Shown here: one piece after another, positions 1 to 64,000 of the stretch
Position numbering within the stretch: the first letter of the stretch is position 1
How the letters are laid out: each line of letters opens with the position of its first letter
Program-made: the position numbers and the translations under genes
Assembly: GCA_021778015.1 (NCBI GenBank)
Contig: JAJYCX010000003.1
Coordinates: forward strand, 1-64,000
DNA length: 64,000 nt
DNA from: Pseudomonadota bacterium
Lineage (GTDB): Bacteria > Pseudomonadota > Gammaproteobacteria > UBA1113
Direction of reading: 5' to 3'
The notes under the pieces: model-generated
What the model was told of the DNA's origin: nothing
Database searches by the model: none
Seen by the model: the letters and a program-made list of their open reading frames with translations, nothing else

Positions 1-52
1 GTGCGATGGGCGAAGTCAACGAAGCATAAAAGTCAAAGACGAAGAACACAAG
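1..52 (+). repeat. Partial copy of repeat family C
   Basis: The first 52 bases match the 3' part of the intergenic repeat seen complete at 39224-39351 and 60261-60389: the core GGGCGAAGTCAAC, then AAGCATAAAAGTCAA and CGAAGAA. The 5' part lies outside the window. It sits just upstream of rpsB. Confidence 0.6.
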
Positions 53-101
53 GTTTGTTGTGCGGGTGCGTGGAGGAAATAACCCCCTGAGGAGAAATGT
101 A

Positions 102-875
102 ATGATCAACATGAAAGATATGTTAGCTGCTGGCGTCCATTATGGTCACCAAAAACGCTATTGGAACCCTAAAATGGAACCTTATATTTATGGCGTACAT
201 AATAAGGTTCATATTATTAACCTAGAAAAAACATTGCCATTGTTTAGTGATGCTTTGAACTTTATCTCATCTAAAGTCAGCAATCGCGGCAAAATTTTAT
301 TTGTAGGTACTAAATATTCCGCACAAGCCGCTGTTAAAGAAGAAGCTACACGCTGTGGTATGCCCTATGTGGATTATCGCTGGTTAGGTGGTATGCTCAC
401 CAATTATAAAACCATGCGACAACTGATTAAGCGTTATCGTGAATTGGAAAAAATGAAGCAAGACGGTTCTTTTGAATATTTTACCAAGAAAGAAGCTCTG
501 CAATTCCAACGCGAAATGGATAAATTGGAACGCGGTATAGGCGGTATTAAAGATATGGGCGGTTTACCTGATGCGCTGTTTGTCATCGACGTAGGCAATG
601 AAAAAATTGCTATTACCGAAGCACAACGCTTAGGCATTCCAGTCATAGGTGTGGTTGATACCAACCATTCCCCAGATGGCATAGATTACGTGATTCCAGG
701 CAATGACGATGCCAGTCGTGCCATTCGTTTTTATACTAAAACGGTTGCGGATGTCATCTTAGATGCTAAAGCAGTCTCTACACCTTCTGTAACAGCCGCA
801 GTGAATGATAAAGTAGTAGCGGATGTGGTAGCAGAACCCTTACCAACAGCTGCAAACGATAAAGAAGGGGCATAA
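102..875 (+). CDS. rpsB: 30S ribosomal protein uS2
   Basis: Structural protein of the small ribosomal subunit, here 257 residues. The N-terminus [20 protein letters not shown] and the internal stretch [11 protein letters not shown] are hallmarks of S2. The frame is open upstream to a GTG at 60, but homology begins at about residue 4 from the ATG at 102, which has a strong Shine-Dalgarno (GAGGAG, 89-94). The extra C-terminal tail is rich in Ala and Val. It is followed 4 bases later by tsf, the usual rpsB-tsf operon. No promoter is clear because the upstream sequence is a repeat cut by the window edge. Confidence 0.97.
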
Positions 876-879
876 AAAA

Positions 880-1761
880 ATGGAAATAACTGCAAGTTTA
901 GTCAAAGAATTACGGGAGCGCACTGGCGCTGCCATGATGGATTGCAAAAATGTTTTGAAAGAAACAGCTGGCGATATAGAAGCGGCTATTCAGCTATTGC
1001 GTGAAAAAGGCGCCATTAAAGCGGCTAAAAAAGGCGATCGCATAGCTGCAGAAGGCTTGATTGCTTTTGCTGTGAGTGCCGATCATCGTAAAGCCGTGCT
1101 GGTTGAAGTTAATTGTGAAACCGATTTTGTGGCGCGTGCTGAAGATTTTATCCAATTTACACAAAAAGTGGCACAATTGGCTTTGCAGAATAATGCGCAT
1201 GACAGTAAGCAATTAAATGACGTTATATTTGATGCTGCTGAAAATCTAAGCGTAGAAGCAAAACGACAAGCGTTAATTGCAAAGTTAGGCGAAAATATCA
1301 ATATTCGTCGTATCGCTTTGGTGACTAGCCACGGTTTGATAGGTGCGTATAATCACGGTAACCGCATTGGTGTATTAGTGGCGATGAAAAGTGGCGAGAT
1401 GTCCTTAGCTAAAGAGTTGGCGATGCACGTAGCCGCTTTACAACCTTTAGTGGTATCTCCTGAACAAATTTCAGCGGAACTTATCGAAAAAGAACGCGAG
1501 ATTTACACCGTACAAGCAGCTGAAAGCGGCAAACCTGCAGACATCGTTGCCAAGATGGTCGATGGACGTATTAAAAAGTACTTGGATGAAGTTAGTCTTT
1601 TAGGGCAGCCTTTCGTTAAAGATCAAAATGTGCCAGTACACAAAGTACTCGCTGCTCAAAAAGCCGAAGTCGAAAGCTTCGTGCGTTTTGAAGTCGGTGA
1701 AGGTGTAGAAAAACAAGTGGTGGATTTTGCTAGTGAAGTGATGGCACAAGTTAAAGGGTAG
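880..1761 (+). CDS. tsf: Elongation factor Ts
   Basis: Guanine nucleotide exchange factor for EF-Tu, cytoplasmic, 293 residues, the normal length. The N-terminal UBA-like domain is clear ([20 protein letters not shown], about residues 7-26), followed by the core signature [16 protein letters not shown] (about 71-86) that contacts EF-Tu. It follows rpsB by 4 bases and precedes pyrH by 8 bases, so the genes are very probably cotranscribed. Confidence 0.97.
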
Positions 1762-1769
1762 GAGTCATT

Positions 1770-2522
1770 ATGTTTGGCAATCGTGAAAAACCTAAGTATA
1801 GCCGTATCATGTTAAAAATGAGCGGCGAGGTATTGATGGGACACTCTCAATTTGGAATTGATCCCGTGGTTTTAGATCGTATTGCCAGCGAAGTCACTGA
1901 AATTGCCAAATTAGGTGTAGAAATAGGCTTGGTAGTCGGTGGTGGTAATCTATTCCGTGGTGAGGCGTTGGCTAAAGTAGGCCTAGGACGAGTCACGGGC
2001 GATCACATGGGTATGTTAGCCACCACTATGAATGCATTGGCTTTACGCGATGCTATGGAACGCGCGGGTGCAGAAACCCGCGTGATGTCTGCCATTACCA
2101 TGACCGGCTTAGTTGACCCTATGGATATACGCAAAGCAGATTACCATCTGCGCCATGATACCGTCGTTATTTTTTGTGGCGGTACAGGCAATCCTTTCTT
2201 TACCACCGATTCGGCAGCGAGTTTACGCGGCATAGAAATTGGCGCGGATGTTTTACTCAAAGGAACCAAGGTTGATGGTGTTTATACCGACGATCCGGCG
2301 TTAGTGCCCACCGCAAAACGGTATAGCAAACTCAATTATCGTGAGGTTATCGAAAAAGATTTACGCGTTATGGATACGACCGCGATTTGCATGTGCAGAG
2401 ATCATCAATTACCGATCATTGTTTTTAATATCAATAAGCCGCATGCTTTAAGAAACGTTATGTTGGGCTTAGATGAAGGTACCTTAATTGATGCCACAGA
2501 ATCTACTTTGGCCACTTCTTAA
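1770..2522 (+). CDS. pyrH: Uridylate kinase
   Basis: Amino-acid-kinase-fold enzyme that phosphorylates UMP to UDP for pyrimidine and envelope sugar-nucleotide synthesis; normally a hexamer. The 250 residues show the N-terminal LKMSGEVL phosphate-binding motif, the glycine-rich [10 protein letters not shown] and a [13 protein letters not shown] stretch typical of bacterial UMP kinases. A good ribosome site (TAGGAGTC) lies just upstream. It sits between tsf and frr as in most gammaproteobacteria. Confidence 0.97.
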
Positions 2523-2546
2523 TTTTTTGCATAAGGAACAGTCATT

Positions 2547-3104
2547 ATGTTAAATACTATTTATACCGATGCCACCACACGCATGAAGAAATGCATAGAA
2601 AATTTGCATTCCACTTTGTTGAAAGTGCGTACGGGGCGCGCACACCCTAGTTTATTAGATTCCGTTAAGGTTCCTTATTACGGTACAGATACCCCTTTAA
2701 ATCAAGTTGCTAATATCACGTTGGCTGATTCTCGTACCATCAGCGTGGCGCCGTTTGAGAAAAATCTGATTGCGACGGTTGAAAAAGCTATTTTAACTTC
2801 TGATTTGGGTTTAAATCCTGTTACAGTAGGCAGCATTATACGCGTCCCTTTGCCGCCTTTAAGCGAAGAGCGTCGTAAAGAATTGATTCGTCATGTCAAA
2901 TTGGAAGCTGAAAACAGCAAAGTTGCCGTGCGCAACGTGCGCCGCGATGCCAATGCGCAATTGAAGGATTGCTTAAAGGATAAAAGCATCAGTGAAGATG
3001 ACGAACGTCAAGGTCAGGAAAAAATTCAAAAACTAACCGATAAATATATAGAAGAAATTGATAAAATCTTCGTGCATAAGGAAGCCGAGCTGCTTGAGGT
3101 TTAG
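2547..3104 (+). CDS. frr: Ribosome recycling factor
   Basis: Splits post-termination ribosomes together with EF-G. Length is 185 residues, exactly the usual size. Recognisable features are the KVRTGRAHPSLLD segment (about residues 26-38), IRVPLPPLSEERRKEL near the middle and the C-terminal helix KYIEEIDKIFVHKEAELLEV. A 24-base gap separates it from pyrH and 5 bases from uppS. Confidence 0.97.
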   Translation: MLNTIYTDATTRMKKCIENLHSTLLKVRTGRAHPSLLDSVKVPYYGTDTPLNQVANITLADSRTISVAPFEKNLIATVEKAILTSDLGLNPVTVGSIIRVPLPPLSEERRKELIRHVKLEAENSKVAVRNVRRDANAQLKDCLKDKSISEDDERQGQEKIQKLTDKYIEEIDKIFVHKEAELLEV

Positions 3105-3109
3105 GTCGA

Positions 3110-3874
3110 ATGGAAGTCCCCAAGCACATTGCAATAGTTATGGATGGCAACGGCCGTTGGTCTAAAGCGCTCGCTAAACCGCGGCACTTTGGCCATAAGA
3201 CTGGTTTAGAAACCCTTAAGAAAATCATCGAAGCAACAGCCAAACGAGGTGTGCCTTATTTGACGGTATTTGCGTTTGGTATGGAAAATTGGCTACGCCC
3301 TAGTGTAGAAGTCAATTATCTTATGAACCTATTTTTAACGGCCCTGCGTCGCGACATAGGCCGATTGCACGAGAATGGCATACGAGTGCAGTTTATAGGC
3401 GATAGACTACAAATTCATACTGATCTCATGCACAGCATGCAAGAAGCCGAATCTCTAACACAAGATAATACCGGTATGACTTTGATAGTCGCTTTTAATT
3501 ACAGTGGTCGCTGGGATATATGGCAAGCTTGTCAAAATTTAGCCGAAAAAGTAGCTGCCAAGCAATTAAACGCTGCTGATATAAACGAAGATCTCATTAG
3601 TCAGCATTTATCTACGGCCACCTGGCCTGATCCAGACTTATTGATACGCACTAGTGGTGAGCAACGGCTGAGTAACTTTTTATTATGGCAATTAAGCTAC
3701 GCTGAACTTTATTTTACCAATAAACATTGGCCTGAATTTGATGAAACAGAATTAGATAAGGCTATTGCATTTTATGCTTCAAGAGAGCGGCGTTTTGGTA
3801 AGATCAGCGAACAACTCATTACACCGAGCCGCGACCGTCAGGGAGCGGAAATGGAGAATACTTACGATGCTTAG
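3110..3874 (+). CDS. uppS: Undecaprenyl diphosphate synthase
   Basis: cis-Prenyltransferase that makes the C55 lipid carrier for peptidoglycan and O-antigen. Near the N-terminus IAIVMDGNGRWSKAL carries the catalytic Asp, and the C-terminal half contains RTSGEQRLSNFLLWQ with the conserved Arg and Ser. Length is 254. The last residues read SRDRQGAE and are encoded by a copy of repeat family B (3824-3848), so the C-terminal tail is repeat-derived. The stop overlaps the start of cdsA by 8 bases. Confidence 0.96.
   Translation: MEVPKHIAIVMDGNGRWSKALAKPRHFGHKTGLETLKKIIEATAKRGVPYLTVFAFGMENWLRPSVEVNYLMNLFLTALRRDIGRLHENGIRVQFIGDRLQIHTDLMHSMQEAESLTQDNTGMTLIVAFNYSGRWDIWQACQNLAEKVAAKQLNAADINEDLISQHLSTATWPDPDLLIRTSGEQRLSNFLLWQLSYAELYFTNKHWPEFDETELDKAIAFYASRERRFGKISEQLITPSRDRQGAEMENTYDA
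3824..3848 (+). repeat. Repeat family B, single arm inside uppS
   Basis: A 25-base arm beginning CCGAGCCGCGACCGTCAGGG, identical to the copy at 51363-51387 and the reverse complement of 50918-50942. It lies in frame inside the 3' end of uppS. Complete two-arm copies are at 25315-25387 and 28300-28368. Confidence 0.85.
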
Positions 3875-4676
3875 ACAACGTTTATTAACCGCGGCGATCC
3901 TCATACCGCTGGTATTAGCCGCAATTTATTTTTTACCACTGTTCTATTTTTTTCTAATGGGCTGCGGCATTGTTGCCTTAGCCGCTTGGGAATGGTGTTC
4001 GCTTGCCGATTTTAAAAGCACAAAAATTAAAATCGCCTATGTCCTATTAACATTATTACTGTGTGCTGTGTCGTGGGATTTACCCTTTGAATTATTTACC
4101 TTCGGTGGTGCGCTGTTGTGGATAGCATTTATCATCGCCTTGTATCGTTATCCTAAGGGCTGTGTTTTTTGGAAACAACAGCCATTGCTTAGAGGCTTTG
4201 TGGCGCTGTTTGCTCTCATTGCTTTTTTAGCAAGTCTGATGCTATTAAAAGAAGCAACACCTACTTTGATCTTTCTATTATTGGCCATAGTATGGATAAT
4301 GGATTCAGCGGCCTATTTTGCAGGTCGTTTGTGGGGCAAAAGGCCTTTGGCTTCACAAATTAGCCCCAAAAAAACCATAGAGGGATTGTTAGGGGCATTA
4401 TTGGTGGTCATGGTGTTATCTTTACCTTTAGTTTTATGGGTTAACCCTTATAAACAAGCACCTTGGGCGTGGCTTTTATTAATTTTAATCACCGCCGTAG
4501 TGTCTGTATTGGGCGATTTAGTGGAAAGCATGGCAAAACGTATTTATGCCGTTAAGGATAGTGGCCATTTATTACCTGGACATGGCGGTATTTTGGATCG
4601 CATAGACAGTTTATTGGCCGCGACAGTTTGTTTTGCGTTAGGACAGAGTGTTATACTTTATGCGGTCACAATTTGA
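3867..4676 (+). CDS. cdsA: Phosphatidate cytidylyltransferase
   Basis: Integral membrane enzyme converting phosphatidate and CTP to CDP-diacylglycerol, the branch point of phospholipid synthesis. The protein has 269 residues with about eight hydrophobic segments and the family signature near the C-terminus, SVLGDLVESMAKRIYAVKDS followed by LPGHGGILDRIDS. The open frame runs back to 3765 inside uppS, but homology starts at MLRQRLLTA, from the ATG at 3867. The final codons (YAVTI) lie in the left arm of a long inverted repeat. Confidence 0.95.
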   Translation: MLRQRLLTAAILIPLVLAAIYFLPLFYFFLMGCGIVALAAWEWCSLADFKSTKIKIAYVLLTLLLCAVSWDLPFELFTFGGALLWIAFIIALYRYPKGCVFWKQQPLLRGFVALFALIAFLASLMLLKEATPTLIFLLLAIVWIMDSAAYFAGRLWGKRPLASQISPKKTIEGLLGALLVVMVLSLPLVLWVNPYKQAPWAWLLLILITAVVSVLGDLVESMAKRIYAVKDSGHLLPGHGGILDRIDSLLAATVCFALGQSVILYAVTI

Positions 4677-4815
4677 GCTTTATATCATCCTAACTGCAGG
4701 CCATCTTGCATTGTGAAAAATATTCACATATGAAGAACTATGCTCATATTTTTCTCAACGCAATCTGACCTACATTTAGGCGCTAAAAACCTCAAACTAT
4801 GACCGCACAAAGTAT
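4653..4815. repeat. Long imperfect inverted repeat E (foldback)
   Basis: The arms 4653-4730 and 4738-4815 are imperfect reverse complements. The outer 29 bases (ATACTTTATGCGGTCACAAT and on) differ at 4 places; the inner part pairs over GCATTGTGAAAAATAT against ATATTTTTCTCAACGC. The left arm includes the 3' end and stop of cdsA. It fills the cdsA-rseP gap, where dxr lies in many gammaproteobacteria. Possible roles are a transcript-end hairpin or a MITE-like remnant. Confidence 0.7.
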
Positions 4816-4840
4816 TGTCTAATACAAAGGAGAAAAGGAA

Positions 4841-6202
4841 TTGTCAGTTATAATCTCAATCCTACTATTTCTAGTATCTATTTCTATTTTAGTCGCAGTA
4901 CACGAATGGGGACATTTTATCGTTGCGCGTTGTTGCGGGGTTAAAACACTGCGTTTTTCTATAGGCTTTGGCAAAGTGATTTGGCGTAAAGTAACGCGCA
5001 GCGGTTTAGAAATCGCAGTATCGGCAATTCCCTTAGGCGGTTATGTTAAATTCTTAGATGAAAACGAAGGAAAGGTAACCTTAGCAGATCGACATTTTGC
5101 TTTTAATAGACAATCCGTTTTTAAACGCATAGCCATAGTCTTAGCGGGGCCTTTGTTTAATTTTCTATTTGCTATTGTCGTCTTTTGGCTTATGTTACTC
5201 ATAGGGATTCATCAAGTGAAACCCATCATTGGCGAAGTAGTTCCCCATAGTTTAGCTGCTAAAGCAGGCTTTTTGCCCATGCAACGTATTGTTGGTATTA
5301 ACGACGATAAAGTTGCTTCCTGGCAAGATATACGCCTTGCTTTATATGGCAAACTAGCCGAAGACAAACCTATATTGGTATGGGTACGCGGCCCTAATGA
5401 TGCTGCTGCACATTCCATCATGGTCAACGTATCGGGAATACGACTAGATGAAAATAATGTCGATATCTTAGAAGATTTTGGTGTATTTCCCTTTGCTTTA
5501 GATGTGCCCGCTATAGTCGATCTAGTCGAACCTAAAAGTCCAGCCGCAGCCATAGGCCTACGACAGGGCGATAAAATTATCAGCATCAATGGTCTACCAA
5601 TTAATAATTGGCAACAATTGTTAGAGCACATCACAGGTTTAGGCGGCCAAACGATCAACTTAACTATTTTGCGTAATGATGTGAAAGAATCACTGAGTGT
5701 GACATTGGGGAAACGCATCGATCATCAAGGTGAAGAACGCGGCTATTTGGGCGTTAGGGCCAAGCCATTGCCTATACCTAAAAATTTATTGGTGGTTAAA
5801 AGATACGGACCATTAACGGCTATTCCTATGGCGTGGAATGAGACTTGGCGTATGACCAGCCTATCGGTTAATTTAATGTATAAAATGATCACAGGTAAAA
5901 TAGGTTTGAGTGGTATAGCGGGCCCCATAGGTATTGCAGAAGGGGCGGGTATAGTTGCTTATTCTGGTTTAGCTGCGTATTTAGGTTTTTTAGCTTTGAT
6001 CAGTATAGGCTTGGGAATTGTAAATATATTACCCATTCCGGTATTGGATGGCGGATATTTGTTCTATTTTTTAATAGAAATAGTGCGCGGTAAGCCATTA
6101 TCAGATAGAGCTCAATTAATAGGCATAAAAATAGGCTTTTCAATTCTAGTTGCCCTGTTGCTGTTAGCCTCTTATAACGATATCATGCGTCTTTTACAGT
6201 GA
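4841..6202 (+). CDS. rseP: Site-2 protease RseP, regulated intramembrane proteolysis
   Basis: Inner-membrane zinc metalloprotease that cuts anti-sigma factors such as RseA and signal-peptide remnants. It has 453 residues. HEWGH (residues 21-25) in the first membrane segment gives the zinc ligands, two PDZ domains follow in the periplasmic loop, and LDG (402-404, in ILPIPVLDGG) is the third-ligand motif. The start is TTG, supported by AAAGGAGAAAAGG immediately upstream; no in-frame ATG precedes the HExxH segment. It lies upstream of bamA as is usual. Confidence 0.95.
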   Translation: MSVIISILLFLVSISILVAVHEWGHFIVARCCGVKTLRFSIGFGKVIWRKVTRSGLEIAVSAIPLGGYVKFLDENEGKVTLADRHFAFNRQSVFKRIAIVLAGPLFNFLFAIVVFWLMLLIGIHQVKPIIGEVVPHSLAAKAGFLPMQRIVGINDDKVASWQDIRLALYGKLAEDKPILVWVRGPNDAAAHSIMVNVSGIRLDENNVDILEDFGVFPFALDVPAIVDLVEPKSPAAAIGLRQGDKIISINGLPINNWQQLLEHITGLGGQTINLTILRNDVKESLSVTLGKRIDHQGEERGYLGVRAKPLPIPKNLLVVKRYGPLTAIPMAWNETWRMTSLSVNLMYKMITGKIGLSGIAGPIGIAEGAGIVAYSGLAAYLGFLALISIGLGIVNILPIPVLDGGYLFYFLIEIVRGKPLSDRAQLIGIKIGFSILVALLLLASYNDIMRLLQ

Positions 6203-6232
6203 TGCGGTTTAAGGCTGAAGATCCAGAACCTT

Positions 6233-6321
6233 GTCATCCTCGGCTGCAGGCCGGGGATCCAGTTTCAATTCAGGTTTTACTGGATCCCCGACTGCGGCCT
6301 CGCGGCCCGGTCGAGGATGAC
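6233..6321. repeat. Repeat family A, copy 1
   Basis: An 89-base palindromic element beginning GTCATCCTCGGC and ending GTCGAGGATGAC, with two internal GGATCC-containing segments (GGGGATCCAG and CTGGATCCCC) around an AT-rich loop. It fills the rseP-bamA gap and could act as a transcript-end or processing hairpin. Other copies: 8856-8944, 26077-26165, 62149-62236. Confidence 0.9.
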
Positions 6322-6394
6322 AATGTTATAAATTTGCGCTTAACAAGTAACTTTGCGCGCATCTTGATATGTAATGAGTATTATAAGGATAATT

Positions 6395-8821
6395 ATGAAA
6401 CAAATGCTTAGATTATCGTTGATTTCTACTGCGCTATTGACGTGCCTTAGTGTACGTGCTTATGCAGAGGAATCATTTAAGGTCGATAAAATTGAAATAC
6501 AAGGTTTAAAACGTATTAATGAAGGTACTGTATTAAATTATTTGCCTATACAGATTGGGCAAACCATTCAGCCTTCCGATACGGCTAAAATTATACGCGT
6601 ATTATATAAAACAGGCTTTTTCAGCGATGTAACGTTGGATCACAAAGGCAATACTTTGATCGTTAAAGTGGTAGAAAAGCCAACGATCGGCCAATTTAAA
6701 ATCAGTGGTAACAAAAGTATCCCGACTAAAACCTTGCGCAAAACTTTATCTGATTTAGGCTTTGCCGAAGGTCGTGTTTATGATCCTTCTTTATTAAGCA
6801 GCATACGCGATTCCCTGCAGCGCGAATATTATAACCGTGGTAACTATAACGCCACCGTGACTACAAAAGTAACGCATACTTCCAGTAACCGCGTTGACAT
6901 TAATATTAATGTCTTCGAAGGGCCGTTGGCAAAGATCAGTGAGATTTCTATTATAGGCAATCATGCCTTCAAAGAAAAAGAATTGGTCAAACAATTTAGC
7001 TTATCGACTACAGGCATGTTTTCCTTTTTAACGGATAACGATAAATTTTCGCAAGAAAAATTGAATGGCGACTTAGAAACATTGCGTTCATTTTACATGG
7101 ACAGAGGCTATGTGCAATTTAAAGTGGACAGTTCTGAAGTATTGTTGAGCCCGGATAAAAAGAAGGTAACGATCCTAGTTCACATTACAGAAGGGGATAA
7201 ATTCACAGTCAGCGGCTATAAGATGGCCGGGACTTTTGTGGAGCCTAAAGAAAAATTAGAAAGATTTGTACACTTTGAGCCGAATGAAACCTTTAATCGC
7301 AAGAAAATAACCAATATCACCCAAGCCATGAGTAACACCATGGCCAATGACGGTTATGTTTATGCTCACGTAGAACCTTTGCCCGAAGTAGACGCGGCTA
7401 AGAAACAAGTCTTTGTGACTTTCTTAGTGAGTCCGGGTAACCGTTACTATGTGCGCGATATTAATTTCCATGGCAACGACAAAACCGAAGATCAAGTATT
7501 ACGTAGAGAAATGCGTCAACAAGAAGGTGCGCCTTATTCTTTGTCTAAGTCTAAGCAATCTGAAACCCGTTTAAATCGACTAGGTTATTTTAAAACCGTT
7601 AAAGTCGAGAATACTCCGGTCTCGGGCAGTGACGATCAGGTGGATTTAGACTTTACTGTAACTGAAGCACCGTCGGCGACTATGTCCTTAGGCGTAGGGT
7701 ATACCAATACCTTAGGCTTCTTGGTGAATGCGGCTTATTCGCAGCCTAACTTTTTAGGTACAGGTAAAACCATAGGCGCGAATGCAACCGTCGCTTCGGG
7801 ACAGCAAAGTGTGTCTCTTACCTATTTTAATCCTTATTACACCATAGATGGCGTGGGTAGAGGTTTTAGCGCATATGCTAATCACTATAACACTGATCAA
7901 ACCTTGACCGACAGTGTCGCCTATCAAGAGAATAGCTACGGCGCCAATATGTTTTACAATTTTCCTGTGAGCGAGCAAGATACTGTGAGCGCAGGCATAG
8001 GTTATGGGGCAACGTTGTTAAATACAGGGGATAGTGCCAGTGATGCTGTGATTAACTTTATGGATAATTACACTTTAGCTTTGCCTTTGCAACGTAATAG
8101 CAACGAAGTGGCAATCGATCCACTCACGGGCCAACCTATACCGTACCCTACACATGAAAGCATTTATAACATAAATTTAACCACTGCTTGGGGACATAAC
8201 GGTTATGACAGGGCCATTTTCCCTACGCGCGGTTATTCCCATTCGCTCAGTGGCAGTGTGGCATTGCCTGGCGGCGGTACTAGCGTCAGTTATTATAAAT
8301 TAGATTATACGGGCCGTGTGTATCAACCCTTGGGTAAGGGTTTTATAGCCTCGCTGCGTGGTGAAGTGGGTTATGGCGATGGTATTTTCGGTACGCAATA
8401 TTTGCCCTTCTACCAAAACTTTGGTGCGGGTGGTATCGGTGTGCCGGGTGCGGTGCGCGGTTATCAAGGCTTTTCTATAGGTCCTAGAACTATGAATGCC
8501 GATGGCAGCGTAGTGACCGTTGGTGGTAATACCATGACGGTAGGCAGTGTAGAATTAATTGTACCTACACCCTTAACCCCGGACAGTTTCCGAGTAACCA
8601 CTTTTATGGATGCCGGTAATGTCTATAACTGGAATGGCGGTGCGCCTGCCGCTACGACTGACGGTAATGGAAATGGCCCTATACGTTATTCAGCCGGTAT
8701 ACAAGGACAATGGCAGACGCCTATGGGACAAATCATATTCAGCTTGGCTAAACCGATTAATCCACAGCCTAATGATGTGACCGAAGTGTTCCAATTCTCG
8801 GCGGGGACTTCGTTCTTGTAA
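6395..8821 (+). CDS. bamA: Outer membrane protein assembly factor BamA
   Basis: Omp85-family core of the BAM complex that inserts beta-barrels into the outer membrane. The ATG at 6395 (ribosome site AAGGAT) gives 808 residues with a signal peptide ending near VRAYA. Five POTRA domains follow (about residues 25-420, for example FKVDKIEIQGLKRI), then a barrel with the lid-loop motif GAVRGYQGFSIGP (VRGYQ variant of VRGF). The C-terminus reads FQFSAGTSFL, ending in Leu rather than the usual aromatic residue. It is followed by skp and the lpx genes. Confidence 0.96.
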   Translation: MKQMLRLSLISTALLTCLSVRAYAEESFKVDKIEIQGLKRINEGTVLNYLPIQIGQTIQPSDTAKIIRVLYKTGFFSDVTLDHKGNTLIVKVVEKPTIGQFKISGNKSIPTKTLRKTLSDLGFAEGRVYDPSLLSSIRDSLQREYYNRGNYNATVTTKVTHTSSNRVDININVFEGPLAKISEISIIGNHAFKEKELVKQFSLSTTGMFSFLTDNDKFSQEKLNGDLETLRSFYMDRGYVQFKVDSSEVLLSPDKKKVTILVHITEGDKFTVSGYKMAGTFVEPKEKLERFVHFEPNETFNRKKITNITQAMSNTMANDGYVYAHVEPLPEVDAAKKQVFVTFLVSPGNRYYVRDINFHGNDKTEDQVLRREMRQQEGAPYSLSKSKQSETRLNRLGYFKTVKVENTPVSGSDDQVDLDFTVTEAPSATMSLGVGYTNTLGFLVNAAYSQPNFLGTGKTIGANATVASGQQSVSLTYFNPYYTIDGVGRGFSAYANHYNTDQTLTDSVAYQENSYGANMFYNFPVSEQDTVSAGIGYGATLLNTGDSASDAVINFMDNYTLALPLQRNSNEVAIDPLTGQPIPYPTHESIYNINLTTAWGHNGYDRAIFPTRGYSHSLSGSVALPGGGTSVSYYKLDYTGRVYQPLGKGFIASLRGEVGYGDGIFGTQYLPFYQNFGAGGIGVPGAVRGYQGFSIGPRTMNADGSVVTVGGNTMTVGSVELIVPTPLTPDSFRVTTFMDAGNVYNWNGGAPAATTDGNGNGPIRYSAGIQGQWQTPMGQIIFSLAKPINPQPNDVTEVFQFSAGTSFL

Positions 8822-8855
8822 TAGTACCGACCGAAGGTCAGGAGTCTAGAGTTGT

Positions 8856-8944
8856 GTCATCCTCGGCGCGGCCGCGAGGCCGCAGTCGGGGATCCAGGAA
8901 AACTTGATTTGAAACTGGATCCCCGGCCTGCGGCCGAGGATGAC
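8856..8944. repeat. Repeat family A, copy 2
   Basis: An 89-base element beginning GTCATCCTCGGCGCGGCCGC and ending GGCCGAGGATGAC, with the two internal GGATCC segments. Its loop side (GATTTGAAACTGGATCCCCG) is the reverse orientation of copy 1. It lies in the bamA-skp gap; the remaining bases 8945-9108 should hold the skp promoter and ribosome site (CAAGGAGACG before 9109). Confidence 0.9.
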
Positions 8945-9108
8945 AATATGCTGCAGGCAAAGATGACAGCGTTTGCGCTAGATGCGAGGACCACTTTTAT
9001 CAGGCCAGTTTGACTATTCCTTAAAAAATATGGTACTTTCGATGCTCAAGTCAACGTAGGACTTTTAACATAATTCTGTATATATATTAACCAAGGAGAC
9101 GATCGTAT

Positions 9109-9684
9109 ATGAAAAAATTAACCATAGCACTGATGGCTACATTGGCCATGGGCTTAGCAGCAACGACTTTTGCTGCGGACAACAAGGCTGCACCAGCACC
9201 TGTCAATACAGCGCCTGCAGCAGCAGCTAATACGGTAACATCGGCACCCAGAATCGGTGTGATTGAATTGGGTGAAGTTTTAAAAGCTGATCCGCAAATG
9301 CAGGCTTTGAAAAAGCAATTAGAAGCTCAGTTTAAGCCTAGAATGGATAAAATGACGGCTTTACAAGCTTCTTTAAAAAGCGATAGCGACAAAATGTCAC
9401 GTGATGCTTCTGTGATGAGTGCTGCAGATAAAACCGCATTGAACGATAAAATAGGCCGTGAGCAACGTGATTTAACTCGTATGCAACAAGATTACTTCCA
9501 AGATGCTAAAACAGCACAAAATGAAGCTATGTCTAAAGTGCTAAAACGTGTTGATGATGTAGTAGCTAAAGTGGCTAAACAACAAAACTTGGATCTTATT
9601 TTCCAACGTGAAAATGTAGCTTACCACAGTGCTCGTGTGGATATTACCAAAGCGGTAATTGCCCAAATGAAGTCAGCTTCCTAA
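9109..9684 (+). CDS. skp: Periplasmic chaperone Skp/OmpH family
   Basis: Periplasmic holdase that guards unfolded outer membrane proteins on the way to BAM. A clean signal peptide, MKKLTIALMATLAMGLAATT to FA, is followed by an Ala/Pro-rich linker and then the OmpH fold starting at RIGVIELGEVLKADPQM, with a long coiled-coil tentacle region (about residues 70-150). Length is 191, a little longer than E. coli Skp because of the linker. Position between bamA and lpxD agrees. Confidence 0.93.
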   Translation: MKKLTIALMATLAMGLAATTFAADNKAAPAPVNTAPAAAANTVTSAPRIGVIELGEVLKADPQMQALKKQLEAQFKPRMDKMTALQASLKSDSDKMSRDASVMSAADKTALNDKIGREQRDLTRMQQDYFQDAKTAQNEAMSKVLKRVDDVVAKVAKQQNLDLIFQRENVAYHSARVDITKAVIAQMKSAS

Positions 9685-9693
9685 TTAAGTAGT

Positions 9694-10731
9694 ATGAGTA
9701 AGTCTTACTGCTTAGCAGAAATTGCCGACCTCATTGGTTGCGAGGTAGACAGTCGTTGGCAAGATCGGCGTATTACCGGTCTTGCCCCTTTAGAAACGGC
9801 TAATATGGAACAAGTGAGTTTCATTAGTCATAGCAAGTATAAAAAATATTTGGCAACGACTAAAGCGGCTGCAGTGATAACTCCCGCTGAAACTGCTCGT
9901 TGCGTCAATGCGGATACCGCTGTGCTTATATATCCGGATCCTTATCTTGCTTACGCAAAACTAACCCATTTATTTGCTTATAGAACGCCTAGCATTGCAG
10001 GAATACATCCTAGTGCGGTTATAGACAAAAGTGCCAAAATTGCTCACAGTGCCAGTATAGGCGCTCAAGTGGTAGTGGAAGAGGGGGTAGTCATCGGTGA
10101 AAATGTAATCGTAGGCCCTGGTTGCGTTATAGGTGCGCACAGCACTATAGGCGATGACAGCTATTGTTATGCCAGAGTGACCCTTTATCATCACACACAA
10201 GTCGGCAAACGCGCTATTTTACACAGCGGCGTCGTGCTGGGTGCAGATGGTTTTGGTTTTGCGCCGGAAAAAGGGCAATGGGTCAAAATAGAGCAATTAG
10301 GATGTGTGTTAATAGGCGATGACGTTGAAATTGGTGCCAATACCACAGTCGATCGTGGTGCATTGGGCGATACGATTATCCATAATGGTGTTAAATTAGA
10401 TAATCAAATTCAGATTGGACATAATGTTAAGATCGGTCAGGGCACGGCTATTGCGGGTTGCACTGCCGTTGCGGGCAGCACCACTATAGGCCGCCATTGC
10501 CGTATTGCGGGTTTGGTGGGCATTGCAGGACATCTAGAAATCACCGATGGCGTGGTTATTCTGGGGATGAGTGGAGTCAGTAAATCTATTTTAGAACCGG
10601 GTATTTATGCCTCTGGTATTCCGTTAGAATCCCGCGAATCGTGGGCGAGAAATGTGATACAATTTAAACATTTAAATGAGCTGGCTAAGAGAGTTAACCA
10701 GTTAGAAAAGAGAGAGCAATCAGATGAGTGA
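9694..10731 (+). CDS. lpxD: UDP-3-O-(3-hydroxyacyl)glucosamine N-acyltransferase
   Basis: Third committed step of lipid A synthesis: transfers a hydroxyacyl chain from ACP to UDP-3-O-acylglucosamine. It has 345 residues. An N-terminal uridine-binding domain is followed by a left-handed beta-helix of hexapeptide repeats ([17 protein letters not shown] onward) containing the catalytic-His segment QIGHNVKIG. The C-terminal helix includes [14 protein letters not shown]. The stop overlaps fabZ by 8 bases. Confidence 0.96.
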
Positions 10732-11179
10732 AGTATTAAGAGTAACCGACATATTAAATTATCTACCACATCGCGCTCCTTTTATGCTGGTGGATAGAGT
10801 GTTGGAATATGAAAAAGGCAAGAGTTTAGTGGCTATTAAAAATGTCACTTTCAACGAACCATTCTTTGCCGGGCACTTTCCAGGTAATCCTGTTATGCCT
10901 GGAGTATTGATCATTGAAGCTTTAGCGCAAGCGGGCTGTATATTGGCATTTTTATCTAATGACAATGATGTTTCCAGTGAGGAACTTTATTTATTTGCAG
11001 GTATCGATAATGCACGTTTTCGCCGAGTAGTGACTCCAGGTGATCAACTTAAATTAGAAGTCACCATTACCAAAATGAAGCGCGACTTTTTAAAAGTTGA
11101 AGCTACCGCCAGTGTGGATGGTGAAGAAGCCTGCAGTGCAGAAATTATGAGTATTAGATCTAGGGTACAAAAAAAGTGA
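10724..11179 (+). CDS. fabZ: 3-hydroxyacyl-[ACP] dehydratase FabZ
   Basis: Hot-dog fold dehydratase of type II fatty acid synthesis, competing with the lipid A pathway for hydroxyacyl-ACP. At 151 residues it has the normal length. The active site is clear: [11 protein letters not shown] with His51, then [11 protein letters not shown] with Glu65. It overlaps lpxD upstream and shares a GTGA overlap with lpxA downstream, so the three are translationally coupled. Confidence 0.96.
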
Positions 11180-11949
11180 TACATCCAAGCGCAATCATTC
11201 ATGAAACAGCTAAAATCGACAGCAGTGTCAACATAGGACCATGGACTTATATTGGTGCCGAAGTCGAAATTGGTGCTGGCACGATTATAGGACCACATGT
11301 GTGCATCGAAGGGCCGACTACATTAGGTCAAAACAATCATATACACCCTTATGCCTCCATAGGCGGTGATCCTCAGGATAAAAAATATGAAGGCGGTAAA
11401 ACGCGCTTAGAGATCGGCGATAGCAATTCCATACGTGAATTTGTCACGATTAATCGCGGTACTGAGCAAGGCGGCAATGTGACTCGTTTAGGCAGTCATA
11501 ATTTATTGATGGCTTATGTGCATGTTGCACACGATTGCATCGTAGGCGATCACGTTATTTTTGCTAATAATGCGAGCCTTGCGGGCCATGTGATCGTGCA
11601 TGATCATGCTATATTGAGTGGTTTTTCTGCCATACATCAATTTGTCGTTATAGGTGAGCACAGTTTTGTGGCTCATGCAGGCATGGTAGGGCAAGATGTA
11701 TTGCCTTATGTCTTAGTTTCTGGCGACCCAGCCGAGCCTTATGGCATTAATTCCTTGGGCATAAAGCGTCGTGGTTTTACAGAAGAACAAATTGCAGCGA
11801 TTAAATCAGCGTATAAAATTATTTTCCGTCAAGGTCTAAAATCAACTGAAGCAATAGAAAAACTCAAAGAAATGGTTACTGCACATCCGGAGATTGCGCC
11901 TATGTTGCAGGCTTTAGAAAATCCATCGGCGCGTGGTATTGCCCGCTAA
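11176..11949 (+). CDS. lpxA: Acyl-[ACP]-UDP-N-acetylglucosamine O-acyltransferase
   Basis: First step of lipid A synthesis. The 257 residues form a hexapeptide-repeat beta-helix ([18 protein letters not shown] onward) with the catalytic His119 in HVAHDC and the chain-length ruler region after it. The start is GTG at 11176 overlapping the fabZ stop (GTGA). The C-terminal helical part contains [18 protein letters not shown], typical of LpxA. Confidence 0.96.
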
Positions 11950-11966
11950 TAGACTTGAGATCTAAT

Positions 11967-13121
11967 ATGCTAACTATAGGAATAGTTGCCGTAGAGCCTT
12001 CTGCCGATATACTTGGCGCTAGCCTCATGCAAGCTTTATTGGCTACACGGCAAGATATTCAATTTATAGGCGTGGGTGGCCCGCGCATGGCAGCGGTAGG
12101 ATTTAAGAGCCTATATCCATTTTCAGCCTTATCACACATGGGCTTTATAGAAGTCATCAAACATTTACCCACACTATTATCAGCCCGACGTTATTTGTTA
12201 TCTCAATTTATTGAGCAAAAGGGTGATCTTTTTATAGGCATTGATGCGCCCGATTTTAATTTATATCTAGAAGAGCGCCTCAAAAAGAAGTCCATCAAAA
12301 CGGTACATTATGTTAGCCCTAGTGTGTGGGCTTGGCGCTCCGGGCGTATTCATCGCATCAAACGCGCTGTAGATTTGTTATTAACCTTATTTCCTTTTGA
12401 AGCACAATTTTATCAAAAAAATGCCATGAAGGTGCAATTTGTAGGTCATCCTTTGGCCGATGAAATTGGATTCGATATTAATGTCAAAGAAGCTCGCCGT
12501 AATTTAGATATAGACCCTGAAGCCAAGATAATCGCCTTATTTCCCGGCAGCCGCAGCGCAGAAATTAAATATATGGCGCGCTCTTTTTTAGAAGCGGCAC
12601 AACTGTGTTATGCACAAGATGCCAGTTTGCAATTTATAGTAGCTCTGCCGAACGAGACTTTAAAAGAACAGTTCTTAGCAAAATGTGAAGATCTATTAGC
12701 GCACTTCCCGGTAACGATACAAGTAGGGGATTCGCATACCGTATTAGCCGCAGCCGATGTAGTTTTGGTAAAATCAGGCACGGTTACCCTAGAAGCTTTA
12801 TTGTATAAAAAACCGATGGTCATAGCATTTATGGCGTCACCTATCAGCTTTTGGATAGCGCGCAAAATCATCAATGTAAAATATATAGGCTTACCGAATT
12901 TATTAACGGACAAGCCTTTAGTGCCTGAAATCTTACAAGAAGATGCTAAACCTGAAGTGTTGGCAGAAGCCTTGTTAGGCTATTTTAAAGAACCACAAAA
13001 AAGCATTGCTTTAAAAAAAGAATATGAACAACTACATCGCCAATTGCGCTGCAATGCGAGTGAGGTGGCAGCAAAGGCAATTTTTGAGTTGTTGAGTGGG
13101 TCCTCTATAGACTGTGGATAG
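11967..13121 (+). CDS. lpxB: Lipid-A-disaccharide synthase
   Basis: GT-B glycosyltransferase joining UDP-2,3-diacylglucosamine and lipid X. The ATG at 11967 gives 384 residues; a TTG at 11955 is possible but lacks better support. Conserved blocks: HYVSPSVWAWRSGRIHRI, LFPGSRSAEI and VKSGTVTLEALLYKKPMVI. The N-terminal glycine motif, normally GExSGD, reads VEPSADILG here, with both glycines replaced. In E. coli rnhB and dnaE follow lpxB; here they lie 27 kb away and a minus-strand HEAT gene abuts the stop. Confidence 0.94.
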   Translation: MLTIGIVAVEPSADILGASLMQALLATRQDIQFIGVGGPRMAAVGFKSLYPFSALSHMGFIEVIKHLPTLLSARRYLLSQFIEQKGDLFIGIDAPDFNLYLEERLKKKSIKTVHYVSPSVWAWRSGRIHRIKRAVDLLLTLFPFEAQFYQKNAMKVQFVGHPLADEIGFDINVKEARRNLDIDPEAKIIALFPGSRSAEIKYMARSFLEAAQLCYAQDASLQFIVALPNETLKEQFLAKCEDLLAHFPVTIQVGDSHTVLAAADVVLVKSGTVTLEALLYKKPMVIAFMASPISFWIARKIINVKYIGLPNLLTDKPLVPEILQEDAKPEVLAEALLGYFKEPQKSIALKKEYEQLHRQLRCNASEVAAKAIFELLSGSSIDCG

Positions 13122-13123
13122 GG

Positions 13124-13849
13124 CTATTTTTGAGTTAGAATTAGCAAAGCACGTTGTGCATCTTTTCTAACATGCCCATCCGGGTCATTACTTAAAACTT
13201 TTATTGCTTCTATGATATCTTTCCCACCATACTGACTGGCGATGTGACATGCAAATCTCCTATGTCGGTGAACTTCCTTATCACTGGCAAAAAGCTCAAA
13301 TGCTGTTTTCCAGTTGAGAGGATCGGCATGGTCGTATAATACATAAGCCGCGTCTTTGCGGCAGTGTTTATCTCGACGGTAAATTAAAGCGATCAGATCA
13401 AAATCAGAAGGCAGCCATATATTACTGAGTGAAAATATGGCTGCATGGCGGACATTCGGGTCCTTAGACTTTAGCATACAAGCAATTTCTTCATGAAATT
13501 GTTTTAAGCCCAAATCTCCCACTGCATTACAAGCAGCCGTCATTATTAATTGATCGGTACTTTTTAAATTTTTATATATAATATCAGCCGCTTGAGCACC
13601 TAAACCATGTTTACTTAAAGAGTTCATAGCCGCTATCTTTTCATACTTATCTCCGCTTAAAGCATATTTTTTAAGCAGCTCTAGAGAGCTTAAGGTATTT
13701 TTATTCCCTAGTGCTTCAAATGCAGCCCACTTCTCTGGATAATTGGCAAGAAGCTTTTCTAGCATATTTTCGCTTAACGCATTAGGAATTTCTATTCCAT
13801 TTATATAGGACTTAATAATAGTTTTGGCTCGCTTTTTTCTTCTACCCAC
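13124..13849 (-). CDS. HEAT-repeat protein of unknown function
   Basis: The 241 residues are alpha-helical with repeated HEAT/PBS-lyase-like units such as IAAMNSLSKHGLGAQAADII, MTAACNAVGDLGLKQFHEEI and DGHVRKDAQRALLILTQK. These are protein-interaction scaffolds and the partner cannot be read. The GTG start at 13849 has only a weak ribosome site and precedes a basic N-terminus (GRRKKRAK). It lies 19 bases after the synthase-like gene and probably shares its transcript. The 3' end meets lpxB convergently with 2 bases between stops. Confidence 0.75.
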   Translation of the reverse strand: MGRRKKRAKTIIKSYINGIEIPNALSENMLEKLLANYPEKWAAFEALGNKNTLSSLELLKKYALSGDKYEKIAAMNSLSKHGLGAQAADIIYKNLKSTDQLIMTAACNAVGDLGLKQFHEEIACMLKSKDPNVRHAAIFSLSNIWLPSDFDLIALIYRRDKHCRKDAAYVLYDHADPLNWKTAFELFASDKEVHRHRRFACHIASQYGGKDIIEAIKVLSNDPDGHVRKDAQRALLILTQK

Positions 13850-13868
13850 ACGCTAATTTTACTCCTAA

Positions 13869-14672
13869 TTAAGGTTTTGAGGAAGGTAGCATATGCTTAC
13901 ACCACCAAGCAGTAAAATACTTTCTAAGCGGGGTTAATTCACTATAACTATTTAATAAAACAGAATAGTCTTTTTCATTTAACAACAGCTGTTTAGACTT
14001 AAGCTTGGCTTCAATTAACGAAGGGTGTTGTGAGTATTGTTCAGCAGCAGGCAATAACAACAAAGCGGCTTGATAGTCTGCCAAGGCTTTTTGCGCCTGC
14101 GTATTTAAAATAGTGTGAATTTCCGCATTAGAAAGATCTTGCCAGATGGGTAAGACTGTTAACGGCAGAAAAACACGATCTTTTTTGATGTTGCGCCCTA
14201 GGTACAGTATTTCATCCATTAGACTTAGGGCTACAGCTATGCTGCGGGTATAATGCAATACATTCGGATCTTTAAAGCCATAGATATAAGCTGCTAGGCT
14301 TTGTTGGATGCCCCGCGTTCTATAGCTATAGGCATTGAAGTCTGCCTCGGTACAACAATGATCCAATTCGCGTGTTACTCTGACGCCCTCTAAATAATCC
14401 TGCAGCAGAGCAGAGGGTAATTTATACTGTGTAATGACGTCTTGCATCGCTATGGCAGTTGGATGCGTCGCTTTTTGCATAAACATGTGCGCCATTTCTT
14501 GATGCCACCACGCCCATTTCACCATAAAAATATCGGTTTCTGTCAAAGTTAACATCTGCGACAAGGTATCGCAAAAAGCATACAATTTCATAACCGCATC
14601 TTTTTTAGCTTTGTCTAGGAATAACCAACTGTAATATAAATCACTTCCCGGTGCTGCAAGAGTATCGTTCAT
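13869..14672 (-). CDS. Squalene/phytoene synthase family protein, degenerate metal motifs
   Basis: The 267-residue protein has the all-helical fold markers of the head-to-head prenyl synthase family: [18 protein letters not shown] and [20 protein letters not shown] resemble the QLxNxLRDxxxDxxxGRxYLP region. The usual first DxxxD motif is poor here (YAFCDTLSQ), as in NDUFAF6-like members that are not known to be catalytic. It overlaps mutS by 4 bases (ATGA), implying one transcript. Whether it makes an isoprenoid or acts as an assembly factor cannot be told. Confidence 0.7.
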
Positions 14673-17101
14673 TGTGCAACCTCACTGTTCTTAAAAATAG
14701 CGTGTATGTCTTTTTTCAAGTTAGACAATTCCAATTGTTGAAGTTTTTCATAAGCTTTGTTAATCACCACATCGGGGATGCCCGCCAGTTGTGCTACATG
14801 CAAGCCATAACTCTTATTAGCCGGCCCGGCTTCAATGCGATGCAAAAAGATGATAGAGCCGTCCTTGTCGCTGGCACTGACGTGCAAATTGACAGCACAA
14901 TCTAAATTATCGCTCAAATGTGTTAATTCAAAAAAGTGCGTAGCAAATAAAGTTAAGCTTTGATTGTGCTCCGCCAAATATTCGGCACAAGCATAAGCAA
15001 GGGACAAGCCATCGAAGGTGCTGGTGCCGCGGCCGATTTCATCCATTAACACTAAACTTTGTGGCGTTGCTTGTCTTAAAATAGTAGAAGTCTCTATCAT
15101 CTCCAACATAAAAGTAGATTGTTTTTCGGTAAGGTTATCGGATGCGCCTATACGCGTAAATATGCGATCAACCAAACCTATACGTGCTTGTTGCGCTGGC
15201 ACAAAACTACCGATTTGCGCTAACAACACAATAATAGCGACTTGACGCATATAAGTAGATTTACCACCCATGTTAGGACCGGTGATGATTTGCATGCGGT
15301 TTTGTGGTGTGAGTTTGGTATCGTTGGCAATGAAAGGTTCTTCTAAGTAGGCTTCAACCACTAAATGACGCCCTTGTTTGATGAGTATGCCGGGTTCATC
15401 GCTCAGTATAGGCCGTATCAATTCTAAGCTATAAGCGCGTTCCGCTAAATTGGTTAACACATCCAACTGAGCTAAAGCATCGGCTAAATGTTGTAAGGGC
15501 AATAATTGTTCGTTGATGATATCTAATAACGCTTCATATAATTCCTTTTCGCGGGTTAGAGCTTTAGCTTCTGCACTCAATACCTTGTCTTCAAATGATT
15601 TTAATTCAGGCGTAATAAAACGCTCGGCATTTTTAAGCGTTTGCCTGCGCATATAATGCGAAGGAGCCTGCTCAGCCTGCATGCGGCTTATTTCAATAAA
15701 GAAACCATGGACTCTGTTAAACCCCACTTTAAGAGAGCTTAAGCCAGTCTTTTGCTTTTCTTCTTGTTCTAGTTTCACTAGAAATGAATCCGCGTGCGTG
15801 CTGAGTTGTCGTAATTCATCTAATAGAGCATCGTAACCTTCGGCAATAACTCCACCGTCTCGTATCAATGCAGCCGGTTCGGCAGCAATGGCTTTAAAAA
15901 GCGTTGCGCTTAACTCGGGGAATAAATGTATATTGTCTTTAAGTGTGGTTAATAATTCACTGTTATTTGCTTCTAGGCTATTTTTTAATGCGGGCAAAGC
16001 CAGTAAGGTATCTTTTAATTTTAATAAATCGCGCGGCCTAGCACTGTGCAAAGAGACGCGCGTTAAAATACGTTCTACATCGCCTATAGGCGCTAATAAT
16101 TCTCTAACCGTATTGTGATTTGCCAGCAAAGATTGTATCGCTTGTTGCCGTTGTTCTAATGCATTGCGCTGACGTAAAGGTTGATTGAGCCAACGATTTA
16201 ACAAGCGACTGCCCATAGGGGTTTTGGTTTTATCTAAAATGGCGCGTAGGGTATGAGAGGCTTTGTCGTGTAAACTGACGCTGATTTCCAAATTACGACG
16301 GCTATGGGCGTCCATAATGACCGTCTCTACATTGGAAACCACTTTCAAAGATTGCAAATGCGCTAGGGTAGTGCATTGGGTTTGCAAGGTGTAACGTAGC
16401 AAGGCACCAGCGGCAATCACCGCTGCAGGCAGATGTTCACAGTCAAAGGCCTTTAATGTTTGTACCTTAAATTGTTGTAACAATACTTTTTGAGCGCTGT
16501 TTAAATTAAAATCCCAGGGTGGTCGCTTGTTGACATGAAACTCTTTTAGATATTGTGACACGGGCATTTCGCCATTAATCAATATTTCCGCAGGGCGCAA
16601 GCGCGCCAATTCAGCTTGCAAGGCTTCTAGACTGTCTAATTCACTGATTTCAAATTGGCCACGGCTTAATTCCAAGCAGGCTAGGCCAAAACGATCTTTT
16701 TCTTGATGCAAGGCTAATAAGATATTGTCGTCGTTGGCATTGAGCAGGGCTTCTTCGGTTAAGGTGCCTGGAGTAATGATGCGAGTGACCTCGCGCTGCA
16801 TAGGGCCTTTAGTGCTGCCTGGTTCGCCAATTTGTTCGCAGATGGCCACACTGCGGCCTAAACGCACTAATTTAGCCAAATAATTATCTACGGCATGGAA
16901 TGGCACGCCCGCCATAGGAATGGTTTTTCCGGCGGAGTGGCCGCGTTGAGTCAAAGTAATATTGAGTAATTTAGCCGCTTCTATGGCGTCATCGAAAAAC
17001 ATTTCATAGAAATCGCCCATACGATAGAACAATAAAACATCTTTATATTGATCTTTAATGCTCAAATATTGTTGCATCATCGGGGTATGATTATCGCTCA
17101 T
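14669..17101 (-). CDS. mutS: DNA mismatch repair protein MutS
   Basis: Mismatch sensor of DNA repair. The start at 17101 ([12 protein letters not shown]) is preceded by GAGG; the frame is open to 17173 but that extension has no homology. [11 protein letters not shown] carries the Phe-x-Glu mismatch wedge, and [13 protein letters not shown] (near residue 607) is the Walker A site, followed by [18 protein letters not shown]. Length is 810, against 853 in E. coli: the protein ends after [19 protein letters not shown], without the C-terminal tetramerisation segment. MutH is encoded at 57123. Confidence 0.96.
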
Positions 17102-17315
17102 ATACGCTGCCTCAACTCGTAGAAATATGGGCCATAAGATAGCATATTTAGCGTTCTGAGACGATTCGAGCAATAAATGAACTGTTTAAAAGGTCCTCGC
17201 AAAAAATATAGAAATGCATTAAGATCGGGAATATATTTGAGTGACAGGAGGTAGCGACAAGTATTTCTATACCAATGGGAAAGGAATAAAACTATTATTA
17301 GCGTAAAGGTTAACC

Positions 17316-17690
17316 ATGACATATACAAATGAAGAGTTTAAAGCAAGTTTAGAACGATATTTGGAGGCTAAACGAGCTAAACAAGATGCTAGATCAAAAA
17401 GGTGTTCATTTTTTAGAAGAATAAGTTCAGATCCTGCCTATGAAGCGAAGGTGGATTTTGCTGAAAGATTGATTGCAGCAATTAATGCAATCGAAGAAAA
17501 AAATACTAGCGATAATCGCCATGCTTTCAGGCAATTAGTCCGAAGTGGGCTAGATGGAGAGGAAGGATTTTTGTACTCAGTAACTCAAGTAGCAACATCG
17601 CAGCTTTATGGCTTATTGCTCCATAAACGGGATGCGATGAAAGAAGAAAGGGCTCTAAGCTCGCAACAGCATCTTCAAAAGCTACAATAA
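17316..17690 (+). CDS. Small hypothetical protein
   Basis: A charged, helical, probably cytoplasmic protein of 124 residues with no family I recognise; no signal peptide or membrane segment. An N-terminal basic stretch (KRAKQDARSKRC) is followed by SDNRHAFRQLVRSGLDGEEG. The ribosome site is weak (AAAGG, 9 bases before ATG). It opens the AT-rich accessory island between mutS and mlaF and may be an effector-like gene, but that is only context. Confidence 0.5.
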   Translation: MTYTNEEFKASLERYLEAKRAKQDARSKRCSFFRRISSDPAYEAKVDFAERLIAAINAIEEKNTSDNRHAFRQLVRSGLDGEEGFLYSVTQVATSQLYGLLLHKRDAMKEERALSSQQHLQKLQ

Positions 17691-17718
17691 CGTAATAAAA
17701 CGTAATTACATTACGTTA
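17688..17718. terminator. Inverted repeat at the end of the 124-residue gene
   Basis: TAACGTAAT (17688-17696) and ATTACGTTA (17710-17718) form a 9-base stem over the stop codon. The tail AGCTCTTTTCTC is only partly T-rich, so this is a possible weak terminator or a small palindrome of other use. Confidence 0.4.
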
Positions 17719-17860
17719 AGCTCTTTTCTCCCTCCAGGTGAAACATACGAGACCGCGCAGGCGAAGTGACCGATCGGCCTAGTTAAGGATATATTGCTTT
17801 CAATCTTGAATATGCTAGACTCAATCAGTATTGGGTAAAATCCTGCAAGGAAGCGATGCA

Positions 17861-19090
17861 ATGGTTGATAACAGAAAGTTTAATGTACTTTCCCTTTGTG
17901 GCGGTGGGGTGCGAGGGCTTATAACCGCTGCAATATTAAAGGAAATTGAGCAGAGGCTCATGAGAAAGCTTTCTACTTTCAATGTAAGAATTGCTGATTT
18001 TTATGACTTGATAGCAGGTACTAGTGCAGGAGGATTTTTAACATCTCTTTTATTAGCGCCCTTATCCAGTGAACACAAGACTTTATCTGCTGAAGAAATC
18101 TATCAAATATTTTATGATGCCACGGTTAATATTTTTTTATTGGCTGAACATGGGGAACCACTGAGAGATCCAGAGCTATGCTCAAAAAACATAAATAATA
18201 TATTAAACAAGATATTTGGCAAAATGGAATTAAAAGATTTGCTAAAACCGTCTCTTATTACAGCCTATGAACCTAATCGCGAATGGCTATCTTTCTTTAA
18301 ACAGCACTATGCGCAAAGAGTGCCAGAGTATAACTTTTTCTTAAGCGATGTTGTTGCGGCTACCTTTTCAATGCCCGTTCACTTTAACCCGGTTAAAACA
18401 AGGTCATTTTCTGACAATATTGTAAGGCGAGAATCTTTTTCAAGCATTATATCAAAACCCAAAATCCAAGAAACTCTTTTAGAAGAGCTTGTTAAAAAAA
18501 ATATTGTCAATACGAAAGGAGAGATCTTAATTGAGATGGATTTAAGCTGTCGAGAAAAACTTGGATTATCCTCAGGCTTTACACCACTAGAAAACTATAT
18601 CTATGACATTATTGAGCGTATAGCTAACCCCAAAATGCTTTTTATCGATGGCTCAATGTTTGCTAATTATCCATCTATGTCAGCATTAATTGAAATTCAT
18701 AACATAGCAAATACAAAAAAAAGCAATAAAAATGTAACACTTCTATCTTTAGGAACTGGAATTAACCAAATATATCACGAATATAATGTACAAGATAAAG
18801 ACAAGCTTACATCAAAGTTATTAAATATGTTATTTACAAGCTCAGAAAAACTGAGCCATTTTCAAACCTATATCACCTTTGAAACATCAAAAGCTACTGA
18901 TAACTATATTCATTTGAATCCCGTCATAATGTCATCAGGTCATAGCAATTTACCAACGTACTCTATAAATGATATACGACCAGAAAATATCAAAACATTA
19001 TTATCAATAACAGAAAGCTATATAAAAGCAATTGACCATAAATTAGATGATTATGTTGAGCATCTAATCAAAAATCAATATAGCTCATAA
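17861..19090 (+). CDS. Patatin-like phospholipase
   Basis: Predicted lipid acyl hydrolase with a Ser-Asp dyad, 409 residues. CGGGVRGLI (13-21) is the oxyanion loop, GTSAG (53-57) holds the nucleophile Ser55, AATFSMPVHF (about 166-175) is the structural motif, and IDGSMFANYPS supplies Asp263 (DGS instead of the commoner DGG). An insertion of some 80 residues separates the last two. ATG 17861 has AAGGA 9 bases upstream. No signal peptide; related Legionella VipD-type proteins are secreted effectors, so a host-directed role is plausible but inferred. The reading frame continues past the stop into an ankyrin remnant. Confidence 0.85.
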   Translation: MVDNRKFNVLSLCGGGVRGLITAAILKEIEQRLMRKLSTFNVRIADFYDLIAGTSAGGFLTSLLLAPLSSEHKTLSAEEIYQIFYDATVNIFLLAEHGEPLRDPELCSKNINNILNKIFGKMELKDLLKPSLITAYEPNREWLSFFKQHYAQRVPEYNFFLSDVVAATFSMPVHFNPVKTRSFSDNIVRRESFSSIISKPKIQETLLEELVKKNIVNTKGEILIEMDLSCREKLGLSSGFTPLENYIYDIIERIANPKMLFIDGSMFANYPSMSALIEIHNIANTKKSNKNVTLLSLGTGINQIYHEYNVQDKDKLTSKLLNMLFTSSEKLSHFQTYITFETSKATDNYIHLNPVIMSSGHSNLPTYSINDIRPENIKTLLSITESYIKAIDHKLDDYVEHLIKNQYSS

Positions 19091-19453
19091 AGGGCATTCG
19101 CGCCTTATGCTCAAAGGATACAGCACTGTAAGATATTCATGATTGAATCACTGCTGCGAGTGGGTGCTTTTATTAATCTTCAAACACCAAGTCATGGCAT
19201 GACGCCTTTGATGATAGCGGTATGGAATGGGTCTGCAACAGCACTATTTTTTTGCAATAGCATTTTATTTAACTCTAATCCTTTCTCTATGTTAAGCTTA
19301 GCTGCCGCATTCAAGGTTGAGGTAAAATTTGGAAGTTCGCATAAAAAATTGAATCTACTTTCTTTACTGACCCGATGTAAATTATTCCTTGATAAATCCA
19401 TTGCAAGTAGTGATGTACTTCGTTTTCTTTCTTTGGAAGAGTACGCTTTATAG
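19091..19453 (+). pseudogene. Ankyrin-repeat remnant in frame with the patatin gene
   Basis: Directly after the patatin TAA the same frame stays open for 120 codons. From 19139 it reads MIESLLRVGAFINLQT then GMTPLMIAVWNGSATA, the consensus of an ankyrin repeat (LLxxGAxxNxx...GxTPLxxAxxNG). Afterwards the similarity fades. A weak ribosome site argues against independent translation. The likely origins are a decayed ankyrin gene or the broken C-terminal part of a patatin-ankyrin fusion. Confidence 0.55.
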
Positions 19454-19569
19454 CATCATTAGCTAGACAATGGCGATCATTTCAAGCATAATTTCCTAAA
19501 GTGGGAAATGGGTTAAAGACCGCGAGAAACCGAATGTTTTTTAACCAAAACATAGGAGGCAGACGATTC

Positions 19570-19701
19570 ATGGCGACTCTAAGACTTATCGAATACAATG
19601 ATGCGACTTCAGAAGTGCGTGCAGTTTACGATGATATCATGCTAATGCGCAAAACCGATTGGGTCAATACTTTCTGGAAGGCAATAACTCAACTAAACTA
19701 A
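19570..19701 (+). pseudogene. Truncated AhpD/carboxymuconolactone decarboxylase-like gene
   Basis: From the ATG at 19570, preceded by AGGAGG, the product begins MATLRLIEYNDATSEVRAVY and continues DDIMLMRKTDWVNTFWKA, which I recognise as the N-terminus of an AhpD-like (CMD family) protein of about 180-200 residues. It stops after 43 residues. The catalytic CxxC part is absent and the rest of the gene is missing, so this is a remnant. Confidence 0.6.
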
Positions 19702-19732
19702 TATTGCTTGATCTTAATGGAGGAGAATTTAT

Positions 19733-20611
19733 ATGGGTTATAAATCCACTAAAAAAGTTATTTTTTTTAAAGAGCCTAAACAAGAAGAACTTCTTTCATT
19801 GGAGAAAGCGCTGAGAAGATTAAATTCTGTGTTTTATAAAATACAGAACTCAGGGATGGATGAAAAATTCAATAAACAGTTTAAAGATTTTTTACGTAAA
19901 TATAACGGATGTTTATCTACACATGAGGAGCCCCAAAATGGTGGCGTTATAATGAAAGAATTTTTAAATCTTTCAGAAAAAGGGCAGTTAAATACAAGCT
20001 GCCCGGAGTCCTTGGTTGGTTTGGTATCCGCATATATTGGTGAAAAAGAAGGGAATGAGTTTTTAAATAATAAAAACCTGGTTATAGGGCTAAAGACGAT
20101 GTTTAAAAATGGAGCTAATATAATCGACTTAAATTACCGAGTCGATTTTGACCCAAAGCAAGGATTACATATAAATGTGACGATCGCTAAGGCTAAATTT
20201 GTAATTAAAGTTAGCTCGGCTCAAGAAAGATTTAGAATATATCTTCCGGATAAAATCCAAGCGAATGAAGCAAGTAAATTCAAGTTTTGGATTAAAATGA
20301 CGGTGGCATTTTATAGGCAAGAAGGAAAAGCAGTAATATTAAAGCGTTTGTTCAGCGCAGTGAATCAAGAAGATAAAAAAGAATTTGCAGAGACTTTTAA
20401 GGCCTGTTTGAGTGGTATAGAATTACCGCCAGGTCAAAAGGTTAAGAATATTCTTGAGACTCCATTGCCATTTATACATCAAAATGAAAATATACGACAT
20501 GCGTTTATTGATTCGGCGATTTTTATTTTGGCTAGGCGCAGACTTCAACATGTTGAACCAAATAGTAGTAACTCAGAGATAGCCTCAGAAACGCCATTCT
20601 TTTCGCTATGA
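19733..20611 (+). CDS. Hypothetical protein of the accessory island
   Basis: A soluble-looking, lysine-rich protein of 292 residues with mixed helices and a beta-rich middle (about 130-190, LHINVTIAKAKFVIKVSS). I recognise no family. A strong ribosome site GGAGGAG precedes the ATG. The C-terminal tail (EPNSSNSEIASETPFFSL) is polar with Ser, Glu and a hydrophobic end, the general character of Dot/Icm secretion signals, but no secretion genes are in the window. Base composition is more AT-rich than the flanking housekeeping genes. Confidence 0.6.
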   Translation: MGYKSTKKVIFFKEPKQEELLSLEKALRRLNSVFYKIQNSGMDEKFNKQFKDFLRKYNGCLSTHEEPQNGGVIMKEFLNLSEKGQLNTSCPESLVGLVSAYIGEKEGNEFLNNKNLVIGLKTMFKNGANIIDLNYRVDFDPKQGLHINVTIAKAKFVIKVSSAQERFRIYLPDKIQANEASKFKFWIKMTVAFYRQEGKAVILKRLFSAVNQEDKKEFAETFKACLSGIELPPGQKVKNILETPLPFIHQNENIRHAFIDSAIFILARRRLQHVEPNSSNSEIASETPFFSL

Positions 20612-20666
20612 GATCATTTTAGAGACGAAAAGCACAATTACTTAGTTACAGGATGTTTGCGATATC

Positions 20667-22265
20667 ATGAAAAATAAACAGCGTCGACAACAAATGGCTG
20701 GATACAAAAAGCAACCCAAACCAAAATATAAAACTCAAGAAATACGCCAGATTGAAGATCTTGCTTTAGAACGAATCTGGCCCACTAATACTTTTGGCCG
20801 TTGGTGGGAAAATTTATCCTCAGCAGAGAAAGCCGTATGGATTTCTTTTGGGATCTCGAGTATCGCTTTTATTCTTTATGTTTACGCGCAAAATCAATCG
20901 ATGGATAGAAATGATTTTTCAGGAAGAATGGTCCCAAGTATTCCGAACGGTAAAGAAAATATTTTACCAGCGGTTATTCCCACCTCCTCTAAAATCTTGT
21001 TCCCCACCTTAAAATCAGAAGCATCTAAGGAAGGGGGGGGCGCATTGCCATTGAAAAATAGCAAGCAAGCACAGCGTTTTTTCAAAGCGCCGGAAAAAAG
21101 AATATTAGATATGGCTCAGCTCCCTGACATTTCATTTATCCCAGACAGTAATCATTTTAAAAAACCTATAACATTAGAGTTACTTACAAGCAAGGTGATA
21201 TTACGTCCGATTCCAGGCCAAGTTATTGATGCGGAGACTAAAGACAGAATAGAGAGCCAAGCTCTAGATCTAATATATATGATAGATGATCTAATCAGGA
21301 CAGATAAAGGTTTTTCGGATGAATTTTCCTTTGTATTTCATCATCCCGATTTTAAAATAGCAGTATCAGATACCCTTAATAATCGAGCACCCTCCGGATT
21401 TTTCAGTAATAATCATCTGGTATTTAATTTAAATCGCCTAGAGAACATTGATTTTATTAGGACTGTTAGGCATGAGGTTCACCATGCAAAAATGGCATTT
21501 ATGAACCATGCCTATCAGCCCATATCGATAGAAACAGGTCGGATCAACTCAATACCATATAACTTATTTATTTCTGAAGATCGTATCTTAAAGCAAGAAT
21601 TTCAACATGCTTTAAAGGAAGATATGAACATTCTTTTAACTAATTTACCGATCCTTATTGCTAAAGAGAGGGCGGGTGAAGTTTTAAGTGGTGAAATGAA
21701 GAAAGATTATCAACTGACTAAAGCTATATTAGAAAAATATTATATACCAAAGTTATCTTATATATACATGCCGATAGAAATGTTTTTAAAAGAACAGTCT
21801 AAAGTTGATGAGAGGATTGCCAAAGAAGATTATCCTTATATGGGTCATTCTACTGTACCTAAAGAGAGTTGGATTTATGTCCGAAATTATTATTTCTATA
21901 AATCTGATGATGGTAAAGAATTTGTAGCGCTCGCAGGAACCCGATTCTCTGATTTAGATAAATTCTTATTGGAGGCTTTTCTAATAGATATTGCTGGTAT
22001 TGAAGAAAATATTATAAATCAAGATATTTATTCTAAGATGCCTCCTTGTGAACAAGATGCTGAGCGGGATGCTATGATCAGCGAATATGGCGTCGAAATG
22101 ATGCAACTTTTGTTCCCTCGATTAACTGCATTCCATAAAAAGAAGTTTCAAATTTTTGAAGATACGATGGAGCAGTTAAGGCGTAATAGAGATACATTTA
22201 TTTCAACTGAAACAAATAGTAATTCCGACAGTGTTCAGAGAGACGCGTCAAGTTTGAGGAAATAA
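20667..22265 (+). CDS. Membrane-anchored putative zinc metalloprotease (HEVHH)
   Basis: A 532-residue protein with a basic N-terminus, a single hydrophobic segment (about 57-74, VWISFGISSIAFILYVYA) and a large C-terminal domain. RTVRHEVHHAK places an HExxH zinc motif at 269-273, after a beta strand and Asn-rich turn as in zincins. A downstream acidic helix (about 460-480, EQDAERDAMISEYGVEM) could give a third ligand. No family is recognised. The basic N-terminus suggests the catalytic part lies outside the cytoplasm. It follows the 292-residue gene by 55 bases, possibly one unit. Confidence 0.65.
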   Translation: MKNKQRRQQMAGYKKQPKPKYKTQEIRQIEDLALERIWPTNTFGRWWENLSSAEKAVWISFGISSIAFILYVYAQNQSMDRNDFSGRMVPSIPNGKENILPAVIPTSSKILFPTLKSEASKEGGGALPLKNSKQAQRFFKAPEKRILDMAQLPDISFIPDSNHFKKPITLELLTSKVILRPIPGQVIDAETKDRIESQALDLIYMIDDLIRTDKGFSDEFSFVFHHPDFKIAVSDTLNNRAPSGFFSNNHLVFNLNRLENIDFIRTVRHEVHHAKMAFMNHAYQPISIETGRINSIPYNLFISEDRILKQEFQHALKEDMNILLTNLPILIAKERAGEVLSGEMKKDYQLTKAILEKYYIPKLSYIYMPIEMFLKEQSKVDERIAKEDYPYMGHSTVPKESWIYVRNYYFYKSDDGKEFVALAGTRFSDLDKFLLEAFLIDIAGIEENIINQDIYSKMPPCEQDAERDAMISEYGVEMMQLLFPRLTAFHKKKFQIFEDTMEQLRRNRDTFISTETNSNSDSVQRDASSLRK

Positions 22266-22330
22266 GATTGCTAGCATAAATCTCGTCACGATGTAGGATA
22301 ATTTCTCTAGGTGCCTCAATTTCCAAGCAT

Positions 22331-22376
22331 CCTTGATTACGTTTGAAACTGGATTTCCGATTGCATCGAGAATGAC
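22331..22376. repeat. Degenerate repeat family A fragment
   Basis: TTGATTACGTTTGAAACTGG then ATTTCCGATTGCATCGAGAATGAC is a mutated half of repeat A (compare TTGATTTGAAACTGGATCCC and CGAGGATGAC at 8856-8944). It lies in the 260-base gap between the metalloprotease-like gene and mlaF. Confidence 0.55.
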
Positions 22377-22525
22377 AAGGGGCTGGATTTTCACCTGCGG
22401 CCTTGGGTTTAAGCTAAGATTATCTTGTATAAAATTAGAACAATAAAATTAATGAACCCTCACAATTGCCACACCACACTGTTTTCTATATAATCTGCTC
22501 ATAAAATGAATATAGGAAAAGTACA

Positions 22526-23332
22526 ATGCCTGAAGCCTTGATACGCGTCGAAAATGTTTCTTTTGCGCACAATGATCACGTCATTTTTGACAATATTAGT
22601 CTTAATATTGAACAAGGCAAGATTACGGCCATTATGGGCCCTAGCGGTACAGGCAAAACCACGTTATTGCGACTATTAACTGGACAATTAAAACCCAGCA
22701 GCGGTCATGTCTATTTTGGCAAACAATGTATCACTACTATGTCGCGCAAAGAATTGTATAAAACGCGTCGCAAGATGGGGATGCTGTTTCAAAATGGTGC
22801 ATTATTTACCCACTTAACGGCCTATGAAAATGTCGCTTTTCCCTTGCGTGAACACACAAAGCTGTCGGAATCAATGATTCGCGATGTGGTGCTATTAAAA
22901 TTAGAAGCCGTCGGTTTACGCGGCGCACGCGATTTATATCCCAATGAACTGTCCGGTGGTATGGCTAGACGCGTGGCGTTGGCTCGAGCCATTGCTTTAG
23001 ATCCCATGCTGATCCTGTACGATGAACCTTTTACTGGCCAAGATCCAATTTTAATGGGTGTATTGGTTAAGCTCATTAAAGAGCTGAACGATATTTTAGA
23101 ATTAACTTCCGTGATTGTTTCGCACGATGTACCTGAAACGGCCAGCATTGCCGACACTATTTATGTCTTGGCGGGCGGGGATGTCGTCGGTGCGGGTGAT
23201 CCACAAAAATTGGTGGCGGATGATAATCCTCATGTGCGTCAATTTATGCATGGCTTGGCCGATGGTGTGGTACCATTCCATTATCCTGCACCCGATTTTA
23301 TGGCCGATCTATTAAGCAGTGAAGGAGAATAA
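22526..23332 (+). CDS. mlaF: Lipid asymmetry ABC transporter ATPase MlaF
   Basis: Cytoplasmic ATPase of the Mla complex, which moves phospholipids between the membranes. The 268 residues include Walker A GPSGTGKTT (38-46), the Q-loop LFQNG, signature LSGGMARRVALARA and Walker B LILYDEPFTGQDP. The last residues (after about 240) match the C-terminal extension of MlaF. The gene starts the mlaF-mlaE-mlaD operon; mlaE follows 2 bases after its stop. Confidence 0.94.
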   Translation: MPEALIRVENVSFAHNDHVIFDNISLNIEQGKITAIMGPSGTGKTTLLRLLTGQLKPSSGHVYFGKQCITTMSRKELYKTRRKMGMLFQNGALFTHLTAYENVAFPLREHTKLSESMIRDVVLLKLEAVGLRGARDLYPNELSGGMARRVALARAIALDPMLILYDEPFTGQDPILMGVLVKLIKELNDILELTSVIVSHDVPETASIADTIYVLAGGDVVGAGDPQKLVADDNPHVRQFMHGLADGVVPFHYPAPDFMADLLSSEGE

Positions 23333-23334
23333 TA

Positions 23335-24117
23335 TTGATTGCATTTGTACAACGAGTAGGCCGTGTAGGGCTTTCTATCTGCACTGAATTGGGGAGCGCG
23401 AGTTTTTTCCTGTCTAAATCCGTGTGGCGTAAACCACGATCCGGTCAAAAATTACATTTATTAGCACATACCTTGTTTAATTCGGGTGTTTTGTCTTTGC
23501 CTATCATCATTGTTTCAGCTTTATTCATAGGCATGGTGGTGGGTTTGCAAGGTTTTAATATCTTAAATAAATTCAGTGTCACCAGCGAATTAGGGCAAAT
23601 GGTTGCTTTGAGCGTGGTGCGTGAGTTGGGTCCAGTGGTGACGGCTTTATTGTTTGCCGGACGCGCTGGTTCTGCTTTAACCGCTGAAATTGGTTTGATG
23701 AAAGCGACAGAACAATTGGATGCCATGGAAATGATGGGCGTCGATCCTTTAGGCCGCATCATGTTGCCGCGTTTATTGGGCGGCTTTATTAGCTTACCTT
23801 TATTGACTATTATCTTTTGTGCCATCGCCATCTGGGGCGGTGATTTGATCGGCGTAAGATGGTTGGGTGTAGATGCAGGCGCTTTTTGGAGTAATATGCA
23901 AAGCAGCGTTGATTTTCGCCTAGATGTAATCAATGGTATTATCAAAAGTGCTGTATTTGGCGTGGTGATCACGTGGATGGCCGTTTATCAAGGTGCTTCG
24001 GCCATACCTACAGCAGAAGGTATTAGTCATGCTACGACACGTACAGTAGTGTACTCGTCGTTGATAGTATTGGGTTTAGATTTTGTATTAACAGCAATGA
24101 TGATGGGGGGATGGTAG
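23335..24117 (+). CDS. mlaE: Lipid asymmetry ABC permease MlaE
   Basis: Inner-membrane permease subunit, 260 residues. It has the MlaE/YrbE signature VVRELGPVVTALLFAGRAGS followed by LTAEIGLMKATEQLDAMEMM, the coupling helix contacting MlaF, and about five membrane segments. The start is TTG at 23335, supported by GAAGGAG eight bases upstream. It ends one base before mlaD. Confidence 0.94.
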   Translation: MIAFVQRVGRVGLSICTELGSASFFLSKSVWRKPRSGQKLHLLAHTLFNSGVLSLPIIIVSALFIGMVVGLQGFNILNKFSVTSELGQMVALSVVRELGPVVTALLFAGRAGSALTAEIGLMKATEQLDAMEMMGVDPLGRIMLPRLLGGFISLPLLTIIFCAIAIWGGDLIGVRWLGVDAGAFWSNMQSSVDFRLDVINGIIKSAVFGVVITWMAVYQGASAIPTAEGISHATTRTVVYSSLIVLGLDFVLTAMMMGGW

Positions 24118-24118
24118 C

Positions 24119-24622
24119 GTGGGACAGAAAAGTATAGAGACTTTGGTCGGATTTTTTATATTATTGGCAATTGCGGGCTTAGTGATGTTGGCTTTTCAAG
24201 TCAGCAACTTAACCACTTATCAGGGTAGCGATACCTACGATGTGAAAGCACAATTTGACAATATAGGCGATCTAAAAGTGCGCGCGCCAGTAACCGTAGC
24301 TGGAGTTAAAGTAGGGCAGGTCGCCAGTATTAGTTTAGACCCCAAAAATTATCGCGCTACCGTGACATTACGATTGGATCGCAGCGCTAACAATATTCCT
24401 AATGACAGCTCTGCCAGTATCCTGACGGCTGGATTATTGGGTTCAAACTATATTTCTTTAGCCCCCGGCTTTGCTGAGCAATTTTTAAAATCAGGGGACT
24501 CAATCAGTGAAACGCACTCGGCTATCATATTAGAGCAAATGATAGGGCAGTTGCTATTCAGTGTGAATAAAGATAAATCAGCAGATACAGATAGCGGTAC
24601 CAATGATGCAAGCAAAAGCTAA
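24119..24622 (+). CDS. mlaD: Lipid asymmetry MCE protein MlaD
   Basis: Periplasmic MCE-domain protein forming a hexameric lipid channel on MlaFE. The 167 residues have an N-terminal anchor (about 8-26) and an MCE domain (YDVKAQFDNIGDLKVRAPVT onward, then VAGVKVGQV, about 40-120), then the pore helix region LEQMIGQLLFSV. The start is GTG. Its 3' end overlaps the next gene by 20 bases. No mlaC or mlaB follows, unlike E. coli. Confidence 0.92.
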   Translation: MGQKSIETLVGFFILLAIAGLVMLAFQVSNLTTYQGSDTYDVKAQFDNIGDLKVRAPVTVAGVKVGQVASISLDPKNYRATVTLRLDRSANNIPNDSSASILTAGLLGSNYISLAPGFAEQFLKSGDSISETHSAIILEQMIGQLLFSVNKDKSADTDSGTNDASKS

Positions 24623-25310
24623 GAATGGTGATCCGTTAAGACAAACTACAGAACACTATTTGCAGCAGCGCTATTGTACCCAGGGGTATTTGCTAAAGAC
24701 CTGTGATTTAAGCGAAGCCGAGTTCTTAGCTTATGTGACAGGTCGCTGTTTACCGCAACATTCTTATGAATGGCAAGAGAAAAGTGCCGTTCATTCTTTT
24801 TTAGGAAAAGTAGAGTGGGTTTGTGAAACGGTATTGTATTACCATCCACGCCACGTTTTACTGTTACATGATTTAATCACCTGGCATCGTTATATGTCTT
24901 TTGACGATATGGCTAAGGCCCTAGAAGAAAACTTTAAATTGCATTATGTGGCTAAGCTCAAAGAATTAGACGCATTTAGCGATGTGTTGAGTGACACTGT
25001 AAATAATCCAGCGGCCTTGAATAAATTTTTAGCGGCTGAATGGCAAGGTTACTTAGATGGTAGTTATGGTTTGTGTACCAACGATCCTACGCCTGAAAAT
25101 ATCGCCACCAAAGAAATAATGCTGCGTCGTATCCGGTTGATAACCGCGGATGGTAGCAAAGCAACTTTAAGCGCCGAAGAGAGGAACTTATTAAAGGACG
25201 CGATACACACTTTAGACCCGGTTTTATCCCCCTTTGCACCCTATGAACGAGCCCAATCTTCGCGGGAAAAATGGATTAATGCCATGGTGGCGAAATACGC
25301 ATTATTATAA
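24603..25310 (+). CDS. DUF6058-like protein at the end of the mla operon
   Basis: A 235-residue soluble protein without signal peptide. Its features, YLQQRYCTQGYLLKTCDLSE near the N-terminus, then LPQHSYEW, and EWQGYLDGSYGLC with TKEIMLRRI in the second half, resemble the DUF6058 family as I remember it; this needs a profile search. Function is unknown. Overlap with mlaD implies cotranslation, in the slot where the periplasmic lipid carrier mlaC is expected. MlaC is secreted and this protein is not, so it is not a replacement by fold. Transcription probably ends at the repeat B hairpin at 25315. Confidence 0.6.
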   Translation: MMQAKAKNGDPLRQTTEHYLQQRYCTQGYLLKTCDLSEAEFLAYVTGRCLPQHSYEWQEKSAVHSFLGKVEWVCETVLYYHPRHVLLLHDLITWHRYMSFDDMAKALEENFKLHYVAKLKELDAFSDVLSDTVNNPAALNKFLAAEWQGYLDGSYGLCTNDPTPENIATKEIMLRRIRLITADGSKATLSAEERNLLKDAIHTLDPVLSPFAPYERAQSSREKWINAMVAKYALL

Positions 25311-25314
25311 ATCC

Positions 25315-25387
25315 TATCCCGAGCCGCGATCGTCAGAGGGGGAGGATTTTTTAACTTTCCGCTCCCTGACGGTCGCGGCTCGGGATA
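25315..25387. repeat. Repeat family B, complete copy 1
   Basis: Two inverted arms (TATCCCGAGCCGCGATCGTC and its partner ending GGTCGCGGCTCGGGATA) around a loop with GATTTTTTAACTTT. The left arm carries two changes and an insertion compared with the 28300 copy. Placed 4 bases after a stop codon, with T residues in the loop, it can serve as a bidirectional hairpin at the operon end. Confidence 0.85.
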
Positions 25388-25581
25388 TGGAACTGCTTGA
25401 TTTACATACAGATTGCCAGTTTTAACTCAAAAAAGATGAAAATATTTTAAAAACCGTACGAAAAAGCCGGATCTTTAATATTTCCTTAAGCTTAATACGG
25501 TACAATGGCCTTATTCAGATGAGAAATGGCTCAATAAAGGCCAGTTAGCGAAATTAACAGTTTTAATGAGGAGAGAGGAAA

Positions 25582-25866
25582 ATGGTTACAGGACTAATAG
25601 CGACAACAGGTTTTTTTGCACTAAAAAAGGGTTTTGACTTTGCCGCACCAGCAATGAAGGAAGCATTTACTAAACAGTTTATGGTTCCGGCCGCTACTAG
25701 CATGACTAAGAGTTTGGCTGCAGCTGCTGCCTATAAACAGGAAAATCCTGATGCGCCTAAATTTGGTAGAGATAGCCAGAAAGGTATGGCCGCCATGATG
25801 AATGTTCGACGTCAGGCACAAGAAATAGATTTTACAGGGGTAGCGCCTATTTCACCTAGAGGGTAG
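25582..25866 (+). CDS. Small unknown protein with C-terminal VAPISPRG
   Basis: A 94-residue helical protein, start supported by GAGGAGAGAGG. The N-terminal part (MVTGLIATTGFFALKKGFD) is mildly hydrophobic, the middle is Ala-rich, and the end reads FTGVAPISPRG. The convergent gene at 26404-26661 ends PPVAPIVPRGTK, a shared VAPIxPRG motif. No family recognised. Two hairpins follow, so it is a monocistronic unit between repeat B and a terminator. Confidence 0.6.
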   Translation: MVTGLIATTGFFALKKGFDFAAPAMKEAFTKQFMVPAATSMTKSLAAAAAYKQENPDAPKFGRDSQKGMAAMMNVRRQAQEIDFTGVAPISPRG

Positions 25867-25880
25867 GCCTATCTTTGATT

Positions 25881-25914
25881 CAGCCTTACCACCTATATAA
25901 TAGTGGTAAGGCTG
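25881..25914 (+). other. Perfect 12-base-pair hairpin after the VAPISPRG gene
   Basis: CAGCCTTACCAC and GTGGTAAGGCTG form a perfect stem around a 10-base AT loop, 15 bases after the stop codon. There is no T tract directly after it, so it may protect the transcript 3' end rather than terminate; a classical terminator follows at 25934. Confidence 0.6.
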
Positions 25915-25933
25915 AGTAACTCAGTTTTTGATA

Positions 25934-25961
25934 CCCCTGCATTCTCCTCGCAGGGGTTTTT
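25934..25961 (+). terminator. Rho-independent terminator
   Basis: Stem CCCCTGC/GCAGGGG, loop ATTCTCCTC, then TTTTT. It ends the transcript of the 94-residue gene. Confidence 0.85.
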
Positions 25962-26348
25962 CTCCCGAAAATCCACAACTTATCATAATTCTTTATAAAT
26001 CAATTCGTTAGAAATATATCCATTTCATTTACAAAATGTAAGACAGTATTTTCTATAAACATGAAACTACAGCATTGTCATCCTCGGCCAGGCCGCGAGG
26101 CCGCAGTCGGGGATCCAGGAAAAACTTGATTTGAAACTGGATCCCGACCTTCGGTCGAGGGTGACAAAGCACTGGAGCCTGTACTCGGTACCTCAGGTAA
26201 TCGAGGATGACAAAGCGCTGGATTTCCTCCCGCGACGAAAATGACAATCGCCTGACTCTAGACCTTCTATTAAGAATGACAACGATTTAACTATTTGTTT
26301 AATAAAGATATCTATCGAAGTTATAGCTAAAATAGACGGCTCATAAAA
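25962..26348. other. Intergenic stretch with repeat A debris
   Basis: No gene is visible. The 5' hundred bases are AT-rich with no clear signal. From 26077 there is a full repeat A, followed (about 26190-26252) by two further mutated ends (TCGAGGATGACAAAGCGCTGG and CGACGAAAATGACAA), suggesting nested or serial insertions. Short open frames here are repeat-encoded and were rejected. Confidence 0.6.
26077..26165. repeat. Repeat family A, copy 3
   Basis: Begins GTCATCCTCGGCCAGGCCGC and ends GGTCGAGGGTGAC, 89 bases, in the same orientation as copy 2. One GGATCC is intact and the other reads GGATCCCG. Confidence 0.9.
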
Positions 26349-26374
26349 AAAGAGCCCACTTTTGTGGGCTCTTT
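26349..26374 (-). terminator. Rho-independent terminator of the minus-strand small-gene pair
   Basis: Perfect 11-base stem AAAGAGCCCAC/GTGGGCTCTTT with a four-base loop. On the minus strand it is followed by a run of T (26345-26350 are A on plus). It lies 30 bases after the stop at 26404. Confidence 0.85.
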
Positions 26375-26403
26375 GAACAGTTTAAGACAACCTATTTCTC
26401 AGT

Positions 26404-26661
26404 TTATTTGGTTCCACGAGGAACAATAGGTGCAACAGGCGGTAGCTGGTTGTTTAGGCCAGGTGTAGTACTATGGGTTACCGGTTTAAAAGTGGTATGA
26501 CGATTACCTGCACCATAGATAATAGTATTGCCAGCCGGTTTCTGGTTACCTTCAAAAATCTGGGCAGCAGCGTTTGCTTCCCCAGGCAAAAACTTCACTC
26601 TGTTTACAGGACCGAGGTGTTCTGTGCGTTGTCTAAGAGTGTTGTCTACTTTATCTGCCAT
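26404..26661 (-). CDS. Small unknown protein with C-terminal VAPIVPRGTK
   Basis: An 85-residue protein rich in Asn, Gly and Pro, probably little structured (NRHTTFKPVTHSTTPGLNNQ). The start is chosen at 26661 (MADKVDN) because GAGGAG is 8 bases away; an ATG at 26667 is only 2-3 bases from that site. The end PPVAPIVPRGTK matches the VAPISPRG end of the convergent gene at 25582. Its start region overlaps the upstream gene's stop, so the two are translationally coupled. No family recognised. Confidence 0.6.
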   Translation of the reverse strand: MADKVDNTLRQRTEHLGPVNRVKFLPGEANAAAQIFEGNQKPAGNTIIYGAGNRHTTFKPVTHSTTPGLNNQLPPVAPIVPRGTK

Positions 26662-26666
26662 TTTCA

Positions 26667-27104
26667 TTACTCCTCAAAAAAGTAAATTTGCTTCAAATAC
26701 AAAGGTTTAATGACCTCTGGATTGACTGATTTAATTCTTTGCCCATAGACCTTATCGGTCTTAATTTCAATATCGTTGGGCACCTTAAACACCAGCAATA
26801 CATATTTTTTGCTGGGGTCTTTGTTAAATATTTTATCGAAGCGGTTTAAAGACACTTCAATATGATGTTTAACCTCGGCTAATTTGCCGGTAAAGTACTG
26901 ATTTGAGCTGTGCTTGCCGCTGCCATCGTCCGTATAGTTGCGTGAATTCTGAAAATTACGCTCTTGCGCAATAGAAACCGCTTCTACCATCAAATCGACT
27001 ATAGGCATATCCAGAAAATTCCTGGGTACATCACAAATCATATACAAGCTATTGGGCCATTCCTCAACGGGACGTGCTTCCGGATCAAGAAATAAGCTTT
27101 TCAT
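26667..27104 (-). CDS. Hypothetical protein, coupled to the VAPIVPRGTK gene
   Basis: The 145 residues contain no signal peptide or membrane segment. A mixed alpha/beta fold is likely, with strands such as KKYVLLVFKVPND near the C-terminus and an acidic-aromatic end (YLKQIYFFEE). I recognise no family. The start at 27104 has AAGGGAT upstream. It is the first gene of a two-gene minus-strand operon closed by the terminator at 26349. Confidence 0.6.
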   Translation of the reverse strand: MKSLFLDPEARPVEEWPNSLYMICDVPRNFLDMPIVDLMVEAVSIAQERNFQNSRNYTDDGSGKHSSNQYFTGKLAEVKHHIEVSLNRFDKIFNKDPSKKYVLLVFKVPNDIEIKTDKVYGQRIKSVNPEVIKPLYLKQIYFFEE

Positions 27105-27269
27105 AATATCCCTTATTTACTTAGTTAACCTTTAAATTGGCTTAACTATAGCCTAACTTTAATTATAATACAAAAATATTAAGGAAATATTAACGACCAC
27201 ATAAAAAATGACCTGTTTTAGCGCAGAAATGTGTGCTAAAATCGCCAAAACTCTAGGATTTAGTGCAAT

Positions 27270-28292
27270 ATGTATACCTTAAGCGACTATGATTATGCCT
27301 TGCCGGAGCAACAAATTGCCCGTTATCCTGCAGAAAAACGCACAGAAAGCCGTTTATTGGCGGTGGATAAGGCGACTCAGCAATTGGCTCATCGGCAATT
27401 TGTAGATTTAGCCGATTTTTTACGTCCGGGCGACTTATTGGTTATGAATGACTCTAAAGTCATGCCTGCACGGCTGTATGGCCGTAAGAGCAGCGGCGGT
27501 AAGGTTGAAATATTGGTTGAGCGATTATTAGATAAGAGCCGCGCTTTGGCTCATCTACGCGCCAGCAAGACCCCTAAGAGCGAGCAAATTATCCATTTAG
27601 ACAGCGATGACGCTATTAAAGTAATAGGGCGGCAAAACGATTTATTCGTGATTGAGGCTGCAAATCAACGCTCCTGGACAGATATTATGGAACAAACCGG
27701 TGAAATTCCTTTACCACCCTATTTTCATCGTGAAGCCGAAGCAACAGATAAAGAACGCTATCAAACTGTTTATGCCCATAAGGATGGCTCGGTAGCAGCC
27801 CCGACGGCAGGATTACATTTCGATAAACCTTTTTTACATAATTTACAGGACTTAGGGATAGAATTAGCTTATTTAACCTTACACGTGGGCGCAGGCACTT
27901 TTCAGCCCGTACGCACTGAACAAATCCGCGAACATCAATTGCATCATGAATGGATACAAGTACCGGATAGCGTATGCCAGGCCATAGCGCGCACCAAGGA
28001 GCGGGGTGGGCGAGTGATTGCCGTAGGGACGACTACAGTGCGGTCCTTAGAAACGGCAGCGCAAAGCGGGAACCTACAACCCTTTAATGGCGATTCTAAT
28101 TTATTCATTTATCCGGGTTATGAATTTAAGGTTATTGATGGATTATTAACCAATTTTCATTTACCGCAATCGAGCTTATTAATGCTGGTGGCCGCTTTTG
28201 CGGGGTATGAAACCACCATGAAGGCCTACCAACACGCCATAGCCGCGCAATACCGTTTTTATAGTTATGGCGATTGCATGTTAATTTTATAA
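27270..28292 (+). CDS. queA: tRNA preQ1(34) S-adenosylmethionine ribosyltransferase-isomerase
   Basis: Adds the epoxycyclopentane ring from SAM to preQ1 in tRNA, the penultimate step of queuosine synthesis. The 340-residue product starts MYTLSDYDYALPEQQIARYP and contains the conserved VAAPTAGLHF and YLTLHVGAGTFQPVR. queE (56486) belongs to the same modified base. tgt, usually the next gene before yajC, is not here: a repeat B element fills the gap. Confidence 0.96.
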   Translation: MYTLSDYDYALPEQQIARYPAEKRTESRLLAVDKATQQLAHRQFVDLADFLRPGDLLVMNDSKVMPARLYGRKSSGGKVEILVERLLDKSRALAHLRASKTPKSEQIIHLDSDDAIKVIGRQNDLFVIEAANQRSWTDIMEQTGEIPLPPYFHREAEATDKERYQTVYAHKDGSVAAPTAGLHFDKPFLHNLQDLGIELAYLTLHVGAGTFQPVRTEQIREHQLHHEWIQVPDSVCQAIARTKERGGRVIAVGTTTVRSLETAAQSGNLQPFNGDSNLFIYPGYEFKVIDGLLTNFHLPQSSLLMLVAAFAGYETTMKAYQHAIAAQYRFYSYGDCMLIL

Positions 28293-28299
28293 TGAGGTA

Positions 28300-28368
28300 A
28301 ATCTGAGCCGCGACCGTCAGGGAGCGGATTTTTTAACTTTCCGCTCCCTGACGGTCGCGGCTCGGATT
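28300..28368. repeat. Repeat family B, complete copy 2
   Basis: Near-perfect inverted arms (AATCTGAGCCGCGACCGTCA and on; right arm ends GGTCGCGGCTCGGATT) around a loop containing ATTTTTTAACTTT. It starts 8 bases after the queA stop and would form a very stable hairpin in the transcript. Confidence 0.9.
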
Positions 28369-28448
28369 AGTGTTTATTTAGTGTTGTAAGCTTGCGTATT
28401 AGCTTCAAACCAGGTAAAGTTTGTCCTTTAATATAATAGGAGCCTGAC

Positions 28449-28793
28449 ATGAGTTTTCTAATCCCTACAGCCTTAGCGGCGACTACCGATGCAGCAGCAA
28501 CGACAGCAACCAAAAGCGGTGGTAACCTAAGCTTTTTATTGTTCATTGGTGTGTTTTTCTTGTTCTTCTATTTCTTCCTTATTCGCCCACAAAGCAAACG
28601 CCAAAAAGAAATGAAGCAAATGTTGGCTGCAGTGAGCGCAGGCGACGAAGTGGTGATCGGCGGCGGAATTTTGGGTGTGGTTGTTAGCATCCATGAAAAC
28701 ATAGCCAGCATAGAAGTTGCCAAAGGGGTGGAAATTAAAGTCCAGAAAACAGCCATTGTGGCCTGTTTACCTAAAGGCACCGTGAAGAGTTAA
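28449..28793 (+). CDS. yajC: Preprotein translocase accessory subunit YajC
   Basis: Small inner-membrane partner of SecDF. The 114 residues have one membrane span (about 29-46, LLFIGVFFLFFYFFLI) followed by the family motif RPQSKRQKEMKQML and a beta-rich domain (GDEVVIGGGILGVVVSI). A short palindrome follows and then secD. Confidence 0.94.
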   Translation: MSFLIPTALAATTDAAATTATKSGGNLSFLLFIGVFFLFFYFFLIRPQSKRQKEMKQMLAAVSAGDEVVIGGGILGVVVSIHENIASIEVAKGVEIKVQKTAIVACLPKGTVKS

Positions 28794-28805
28794 TTTTGAT
28801 TATTC

Positions 28806-28827
28806 CCGCCTATCTGCAGATGGGCGG
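28806..28827 (+). other. Hairpin between yajC and secD
   Basis: CCGCCTATCTGCAGATGGGCGG is almost fully palindromic, and only a short T-rich stretch (ACTTCTTT) follows. It may attenuate transcription into secDF or mark a processing site. Confidence 0.45.
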
Positions 28828-28853
28828 ACTTCTTTATTAAATAAGGAAATCGC

Positions 28854-30734
28854 ATGAATCGCTATCCGGCGTGGAAGTATTTATTAGTTATTGTGGTGAT
28901 TGTGTTTGGAGTTATCTATTCCTTACCCAATTTATATAAAAAAGATTTTGCGGTACAAGTTTCTGCCGATAGTACCCATACCTTAGACGACAATACTTTA
29001 AACAGCGTACGCACTGCTTTGGCGAATAAACAAATACAATATAGCCAAGTTGAAAAAATGGCTAGCGACAGCGTGTCATATCATTTTTCCAACGCCGATG
29101 TACAATTACGCGCCGATGATGTCATTAAAGACACCTTGGGCGAGGGTTATACGGTTGCTTTAAACTTAGCCGCAACCACTCCTAAATGGTTGCAAGCTAT
29201 TGGTGCTGGGCCTCTACATTTAGGCTTAGACCTAAGTGGTGGTGTGCATTTCTTAATGGCCGTCGATGTTAATTCTTTAATAACACACCGCATGCAGGCG
29301 GCAGAACGCAATATTTCCGATAGCTTACGTAAAAACGGCATACGCTATGTAGGCTTACAAGATACGCAAAAAGGCATCAGCATTCGTGCACCTGATCGCG
29401 CTACGGCCGACAAAATATCTGATGTATTGTCTCAAGATTACCCTGAATTTACGCGAACGTTAACACCCGATGGACAACAATGGGTGATCATGGCGAGTTT
29501 ATCCGAACAAGCACGCGCCGATGCGCAAAACTTTGCCGTAGACAAAACTTTATCCGTATTACGCAAACGTATAGATGAATTGGGTGTGAATGAACCCATC
29601 GTACAACGCCAAGGTGCTGATCGCATTTCAGTCGATTTACCCGGGGTACAAGATACGGCTCGGGCTAAACAAATTATTGGCGGCACAGCTACTCTGGAAT
29701 TCCATTTGCAAGACGTACAACACGATGCTGGACAAGCAAAAGAAACGGGACTAATACCACCGGGCACTACTTTGTATCCTTATACTTCCGCGGGCATGGC
29801 GCAAGCTATTCCGGTATTATTACAAGATCGCGTCGTTTTATCTGGTTCATCCATTACCAATGCCACGGCTACGGTAGGTGACGATGGGCGGGCGGCGGCG
29901 TCCATTACCTTAGGCGGCGGTGGCGAAGCTGCTTTTTATCGCATTACCGGTGAAAACATAGGTAAGCCCTTGGCTATCATTTATGTAGAAACGGCTTTAA
30001 CGCCTGTCACAGTAAATGGTGAGACACAATATACGCAACGTAAGAGTGAGCGCGTCATTAGCATCGCCACCATTCAAAGCGCTTTGCCCAGCACTTTCCA
30101 AATTACGGGTTTATCGAGCATCAAAGAAGCGAACGATTTATCTTTGTTATTACGCGCAGGTTCATTGCCTACGCCGGTGGCTATCATCGAAGAAAGTACC
30201 ATTGGGCCTAGTTTAGGCGCACAAAATATCGATAAAGGCGTTTTCTCCATAGAAGTGGGCTTCATTGTCATCGTCATTTTCATGATGATCTATTATCGTT
30301 TCTTTGGCCTCTTAGCCGATATTGCTCTGGGGATGAACCTAGTGTTATTGGTGGCGATATTATCGTTTTTGGGTGCGACCTTATCCTTGCCGGGGATAGC
30401 GGGGATCCTCTTAACTTTGGGTATGGCGGTAGATGCTAATGTGCTGATATTTGAGCGTATACGTGAAGAGTTACGTAATGGAGTATCGCCGCAAGCCAGC
30501 ATTCAAGCGGGTTATGAACGCGCTTTTTCTACGATTGTAGACTCCAATGTCACGACGCTGATTGCCGCACTGGTCTTGTTGATGATAGGCAGCGGCCCAG
30601 TGAAGGGTTTTGCCGTGACTTTAACCATTGGTATTATGACCTCTATGTTTACGGCAATTACGGGTACTCGTGCCATAGTCAATTTAATTTACGGTCACAA
30701 AGTGCGTTTGACTAAATTGTCGATCGGCATATAA
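28854..30734 (+). CDS. secD: Protein translocase subunit SecD
   Basis: Inner-membrane motor that uses proton motive force to pull proteins through SecYEG. The 626 residues have a first membrane helix, the P1 motif LGLDLSGGVHFLMAVD, the periplasmic head domain, and five more helices near the C-terminus with GIAGILLTLGMAVDANVLIF and ERIREELRNG. It forms an operon with yajC upstream and secF 10 bases downstream. Confidence 0.96.
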   Translation: MNRYPAWKYLLVIVVIVFGVIYSLPNLYKKDFAVQVSADSTHTLDDNTLNSVRTALANKQIQYSQVEKMASDSVSYHFSNADVQLRADDVIKDTLGEGYTVALNLAATTPKWLQAIGAGPLHLGLDLSGGVHFLMAVDVNSLITHRMQAAERNISDSLRKNGIRYVGLQDTQKGISIRAPDRATADKISDVLSQDYPEFTRTLTPDGQQWVIMASLSEQARADAQNFAVDKTLSVLRKRIDELGVNEPIVQRQGADRISVDLPGVQDTARAKQIIGGTATLEFHLQDVQHDAGQAKETGLIPPGTTLYPYTSAGMAQAIPVLLQDRVVLSGSSITNATATVGDDGRAAASITLGGGGEAAFYRITGENIGKPLAIIYVETALTPVTVNGETQYTQRKSERVISIATIQSALPSTFQITGLSSIKEANDLSLLLRAGSLPTPVAIIEESTIGPSLGAQNIDKGVFSIEVGFIVIVIFMMIYYRFFGLLADIALGMNLVLLVAILSFLGATLSLPGIAGILLTLGMAVDANVLIFERIREELRNGVSPQASIQAGYERAFSTIVDSNVTTLIAALVLLMIGSGPVKGFAVTLTIGIMTSMFTAITGTRAIVNLIYGHKVRLTKLSIGI

Positions 30735-30744
30735 AGGAAACAAC

Positions 30745-31665
30745 ATGGAATTTTTTAAACAAAATACATCGATTAATTTTATGGCCTTACGCAAATGGGC
30801 TATGTCCTTATCTGTTCTAATAGCACTATTGTGTATTTTGACCTTATCCATTAAAGGCTTGAATTGGGGTTTAGAATTTACGGGTGGTACCGAAGTGATT
30901 GCCGCCTTCCCGCAAGCAGAAAATTTGGAGACGGTGCGCAGCACTTTGGAACAAGCAGGTTATAAAGACGTTAAAGTACAGGTCTATGGCACGGCCAAGG
31001 TAGTGTTGATCCGTCTAGGCGGTAAACAGGAAGGCATGGAGAATAAAGACATAGGCAATGAAGTTGTAGCACATTTAAATGGTGCCACCTTACAGAGTAC
31101 AGCCTACATAGGGCCTCAGGTGGGTAAGGAATTAGCCACCAGTGGTGCTTTGGCTTTGGTATTGGCAATGTTGGGTACAGCCATCTACATTGCGCTCCGT
31201 TTTGAATATAGATTCGCCATTAGTGCTGCTGTGGCATTGATTCACGATCCGCTGATTATTTTGGGGATTTTTTCTTATTTTCAAATGGAGTTTGATTTAA
31301 CTTCTTTGGCGGCGTTATTAACAGTGATGGGGTATTCATTAAACGACACCATTGTTGTGTTTGATCGTATACGCGAGAACTTTCGTAAGAGTAGAAAGGG
31401 TACTCCTACCGAGATTGTTAACTTATCGGTTAATCAGACCCTATCTCGTACTATCATGACTTCTGGCTTGACCTTATTGGCCGTGTTGTCACTATTTTTC
31501 TTTGGCGGTGAAACCTTACATGGATTTGCTACGGCAATGGTTGTGGGTATCGTTGTAGGAACGTATTCTTCTATTTACGTGGCGGGCGCGTTGGCAGTTG
31601 CTTTAGGCTTAGATCGCCGCGATTTATTGCCGTCGCCACGCGATACATTGGACGATACCCCTTAA
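30745..31665 (+). CDS. secF: Protein translocase subunit SecF
   Basis: Partner of SecD. The 306 residues show the first helix, the periplasmic GLNWGLEFTGGTEVIAAFP motif, and the C-terminal membrane block with GYSLNDTIVVFDRIRENF, the conserved proton-path region. Position and spacing after secD confirm it. Confidence 0.96.
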   Translation: MEFFKQNTSINFMALRKWAMSLSVLIALLCILTLSIKGLNWGLEFTGGTEVIAAFPQAENLETVRSTLEQAGYKDVKVQVYGTAKVVLIRLGGKQEGMENKDIGNEVVAHLNGATLQSTAYIGPQVGKELATSGALALVLAMLGTAIYIALRFEYRFAISAAVALIHDPLIILGIFSYFQMEFDLTSLAALLTVMGYSLNDTIVVFDRIRENFRKSRKGTPTEIVNLSVNQTLSRTIMTSGLTLLAVLSLFFFGGETLHGFATAMVVGIVVGTYSSIYVAGALAVALGLDRRDLLPSPRDTLDDTP

Positions 31666-31680
31666 AATAAGAGGAGTAGT

Positions 31681-32184
31681 ATGGATAGCACGCTATTTAC
31701 ACATTGGTTGAGTTTATTATCTCTGTTCCTCATTATTTATGCTGGCTTATGGCATGTCTTTAAGTCCGCAGGCATGCGTGGCTGGTATGCGCTTATTCCA
31801 GTGTGGGTATTCTATTGCTGGGCACGAGTCGTGCGTATGAAGAGGCCAGTGAACACCTGCATCATGACTTCTATTTTTATTTATGGCGCAGCTTATATGA
31901 TGCCTTGGTATGGTCGTGTTTTTGGTGAACCTACGCAACTAGATGTTGCTCCACCCATTTTAGTCTCCCAAACTGAATTTTTCATTTTTGGTCTTTTTTT
32001 ACTGGCGGTGCTATTTGGTTTTTACCAATATATCAGGCTATGTTGGCGTTTGGCGGAAGCTTTTTCTTTTGGTGCCTGGCTTGCCATTATTATGATCATA
32101 ATACCGCCTCTATCTTTTGCGCTTGGTTTAGCTATCATTGTTTTTAGTAGACGACCTTTCCGCGTATTGGATACTCCCACATGA
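31681..32184 (+). CDS. Four-helix membrane protein, DUF5684-like
   Basis: A 167-residue inner-membrane protein with about four hydrophobic helices. The segment KSAGMRGWYALIPVWVFYCW between helix 1 and 2 and LAEAFSFGAWLA later resemble the GWxALIPxYN and LAkaFG features of DUF5684-type proteins, whose function is not known. It lies 16 bases after secF, so it may be read through from secDF, and overlaps the next gene by 4 bases (ATGA). Confidence 0.6.
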   Translation: MDSTLFTHWLSLLSLFLIIYAGLWHVFKSAGMRGWYALIPVWVFYCWARVVRMKRPVNTCIMTSIFIYGAAYMMPWYGRVFGEPTQLDVAPPILVSQTEFFIFGLFLLAVLFGFYQYIRLCWRLAEAFSFGAWLAIIMIIIPPLSFALGLAIIVFSRRPFRVLDTPT

Positions 32185-33164
32185 AAGCATTGTTATTTTC
32201 TGAGCCTAACGATCCGTTATACGTAGGTGAAGTACCTACACCACAACCTAAATGTGAAGATTTATTAATCCGCGTAGAAGCCGTGGGCGTTAATCGTGCT
32301 GATCTATTGCAACGCAAAGGCCTTTATCCACCGCCCGTAGGAGAATCGCCTATTTTAGGTTTAGAAGTAGCAGGCGAAGTTGTGGCCAAAGGCGATGCCG
32401 TGACAAAGTTTGCTGTGGGGGATAGAGTTTTTGGTTTAGTCGGTGGCGGTGCTTATGCCGAATATGCTTTATTAGATTCAGGCTTAGCTTTTCCTTTACC
32501 AGAGCATTTTTCATTTGTAGAAGGTGCTGCTATCAGCGAAGCCTTTCTAACCGCTTATGAGAGTCTTTTTGTATTAGGGCAATTAAAAAAAGGCGAGCGT
32601 CTTCTAGTTCATGCCGCCGCGAGTGGCGTCGGTTTAGCGGCAGTACAATTAGCCGTGGCCAGTGGTGTACATGTCTATGGAACGGCGGGCAGTGATAAAA
32701 AAATTAAAGCCTTAACCACCTATGGTGCTACCGCTTTTAATTATAATGATGCTCATTTTCTAGAAAACTTATTGGTTCAGCTGGGTGAAAAAAGCATTAA
32801 CGTGGTATTGGATTTTATAGGCGCCAAATACGCCGACTTACATCAAAAAATATTGTCCATCGATGGGCGCTGGTTGCTATTGGCGGCTATGGGTGGCCGT
32901 CAATTAGCGCTGGATGCCTTAACCTTGGTGGGTAAACGCTTGCAAGTATGCGGTTTTAATTTGCGCCAGCAAAGTTTAGAGCAGAAGCGCAAAATCAAAG
33001 CGCGTTTCGAACAAAATACTTTGCCATGGCTCTTGCATGGTGGCATAAACCCCATTGTAGACAGTGTTTACCCTATGACCGAGGCCAATGCTGCCCACGA
33101 TTATATGGCCAGTAATCAAAATATAGGCAAAATAGTCCTAAGCTGGAAAGGCCCCCTAAAATAG
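32181..33164 (+). CDS. NAD(P)H quinone oxidoreductase, PIG3 family
   Basis: Zinc-independent medium-chain dehydrogenase/reductase of 327 residues. GVNRADLLQRKGLYPPP near residue 37 is the PIG3/TP53I3-type quinone reductase signature, AAASGVGLAAVQLAVASG (about 149-166) is the nucleotide-binding Rossmann motif, and ILGLEVAGEV lies between. It presumably reduces quinones or other electrophiles with NADPH. It overlaps the membrane-protein gene by 4 bases; no functional link is known. Confidence 0.88.
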   Translation: MKALLFSEPNDPLYVGEVPTPQPKCEDLLIRVEAVGVNRADLLQRKGLYPPPVGESPILGLEVAGEVVAKGDAVTKFAVGDRVFGLVGGGAYAEYALLDSGLAFPLPEHFSFVEGAAISEAFLTAYESLFVLGQLKKGERLLVHAAASGVGLAAVQLAVASGVHVYGTAGSDKKIKALTTYGATAFNYNDAHFLENLLVQLGEKSINVVLDFIGAKYADLHQKILSIDGRWLLLAAMGGRQLALDALTLVGKRLQVCGFNLRQQSLEQKRKIKARFEQNTLPWLLHGGINPIVDSVYPMTEANAAHDYMASNQNIGKIVLSWKGPLK

Positions 33165-33297
33165 TTTAACCCCTATAGACATTTAAATAAAATGCATGTA
33201 TGATTTGAGTGGGCTCTATTTCTAGAGTCTATGGAGAGTGAATCTAGATCTAATACTAGGTTCTACTTTTAACAAACAATATTTTTGGGAGTATGTT

Positions 33298-33615
33298 ATG
33301 AACAAGCAATGGAAAATAAGTTTAGCAGTTGTAGCCTTGGCCATGGGATTGGTGCAATCTGCCTATGCCGCAGAAAAAGCAGCAACGGAAACTACAGCAA
33401 AACCGGTAACAGCAACGGCTGCCGCAATGGTCAATGTGAATACCGCCACGGTCGATCAATTGACCACGATAAAAGGTCTAGGCCCTAAAAAAGCGCAAGC
33501 CATCGTGGATTATCGCAAGGACAATGGCGCGTTTAAAAGCGTAGATGATTTGAAAAAAGTTCCAGGTATTAGCGAAAAATTATTTGCTAGTATTAAGCCG
33601 CAAGTGACTGTGTAG
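33298..33615 (+). CDS. ComEA-like helix-hairpin-helix protein
   Basis: A secreted or membrane-anchored 105-residue DNA-binding protein. The ATG at 33298 (GGGAG upstream) starts a signal peptide, MNKQWKISLAVVALAMGLVQ to AYA. The mature part has an Ala/Thr-rich linker and the HhH pair VNVNTATVDQLTTIKGLGPK then VPGISEKLFASIK. In naturally competent bacteria such proteins hold incoming DNA in the periplasm. The open frame from 33238 is an artefact. Confidence 0.88.
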   Translation: MNKQWKISLAVVALAMGLVQSAYAAEKAATETTAKPVTATAAAMVNVNTATVDQLTTIKGLGPKKAQAIVDYRKDNGAFKSVDDLKKVPGISEKLFASIKPQVTV

Positions 33616-33633
33616 GTTCTTAGTTTAAAAGAC

Positions 33634-33661
33634 ACTTGCTCACGGGTAACTGTGAGCAAGT
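33634..33661 (+). terminator. Hairpin after the ComEA-like gene
   Basis: Perfect 10-base stem ACTTGCTCAC/GTGAGCAAGT with an 8-base loop, 19 bases after the stop. The tail ATTCTGTGTTTAT is only partly T-rich. It lies between convergent genes and may serve both. Confidence 0.6.
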
Positions 33662-33690
33662 ATTCTGTGTTTATGCCTAAAAAATTAAAG

Positions 33691-34212
33691 TTATTTAAGT
33701 TCCTGGTTATTTTTTGAAGCAGGGTAAACTGAGTTTTGTGGTGCGGTTTCTAAAAGCTTTTCCCACAGAGTACGAGTTCTAGGAATATGGAATAAGAAGC
33801 GGTTTCCCTCTTTTACATTATTCCATATTAAATTTTTATTGGCATTCAACCCCTGCCCATCTTGTCCCTTATGCATATCCCGACTAACCATATCCTTTAG
33901 AATTTCCTCTTTATATTCTATTATTTCGCTTTTGTTAGGAATTGTAGATATACTATCATTTATTATACTCGCGCCTATTTTTTGAGACAATTCTTGCAGA
34001 AAATAAGCTTTTTGATTTTTCAAGTTCCATTCTTTCGTATATTTTGCATCTTTAGGAAATTCTAGTAGTTCAGCGTCAAGTGTCTCAGAAAGTTCTTGCA
34101 TTTCAGCCAAAACTGAAATCATTTTTTTAGCTTCACTCTTGAAATAGTCAGAAGCGCTAGATTGCTGAACTTGCTGTAGCCAGTTATTTATCACACGATT
34201 ATTTGTTGCCAT
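33691..34212 (-). CDS. Hypothetical helical protein
   Basis: 173 residues, mostly helical and charged, with no signal peptide or membrane span. The middle (about 30-85) could form coiled coil (SVLAEMQELSETLDAELLEF). I recognise no family. The start has GAGG 10 bases upstream. The 217 bases upstream (34213-34429) hold only AT-rich sequence, in which I see no gene. Its base composition and isolation resemble the accessory island. Confidence 0.55.
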   Translation of the reverse strand: MATNNRVINNWLQQVQQSSASDYFKSEAKKMISVLAEMQELSETLDAELLEFPKDAKYTKEWNLKNQKAYFLQELSQKIGASIINDSISTIPNKSEIIEYKEEILKDMVSRDMHKGQDGQGLNANKNLIWNNVKEGNRFLFHIPRTRTLWEKLLETAPQNSVYPASKNNQELK

Positions 34213-34429
34213 AATAATATTTACCTCACTAAATTACTTCGAATTAAATGCAAATCAGGCTCCTTCACAAATTTCTTCTAGAGCTACACAGGCGCATATT
34301 AGCATAAAATAAATTCAAGTCACAAGAGAATTTCAATAAAAATTTCATTCAGGCTGCAATTTAAGATTATTTAACATTAACAACTAAGGAAGTATAATTA
34401 TTTTTATAACGGGGCATATTTTAGCCATT

Positions 34430-36139
34430 TTATGCCTTTCTATACTCAAAATACTGTGGTGTCCACATCGTTGCAGCTATAGCCGCGGATAAATCTTTAG
34501 GCACTACATCAGCTTGTCCTTCGGCTATAATTTGTTGTGCTACGGCATGGGCAATTTTGATAGCCACTGCACGTGCTGCACTTAAATTAGGTAATAAGGG
34601 GGCAGTTGCATCTTTTAAAATAGGTGCACAATCCGCTAAAGCCTGGCAAGCAACCCATAAGCATTGATCACTCAAACGTTTGCCTCGAACGGTCAAGATG
34701 CCTAAACCCAAACCTGGAAACACCAGCGCATTATTACACTGCGCAATTTCACGCAACTCATTACCAAACTTAACCGGGGGAAAAGGGCTGCCTGAAGCGA
34801 TTAAAGCTTGCCCCTTACTCCAGCGCAAAATCTCTTCCGGTGTGGCCTCACACCGTTCCGTAGGGTTAGACAAGGGTAATATTAATGGTCGCGCCACTTC
34901 AGCACACAGTGTGCTAATGATTTCTTGATTAAATGCATGGGGAACGGCGGAACAGCCGATTAATACGGTGGGTTTAATATTTTTAATGACATCTAATAAG
35001 CTAATGACACCTTTTTGTGCCAAGTGCCAATCCTTAACTTCTGCCACAGATCGCGCATACGGCTTTTGAAAAGCGGTTAATTCAGGCATATTTTCCAGTA
35101 ATAAACCGGGACGATCTAATAACCAAAAGCGTTGATTAGCTTCTTTTTCACTTAAGCCTTCTTTGATGAGGCCTTGTTTAATTTGATCCGCAATGCCGGT
35201 ACCCGCGGTTCCGGCACCAAAAATAACAAAGCGCTGATCGGCTAAAGACTGCCCTAAAGCGTGGGCGGCACCCAAGATAGCCGCTAAAGTGACTACGCCC
35301 GTACCTTGCATATCGTCGTTAAAAGTACACATTTCATGTTGGTAACGTTCTAAATGTCGACGTGCATTGTCACGGCCAAAATCTTCCCAATGTAAAAATA
35401 CACCGGGGAACAACTCTTTAATGACAGCTACAAAAGAATCTACAAAATCTTCGTATTCTTTACCGCTTAGGCGTGGATGGCGCCAACCTAAGTAGAGTGG
35501 ATCATCTAATAAACTTTGATTATTCGTCCCCACATCTAATAGAATAGGTAAGGTGCGGTTAGGGTTAATGCCGCCGCATAAGGTATAAACCATCAGCTTA
35601 GCAATGGGAATATCCATGCCGCCTACACCTTGATCTCCTATGCCTAAAACGCCTTCACCATCGGTGACAACGATCAAATCGATCTCTGGGTTAGAACGAT
35701 TTTTTAATACGCTGCGTATATGTTCTCGTTCAGGATAACTGACATATAAACCACGCGCCTGTCTGTACTCGGTACTAAATTGTTTTACGGCAGTGCCGAC
35801 TATAGGTGTATAGATGACAGGTAGAAGTTCCATCAAATGCTCAGTGGCCAATTGATAAAATAGAGTTTGATTGTTGTCTAATAATGAGTTTAAAAATATA
35901 TTTTTTGTGAGAGGGTCATTGTAGTTTTGAAATTGTTTATAGGCTCTAGCCACTTGTTCATTTAGAGATTCCACTCTAACGGGTAATTTTCCCAGTAAAT
36001 TAAATAAAATACGTTCCTTTTCACTAAAAGCGGTGCCTTTATTTAATTGTGGCGTGGTTAATAAGGGTTTCCCCCACAAAGAAGTGATAACAATCGTTTT
36101 ACCTGTTTTGGCATCGATGCTATATTTAAAATCTAGCAT
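34430..36139 (-). CDS. maeA: NAD-dependent malic enzyme
   Basis: Oxidative decarboxylation of malate to pyruvate, central carbon metabolism. The 569 residues have the standard order: PVIYTPIVGTAVKQFS near residue 108, the TDGEGVLGIGDQGVGGM motif (about 159-175), EDFGRDNARRHLERY, CTFNDDMQGTGVVTLAAILG and the Rossmann site IFGAGTAGTGIADQI. Length fits the SfcA/MaeA type without a PTA domain. The start has AAGGAG upstream. It follows the YiiX-like gene by 15 bases. Confidence 0.93.
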   Translation of the reverse strand: MLDFKYSIDAKTGKTIVITSLWGKPLLTTPQLNKGTAFSEKERILFNLLGKLPVRVESLNEQVARAYKQFQNYNDPLTKNIFLNSLLDNNQTLFYQLATEHLMELLPVIYTPIVGTAVKQFSTEYRQARGLYVSYPEREHIRSVLKNRSNPEIDLIVVTDGEGVLGIGDQGVGGMDIPIAKLMVYTLCGGINPNRTLPILLDVGTNNQSLLDDPLYLGWRHPRLSGKEYEDFVDSFVAVIKELFPGVFLHWEDFGRDNARRHLERYQHEMCTFNDDMQGTGVVTLAAILGAAHALGQSLADQRFVIFGAGTAGTGIADQIKQGLIKEGLSEKEANQRFWLLDRPGLLLENMPELTAFQKPYARSVAEVKDWHLAQKGVISLLDVIKNIKPTVLIGCSAVPHAFNQEIISTLCAEVARPLILPLSNPTERCEATPEEILRWSKGQALIASGSPFPPVKFGNELREIAQCNNALVFPGLGLGILTVRGKRLSDQCLWVACQALADCAPILKDATAPLLPNLSAARAVAIKIAHAVAQQIIAEGQADVVPKDLSAAIAATMWTPQYFEYRKA

Positions 36140-36154
36140 AGTAATATTTTCTCC

Positions 36155-36943
36155 TTATACAACTTTCTCGCTGTTATCTTCCCACGGCAAATGGTGGTAT
36201 AAGGCGTTTTCTGACAAAGTGAAAATAGGGTATTTGATAATTTGAAAGAAAGGCGAGTAGTCGAAATCTTTAGGGGTGTAAAGCCTAGAATTTCCAGGTG
36301 CTATCTGAATGTTTTGATCGGAACTTTGTTTGATAATGGGCAAAATAGGAAATTGTACGGAGCGAAAAGCCTCTGCAATTAAAGTAGAACAAATTTGTCG
36401 GGTAGAGGAGCTGTCCTCAGAGAATAGGGAAGAACGCCAATGCCTAGGAAAAAATTTCCAGGGTAAGAAAAAACGCGCTAAGTCTAGAGTTTGTCGCACG
36501 TCATATTGATAGCCCAAACGCTCAACAGCATAAGCAATAACATTTTGTGCATCTGCTTTAGAAATGCCATTAGGTCTACAAATACGTATATGCTCCATTT
36601 TGTATTTTGCTAAAGGCGAAACAATGGTTCCGCAGCCTAATAAACTTTCTATTACCAGTTGTTCTGTGGGTTCACCATCATAATACTCTTTTATTTTTTG
36701 GCGCAGAATGGGGTGTTCTATATCGTGCAAACGGCCTATGTACAATACTGCATGTGACCACGGGCTTTGGGTGATGCTTTTGGTAAAGTCGCTGATGCGA
36801 GACCTACCTTCGACCAATAGTACATCCGCAGGCCTGATTTCATAGGACAACTTATCAAAGTCACAGATGGGCACGTTAGTCCGTGGTTTTTCGTGCATTA
36901 AATAGGCAGTAATCGACTTTTGTAAGCGTTCAAATAATTTCAC
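36155..36943 (-). CDS. YiiX-type permuted NlpC/P60 cysteine hydrolase
   Basis: A 262-residue member of the circularly permuted papain-like fold family (YiiX/YebB). His64 in SPWSHAVLYIG and Cys185 in RQICSTLIAEAF are the expected catalytic pair in permuted order, with Glu99 (VIES) nearby. Substrates in this family are mostly unknown; peptide, amide or lipid esters have been suggested. GTG start with AAGGTG upstream, no signal peptide. It heads a two-gene operon with malic enzyme. Confidence 0.75.
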   Translation of the reverse strand: MKLFERLQKSITAYLMHEKPRTNVPICDFDKLSYEIRPADVLLVEGRSRISDFTKSITQSPWSHAVLYIGRLHDIEHPILRQKIKEYYDGEPTEQLVIESLLGCGTIVSPLAKYKMEHIRICRPNGISKADAQNVIAYAVERLGYQYDVRQTLDLARFFLPWKFFPRHWRSSLFSEDSSSTRQICSTLIAEAFRSVQFPILPIIKQSSDQNIQIAPGNSRLYTPKDFDYSPFFQIIKYPIFTLSENALYHHLPWEDNSEKVV

Positions 36944-37081
36944 AGCAAAACACCTTAATTTAGAAACTCCATAGTGCCTTAGTATAGTTTAATTTTTGTC
37001 TCCTGTGCACTAGCTCAAGCAATACTTTTTTTACCTCGACAAGGTTGGTGAACGAGGATGACAAACGCGCGTAACTTGGGC

Positions 37082-37108
37082 AACACCATCGTTGCCAACA
37101 ATGATGTT
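37082..37108. promoter_or_regulatory. Imperfect palindrome upstream of dapA
   Basis: AACACCATCGTTG, one base, then CAACAATGATGTT: a 27-base imperfect palindrome in the 273-base gap between the YiiX gene and dapA. It could be an operator. A worn repeat A end (ACGAGGATGACAA, about 37052-37064) lies just before it. Confidence 0.3.
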
Positions 37109-37155
37109 AGGTCTATAAGTCAGTGGTTAGCACAATAAATAACCATATTTAAAAC

Positions 37156-37184
37156 TTGAGTTTATTCCCTTGGCACGGTATGAT
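37156..37184 (+). promoter_or_regulatory. Sigma-70-type promoter of dapA-bamC-purC
   Basis: TTGAGT (37156-37161), 17-base spacer, TATGAT (37179-37184), 32 bases before the dapA start. Both hexamers are close to consensus and the spacing is ideal. Confidence 0.65.
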
Positions 37185-37216
37185 TCAACCTTCATTGGTC
37201 ACACGAGGATAGTTGC

Positions 37217-38107
37217 ATGTTTCACGGCAGTTTAGTTGCCTTAGTCACTCCCATGGACGAAGAGAGCAATATTGATTACACCAGTTTGGAAAAATTAATC
37301 GCTTTTCATATAGAGCAAAAAAGCGATGGTTTGGTCATTGCTGGTACAACCGGTGAAGGCGCAACGCTTACTGATGAAGAAATTAATAAATTAATTCATT
37401 TTGTAGTGCGTAAAGTCGATTCCCGTATTCCAGTTATTGCGGGCACGGGCGCCAATAGCACACATAAAACCATAGACAAGACCTTCAATGCTATGGAAAT
37501 GGGTGTAGACGGCTGCCTGCTAATGACGCCAGCCTATATTAGACCGACTCAAGAAGGTTTATACCAACACTTTAAGGCCATCAGTGAAGCGGTTCCGGTG
37601 CCACAAATTTTGTACAATGTTCCTACCCGTACTGCTTGCGATATGTTACCTGAAACGGTGGCAAGATTGGCCGATTGCAGTAATATCATCGGCATTAAAG
37701 AAGCGGTACACGATAGAGCGCGCTATCTGCAATTAATTGAATTATGCGGTTCACGCTTGAGCATTTTGAGCGGTGATGATAGCAGCTGTAAAGACTTAAT
37801 GCTGGCTGGCGGTAAAGGCGTTATTTCAGTGACCGCCAATGTGGCACCTAGGCTAATGCACGATATGGCCGAGGCAGCATTGCAGGGTAATAAAGCTAAA
37901 GCCGATGAGTTAGATAATAAAATGCAAGCATTGCATCATGCTTTGGGTGTACAAACTAATCCTATACCCGTGAAATGGGCTGTGCATCAGCTGAAATTAA
38001 TCCGTGCTGGCATACGTTTACCGTTAACGGTGCTTTCCAAAGAGCATCATAATACTGTTTTACAGGCTATGCAGGAAGCTGGCATAAAGGAAGAAATGAA
38101 TGAATAA
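37217..38107 (+). CDS. dapA: 4-hydroxy-tetrahydrodipicolinate synthase
   Basis: Condenses pyruvate with aspartate semialdehyde, first step of the lysine and meso-diaminopimelate branch needed for peptidoglycan. The 296-residue product has the substrate motif AGTTGEGATLTDEE, the Tyr motif YNVPTRTA and the Schiff-base Lys in IIGIKEAVHD (about residue 160). It overlaps the bamC-like gene by 8 bases. Confidence 0.96.
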   Translation: MFHGSLVALVTPMDEESNIDYTSLEKLIAFHIEQKSDGLVIAGTTGEGATLTDEEINKLIHFVVRKVDSRIPVIAGTGANSTHKTIDKTFNAMEMGVDGCLLMTPAYIRPTQEGLYQHFKAISEAVPVPQILYNVPTRTACDMLPETVARLADCSNIIGIKEAVHDRARYLQLIELCGSRLSILSGDDSSCKDLMLAGGKGVISVTANVAPRLMHDMAEAALQGNKAKADELDNKMQALHHALGVQTNPIPVKWAVHQLKLIRAGIRLPLTVLSKEHHNTVLQAMQEAGIKEEMNE

Positions 38108-38483
38108 AAAAATGAAATTAGGGGCGCTTTTCCTACTGAGCAGCATACTATTGGGCTGTAGCGTAGAAGGCAAAAACGATTATGGTAGTTATTATCAAAA
38201 ACAAGAAAGTTTAAACGTTCTTAAAATGCCGCCTGGAGTGAGCGCACAAGGAGCCGATAATTATTATGTAGTGCCCGCTGGGCCTATGGCTGATGTCAAG
38301 ACCATTTCTATTTTGCCTCCAGGTAGCCGTGCTTATCAATCGGCTGTGGCTAAACAAAATGCTAAAACTGCGACTACAACGCCTGCCCCAGCCGTTACCA
38401 CAACGGCACCAGCTGTTACTAGCACACCAGCCGTTATCAATGACAATAGCCCTGATAAGACTGTAGGAGCAGATAAGCAATGA
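38100..38483 (+). CDS. bamC: Short BamC-like lipoprotein (N-terminal region only)
   Basis: Sits exactly where bamC (nlpB) sits in E. coli, between dapA and purC. The 127 residues have a lipoprotein signal ending LLGCS (Cys20) and then the BamC N-terminal lasso pattern: LNVLKMPPGVS, NYYVVPAG and ISILPPGSRAY. In E. coli BamC (344 residues) this part binds BamD. Both helix-grip domains are missing; instead a Thr/Ala/Pro tail ends the protein. The stop overlaps the purC start (ATGA). Confidence 0.75.
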   Translation: MNKKMKLGALFLLSSILLGCSVEGKNDYGSYYQKQESLNVLKMPPGVSAQGADNYYVVPAGPMADVKTISILPPGSRAYQSAVAKQNAKTATTTPAPAVTTTAPAVTSTPAVINDNSPDKTVGADKQ

Positions 38484-39184
38484 CCGAATGTCTAGAGCTT
38501 TATAAGGGCAAATCCAAGACGATATACGATATAGGTGAGCCTAATGAATTGTTGGTTCAATTTCGCAATGATGCCACTGGAGGCAATGGAGCAAAGCACG
38601 CTATTTTAGAGGACAAAGGTCGCGTTAATTGCGCTTTTGATGCTTTCATCATGGCTGTGTTGGCGGAAAATGGTATAAAAACACATTGGCTAAAAAGTGT
38701 AAGTGATACTGAAATACGGGTGCGACGTTTAAACATGTTGCCTATAGAATGTGTCCTGCGCAATAGAGCCGCGGGCGGCATCTGCAAACGTCTGGGCATT
38801 GAGCGGGGCAGAATCTTCTCGCCGCCTGTATTTGAATTTTTCTTGAAAAATGATGCTTTGGGCGATCCTATCATCACCGAAGATCATATATTCATGCTAA
38901 AATTAGCCAGCAAAGAAGATCTGGCTGCCATGAGAGCATTGACCTATCGTGTTAATGACATTTTACAACCCGTATTTGCCAAGGCAGGCTTTGATTTAGT
39001 CGACTTCAAATTGGAATTTGGGTATTATCAGGGACAATTGCTATTGGGTGATGAATTTACTTTAGATGGCTGCCGTTTATGGGACAAACAAAGCGGTGAA
39101 ATTTATGATAAAGATCGTTTCCGCCAGGATTTAGGAGATGTAATACATTTCTATAAAGAAGCGGCAAAACGTTTGGGGATATGA
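38480..39184 (+). CDS. purC: Phosphoribosylaminoimidazole-succinocarboxamide synthase
   Basis: SAICAR synthetase of purine synthesis, 234 residues. Typical segments: LYKGKSKTIYDIG at the N-terminus, VQFRNDATGGNGAKHA, and DFKLEFGYYQGQLLLGDEFT with the metal-binding acids. The stop codon is immediately followed by part of repeat C. Confidence 0.96.
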   Translation: MTECLELYKGKSKTIYDIGEPNELLVQFRNDATGGNGAKHAILEDKGRVNCAFDAFIMAVLAENGIKTHWLKSVSDTEIRVRRLNMLPIECVLRNRAAGGICKRLGIERGRIFSPPVFEFFLKNDALGDPIITEDHIFMLKLASKEDLAAMRALTYRVNDILQPVFAKAGFDLVDFKLEFGYYQGQLLLGDEFTLDGCRLWDKQSGEIYDKDRFRQDLGDVIHFYKEAAKRLGI

Positions 39185-39187
39185 AAG

Positions 39188-39351
39188 AAGTCAACAAAGC
39201 CTAAAGGTCAAATGCGAAGAATATATATTCACAGCAGTTGATTTTTAGGCGAGGCGACGAGCTCGCGAGCACCAGGAGTGTAGTATTCTACATGACTGGG
39301 GCGAGATGGGCGAAGTCAACAAAGCCTAAAGGTCAAATGCGAAGAATATTT
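39188..39351. repeat. Repeat family C, partial plus complete copy
   Basis: 39188-39223 is a truncated copy (AGTCAACAAAGCCTAAAGGT and on), followed at 39224-39351 by a complete unit starting TATATTCACAGCAGTTGATT and ending with the same 3' part. Inside, CCAG and CTGG flank a stem-loop TGTAG-tatt-CTACA. Same family as 60261-60389 and the window start. It separates purC from the tRNA. Confidence 0.85.
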
Positions 39352-39354
39352 ATC

Positions 39355-39446
39355 GGAGAGGTACCGAAGCGGTCATAACGGCACCGACTCGAAATCGGTC
39401 GGGGGCTTTACGCTCCACGCGGGTTCGAATCCCGCCCTCTCCTCCA
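39355..39446 (+). tRNA. tRNA-Ser (CGA anticodon)
   Basis: Acceptor stem GGAGAGG/CCTCTCC, D arm, anticodon loop CTCGAAA between ACCGA and TCGGT, a long class II variable arm (GGGGC-tttac-GCTCC), T arm GCGGG-TTCGAAT-CCCGC and an encoded CCA. It reads the UCG codon. The discriminator base is T (U73), whereas bacterial serine tRNAs usually have G73. Confidence 0.95.
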
Positions 39447-39468
39447 TTACTAGGACTGTGCCATAAAC

Positions 39469-40635
39469 ATGATCATAGACTCGTTATTAGACACCGACTT
39501 TTATAAATTAACCATGATGCAAACGGTATTGCACCAATTCCCGGGTGCAATGGTGGAATATAAATTTAAATGCCGCAATGCGAATATAGATCTAAGACCC
39601 TATGCGGACGAGTTTCGTCAGGCAATCAATGATTTGGCCACATTATCTTTCACGAAGGACGAATTAGACTATCTGCGCGGTATTCCTTTTTTTAAAAGTG
39701 ATTTTGTGGAGTTTTTACGTATTTTTCGTTTTAACCCAGAATTTGTCACTATTACTACCGGAGAAACCTTTGAATTATCTATCAAAGGACCGTGGTTACA
39801 TACTATTTTATTTGAAATTCCAATTTTAGCACTGATCAATGAAATTTATTATCAACATAAAGAAGATTATAAAACACTACTCATTGATGGGCAAAAAAAG
39901 TTGCAAGATAAAATCAAAATGCTTGCAGAAAAAACACAAGGTGAAGCTTTTGTGTTTTCAGAATTCGGCACCCGTCGCCGTTTTTCTAAAGCATGGCAAG
40001 CTTTAGTTTTAGATACTCTCAAAAATAAATTAGACCATCAACTAACCGGAACCAGCAATGTTTATTTTGCCAAAAAATTAAAATTAAAACCTATAGGCAC
40101 TATGGCACATGAATACTTACAAGCCTGTCAAACTTTAGGGCCACGCTTAATTTACAGCCAACAATTTGCCTTCGAACGTTGGGCGCAAGAATATCGTGGT
40201 GAATTGGGTATTATTTTAACTGATGTGTATGGCTTAGATGCTTTTTTACATGATTTTGATTTGTATTTTTGTAAATTATTTGATGGTGTGCGTCATGATT
40301 CGGGCGATCCTTTCGTTTTTGGTGAAAAAGTGATTGCACATTACGAAGCACATCGCATCGATCCTAGAACGAAAACATTGGTGTTCAGCGATAATTTAAA
40401 TTTTGACATTGCTTTGCAAATTTATCATCATTTTAAAGGTAGAGCCAAAGTGGCTTTTGGTATAGGGACCTATCTGACTAATGACATGGGCATAGATGCA
40501 ATGCAAAATGTGATTAAAATGATTTATTGCAATGGTCACCCGGTAGCAAAAGTATCGGATACTCCGGGCAAAACTATGTGTCCCGACCCACATTATTTGA
40601 ACTATTTAAAACAAGTATTTGGCTTGGAGCCGTAA
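39469..40635 (+). CDS. pncB: Nicotinate phosphoribosyltransferase
   Basis: Salvages nicotinate to nicotinate mononucleotide for NAD synthesis. The 388 residues begin [20 protein letters not shown], with the substrate-loop [11 protein letters not shown] (about 164-174), [10 protein letters not shown] and [14 protein letters not shown] with the phosphoribosyl-binding residues. Lies 22 bases after the tRNA; a 4-base gap separates it from rnhB. Confidence 0.95.
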
Positions 40636-40639
40636 AACC

Positions 40640-41248
40640 ATGGATATGGATTTAACTCAATTTGGGATCAATGACCCAGGTGTACTCATGGCCGGCGTAG
40701 ATGAAGTAGGGCGTGGTCCTTTAGCCGGGCCGGTAGTAGCCGCGGCGGTTATTTTAGATAAAGAAGTTTCTATTCAAGGGTTAAAAGATTCCAAGCTATT
40801 AAGCGCTAATAGAAGACGACATTTAGACTTGGAAATTCGTGACAAAGCATTGGCCGTAGCCATAGGTTGGGCGGAAGTGGAAGAAATTGATCGCCTGAAT
40901 ATTTTACAAGCCGCTTTATTGGCGATGCACCGTGCTGTGGAAGCCTTAGCGTTACAACCCACTTTAGTACTAGTCGATGGCAATCGCTGCCCCAAGTGGT
41001 CTTATGAGAGCCATGCCATTATAGGTGGCGATCAAAAAATATCTGCAATTTCGGCTGCATCGATAGTTGCTAAAGTATATCGCGATCAAATAATGATAGA
41101 TTATCACCAACAATTCCCACAATATGGTTTTAATCAACATATGGGTTATGGGACGCTATTACATAGGCAAGCGCTACAGCAACATGGAGCTTGCGCTATA
41201 CACCGTCGTAGCTTTGCACCCGTTAGAGAGGCATTAGCAGCAGAATGA
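40640..41248 (+). CDS. rnhB: Ribonuclease HII
   Basis: Removes RNA from RNA-DNA hybrids and misinserted ribonucleotides. The ATG at 40640 gives 202 residues. [20 protein letters not shown] carries the first Asp-Glu of the active site, and [12 protein letters not shown] is also conserved. A TTG at 40619 inside pncB would add 7 residues without homology. The stop overlaps dnaE (ATGA). In E. coli this pair follows lpxB. Confidence 0.95.
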
Positions 41249-44200
41249 AAGCGCCTGCATTTGTGCATCTCAATTTACACAGCGATTATTCTTTAAAAGA
41301 TGGGTTATGCCATTTGGATGCTTTGTTTGACTTATGCAGTGAAATGAATATTGCCGCATTGGCCTTAACCGATTTAAACAATTTATTTGCTGCCATTAAG
41401 TTTTATACTAAAGCGCTTAAGAAAGGCATTAAACCGATTATAGGCTGTGATATAGAATGTTATGATACTATAACCGACGAAAACAAAAAAGCAAAACTAA
41501 CCTCAGCCAAACCGGCGTATCATTTAACCTTATTGTGCCAAAATAATGGTGGCTATCGTAATTTAATACAGTTAGTCTCCAGTGCCTATAATCAAGGGCA
41601 AGTTATTTTAGATAAACCTGGCATAGCTCGGGATTGGCTCAAAGCACACAATGAAGGACTTATCGTATTATCTGGTGGACTAGCGGGCGATGTAGGACAG
41701 TGTATTTTAAAAAAAGACCTCGTTGCCGCTAAAGAATGCATTTCCTATTGGCGCTCTATTTTTGGTGATCGCTATTATCTAGAAGTGCATAAAATAGGGG
41801 TTGCTGATGAAGACTACTATTTAAAAGAAGTGGTCCAACTGGCGGCCGAACTACAAGTGCCCATAGTAGCTACCAACAAAGTGCGTTTTTTAACTGCGCA
41901 ACAATACGAGGCGCATGAGGCCCGAGTCTGTATCAGCGAAAGCGCATTGTTGAGCGACCCTAAACGCGTACGCCATTATACGCCACAACAGTATTTGCGC
42001 AGTGATGATGAAATGCAAAAATTATTTGCAGCATTCCCTTCAGCACTAAGCAACAGCGTGGAAATTGCCAAGCGGTGCAATTTACACATCGCCCTAGGTG
42101 AATACCATCTGCCACATTATCCTGTGCCAGAGAACTTTAGCACTGAAAGTTATTTAGAGCATATGGCTAAAACGGGTTTGGCCGATCGCTGGGCTGCGAT
42201 CACGGCATTTAATGACGGTATTTTGCAACGTCTAGACTATGATGAACGCTTAGAACGCGAATTAGCGGTGATCAACGGCATGGGTTATACCGGTTATTTT
42301 TTAATTGTGGCTGATTTTATCAATTGGGCGAAAAACAACGATGTGCCTGTAGGCCCAGGTCGTGGTTCAGGTCCAGGTTCGTTGGTGGCATACTGCATAG
42401 GCATTACCGATTTAGATCCCTTAAAATACGATTTACTCTTTGAGCGTTTCTTAAACCCAGAACGCGTTTCTATGCCGGACTTTGACGTGGACTTTTGTAT
42501 GGAAGGGCGCGATAAGGTTATTGAGTATGTAGCCAGTCGTTATGGCCGTCACAGCGTATCGCAGATCATCACCTATGGCACCATGGCTGCAAAAGCAGTT
42601 ATACGGGATGTGGGTCGTGTGTTGGGTTATCCCTATGGTTTTGTAGATACCATCGCTAAACTCATTCCTTTTGAATTAGGCATTACCTTAGAAAAAGCTT
42701 TAGCGCAAGAAGAGATATTACGTCAACGTTACGAAGAGGAAGAAGATGTACGCTCCTTAATAGAGCTTGCTTTGATATTAGAAGGCAGCGTGCGTAATGC
42801 CGGTAAACATGCTGGTGGCGTGGTGATTGCGCCGTCGCAGATCAGCGATTTTGCTCCAATCTATTGCGAAGCGGGCAGCGATGCTTGGGTAACCCAATAC
42901 GATAAAGATGATGTAGAAGCGGTGGGGTTGGTCAAATATGACTTCTTAGGTTTAAGAACCTTGACCATTATCAAATGGGCCGTAGAGGCTATACATAAAC
43001 AACAACGTAAAAAGCAAGAGACTTTATTGGATATCGCTTTGATCGATCTTAATGATCAAGCAACTTTTGAATTATTACAAAAATGTCAAACTACGGCAGT
43101 GTTTCAGCTAGAATCGCGTGGCATGAAGGATATCATCAAACGCTTACAACCAGATTGCTTTGAAGACATCATCGCTTTGGTGGCTTTATTTAGGCCAGGG
43201 CCATTGCAATCGGGCATGGTAGAAGACTTTATCAATCGCAAACAGGGCATAGCCGAAGTGGCTTATCAGCATCCCGATCTATTGCCGGTATTAAAACCGA
43301 CTTACGGTATTATTCTGTATCAAGAACAGGTGATGCAGATAGCACAAGTGTTGGCAAATTATACCTTAGGCGGTGCTGATCTATTACGTCGCGCTATGGG
43401 TAAGAAAAAGCCTGAAGAAATGGCTAAACAAAGACAGATTTTTATTAGCGGCGCGAAAGAGCGTGACATAGACGAAAAACTCGCTAATGCTATCTTTGAC
43501 TTAATGGAAAAATTTGCAGGCTACGGTTTTAATAAATCGCACTCTGCGGCTTATGCATTATTAGCCTATCAAACGGCTTGGCTAAAAGCCCATTATCCGG
43601 CAGAATTTATGGCGGCGGTATTAACTTCTGAATTGCAGGATACCGATAAATTAGCGGGTTTGATAGATGAATGTAGACAAATGAACTTAACGATAATACC
43701 ACCTTCTATTTACAGCAGTGCATATCCGTTTACCGTCAATGAAAACCATGCCATAGAATATGGTTTAGGCGCATTAAAAGGCGTAGGTGAAGGCGCAGTA
43801 GAAGCGATTTTATTAGCGCGAAAGCAGAAGCAATCATTTAGCTCTTTTTACGACTTTGTCGCTAGTGTGGATTTAAAACGAGTGAATAAACGGGTCTTCG
43901 AAACCTTAATCAATAGCGGTGCTTGTGATAGTTTTGCGGTAGACAGGGCTGTTTTACTGGCAAGTCTACCTACGGCATTATCTTTAGCGGAAAAGAAAGC
44001 ACAGGAAAAAAGTCACCAGCAGGGTAGTCTATTTGCCTTATTGGGTGATAGCCCAGAAACTGCATATATCATGGCACCCGCCTGGAATTTAAGGCAACGC
44101 TTACAAGCAGAAAAAAACAGCTTTGGCTTTTATTTTTCAGAGCTGCCTATTAGCGCTTATAGAGCCGAGATAGATGCTGTATTCAAAACGCGTATAGCTG

Positions 44201-44712
44201 GATTATCTAGTGGTGATTATCAAAAGATAGCGGGCTGGGTATTGGATGTGCGCACGCTCATGACTAAAAAAGATGAACGTATGGCGATTATAAAACTAGC
44301 AGATGAAACAGGGCAAATTGATGTCACTGTATTTCCGGATTTGTATCAAGAATTACGCTCTATTATTCAAAAAGATTCCTTATTGGTTATAGAAGGCGAT
44401 ACTAACATAGACGAATGGAATGGCAATTTACGTATGACTTCTAGAAAACTATGGGGTTTAGAAGACTTTAGGCAAATTCATGTGAAGCATATAGAATTAT
44501 CTCTACACGATAAAGATTGCTCAGCACAAAAATTACAAAACATTCAAGCCATTTTAGGAAAGCATAATCATGGCTCTACTGCAACGCGCATTTGCTTTTC
44601 TACACACAGTGCTATGGCTCAACTGGCTTTAGGTGAGTCTTTTCAAGTGAGTCCCAGCGATGCTTTATTGGATGAACTGGGGCAGTATGTGGCAGTGAAA
44701 CTAGTGTATTGA
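41245..44712 (+). CDS. dnaE: DNA polymerase III alpha subunit
   Basis: Catalytic subunit of the replicative polymerase, 1155 residues (E. coli 1160). The N-terminal PHP domain ([20 protein letters not shown]) is followed by the polymerase palm with [19 protein letters not shown] and the catalytic acids in [13 protein letters not shown] (about 410-422), the fingers, and a C-terminal OB-fold region ([20 protein letters not shown]). Cotranscribed with rnhB. Confidence 0.97.
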
Positions 44713-44854
44713 TAGCACACGACTGTATATTTTAAAGACACTGTAAAGGTGTATAGCAATGCAAATTACCTTCCGGTCGATAAAATCATTGTTTTTTGCC
44801 TTTTTTTTATCTAAAATACCCTTTTCAATTATATAAATAAGAGGGTATACAATA

Positions 44855-45907
44855 ATGGCTGTAAGCAAAAGCGATTTAAGTGCAATCACTGAACAAAATC
44901 TTCAAAAAACCATCAGAAGCTATAAACGAGCAATTAGGAACGGTGACATTCATTTTACGCCCAAACTATTTGAGATATATGCACAAAATGGAATGAATGA
45001 TGAAGTGTTTGCATTATCGCAAGCAACTTATGGATTGGCGCTGTATTTTATAAAGAAAAAGGATATGGAAAAAGGAATTGCCTTATTGGAATATACAAGC
45101 AGTCTATGCGGTGATCTTAAATCAATGCTCATTCTATTTGATCATTATGCGTCGAACCGTTTGCGAAAGGATGATCCCAAATTTCTTAAGTTGCGGGATA
45201 ATATGTATAAGTTGGCCGAGCACTATCAAGCAAAGGCTGAAATCAATACTGATAAAGAGATAAGGTTTCAGTTCTATGATAAAGCTATAGAATAGTATTA
45301 TCGTATAGCAATACTAGGCAGTAATGATGCTATTTACAAATTAGCGCAGTGTTATGAGCATAGTTCTACGCCACAATATGATACTGCTCTCGAATTATAT
45401 GAGTTGGCCAGTATGCGCGATCATTTAGGTGCACTGTATCGCTTAAGCGAAATATATTCAGAAAATATACAGTATGTCAGACCGATAAATTGTATAGCAT
45501 TAGCAAATAAGCTATATGAATCAGCACAATTTTACCAAAAGATACCGGGTCTAGAAAATAGAGCACATGTTAAGAAATTATATGAATTAGCTGCACGTTT
45601 TGGACATGTAGAAGCTAGAGAACAACTATTCTTTTTAAATATTGAGAATCAAATTTTCTTGTCTTTGTCTTTAGCCGACACGAAGCAAGAAACCCCCGCA
45701 ACCAAAGTAGATGCTAGGACGGAAGAAAGCAAATCTGCCAACCCTAAACCGATTTATACAGAAGATAAAACGCCAAAAGGAAAAGAGAATCAGTTTCCAA
45801 ATACAATGGCCATAAATAGATTTGGGGTACTTTCAAATGCTAACAAGCCTAATTTTGAAATACCATGCGGACCATTGGAAAGCAATATTTCTCAGCTAGG
45901 TTGCTAA
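44855..45907 (+). pseudogene. Sel1/TPR-like repeat protein interrupted by an in-frame amber codon
   Basis: Two open stretches, 44855-45295 and 45296-45907, are in the same frame and separated only by TAG at 45293-45295. The sequence around it, YDKAIE-stop-YYRIAILGSNDAI then YKLAQCYEHS, is continuous Sel1-type repeat, so one 350-codon gene was present. A C-to-T change of CAG (Gln) would produce this. The second half ends in a polar tail (TEESKSANPKPIYTEDKTPK). Sel1 proteins are scaffolds, often host-interacting in intracellular bacteria. Readthrough is possible but unproven. Confidence 0.75.
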
Positions 45908-45993
45908 TTAAAAGGGATTCAAGGTTATACAGTTTGTTGTGTGGACGGTTTGGAAATCGTCCACATAGCATGGATTAGATAATCATTTCTGCG

Positions 45994-47820
45994 CTATAAA
46001 CCCCTAAGTCTCTCAATGTCATTCTTTCCAATGACAGTCAAATAGCTAGGAATATCATTTTCTTCAAAAACATCACCCGATAGCAGATAAAGGCGTTGAT
46101 AGCCTTGTTCATGTAATATTTTGGCTATATTTATGCCTTTTAGGAAAGATGATTTATAATTATTATCCAGATAGATTTTAGTCTCTTTAGCATATTTAGC
46201 TGCACATTCTAGAAACTGCTCTGGGCTATGGTACGTATCCGTAATAAGATCTCTAAAAATAAAGCGTGTTAAAGTAGTCACAAATAATTCATCGTCATCT
46301 ATGATAACGGCATCTGTTTTTTTGATCGTGTCTTTTACTGCACTTTTACAACCCGTGATTCTAATTAAAACCTCAGAAGCCAGTTGCTTAGGCAGAATTT
46401 TGGTGCCTATTTTTTCGGCATGGACTTGAACCATCGGATCAGCATAGTGGCTGGTTACTAGCATAGAGCGCTTTAATCCGCTTTGCGCCATGATCTCTAA
46501 CCCATTTAACTCTTGTGTCAATAACTCATAATCTGAAAGTAGAAATATTCTTTCTTGTTCGGCGGGGGGTAACGCTTGAATATATTCTAATGCCTGCACA
46601 CCCATTTCAAAATGTTTAAGCTGTATGCCTGTATTCTCATTTAAAATGCTTTCAAAGCGAGTACGCCAAGCCCCGTGTATGGAAGCATCGTCATCCAAAA
46701 TAAGGATGATGTCGTTAGGGCAGAGCGCTATTTCTTCGGCGATCCAACGCGGCGCTTTAATTCTAGGGAAGGTCAGCGTAATAGTAGTACCTTTTCCTAG
46801 TGCCGAAATGATATGCATTTCGCCTTGATTGCGATCTAAAGCCCCCCAAACCTGCGTTAAGCCTATGCCATGGCCAGACTTTTTGCCTTCGGTTACGGAA
46901 GTTCTATTCATAATTTTGTTGATTAATTCAGGTGACATCCCTTTGCCTGTGTCATGAATAATAATTTTGGTCCATTCATTATCTGCTTCTAAACGTAGCT
47001 CTACTTTCCCTGATTGATTGTCACAAGCATCGACGGCATTATTCATCAGATTAGACAACATTCGTTTAAAAGCACTGACTTCTGTTTTGATGAAAGCAAA
47101 ATAGGTATTAGATTGAAGTGAACAGTCAAATTTAACGGGCAGTTTCTGATATTGATATTTCTTGGCCGTTAAAGATTCAAGCAGAGTAGCGGACACCAGA
47201 ATGGGTAAGCGCTCTTCAAATTCTATTTCATCTATTTCTTTCTTTTCATATTGATTCAACAAATGATTGGCAATATCGCCTATACCCACTGCAGCTTCTC
47301 TCAATGCAATACGATCCGCTTCTGGAATTTGCGTACAAGATTTTACTATCATCAATAAACTTGCAAGAGGCGAGCGTATATCGTGGGCTACTTGATTGGC
47401 TAGATTAGTGAATTTTTCATAGGCTTTATTTTTCAAACGCTCGGCTTCTTTTTTCTCAGTGATGTCGATAGATGTGCCAATTATTCCTATGGTATTGCCT
47501 TCATCATCATGGAAAGGTGCTTTTATTGAAGTAAAATATTTAATTTCGCCAGTGGTTATATCTTGTATCATTTCTTCTTGGTATAAAGTCTCTCCCGTGA
47601 GCATTACCTGCTCATTATTTTTTAATATCATTTCGGCTATTTCTTTAGGGTAAAATTCGTAAGGAATTTTGCCGATGATGTTTCTCTCTCCACCAATTGC
47701 TTTTAAACAGATTTCATTTAATCCTAAAACAACGCCTTGCTTATCATGCCAATATATTAAGGTTGGAAGAATTGAAGCAATTTGTTCAAGATCCTCTAGT
47801 ATCTTAGGTTTTTTTTGCAT
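45994..47820 (-). CDS. Hybrid sensor histidine kinase, PAS-HisKA-HATPase with two receiver-like domains
   Basis: The start at 47820 (MQKKPKILEDLEQ) has GGAAGGAG 7 bases upstream and gives 608 residues; no membrane segment, so the sensor is cytoplasmic. PAS domain about 10-125 (ends GTSIDITEKKEAERLK), H-box VAHDIRSPLAS with His146, N-box LMNNAVDACD, G-boxes DTGKGM and GHGIGL. Then ILILDDDASIHG with SDYELL (receiver-like 1, about 370-485) and AVIIDDDELFVTT with IYLDNNY (receiver-like 2, about 503-608). It faces the Lqs-like pair; partner unknown. Confidence 0.85.
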   Translation of the reverse strand: MQKKPKILEDLEQIASILPTLIYWHDKQGVVLGLNEICLKAIGGERNIIGKIPYEFYPKEIAEMILKNNEQVMLTGETLYQEEMIQDITTGEIKYFTSIKAPFHDDEGNTIGIIGTSIDITEKKEAERLKNKAYEKFTNLANQVAHDIRSPLASLLMIVKSCTQIPEADRIALREAAVGIGDIANHLLNQYEKKEIDEIEFEERLPILVSATLLESLTAKKYQYQKLPVKFDCSLQSNTYFAFIKTEVSAFKRMLSNLMNNAVDACDNQSGKVELRLEADNEWTKIIIHDTGKGMSPELINKIMNRTSVTEGKKSGHGIGLTQVWGALDRNQGEMHIISALGKGTTITLTFPRIKAPRWIAEEIALCPNDIILILDDDASIHGAWRTRFESILNENTGIQLKHFEMGVQALEYIQALPPAEQERIFLLSDYELLTQELNGLEIMAQSGLKRSMLVTSHYADPMVQVHAEKIGTKILPKQLASEVLIRITGCKSAVKDTIKKTDAVIIDDDELFVTTLTRFIFRDLITDTYHSPEQFLECAAKYAKETKIYLDNNYKSSFLKGINIAKILHEQGYQRLYLLSGDVFEENDIPSYLTVIGKNDIERLRGL

Positions 47821-47847
47821 TGTGTCTCCTTCCAAAAAAAAATCACT

Positions 47848-48036
47848 CTACAAATCCCTAAACCGCTCAATATCATTTTTTCCAATGACCGTCAAATAGC
47901 TAGGAATTTCGGTGTCGTTAAATGTCTCACCAGATAATAGATAGAGCTGTGTATAACCCCGTTCATGCAATTTTTTGGTATGTTTAAGCCTTTTAAGTCA
48001 GAAGTAACATAATTATTATTAAGAATTTTTCTCACT
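47848..48036 (-). pseudogene. Decayed duplicate of the hybrid kinase C-terminus
   Basis: Translated on the minus strand it ends LYLLSGETFNDTEIPSYLTV then IGKNDIERFRDL, nearly the same as the last 30 residues of the kinase at 45994 (LYLLSGDVFEENDIPSYLTV). Upstream, KILNNNYVTSDLKGLNIPK matches KIYLDNNYKSSFLKGINIAK but in another frame, so there is at least one single-base shift. Everything before that is gone. It lies directly upstream of the kinase, as expected of a collapsed tandem duplicate. Confidence 0.8.
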
Positions 48037-48464
48037 CAAAATACATACCCGCCAATCTTGACGTTGTACTCCATAGAGTAAATTAATAACCCAATTCGCA
48101 TCTTCAAAGATGATTACATAGCGATTAATATATATTCTCTATTTCGCATGGATTCTACACTAATTTTTAAATTTTAACTAGTTAATAGCAGTTAAAAAAA
48201 GAAGTGTAAGTCGCTATAAAAAAAGAATGCGCTAATTAGCGTTAGGTTATGCCACTATAAAGCAATAAGAATTTCCATAGCACTATAGATATTACGTACG
48301 GTTGCAATTTGAGTGCAGTTGATTTATTCTTCGGCCAATAATCAAAGAGTTTGGGCTATCCCGGCTAGAGAAAACTGCCGCAAATAACAGATTTTTTCCC
48401 TGGATTGCCGCGCTCGCTCATCACCACCCGCGCGGCCCGCAATAACAACACAGGAGGCTCAGTT
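48037..48464. other. Gene-free stretch upstream of the LqsS-like gene
   Basis: No complete gene. On the minus strand 48019-48138 is open without a start (NRYVIIFEDANWVINLLYG and on), perhaps debris of another regulator. About 48180-48360 is AT-rich with no clear signal. At 48400-48450, TGGATTGCCGCGCTCGC and GCGGCCCGCAATAAC resemble a worn copy of the GTCATTGCGAGC/CTGGATTGC repeat (family D). The strong ribosome site AGGAGG at 48452-48457 belongs to the next gene. Confidence 0.5.
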
Positions 48465-49814
48465 ATGTTTAAAATAGGGTCTCCTAAGTATATAGTTGCT
48501 AGGCTAAATAGAAAATTTGAACGTAGTATCCGCGATTTTAACCCCCCATTTACTACATTTGCTATTTTGGGGCTCATATATTATTCCTTATTTTATTTTC
48601 CATGGCTCTTGCCATTGGACGCAAACGGCGGGGCAGGGAAAGAATGCCTTATTTTACGCTTAATTGCCATATTTTTATGTATAGGGCTGCTTCTAAGAAA
48701 GAAGTGGCCAAAAAAAATCCAAAGTTGGCTGCCCGCATACTGGTATATAACGCTTACTTATTGTTTACCCTTTTTCTTTACCTTCATGTTCTTACTGGAC
48801 ACAGACGCTGCGCTACGGCTGATGGCCTTTAGCAGCATCATTTTTTGGTTGGTATTACTGGTGGATTTGACCAGTGCTTTTATTCTGCTATTCGTGGGAA
48901 TGATAGCGGCGGTGGGAATATTTCTGTTAGAGAAAGGCTTTTGGCCCACAATAGAGGCATATATTTTTAATGTATCCCCGGCATATATTTTTAATGTATC
49001 TGCGGTGTATATCGTTTTTCTAATTTTAATAGCCCTTCTGGTTAAGAACAAAAAACAGTTGGAAACTGAGAAAAAATTAAGAACAGCCGAAGCTGTAGGC
49101 TCAGGAATTGCTCATGAAATGCGTACTCCGCTGTCGGCTATCATTATGGGGATTGAGGGGGCTAAAAAATATTTTCCGGTGTTTATAGACGCTTATCAAC
49201 TGGCCAGACAGCATAATTTAGAAGGGGTGGAACATATTCCTTCTAAACGATTTGAGGTACTAGCGACTTTATTTGATGACATAGAAAGGGAGGCCAAGTT
49301 TGGCAATGTGTTTATAGATATGCTGCTTTGCAATGTCAAACAAGATGTTTATAAGCAGAATACCGTAGAAGTGCTAGAAATAAGCGATTGTATTCATAAA
49401 GCACTGCAGCGCTATCCTTTTTCTGAAGAACAAGAAAACCTTATTCATTGGGATGATAACCATGATTTTTCTTTTATGGGATCGGCGGAACTCATTGAGC
49501 ATGTTTTATTGAATTTATTAAAAAATGCTTTATACCAAATAGAGAAAGTGAGTAAAGGGGAGATTTTTGTGTGGCAAACAGAGGAACGAAATTTTAATAT
49601 CTTGCATTTGAAAGATACAGCCACAGGGATGTCAGAAGAGATAAAAGATACGTTGTTTCAACAGCATATGGGTGATAAATCCAATAGAGTAGGCCTAGGT
49701 TTGGCTTTTTGCGCTAGAGTGATGCACGCTATGGGCGGGCGTATTGAATGCCATTCGATTGAAAATGAATTCAGCGAGTTCTTACTGTATTTTCCGAAAA
49801 TTAAAGGGCTATAG
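48465..49814 (+). CDS. LqsS/CqsS-like membrane sensor histidine kinase
   Basis: Probable quorum-sensing kinase. The start at 48465 follows AGGAGG by 7 bases; the frame opens at 48405, but those residues come from a repeat. Of 449 residues, the first 195 make about six membrane helices, followed by HisKA with GSGIAHEMRTPLSAI (His217) and an ATPase with LLNLLKNALYQIEK, DTATGMSE and GLGLAFCARVM. Six-helix sensors of this layout bind alpha-hydroxyketone signals in Vibrio CqsS and Legionella LqsS. AYIFNVS is repeated in tandem before the last helix. The regulator follows 85 bases later. Confidence 0.75.
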   Translation: MFKIGSPKYIVARLNRKFERSIRDFNPPFTTFAILGLIYYSLFYFPWLLPLDANGGAGKECLILRLIAIFLCIGLLLRKKWPKKIQSWLPAYWYITLTYCLPFFFTFMFLLDTDAALRLMAFSSIIFWLVLLVDLTSAFILLFVGMIAAVGIFLLEKGFWPTIEAYIFNVSPAYIFNVSAVYIVFLILIALLVKNKKQLETEKKLRTAEAVGSGIAHEMRTPLSAIIMGIEGAKKYFPVFIDAYQLARQHNLEGVEHIPSKRFEVLATLFDDIEREAKFGNVFIDMLLCNVKQDVYKQNTVEVLEISDCIHKALQRYPFSEEQENLIHWDDNHDFSFMGSAELIEHVLLNLLKNALYQIEKVSKGEIFVWQTEERNFNILHLKDTATGMSEEIKDTLFQQHMGDKSNRVGLGLAFCARVMHAMGGRIECHSIENEFSEFLLYFPKIKGL

Positions 49815-49853
49815 CGTATTGTATATTTTCGAGGTCTTGGTATACAATGCGCC
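49815..49853 (+). other. Hairpin between the sensor and regulator genes
   Basis: GCGTATTGTATA and TATACAATGCGC form a 12-base stem with one wobble, loop TTTTCGAGGTCTTGG, immediately after the kinase stop. There is no T tract. It may modulate expression of the downstream regulator. Confidence 0.45.
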
Positions 49854-49899
49854 CATAACTTACAGTTAGACCTTAACAAAGTATTACGGAGGATTTGCG

Positions 49900-50913
49900 A
49901 TGACCTTATTAATTAGCCCATTATTTCATCCCACCACTACCATCCTAATAGATGATAATAAGACTTTTCTTAAAACATTAAGCCTAAAACTAGACGATGA
50001 TGCTATATACCATACTTTTAGCGATCCTAAAGAAGCATTAGCATATTGTACAGAAAATGCGAAGATCACCCCTATCGATGATAGCTACTTAATGGCCGAT
50101 ACGGAATCACCTGATCCTTCAGAGCAGAATATTACCTTGCGTACTAGAGAAATTAAAACAGCGCTTTTAAAATCAGAACGTTTTGATGTTATTTCCGTTA
50201 TTGTTGTCGATTTTTCTATGCCTACAATGACTGGAGTACAATTTATTGATAAATTAAGAGAGCAAGTAAAGAATAAATTTGCAAAGATAATTATGGTTAC
50301 GGGCGAAGCCGATCACGGTTTGGCAGTAGAACTGTTTAATGAGAAAAAGATTGATAAGTTTTTCTTGAAAAACGAAGATAATTTAGAACAAAAAGTAAAT
50401 AGCGCTATCCATGAAATGCAAAAGGCTTACTTTTTAGATTTGTGCACGACTCTTTTTAGTTCTATTGTTGAGAAAACAACACCTATATTAAGTGATGTCA
50501 CTTTTGCCAATCTATTTGCAAAGATAAAAGCTGACCTCAATATAATAGAACACTATCTTTGCGAGAATACAGGCAGTTTCATTTTAGTCGATAAAAATGG
50601 TGTACTCACGGTGTTGGTTGTTAGGACCCAAGAAGATTTGGCCATGTATGCCGATCTGGCGGAAGATCAGCGGGTTCCAGCAGAGTTGGTTAAGCGAATT
50701 TTAAATGGTAGTTTATTACCATTCTTTGGTACCTTTGAAAATTTTATTGCCTCAAAAAGAGACGATTGGGTAGTCAATACACATCTGGGCAAAAAAGTTC
50801 CGGGCAGAGAAGGGTATTACTATTCTGTGATTGAAAGCAGAAAAGTACCTTCATTGCCTGGTGCTGAACATATAGCGAGTTTTGCGAGTTATATGCAAGC
50901 GGTGAATGCATAA
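49900..50913 (+). CDS. LqsR-like response regulator
   Basis: A 337-residue regulator. The N-terminal receiver has TILIDDNKTF (acidic pair), a long insertion (about 50-95) before VIVVDFSMPTMTG with phospho-acceptor Asp104, then IIMVTGEAD and the Lys of FFLKNED. The rest (about 165-337) is not a DNA-binding HTH: it includes FILVDKNGVLTVLVVRTQED and DDWVVNTHLGKKVPGREGYY, which agrees with the unusual output domain of Legionella LqsR. Strong ribosome site GGAGG. The stop is followed at once by a repeat B arm. Confidence 0.75.
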   Translation: MTLLISPLFHPTTTILIDDNKTFLKTLSLKLDDDAIYHTFSDPKEALAYCTENAKITPIDDSYLMADTESPDPSEQNITLRTREIKTALLKSERFDVISVIVVDFSMPTMTGVQFIDKLREQVKNKFAKIIMVTGEADHGLAVELFNEKKIDKFFLKNEDNLEQKVNSAIHEMQKAYFLDLCTTLFSSIVEKTTPILSDVTFANLFAKIKADLNIIEHYLCENTGSFILVDKNGVLTVLVVRTQEDLAMYADLAEDQRVPAELVKRILNGSLLPFFGTFENFIASKRDDWVVNTHLGKKVPGREGYYYSVIESRKVPSLPGAEHIASFASYMQAVNA

Positions 50914-50917
50914 AAAA

Positions 50918-50942
50918 CCGCTCCCTGACGGTCGCGGCTCGG
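50918..50942. repeat. Repeat family B, single arm left of phhB
   Basis: CCGCTCCCTGACGGTCGCGG plus CTCGG, 5 bases after the regulator stop and 5 bases before the phhB stop. It is the exact reverse complement of the arm at 51363-51387. Confidence 0.9.
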
Positions 50943-50947
50943 AGATT

Positions 50948-51286
50948 TTACTTCTCTAAAATCATATTCACCTTTGCCGCGCAAATGAAATCATTTTCAG
51001 ATAATCCGTTTACGGTGTGGGTGTTATAGCGGATTAAGCAGTGATCGTAATGAACCTCTAGGTCGGGATGGTGATCTTCTTGATGCGCCATCCAAGCCAC
51101 CGCATTTACAAAAGCCATCGTTTCATAATAATTTTTAAATTGCACACGTCGTTCAATATGTTTGCCGTCATTACTCATAGTCCAGCCCGGGGTTTCCTTG
51201 TGCAGGTAAGTTTGGCAGATTTCTACCGTTAAGGACGCGGCCCCTGCCGGACAAGGAGTACATTTTTTATGGGCTAAATGGGTCAT
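50948..51286 (-). CDS. phhB: Pterin-4-alpha-carbinolamine dehydratase
   Basis: Recycles the oxidised pterin cofactor of phenylalanine hydroxylase. The 112 residues show the family signature around AHQEDHHPDLEVHYDHC and the N-terminal strand pattern WTMSNDGKHIERRVQFKNYY. No hydroxylase gene is in the window. The gene is on the minus strand between LqsR-like and tolQ and is bracketed by inverted copies of a repeat B arm. Confidence 0.9.
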   Translation of the reverse strand: MTHLAHKKCTPCPAGAASLTVEICQTYLHKETPGWTMSNDGKHIERRVQFKNYYETMAFVNAVAWMAHQEDHHPDLEVHYDHCLIRYNTHTVNGLSENDFICAAKVNMILEK

Positions 51287-51362
51287 AATAAATTCTCATG
51301 TAAGGAATATGCATTTACTGTATAAGAAAAATGTAGTCATTGCAATTGTGTATAAAGGATAA

Positions 51363-51387
51363 ACCGAGCCGCGACCGTCAGGGAGCG
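51363..51387. repeat. Repeat family B, single arm right of phhB
   Basis: CCGAGCCGCGACCGTCAGGG plus AGCGG, identical to the arm inside uppS (3824-3848). With 50918-50942 it forms perfect 25-base inverted repeats around phhB. Confidence 0.9.
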
Positions 51388-51394
51388 GAATATG

Positions 51395-51424
51395 CTTGCA
51401 CCACATCCTATAAATAGGGTATGA
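51395..51424 (+). promoter_or_regulatory. Probable promoter of tolQRAB-pal
   Basis: TTGCAC, about 18-base spacer, TATGAT, 35 bases before the tolQ ATG. It starts 7 bases after the repeat B arm. Confidence 0.55.
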
Positions 51425-51458
51425 TAAGTCAATTTTTGCGCATATCGAGGCGAATTTT

Positions 51459-52151
51459 ATGACTGTTGATAACTCAGTGTTACATTTTTTTACAGATGCC
51501 AGTACTATAGTCAAAGGCGTCATGTTGGTTTTATTGGGTGCTTCGTTAGTTTCTTGGACCATTATCTTCCAAAGAAGCTCTGTTTATCGCCGTTTAGGCA
51601 AATTGGCGCGTCAATTTGAGGAAACATTTTGGTCAGGCCTAGATTTAACACAATTATATGGTCGTGTAGCGCAGAACAAAACACCGCATCTGGGGCTTGC
51701 CGCTATATTTCAAGCCGGTTTCGAATCTTTTATGCACGCTAAAAAAGAAGCTTTGCCACAAGACATCACCCTAGAAAATGCGGAACGTGCTATGGCTATT
51801 GCCGAAAACCATGAAATCGATGGGATAGAACAATATTTGCCTATTTTAGCGACTATTGGTTCAACCAGCCCTTACGTAGGTTTATTTGGTACGGTGTGGG
51901 GCATCATGACTTCATTCCAAGCTTTAGGTCAAAGCGAACAAGCCACCATTGCCATGGTTGCCCCCGGCATTTCGGAAGCGTTGATTGCCACGGCTATGGG
52001 TTTATTTGCTGCGATTCCAGCAGTTATTGCTTACAATCGCTATTCACGTAGCGCAGAGCGCCTTACCAATAAATATACTGCTTTTAGACATGAATTAACC
52101 GGTATTTTGCAGCGTCGTTTGTATAAACCAGGAAAAGGGCACGAGGAATAA
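51459..52151 (+). CDS. tolQ: Tol-Pal system proton channel subunit TolQ
   Basis: Inner-membrane stator subunit that, with TolR, uses the proton gradient to energise TolA. The 230 residues have three membrane helices: one near the N-terminus (VKGVMLVLLGASLVSWTIIF) and two in the second half with IGSTSPYVGLFGTVWGIM and ISEALIATAMGLFAAIPAV, the MotA/TolQ/ExbB signature. GAGG lies 9 bases before ATG. The usual upstream ybgC is absent. Confidence 0.95.
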   Translation: MTVDNSVLHFFTDASTIVKGVMLVLLGASLVSWTIIFQRSSVYRRLGKLARQFEETFWSGLDLTQLYGRVAQNKTPHLGLAAIFQAGFESFMHAKKEALPQDITLENAERAMAIAENHEIDGIEQYLPILATIGSTSPYVGLFGTVWGIMTSFQALGQSEQATIAMVAPGISEALIATAMGLFAAIPAVIAYNRYSRSAERLTNKYTAFRHELTGILQRRLYKPGKGHEE

Positions 52152-52152
52152 T

Positions 52153-52617
52153 ATGTATTATTCTAAATACACGAGAAAACGCAGTTCTAGACGCGCCATT
52201 GCCGAAATGAATGTGGTGCCGTACATAGACGTGATGCTGGTGTTGTTGGTTATTTTTATGATTGCAACACCCTTATTAACGCCAGGGGTTAAAGTGCAAT
52301 TGCCCCAGGCACAAGCGCAATCTTTAGAAGATCACAGCAACAAACCTTTAATTATTTCCGTGGATGAACAAGGACGTTATTATTTAAATGCTAATGCTAA
52401 CCCTGAACAGGCTTTAAATGCTCACGATTTAGTGGTCAAAGTAGCCGCACGCCTGCAAATCGAAAAAAGCCAAGGCCAAAAATCAGTCGTGATGGTGAAA
52501 GGGGATACGCATGCGAGTTACGGTCAAGTAGTAGGAGCCATGGTGTTATTGCAACGCGCCGGTGTGGCGCAAGTGGGTTTGATCACTCAAAATCCTCCTG
52601 ATCAAGGAGCAGCATGA
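52153..52617 (+). CDS. tolR: Tol-Pal system subunit TolR
   Basis: ExbD/TolR family, 154 residues. The single membrane helix contains the proton-carrying Asp: NVVPYIDVMLVLLVIFMIAT (about 20-39). A periplasmic domain follows (VKVQLPQAQAQSLEDHSNKP onward). One base separates it from tolQ, and its stop overlaps tolA by 4 bases. Confidence 0.95.
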   Translation: MYYSKYTRKRSSRRAIAEMNVVPYIDVMLVLLVIFMIATPLLTPGVKVQLPQAQAQSLEDHSNKPLIISVDEQGRYYLNANANPEQALNAHDLVVKVAARLQIEKSQGQKSVVMVKGDTHASYGQVVGAMVLLQRAGVAQVGLITQNPPDQGAA

Positions 52618-53471
52618 TGCAAGCGCGCTTGAAGCAAAGTTTTGGTTTTTCTTTTGTATTTCATCTTTTTATCGCTGTTGTGTTTTTTGTCTCCTTAAGC
52701 GATAGTCTCATGAGCATTCCGCCTTCATCCAGTGTTGCCGAAGCGCAAAATAACAAAGAAATTGTTAACGCTGTGGCTATTTCCGAAGATGATCTAAGCC
52801 AAGAAATACGCGCACAACAAGCAGCTGATGCCGCCGCAAAAGCTAAAGCTGCCAGCGAAGCAAAGCAATTGGCTGCAGCTAAAGCCCAAGCCTTAGCGCA
52901 AATTCAACAAGCCAAGCAAGAACAAGCAGCTTTAGCCATAAAACAACAAGCGGATGCTAAAAAGGCGGCCGAACAATTAGCGCAATTACAAACACAGCAA
53001 AAACAAGCGGCTCAACAATTGGCACAAACCCAAGCGCAAACGGCCGCAGCGGCTAAAAAAGCAGCCGATGCTCAAAAACAAGCATTAGCAGCACAGAAAG
53101 CGGCCGATGCCAAACGTGCAACACAACAACAGCAAGCGGTGGCAGCACAAAAGACCGCAGCTACTGCAGCCACCAATACGCAGATGCAAAATGAAATCAA
53201 TCGTTATGTAGGCTTGATAACCCAAGCCATACAAGCGCAATGGACTCAATTGCCGGGTGTAGATCAACAAAAACTAGCCACCACCATGCTCATTCGTCTG
53301 GCTGCGGATGGTACGGTGTTGCAAGTGCAAAACGTAGGGAGTAGTGGTAACCCGGCTTTAGATCGTTTGGCTTTGACGGCGGTTTATAAGGCTTCGCCTT
53401 TGCCGGTTCCTACCGATCCCGCTTTATTCGCCAGTTTTAGAGAATTGAAGGTACAGTTTAGCGATAGTTAA
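52614..53471 (+). CDS. tolA: Cell envelope protein TolA
   Basis: Links the inner membrane to Pal and TolB during outer membrane constriction. The 285 residues have an N-terminal anchor (about 11-30), a long Ala/Gln/Lys-rich helix (about 65-190) and a small C-terminal domain (NRYVGLITQAIQAQWTQLPG onward, then VQNVGSSGNPALDRLALTAV). Shorter than E. coli TolA (421) because the helical stalk is shorter. Confidence 0.93.
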   Translation: MMQARLKQSFGFSFVFHLFIAVVFFVSLSDSLMSIPPSSSVAEAQNNKEIVNAVAISEDDLSQEIRAQQAADAAAKAKAASEAKQLAAAKAQALAQIQQAKQEQAALAIKQQADAKKAAEQLAQLQTQQKQAAQQLAQTQAQTAAAAKKAADAQKQALAAQKAADAKRATQQQQAVAAQKTAATAATNTQMQNEINRYVGLITQAIQAQWTQLPGVDQQKLATTMLIRLAADGTVLQVQNVGSSGNPALDRLALTAVYKASPLPVPTDPALFASFRELKVQFSDS

Positions 53472-53486
53472 AAGTAGAGGGTGAGC

Positions 53487-54806
53487 ATGAAAAAATATAG
53501 CATATGGATTTTAATTACAACATTGATGATGTGCTTGAGCAGTTCAGCATTAGCTGCCATGGACATACAAATTACTCGCGGTGTGGTACGCGCTATTCCC
53601 ATCGCTATAGTGCCTTTTGATACGAATAATCCCAATGGCCCTAACGATATTTCTCGTATCGTTGCAAATGATTTAAGTCATTCTGGGCAGTTTCAAGTTA
53701 TGCCACAAAGCCGTTTGCCTCAACAACCGCACGATGCTGATGCCGTTAGCGCCGATCTATGGAAAACGTTGGGCTTGGATGATTTAGTCATAGGCAATGC
53801 CGTGCCCGCGGGCAATGGCCAAACGACGGTCAATATGACTTTATTGGATTTATTTCACAGCAATCAAAGTACACCGACTGTTTTAATGCGACAATCCTAT
53901 ACGGTGGCGGATAGTAAAATGCGTGCTTTGGCACATCACATCAGCGATATCATCTATGAGAAATTAACTGGCGAAAAAGGTGTTTTTTCGACTCGTTTGG
54001 CTTATGTTAAAGTAACTCCCATGCCGAATAACCCTCGCCATAAATTGTATGCACTGATGGTGTCCGATGTGGATGGCCATAATGCTAAACCGCTGTTAAC
54101 GTCTACCCAACCCATCATGTCACCGGATTGGTCTCCTGATGGTAAGCAGATTGTATATGTTTCTTTTGAAACAAAGTTACCGCAGATCTTTACTTCCGAT
54201 GTAGCTACCGGGCAGCGCCGCCTCATTTCCAGTTTTGCGGGTATCAATGGCGCTCCGTCATTTTCACCCGATGGCCGCTCTTTGGCGGTAGCTTTATCGA
54301 TGGGTAAAACCAATCCTAATATTTATACCATCGATTTGGGCAGTGGTAATTTAAATCAACTCACGAATGATGCTTCTATTAATACTGAACCTAGCTGGGC
54401 TCCTGATGGCCAATCTATTATATTTACTTCCGACCGTGGTGGTGCGCCGCAAATCTATAGCATTGATTTAGCAAGCAAACAAACGCAACGTATGACTTAT
54501 TTGGGTTCATACAATGCTAGTGCAACTTATTTAGCAGGTAGCCCCACTAAAATTTCTTTACTGCATAGAGACGATAGAGGTTTTAATGTGGCGATATATG
54601 ATTTACAATCGGGGACGATGCAGATCCTAACTCAAGGAGGCTATCTAGAATCGCCTAGCCCGGCACCTAATGGCCGGATGATTGTTTATTCCACAAATGT
54701 CGGTGGTCGACGTATGTTGGGTATGGTTTCGAGTAATGGACAAGTTAATATCCGTTTACCCGAAGTTTCTGGGGATGCACAAGCTCCGGCTTGGTCACCC
54801 TATTAA
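53487..54806 (+). CDS. tolB: Tol-Pal system protein TolB
   Basis: Periplasmic beta-propeller that binds Pal. The ATG at 53487 (AGAGGG 5 bases upstream) begins a signal peptide ending near SSALA; the product has 439 residues. An N-terminal domain (VRAIPIAIVPFD) is followed by WD-like blades with repeated SPDWSPDGKQIVYVS, APSFSPDGRSLAVALS and EPSWAPDGQSIIFTSDRGG motifs. It precedes pal by 23 bases. Confidence 0.95.
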   Translation: MKKYSIWILITTLMMCLSSSALAAMDIQITRGVVRAIPIAIVPFDTNNPNGPNDISRIVANDLSHSGQFQVMPQSRLPQQPHDADAVSADLWKTLGLDDLVIGNAVPAGNGQTTVNMTLLDLFHSNQSTPTVLMRQSYTVADSKMRALAHHISDIIYEKLTGEKGVFSTRLAYVKVTPMPNNPRHKLYALMVSDVDGHNAKPLLTSTQPIMSPDWSPDGKQIVYVSFETKLPQIFTSDVATGQRRLISSFAGINGAPSFSPDGRSLAVALSMGKTNPNIYTIDLGSGNLNQLTNDASINTEPSWAPDGQSIIFTSDRGGAPQIYSIDLASKQTQRMTYLGSYNASATYLAGSPTKISLLHRDDRGFNVAIYDLQSGTMQILTQGGYLESPSPAPNGRMIVYSTNVGGRRMLGMVSSNGQVNIRLPEVSGDAQAPAWSPY

Positions 54807-54829
54807 AGTTAATGTGAGGAGTACTCTGA

Positions 54830-55351
54830 ATGAAAACAAGTTTAAAATGGGCGATGATGCTGTTGATCGCTGTAGCACTGGCTGCATGCTCATCTAAATC
54901 TGACGATAAAAATGCAACCAGTGTTGTAGGTGGTGGCGCTACAGGTGCTGGTGTAGGCACTAATCCAGATTTTGATGACAGCATGGATGCACGTATGGCT
55001 AAGATCTTAGGCATAGAGAAAAATACGATTTATTTCGATTTCGATAGAGATACTATCAAACCTGAATATATGTCTATATTACAAGCCAATGCCGACTATC
55101 TGAAAAAACATCCTAATGCCCGTATCTTGATTGCCGGTAATGCCGATCCTAGAGGCAGCCGTGAATACAATATCGGTTTGGGACAACGTCGTGCGGATGT
55201 AGTGCGTCAACGTTTAGTTACAATGGGTGTGAACGCGAATCAAATGCGTACCGTGAGCTATGGTTCAGAAAAACCAGCCGTTTCTGGTAATGATGATTTC
55301 GCTTATTCACAAGATAGACGTGATGACATAACCTACGACAACGCAGGCTAA
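54830..55351 (+). CDS. pal: Peptidoglycan-associated lipoprotein Pal
   Basis: Outer-membrane lipoprotein binding peptidoglycan via an OmpA-like domain. The 173 residues have a lipobox LAAC (Cys about 21), a Gly-rich linker and the OmpA domain with IYFDFDRDTIKPEY, ADPRGSREYNIGLGQRRADV and SYGSEKPAVSGNDDFAYSQD. The last residues (RRDDITYDNAG) diverge from the usual RRAVLVY end. Confidence 0.95.
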   Translation: MKTSLKWAMMLLIAVALAACSSKSDDKNATSVVGGGATGAGVGTNPDFDDSMDARMAKILGIEKNTIYFDFDRDTIKPEYMSILQANADYLKKHPNARILIAGNADPRGSREYNIGLGQRRADVVRQRLVTMGVNANQMRTVSYGSEKPAVSGNDDFAYSQDRRDDITYDNAG

Positions 55352-55413
55352 AGTTTGCTGTAGGGGGCAGGGCGGGCTCATCAGCCGCCGTTGCCCCTAT
55401 ATTTTTCGCGGCC

Positions 55414-55553
55414 GTCATTGCGAGCTTGCGAAGCAATCCAGGAGTAAAATCCTGTTTTTATAAGTACCATAATTTTTTGTTAGGCCTGTTGTAAATTAAG
55501 ATTTTTTTCATTAATTGAGATTTTCCTGGATTGCTTCGCAAGCTCGCAATGAC
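55414..55553. repeat. Repeat family D, inverted pair between pal and cpoB
   Basis: GTCATTGCGAGCTTGCGAAG plus CAATCCAGGA (55414-55443) and its perfect 30-base reverse complement (55524-55553) enclose 80 AT-rich bases. Repeats of this GTCATTGCGAGC type are known from many bacterial genomes. The reading frame open before the cpoB start comes from the right arm. Confidence 0.9.
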
Positions 55554-55593
55554 GATACTGTTTCACATGCACTTATATTTAAGGCTAGAAAAT

Positions 55594-56481
55594 ATGAAAT
55601 ACTGTAAATTACTTTATATCGCTCTAGGCTCTATCCTAGCCATCTCTGCTTACGCGGCACCTATAGTCCAGGGTCAACCTGAAAATATGAATTCATATCC
55701 TGTGGCACAGAACAATGGCCAGCAAGCAGCGGCAATGCAAGTGGAGAGCAGTGCGAATGAACCCGCCGATTTAGTCAATACGGTTACGCAATTGCAACAA
55801 CAAGTCCGCGGCTTACAAGGACAATTAGAAGTCCAAGCGCATCAAATAGATCAACTCACACAAGCACAAAAAAATATTTATTTACAATTAGAAAACAAAT
55901 CGCCCGCTAATTCAGCCATAAACGGCGCTGCAGCGGCGTTAACGACGGCAACGGTGGCGACAGCAACTACGCCTAAAAATAATGATGGTGTCAGTGTTAA
56001 ACCTAACGCCACAATGAGTACAGCAAGCACTAAAGCAGCATCCGCAACTGCCGCTGGTACTACGGCTGCCGCAACTACAACCAGCAGTACTGACGACAAA
56101 CAAAAAGCCATTTATGATGGCGCTTATGAATTAATTACCAAGCAACAATACAGCGATGCCAGTGTAGGCATGAGCAATTATTTAAGCCAATACCCCAAGG
56201 GTGATTATGCTGCCAATGCGCATTATTGGTTGGGTGAAATAGGTTTAGTCGGCGGTGATTTAAACAGTGCACAAACGCACTTTCAAGCCGTAGTGACGCA
56301 ATTTCCCAGTAGTCCTAAGATAGCGGACGCACAATTGAAGTTGGGTTATATCTACTATCAACAAGGCAAATGGGCTGAAGCGCGCCAAACCTTGGAATCT
56401 TTAATAAAACAACACCCCAATACTTCAGCAGCAACATTGGCTACACAACGCTTGCAAGATATGACTCAGCAAGGAGTGTAA
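55594..56481 (+). CDS. cpoB: Cell division coordinator CpoB
   Basis: Periplasmic TPR protein that ties Tol-Pal to peptidoglycan synthesis. The ATG at 55594 starts a signal peptide, MKYCKLLYIALGSILAISAY to A; the longer frame from 55531 is repeat-derived. The 295 residues contain a coiled coil (LVNTVTQLQQQVRGLQGQLE, about 50-100), an Ala/Thr-rich linker and three TPRs beginning KAIYDGAYELITKQQYSDAS. Confidence 0.92.
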   Translation: MKYCKLLYIALGSILAISAYAAPIVQGQPENMNSYPVAQNNGQQAAAMQVESSANEPADLVNTVTQLQQQVRGLQGQLEVQAHQIDQLTQAQKNIYLQLENKSPANSAINGAAAALTTATVATATTPKNNDGVSVKPNATMSTASTKAASATAAGTTAAATTTSSTDDKQKAIYDGAYELITKQQYSDASVGMSNYLSQYPKGDYAANAHYWLGEIGLVGGDLNSAQTHFQAVVTQFPSSPKIADAQLKLGYIYYQQGKWAEARQTLESLIKQHPNTSAATLATQRLQDMTQQGV

Positions 56482-56485
56482 GCAT

Positions 56486-57121
56486 TTGTTGCGTGTTAGT
56501 GAAATTTTTTACTCTTTGCAAGGCGAGAGCGCCAGCGTAGGCATTCCCACTACTTTTATACGCTTAACGGGTTGTCCCTTGCGCTGTTATTATTGCGACA
56601 CGGCTTATGCCTTTAGTGGCGGCGAAAAAGTCAGCATAGACAGTATTCTAGAAAAAGTAGCACTGTATCCTACACGCTATATCACCGTTACCGGTGGTGA
56701 ACCTTTGGCTCAAGACAATTGCCATAGTCTATTAAAGCAATTATGTGATAAAAATTATTGTGTATCGCTAGAAACCAGCGGCGCCTTGTCGGTGGCTAAG
56801 GTTGATCCGCGTGTGATTAAAGTGATGGATTTAAAGACCCCCAGCTCTAAAGAATGCGATAAAAATAATTATGATAATATTGATGATTTAACCACACAAG
56901 ACCAAATCAAATTTGTCATTGGCGATAAAGCCGATTTTGAGTGGAGCGTAGAGATGATCAAACAATATCAATTGGCACAAAAATGCCATCTTTTGTTTTC
57001 ACCTATAGCGGATGTACTGTCACCCACGATATTAGCAGATTGGATCTTAGAACATGGCTTGCCAGTACGTTTTCAATTTCAACTGCATAAATATTTATGG
57101 GGTAATGTGCCAGGAAAATAA
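56486..57121 (+). CDS. queE: 7-carboxy-7-deazaguanine synthase
   Basis: Radical SAM enzyme making the deazaguanine core of queuosine. The 211 residues contain the cluster motif GCPLRCYYCDT (Cys30, Cys34, Cys37), the N-terminal SEIFYSLQGESASVG and VTGGEPLAQ. The start is TTG at 56486, 9 bases after AAGGAG. It directly follows cpoB, as in many gammaproteobacteria, and belongs to the same pathway as queA at 27270. Confidence 0.93.
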   Translation: MLRVSEIFYSLQGESASVGIPTTFIRLTGCPLRCYYCDTAYAFSGGEKVSIDSILEKVALYPTRYITVTGGEPLAQDNCHSLLKQLCDKNYCVSLETSGALSVAKVDPRVIKVMDLKTPSSKECDKNNYDNIDDLTTQDQIKFVIGDKADFEWSVEMIKQYQLAQKCHLLFSPIADVLSPTILADWILEHGLPVRFQFQLHKYLWGNVPGK

Positions 57122-57122
57122 T

Positions 57123-57779
57123 ATGAGTATATCTCCCCCGAAAACGGAAGCAGAATTATGGCAACGTGCTGCTGCTATTGCTGATCAGACTTTAGGTGAT
57201 TTAGCAGCAGCAGTATCTATGACCATACCTAGCGATTTTCGCCGTCAGAAAGGCTTTATAGGTCAATTATTGGAACGCGTTTTAGGTGCTACAGCAGGTA
57301 ATCTGTCTAAACCGGATTTTACATACTTAGGTATAGAATTAAAAACTTTGCCCTTAAATGCCAATGGTCAGCCTAAAGAATCAACCTATGTTAGCATTGT
57401 ACCTTTGATGGGTAGAGAACCTTTGTCTTGGCAGCATTGCGAGCTTTATCAAAAATTACGCCGTGTTTTATGGGTACCGTATTTTTTTGATAAAACTTTA
57501 GAACCGCAGTATTGGCGTTTAAGCGATCCGATATTATGGTCACCCAGTGTAGAAGAAGAAACTATTTTGCGCGAAGATTGGACTGAATTAATGAGTCGAG
57601 TGCAAATGGGGCAATTAGATCAAATCGATGCGCGCTTAGGACAATACTTACAAATTCGTCCCAAGGCAATGAATGCGAATGTACGCACGCAGGGCATAGG
57701 TAGCAATGGCGAATGCGTGCGCACCTCACCACGCGGATTTTATTTACGGACATCGTTTACAGCGAGGATTATTGCTTAA
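57123..57779 (+). CDS. mutH: DNA mismatch repair endonuclease MutH
   Basis: Nicks the unmethylated strand at hemimethylated GATC sites in methyl-directed mismatch repair. The ATG at 57123 gives 218 residues; the open frame from 57054 lies inside queE and is not used. Catalytic Asp65, Glu72 and Lys74 sit in DFTYLGIELKT, and KRVLW-type and EYLQIRPKA-type segments are present (LRRVLWVPYF, QYLQIRPKAMNA). MutS is at 14669. A Dam methylase is implied but not in the window. Confidence 0.93.
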   Translation: MSISPPKTEAELWQRAAAIADQTLGDLAAAVSMTIPSDFRRQKGFIGQLLERVLGATAGNLSKPDFTYLGIELKTLPLNANGQPKESTYVSIVPLMGREPLSWQHCELYQKLRRVLWVPYFFDKTLEPQYWRLSDPILWSPSVEEETILREDWTELMSRVQMGQLDQIDARLGQYLQIRPKAMNANVRTQGIGSNGECVRTSPRGFYLRTSFTARIIA

Positions 57780-57796
57780 GGATAGAGCTTCCATTA

Positions 57797-58056
57797 TGCG
57801 GTCACATCCAGGGTTCAGCATTAGAGTTCATTGCGTGACAGGCCCCGGCCAGCTCTGAATTCAAACAACACAGCCCTGGATATAGCCGAATCAAAAAGTT
57901 ATAAACGGATATGACAAGTTCAAGGCAAAGCGCAATAGTGATGGACGGGTGGCACGTGACAGGAGCCCTCGGCGCGCGCAGGCACGAGCACGACGAGGAT
58001 GTCACGTGACCGGGCCCGGCCAGCTTGAGTTATAATGCTGAACCCTGGATATCGCC
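57797..58056. repeat. GC-rich composite inverted repeat F
   Basis: ATCCAGGGTTCAGCATTA (from about 57807) and TATAATGCTGAACCCTGGAT (58033-58052) are inverted ends. Inside are further related pieces: GGCCCCGGCCAGCTCTGAATTC with CAGCCCTGGATATAGCC, and two CACGTGAC motifs with GGGCCCGGCCAGC. The interior is much more GC-rich than the genome around it. The right end encodes the last residues of the ZIP protein. Confidence 0.65.
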
Positions 58057-58821
58057 TACCAAACTCACCAGCAATATCAATCCTGCACCTAAGCCATAAT
58101 ATAACCAGCGTTTATAAGACGACGCATGCGCTGAGTGATCACAACCGGTTGAAGAATGGCAAATGGCAATGTATAAAAAGGTACCGGCGGCAAGGCTGTT
58201 AAAATAACCTTCGAATAAGTCAAAATGTTGCTGTTTTACTATAAAGCCTAGATTGCTAGCCAGAATAATACCTATAGGGGTGGCGAGTGCGAGCACGATG
58301 AGTAATTGCTTTTGCGACGATGCTTTAAAATTATAGCGACCTAACACGGTGCCTAAGGCAAAACCTTCTGAGCCTTTGTGCATCAAAATGGCTATGGCCA
58401 GCGTTAGAAAATGTTCGTAGTTTGGGCTTAAACCTAAAGCACAGCCTTCAATCAAGGCATGTAGCGATAAAACTATTAAGATCCAATAAGCAAACCAATG
58501 ATGTGATTTTTTCTCTCGAATATAAATAAGATGGGTAATGCCTTTTTCACAGATCAGCATAAATAAGAAGGAGGCTAAGCCTAGAGCGCTTATGATATAT
58601 AAGGTTTTCGTGCTTAGAGTGGGGACTAAGTCCGTATAAGCTTCAGGTAAGAAGTGCAATAAGGCAATGCCAAAAAAAATACCACGCGAAAGAGATTCAG
58701 CAAATATTAAAGACTGTAAGCGCGCACCACTATGATAGGCGCGCGCTTTTGAACCGAAGATATAAACGCAGTAAAAAGCGATAATGGCCGCTATATACTG
58801 ACTAGTGTAAAGACTCCACAC
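58030..58821 (-). CDS. ZIP-family metal transporter
   Basis: Inner-membrane transporter for zinc or other divalent metals, 263 residues with about eight helices. The binding helices are clear: LSLHALIEGCALGL (helix 4) and LMHKGSEGFALG (helix 5). A short His-rich stretch (CHSSTGCDHSAHASS) precedes the last helix. The C-terminal residues VGDIQGSAL and the stop come from the right end of inverted repeat F. It lies 13 bases after the protease gene, so it may be cotranscribed with it. Confidence 0.85.
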   Translation of the reverse strand: MWSLYTSQYIAAIIAFYCVYIFGSKARAYHSGARLQSLIFAESLSRGIFFGIALLHFLPEAYTDLVPTLSTKTLYIISALGLASFLFMLICEKGITHLIYIREKKSHHWFAYWILIVLSLHALIEGCALGLSPNYEHFLTLAIAILMHKGSEGFALGTVLGRYNFKASSQKQLLIVLALATPIGIILASNLGFIVKQQHFDLFEGYFNSLAAGTFLYIAICHSSTGCDHSAHASSYKRWLYYGLGAGLILLVSLVGDIQGSAL

Positions 58822-58834
58822 GGTTAAGTCTTAG

Positions 58835-60208
58835 CTATCTTTTTAGCAAGACGAATGCCGCACCTGAATCACGCAATATACTGACTAACAATGTTTTATC
58901 ACTATTTTGACTGTATTTTGCTAGTTGATCTGTCGTTTGCACCTGATTGTTGCCCACAGTCAAGATGATGTCACCAGGACGCAAGCCTGCTTGCCAAGCT
59001 GGAGTATTTTCATCTAAATCGAGGATCTGAACTCCTTTAACATGACCATAGCTAGGCACTATCGTATCGTAGTTTTGCAACATCGTACCAAAGAAGAAAG
59101 GATCTTGATTGGCCACTTGATTTTGATAGGTATCAGGGTTAGCCGATATTAAGGTAATCGTCATCGGCTTACCATTCCTAAGAATACTCAAACTCACATG
59201 ACTGCCTGAACGCAGTAAGCCTATGCTATTTTTAACCTGTGATGCCGACCCTACTTTTTCACCATTGACTGCGATGATAACATCGCCTAATTTCAATCCG
59301 GCCTTTTCGGCGGGGGATAAAGGATTCACCATCGTGATAATAGCGCCTTTAGTCATGTCATCGTGGAAAGCGGCGGCTAATTCTGGGGTGAGGGTTTGCA
59401 TCATAATGCCGACGATGCCGCGATCGACCTTACCATATTTAATAATTTGGTTGGCCACACTTTGCGCCATATTAGAAGGTATAGCGAAACCTATACCGAC
59501 ATTGCCGCCGCTAGGCGCTAAAATGGCGGTATTGATACCGACCAATTCACCCTTGAGATTGATTAGAGCACCACCCGAGTTACCTGGATTAATAGAGGCA
59601 TCGGTTTGGATAAAATCTTCATAACCTTCTATGCCTAAGTCGCTACGGCGTAATGCACTGACTATACCAGAGGTTACCGTTTGGTCTAAGCCATAAGGGT
59701 TACCAATAGCAATCACAAAATCGCCTACTTTGAGCGAGTCGGAATTAGCAAAAGGCAATGCCACTAAATTATTGGCCTTAATTTGTAATACCGCGATATC
59801 AGAAAGGGCATCTTTACCTACCAAACGTGCTTTGAAACGACGGCCATCGCTTAAAGTAACGTTAAAACTATTATTTTTGTTGACTAAATGCGCATTGGTA
59901 ATAACATATCCCTTAGAAGCATCGATAATCACACCTGAACCTATATTAAAGCCTTTTTCTTCGCGTTTAGGGCTTGGGGTAGCGTTACTATTGCTATTAC
60001 CTTGCTCTTCGCTCGCATCCATTTTAGGGGCGGCAGGATTGGTGTTCTTTGCTTCAATATTAACCACTGTGGCCATAACAGGTTGTACAATTTTTGATAA
60101 TGACGGCAGAGCTTGATTATTGACACTGGACGGCAAGCCCGCTTCTAAGCCTAGAGGTGCCAGGGTTAAGGCTAGACAGCTTAAAAACAGTAATTGAGAT
60201 AATTTCAT
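58835..60208 (-). CDS. degP: Periplasmic serine protease of the DegP/DegQ family
   Basis: HtrA-type protease and chaperone for misfolded envelope proteins. A signal peptide MKLSQLLFLSCLALTLAPLG is followed by the trypsin-like domain with His107 (VITNAHLVN), Asp137 (LSDIAVLQI) and Ser211 (NPGNSGGAL), then two PDZ domains (from about 270 and about 370). Length 457, between DegQ and DegP of E. coli; the LA loop (about 55-85) is fairly long and charged. Confidence 0.92.
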   Translation of the reverse strand: MKLSQLLFLSCLALTLAPLGLEAGLPSSVNNQALPSLSKIVQPVMATVVNIEAKNTNPAAPKMDASEEQGNSNSNATPSPKREEKGFNIGSGVIIDASKGYVITNAHLVNKNNSFNVTLSDGRRFKARLVGKDALSDIAVLQIKANNLVALPFANSDSLKVGDFVIAIGNPYGLDQTVTSGIVSALRRSDLGIEGYEDFIQTDASINPGNSGGALINLKGELVGINTAILAPSGGNVGIGFAIPSNMAQSVANQIIKYGKVDRGIVGIMMQTLTPELAAAFHDDMTKGAIITMVNPLSPAEKAGLKLGDVIIAVNGEKVGSASQVKNSIGLLRSGSHVSLSILRNGKPMTITLISANPDTYQNQVANQDPFFFGTMLQNYDTIVPSYGHVKGVQILDLDENTPAWQAGLRPGDIILTVGNNQVQTTDQLAKYSQNSDKTLLVSILRDSGAAFVLLKR

Positions 60209-60260
60209 AACAGCTCCGTAGTATAAATAGTAATCAGTATATTATCGTATAGGCATTTTG

Positions 60261-60389
60261 TATATTCACAGCAGTTGATTTTTAGGCGAGGCGCCTAGCT
60301 CCCGAGCACCAGGAGTATACTTCACAAGTATATGGGTTCTGGTGCAGACGGGCGTAACAACAAAGCCTAAAGGCCAACTGCGAAGAGTA
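60261..60389. repeat. Repeat family C, complete copy
   Basis: Begins TATATTCACAGCAGTTGATT and ends CTGCGAAGAGTA, parallel to 39224-39351. The central stem differs (TATACTT-cac-AAGTATA) but still pairs, and CCAG/CTGG flank it as in the other copy. It lies in the gap between the divergent degP and ppiD genes, so promoters must be close on both sides. Confidence 0.85.
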
Positions 60390-60489
60390 CATAAATAGCA
60401 TTATTGGTGATTTTATGCAAGCCTTTATTTTTGGCTTACAACCCGGTATGATGTTGCTGCAGTTGAATAACTAAGCGAGCAAAAAGGAT

Positions 60490-62103
60490 ATGTTACAAAG
60501 CATTCGTGATAAAACCCAGGGTATAATAGCAACGCTCATCGTTGGTTTGGTGGCGCTGACTTTCGCTATTTGGGGCATTCATTATTATCTTGAAGAAAGT
60601 AAGAGTACTACCGTCGTCATTCAGGTAAATAGTGCAAAATTAACCCAAGATAATTTTGATCGCATCTTGCGCCGTGATCAACGCTTATTGTCGCTGACAC
60701 GTCCAGATACTGAAATGACCGATGTAGTACAGCAAAAAATACAGAAAATGGCTGTGGACCAATGGGTACAAAAGACTCTGTTAACCCAAGGAGCTAAAAG
60801 CATTGGTTTTAGCGTTTCGCCGCAAATTCTGCAGCAAACGCTGGCAAGTCTAGATATGTTCCAAGAAAATGGTCAATTTTCACTCGCGTTATATCAACAA
60901 AAAATCGATTACATGGGTTATACTCCTGAAGAATTTCAAAAGAATCTACAAGATCAATTATTAGTAGATCAAGTGGCTTACGGTCTATCCAAAAGTGACT
61001 TTGTGCTGCCTAATGAATTGCATCAAGTCATAGGTACGTTGTATCAAACCCGCGACATAGGTTATGTGTTAATACCGCAAAAATCATTTATCAGCAGTGT
61101 GGTCATTAAGCCAGAAGACATTAAAAACTATTATGCAACCCATCAACAAGACTTCATGGATCCTGAAAAGGTTAAAGTAGAATACTTGCAGATTAAGCCT
61201 CAAGATTTAAAGCAACAGATTACGGTAAGCGACGATAATATCAAAACATTTTATCAAGAACATGCCGATCTGCAAAATAAACCTTTGTCTGAAGTTAAAA
61301 ACAGCATTAAGGAACGTTTGCAAAATCAAAATGCCGATAAATTGATGGCTAGCTTAAGTGATCAACTCGATAGCTTGTCTTACGAAGATCCTACTAGTTT
61401 ACAACCGGTATCACAAAAGTTACATATTGCCACACAAGTCAGCGATTGGTTAACACGTCAGGATACTTCAGCCAATGCGCCTTTCCCGCCGGCAGTGATA
61501 CAAGCCGCTTTTAGCAACGATGTGCTACAACAAGGCTATAACAGTGCGCTGCTTACTTTAAACGATGGCAGTGTGATGGTATTGCGTTTAAAAGCGCATG
61601 AAGCGAGTCAAGCGAAACCTTTAGCGGCTGTGCAAGATCAAATTAAAGCCATTCTAACCGCACAAGCAGCTAAAAAAGCAGCAGTGGCTAAGGGAGATAG
61701 TATTCTAAAAGCTTTGCAACAAGGACTAGATCCTAAAACCACGGCACAAAAGAATGGTTTTGTATGGCAAGAAGCTTTTAATGCGGCGCGCACTTCCGTC
61801 GGATTAAATCCAGAATTGCTAGTCGCTTTATTCAATGTGTCACTAAATCATAAAGCAAATGAAGCTATTTTGTCAGGACTGGCACTGAGTAATGGCGATT
61901 ATCTGTTATTGCAGATTAAAGGCGTGCATCCAGGCGTAGACAGCAGTTTAACCGCTAAAGACAAAACACAATTGGCGCAACAATGGGCAGAATCTTTAGG
62001 GCAAATAGATTATGCATTTTACAATCGTAGTTTGCGCGATAATGCAAAAATCAAAGTGAATTTACCTAAAAGTGAATCCAATGATGAAGACAATGGGCAG
62101 TGA
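60490..62103 (+). CDS. ppiD: PpiD/SurA-type periplasmic chaperone lacking the parvulin domain
   Basis: Membrane-anchored chaperone at the Sec exit. N-terminus LQSIRDKTQGIIATLIVGLV and an anchor helix (about 11-32) match PpiD, then the SurA_N-like helical domain (about 45-190). E. coli PpiD (623 residues) then has a parvulin domain; here, after VSDDNIKTFYQEH, the chain goes straight to LSEVKNSIKERLQNQNADKL and the C-terminal helices. Length 537. It has lost the isomerase domain cleanly and should be chaperone only. Confidence 0.88.
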   Translation: MLQSIRDKTQGIIATLIVGLVALTFAIWGIHYYLEESKSTTVVIQVNSAKLTQDNFDRILRRDQRLLSLTRPDTEMTDVVQQKIQKMAVDQWVQKTLLTQGAKSIGFSVSPQILQQTLASLDMFQENGQFSLALYQQKIDYMGYTPEEFQKNLQDQLLVDQVAYGLSKSDFVLPNELHQVIGTLYQTRDIGYVLIPQKSFISSVVIKPEDIKNYYATHQQDFMDPEKVKVEYLQIKPQDLKQQITVSDDNIKTFYQEHADLQNKPLSEVKNSIKERLQNQNADKLMASLSDQLDSLSYEDPTSLQPVSQKLHIATQVSDWLTRQDTSANAPFPPAVIQAAFSNDVLQQGYNSALLTLNDGSVMVLRLKAHEASQAKPLAAVQDQIKAILTAQAAKKAAVAKGDSILKALQQGLDPKTTAQKNGFVWQEAFNAARTSVGLNPELLVALFNVSLNHKANEAILSGLALSNGDYLLLQIKGVHPGVDSSLTAKDKTQLAQQWAESLGQIDYAFYNRSLRDNAKIKVNLPKSESNDEDNGQ

Positions 62104-62148
62104 TATAGTGAGATCTTGATGAAGGCTTTGTAGTTGCATCAAAGCTTT

Positions 62149-62236
62149 GTCATCCTCGACGAAGTCGGGGCTCCAGTTGCGATTCAAGTTTTTTCTGGAT
62201 CCCCGACTGCGGCCTCACGGCCTAGTCGAGGATGAC
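62149..62236. repeat. Repeat family A, copy 4
   Basis: Begins GTCATCCTCGACGAAGTCGG and ends CTAGTCGAGGATGAC, in the orientation of copy 1, with one GGATCC kept and the other mutated (GGGGCTCCAG). It lies between ppiD and recA. The rest of the gap (62237-62321) holds the recA leader, and no CTGT-N8-ACAG LexA box is visible there. Confidence 0.9.
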
Positions 62237-62321
62237 AACGTTCTAGTTTTGTGATGGATTAAGCTTGATCTCACATCTCGAAGTGTAAACAGGTTAATTT
62301 TTTAATATAAAGGGGTTCTAA

Positions 62322-63358
62322 ATGGATGATCAAAAATTAAAAGCGCTAAGTGCGGTACGCGATCAAATCGAGCGCCAATTTGGCAAAGGTGCAGTGATGT
62401 TATTAGGGGAGCATTCAGATGACCATGAAATCGAAACGATTTCTTCGGGCTCCTTGGGTTTGGATATCGCTCTGGGCGGTGGTTTCCCACGCGGGCGTGT
62501 AGTTGAAATTTACGGCCCTGAGTCTTCGGGTAAAACAACGATGACACTACAAGCTATTGCTGAATGTCAAAAGGTAGGTGGGCAAGCCGCTTTCATCGAT
62601 GCTGAACATGCGATGGATCCAGGTTACGCGCTTAAACTAGGCGTGAATGTAAAAGACTTATTAGTGTCACAACCGGATACCGGCGAACAAGCCTTGGAAA
62701 TTGTAGACATGCTGGTGCGTTCCAACGCCGTAGACATTATCGTCATCGATTCGGTAGCGGCCTTAACGCCTAGAGCCGAAATTGAAGGCGAGATGGGCGA
62801 CCAACACATGGGCTTGCATGCTCGTTTGATGTCACAAGCCTTGCGTAAGTTAACAGCCAATATCAAACGTTCCAATACCTTGGTTATTTTCATCAACCAA
62901 ATCCGTATGAAAATTGGTGTTATGTTTGGTAGTCCAGAAACGACTACGGGTGGTAACGCGCTGAAATTTTATGCTTCAGTACGCTTAGACATACGTCGTA
63001 CGGGTGCTTTGAAACGTGGCGATGAAATTTATGGTAACGAAACTAAGGTTAAAGTGGTCAAAAATAAAGTTGCACCACCATTCAAAGTGGCCGAATTCGA
63101 CATTCTGTATGGCGAAGGCGTTTCTTATCACGGCGAATTAGTAGACTTAGGTGCCAAACATAAAGTGATTGAAAAGTCTGGTGCTTGGTACAGTTACAAT
63201 GGCGAACGTATGGGTCAAGGTAAGGATAATGTGCGCCAATTCTTGAAAGACAATCCAGCCATCGCCAAAGAGATCGATGCTAAACTACGTTCAGAACTAT
63301 TAGCACATCCTGAAGCATTGCTGGCTAGCGATAGTGATGTCGTGGAGGACAGTGAGAT

Positions 63359-63362
<4 letters not shown>
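62322..63362 (+). CDS. recA: Recombinase RecA
   Basis: Strand-exchange ATPase of homologous recombination, 346 residues. The Walker [14 protein letters not shown] (about 67-79), the L1/L2 loops around [20 protein letters not shown], and the N-terminal [20 protein letters not shown] are typical. AAAGGGG precedes the ATG. The stop is overlapped by the probable recX start. Confidence 0.97.

Positions 63363-64000
<638 letters not shown>

What the first reader, a model, noticed from the sequence alone, without database searches (positions are those of the whole stretch)
38100..38483. BamC reduced to its BamD-binding lasso
The gene sits in the dapA-bamC-purC position and keeps the lipobox and the PPGV...YYVVP...LPPGS pattern of the BamC N-terminus, yet is only 127 residues long with a Thr/Ala/Pro tail. 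Both folded domains are lost while the reading frame and overlaps are intact, so this looks like a functional minimal BamC.
Basis: partly seen in the sequence, partly recalled or inferred. Interest (0 to 1): 0.7.

Follow-up and report, generated by a model that had tools for sequence, protein, structure and literature searches.

The report
BamC stripped to its BamD-binding arm
The gene between dapA and purC encodes a short protein that is likely the outer-membrane assembly factor BamC reduced to the flexible arm predicted to clasp its partner BamD; similarly short, likely related proteins sit beside dapA in 31 bacterial families, which would make them natural tests of which part of BamC matters.

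Summary
The ORF at 38100-38483 is real: 127 codons, overlapping dapA by 8 bp and purC by 4 bp, lipobox at Cys20. Its mature N-terminus matches a profile of 29 domain-bearing BamC N-termini (18.6 bits; 0 of 9,000 shuffles and 0 of 189 other lipobox ORFs reach that). PF06804 is above its cut-off in none of the 11 genomes held for the order; all 11 have a short ORF beside dapA. The lasso core is under strong constraint (dN/dS 0.04-0.09), the tail much less (0.23-0.66). AlphaFold2 shows no folded domain. An rpoB+rpoC tree puts domain-bearing BamC at the root with 9-15 reductions; loss-only models win in five of six comparisons. BamD binding is inferred: no complex could be modelled, and BamD was not found in the window's own assembly (84% complete), though 9 of 11 family genomes have it. 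UniRef already labels some Legionella members BamC. A widespread variant of a known subunit; I found no description in print.

The parts
37217..38107 (+). dapA, 4-hydroxy-tetrahydrodipicolinate synthase; upstream neighbour
   Evidence: PF00701 E 1.7e-93; overlaps the next ORF by 8 bp
38100..38483 (+). lasso-only bamC, 127 aa including signal peptide
   Evidence: ORF; 27 homologues; 18.6 bits on an HMM of BamC N-termini; same gene order as E. coli dapA-bamC-purC
38100..38159 (+). signal peptide and lipobox, ending in Cys20 (predicted lipid anchor; Ser at the next position)
   Evidence: read from the sequence; Cys20 invariant in 27 of 27 aligned family members
38157..38327 (+). lasso core Cys20-Ser76: YYQKQ..L..LKMPPGV....DNYYVVP....VKTISILPPGS
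   Evidence: aligns with BamC N-termini; dN/dS 0.04-0.09 in four comparisons, a fifth saturated
38328..38480 (+). variable tail Arg77-Gln127 in place of the two helix-grip domains; predicted helix at 77-91, then Thr/Ala/Pro-rich
   Evidence: length and sequence vary between relatives; dN/dS 0.23-0.66 in five comparisons; AlphaFold2 helix 77-91, most of 94-127 under pLDDT 50
38480..39184 (+). purC, SAICAR synthetase; downstream neighbour
   Evidence: PF01259 E 1.6e-72, TIGR00081 over its cut-off
6374..8821 (+). bamA with five POTRA stretches: core of the BAM complex this protein is expected to join
   Evidence: POTRA 5 stretches and Omp85 E 1.4e-64

Best explanation
The ORF is likely an orthologue of BamC that has lost both helix-grip domains and would act as a lipid-anchored peptide clasp on BamD. 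Shown by calls: position between dapA and purC, lipobox, a conserved 57-residue segment whose profile matches the BamC N-terminus (E. coli residues 37-89), no BamC domain found elsewhere in the genome or order, strong purifying selection on that segment, and no predicted fold in the protein. Inferred: after export and lipidation at Cys20 the chain would run along the BamD TPR face as the E. coli lasso does, occupy the pocket proposed to receive unfolded outer-membrane proteins, and help hold BamD on BamA. The variable tail would only trail into the periplasm. The functions proposed for the helix-grip domains (contact with POTRA domains, coupling to the chaperone SurA, surface exposure) would be absent or carried by other proteins here.
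For: Gene order as in E. coli. The window protein scores 18.6 bits on an HMM of 29 BamC N-termini, with 0 of 189 unrelated lipobox ORFs above 3.6. hhalign, pairwise: window family against 16 BamC N-termini, probability 91.6, E 8.2e-7; a class-wide lasso-only set A3 of 18 trimmed proteins, 97.5, E 5e-12. A PDB search with A3 returns 12 BamC sequences as its 12 best hits (E 4e-10 to 0.1; the next, dihydropyrimidinase, is at 1.2), matching residues 37-89 of E. coli BamC; A3 was hand-picked from lasso-like proteins, so this tests the class form more than the window. Pfam's BamC model is the only family hit by more than one A3 member, in 14 of 18, all weak. PF06804 above its cut-off in 0 of 11 genomes of the order. 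dN/dS core 0.04-0.09, tail 0.23-0.66. BamA in the window; BamD over its cut-off in 9 of 11 family genomes. The E. coli lasso contacts BamD extensively and its residues 32-85 look alike in all but one BAM structure compared (PMC5056442, passages); a review says it fills BamD's presumed substrate pocket (PMC4890855, passages).
Against: No contact with BamD was modelled or measured. The window protein alone hits neither Pfam nor the PDB; the PDB search with its own family profile A1 finds no BamC (one lipoprotein at E 1.1), and only 3 of 27 A1 members hit the Pfam model. Two family members, G006 and G008, score only 5.4 and 6.7 bits. BamD was not found in the window's own genome (83.6% complete) nor, at E 1e-5, in G009. 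The block PMADVKT before SILPPGS is nearly invariant in this genus but not in the other genera of the family and could serve an additional partner.
Confidence: 0.78

Rival explanations
1. It is an unrelated small lipoprotein that replaced BamC in the dapA-purC position and resembles the lasso by convergence, as a proline-rich membrane-proximal peptide might.
For: The single sequence has no Pfam or PDB hit; the family profile A1 fails to find BamC in the PDB; the profile matches rest on 34 and 44 columns.
Against: Same position, the same order of motifs with similar spacing through to the closing PP, HMM score beyond every null, and longer forms after dapA that carry a lasso and hit PF06804 only in its later part (G014, G017).
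Confidence: 0.12
2. It is a decaying remnant of bamC on the way to loss, kept only by translational coupling between dapA and purC.
For: The ORF overlaps both neighbours; deletion of bamC has a mild phenotype in E. coli (PMC13067283, passages).
Against: dN/dS of the core is 0.04-0.09 while the tail is freer to change; 24 aligned sequences share 28 invariant residues, 26 of them between Cys20 and Ser76; a short form is present in all 11 genomes of the order.
Confidence: 0.04
3. Lasso-only is the ancestral state of BamC, as in alphaproteobacterial BamF, and the helix-grip domains were added later in some lineages.
For: BamF shares the N-terminal motif without helix-grip domains, and a common ancestor X was left open by Anwari 2012 (PMC3359395, parts 1-4 of 7 read). 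On the quick tree with all taxa the gain-only model is slightly better (lnL -41.75 against -42.99).
Against: Fitch puts domains at the root in six of six versions. On the full tree loss-only is better with all taxa (-36.26 against -40.67), without long branches (-28.35 against -37.16), without weak calls (-34.50 against -36.26) and without both (-26.91 against -32.92). The quick tree without both also favours loss (-29.19 against -33.60).
Confidence: 0.12

Closest known systems
BamC (NlpB, Pfam PF06804) of Escherichia coli
   Same: Gene order dapA-bamC-purC; lipoprotein; N-terminal lasso with the motifs Y, L-x-x-P-x-G, Y-x-[IV]-P and the closing PP.
   Different: E. coli BamC has two helix-grip domains after the lasso (344 aa against 127); here a variable unstructured tail stands in their place. 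No PF06804 match for the window protein.
BamF of Caulobacter and other Alphaproteobacteria (DUF3035)
   Same: A lipoprotein of BAM with a disordered N-terminus carrying a BamC-like motif and no helix-grip domain (PMC3359395).
   Different: Different genomic position (next to the signal peptidase II gene), different C-terminal part, reported only from Alphaproteobacteria; no DUF3035 among the Pfam hits here.
70-78-aa proteins of Legionella, some labelled Outer membrane protein assembly factor BamC by UniRef
   Same: Short lipoproteins with the lasso and closing PP; in the three family f42 genomes surveyed (G051, G191, G297) they follow dapA.
   Different: Little or no tail; the G191 protein is 25% identical to the window's core. 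The label shows that the short form is already named in a database, without a description that I found.

Membership tests
BamC | Position between dapA and purC | tested here: met
BamC | Lipoprotein signal and lipobox cysteine | tested here: met
   read from the sequence; Cys20 invariant in 27 of 27; no lipoprotein predictor was run
BamC | N-terminal BamD-binding lasso sequence | tested here: met
   18.6 bits, 0 of 9,000 shuffles and 0 of 189 ORFs; hhalign; PDB profile search met with A3 but not with A1
BamC | Two helix-grip domains | tested here: not met
   Length; no PF06804 match; no fold in AlphaFold2
BamC | PF06804 above curated cut-off | tested here: not met
   window 0 families; 14 of 18 lasso-only proteins hit it, best E 0.0039; so I file it as a reduced orthologue, not as a full member
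BamC | Binding to BamD within BAM | not testable with these tools
   no complex prediction on offer
BamF | DUF3035 domain | tested here: not met
   no such hit; whether this Pfam copy still uses that name was not checked
BamF | Gene next to lspA, in Alphaproteobacteria | tested here: not met
   locus is dapA-purC; records of two genus relatives are titled Gammaproteobacteria bacterium

The most novel reading that the evidence does not exclude
The lasso, not the helix-grip domains, is the part of BamC that selection keeps: in at least 31 families bamC is cut to a BamF-like clasp of about 40-130 mature residues, by repeated independent reductions, so a sizeable unannotated share of Gammaproteobacteria runs BAM without BamC domains and without their proposed SurA-coupled gate.
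Probability: 0.55. Interest if true: 0.72.

Novelty: new variant of a known kind. Interest (0 to 1): 0.6.

Why it matters
[quoted passage not shown] If lasso-only forms are functional, nature has separated the two halves of BamC many times, which makes directly testable whether clasping BamD is its core job and whether the helix-grip domains are an optional gate. It would also explain part of the genomes in which the BamC family model finds nothing.

Tried and rejected
Full BamC elsewhere: PF06804 found nothing in G000 at E <= 10 and nothing above the cut-off in the 11 genomes of the order; three weak hits (G007 and G004 at C-terminal profile positions, E 0.04 and 0.08; G001's own short gene, E 0.2) were not followed further. 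The YfiO hit at 56077-56442 lies in the ORF after a pal-like ORF; I take it for CpoB (name recalled, from no call), not BamD. BamD residue that pairs with BamC's C-terminal domain in one published state: Asp29 of E. coli aligns with Gly in 8 of 8 family BamDs (G006, the ninth, was dropped by my motif filter), but the alignment has a gap there, so it is inconclusive; Tyr62 is kept in 8 of 8. In the window's BamA, Arg162 is kept and Arg160 is Ser. AlphaFold2 on the single chain says nothing about binding (mean pLDDT 52 and 57). Promoter and terminator scan: 9 promoter-like sites against 6.0 expected, 0 terminators. Naming of relatives through genome contigs gave only three MAG records.

Limits of the survey: 137 handles had no PF06804 hit (a few of them lie outside the 369). 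129 of these were searched for dapA (the other 8 are G000-G007, read); 105 of 129 had it; 100 loci were read (five genomes of the second set, and a second dapA copy of G022, were not fetched). Outcome: 44 lasso-only (two of them, G009 and G010, from the window's family), 12 longer with a lasso, 23 weak or not lasso, 17 no candidate, 4 cut by contig ends. Several of the 23 look lasso-like by eye. The 9.5-bit rule is the 99.9% point of the shuffles.

Limits of the tree: rpoB was found in 66 of 80 genomes asked; four with only pieces were dropped, so 62 are in it, with 8 of the outgroup genomes. None of the four genomes asked from the window's own genus gave rpoB, so the genus is represented only by five other genera of its family. 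Five weak cases (G008, G035, G113, G127, G176) and the weak G006 were labelled lasso-only by eye; one search repeats the counts without them. G014, G017 and G037, which hit only a late part of PF06804, were counted as domain-bearing. Genomes were picked to hold both states in similar numbers.

Full report
What is there. The window carries dapA (37217-38107), a 127-codon ORF (38100-38483) and purC (38480-39184) in one direction, overlapping by 8 and 4 bp. E. coli has the order dapA-bamC-purC. The ORF has a signal peptide ending in LLGC (Cys20), a segment Cys20-Ser76 with YYQKQ, LKMPPGV, DNYYVVP and SILPPGS, and a Thr/Ala/Pro tail. It hits no Pfam family on its own and no PDB chain at E <= 10.

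Is it BamC? I built an HMM from 75-residue mature N-termini of 29 domain-bearing BamC proteins: 27 of 30 loci (three gave no usable start), E. coli, and G013. It scores the window's mature protein at 18.6 bits. Of 9,000 residue shuffles of 45 short proteins none reaches this (maximum 17.3), and of 189 lipobox ORFs in 740 kb of other DNA none exceeds 3.6. hhalign, run pairwise, of the window's family profile (A1, 27 proteins) against 16 of the BamC N-termini gives probability 91.6 and E 8.2e-7; a class-wide lasso-only set (A3, 18 proteins chosen and trimmed by me) gives 97.5 and E 5e-12. A PDB search with A3 returns 12 BamC sequences as its best 12 hits, E 4e-10 to 0.1, with the next hit at 1.2; in E. 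coli BamC the match is residues 37-89. Pfam's BamC model is hit weakly by 14 of 18 of these proteins, best E 0.0039, and no other family by more than one. Against this: A1 alone finds no BamC in the PDB, only 3 of its 27 members hit the Pfam model, and family members G006 and G008 score only 5.4 and 6.7 bits.

What is missing. The segment ends at SILPPGS, aligned with the LDIRPP of E. coli BamC, which by my count from its Cys25 is residues 80-85; the published lasso is residues 32-85 (PMC5056442, figure legend passage). What follows in E. coli is two helix-grip domains. Here there is a tail of 51 residues; tails vary in length between relatives. AlphaFold2 gives mean pLDDT 52 from the single sequence and 57 with 24 sequences, with a helix at 77-91 after the lasso and no fold. 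PF06804 finds nothing in the window's genome (83.6% complete, 50 contigs) and nothing above its cut-off in the 11 genomes held for the order, which is one family. All 11 have a short ORF by dapA: G000-G007 and G009, G008 and G010.

Is it kept? Between the window gene and its orthologues in G004, G003, G005 and G001, dN/dS of the core (57 codons) is 0.039, 0.050, 0.083 and 0.089; against G002 it cannot be computed (saturated). For the tail it is 0.338, 0.447, 0.230, 0.527 and, against G002 over 19 codons, 0.657. The signal peptide is also freer (0.24-0.79 in the three that can be computed). Synonymous sites are near saturation in all but the G004 comparison, so the values are approximate, but the contrast between core and tail is large.

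How it likely works. BamA with five POTRA stretches is in the window. BamD is above its cut-off in 9 of 11 genomes of the family; the two without are G000 and G009. The E. coli lasso makes extensive contact with BamD while the folded domains are mobile and often unseen, and the crystal structure of the pair, as described in a review, shows it in the presumed substrate pocket of BamD (PMC4890855, passages; the original paper is not held). I infer that the short form does the same. [quoted passage not shown] that coupling would be absent here. In E. coli deletion of bamC is mild, though BamC stimulated assembly by BamADE in vitro (PMC11130730, passages).

How common is it? In a sample of 369 genomes of the class, 237 have PF06804 at E <= 0.001. 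I read the DNA after dapA in 100 genomes without such a hit. With a strict rule (lasso HMM >= 9.5 bits, mature length <= 135, closed ORF) 44 are lasso-only, in 31 family codes, mature length 39-127, median 72.5; two of the 44 belong to the window's family. Twelve are longer with a lasso, 23 weak or unrelated, 17 without candidate, 4 at contig ends. One family is Legionella by homology: the 70-aa protein of L126 finds 57 homologues, the best named one 96% identical and from Legionella bozemanae, several called Outer membrane protein assembly factor BamC by UniRef. So the label exists, and the novelty is in seeing what these proteins lack, how often, and how that arose.

How did it arise? A tree of RpoB and RpoC (2,758 columns, 62 genomes and 8 outgroup genomes) with 27 lasso-only and 35 domain-bearing genomes needs 11 changes, against a mean of 20.4 and a minimum of 13 in 1,000 label shuffles. 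Fitch puts domains at the root in six of six combinations of tree and taxon set, and loss-only beats gain-only in five of six; the exception is the quick tree with all taxa (-42.99 against -41.75). Loss-only counts range from 9 to 15. The window's genus is not in the tree, because rpoB was not found in the four genomes asked. Its family, by five other genera, falls in a group of lasso-only families with Legionella's family f42 and three more (support 77.8/80), inside a larger well supported group (99.2/100) that also holds G014 and G037, which hit only a late part of PF06804. Within genus g33, G037 has such a 203-residue frame and G182 only the lasso; I did not read the N-terminus of G037. The genomes were picked to hold both states in similar numbers, so rates are not natural frequencies.

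What is known. [quoted passage not shown] it judged independent origin most parsimonious and left a common ancestor open. I found no description of lasso-only BamC in eight library searches (listings seen, and passages of PMC5056442, PMC13067283, PMC11130730, PMC11970506 and PMC4890855). Subscription journals are mostly not held, so this is not proof of absence.

Verdict. The reading as a minimal BamC is well supported as to ancestry and selection, and inferred as to function. It is a recurrent form rather than an oddity.

Noticed in passing
39175-39228 and 39300-39353: A 54-bp direct repeat (89% identical, 125 bp apart) overlaps the end of purC and lies before tRNA-Ser; an ORF made of repeats lies at the same place in L002, 2172-2450.
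   Followed up: partly
17831-19090: ORF with a patatin-like phospholipase domain (PF01734, E 5.4e-13).
   Followed up: partly
36155-36943: ORF on the minus strand with a C92 permuted papain-like amidase domain, YaeF/YiiX family (PF05708, E 6.1e-8), next to dapA.
   Followed up: no
20667-22265: 532-aa ORF without any Pfam family at E 0.001.
   Followed up: no
L242 (G037), L133 (G182), L265 (G289): Three genomes of one genus differ: a 203-residue frame matching only the late part of PF06804, a lasso-only gene, and no candidate after dapA.
   Followed up: partly
G000, G001, G002, G004: No rpoB match at E 1e-100 in the four genomes of the window's genus that were asked, one of them 96% complete; 10 of the other 76 genomes asked also lacked one, so a search or data limit is as likely as biology.
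   Followed up: no
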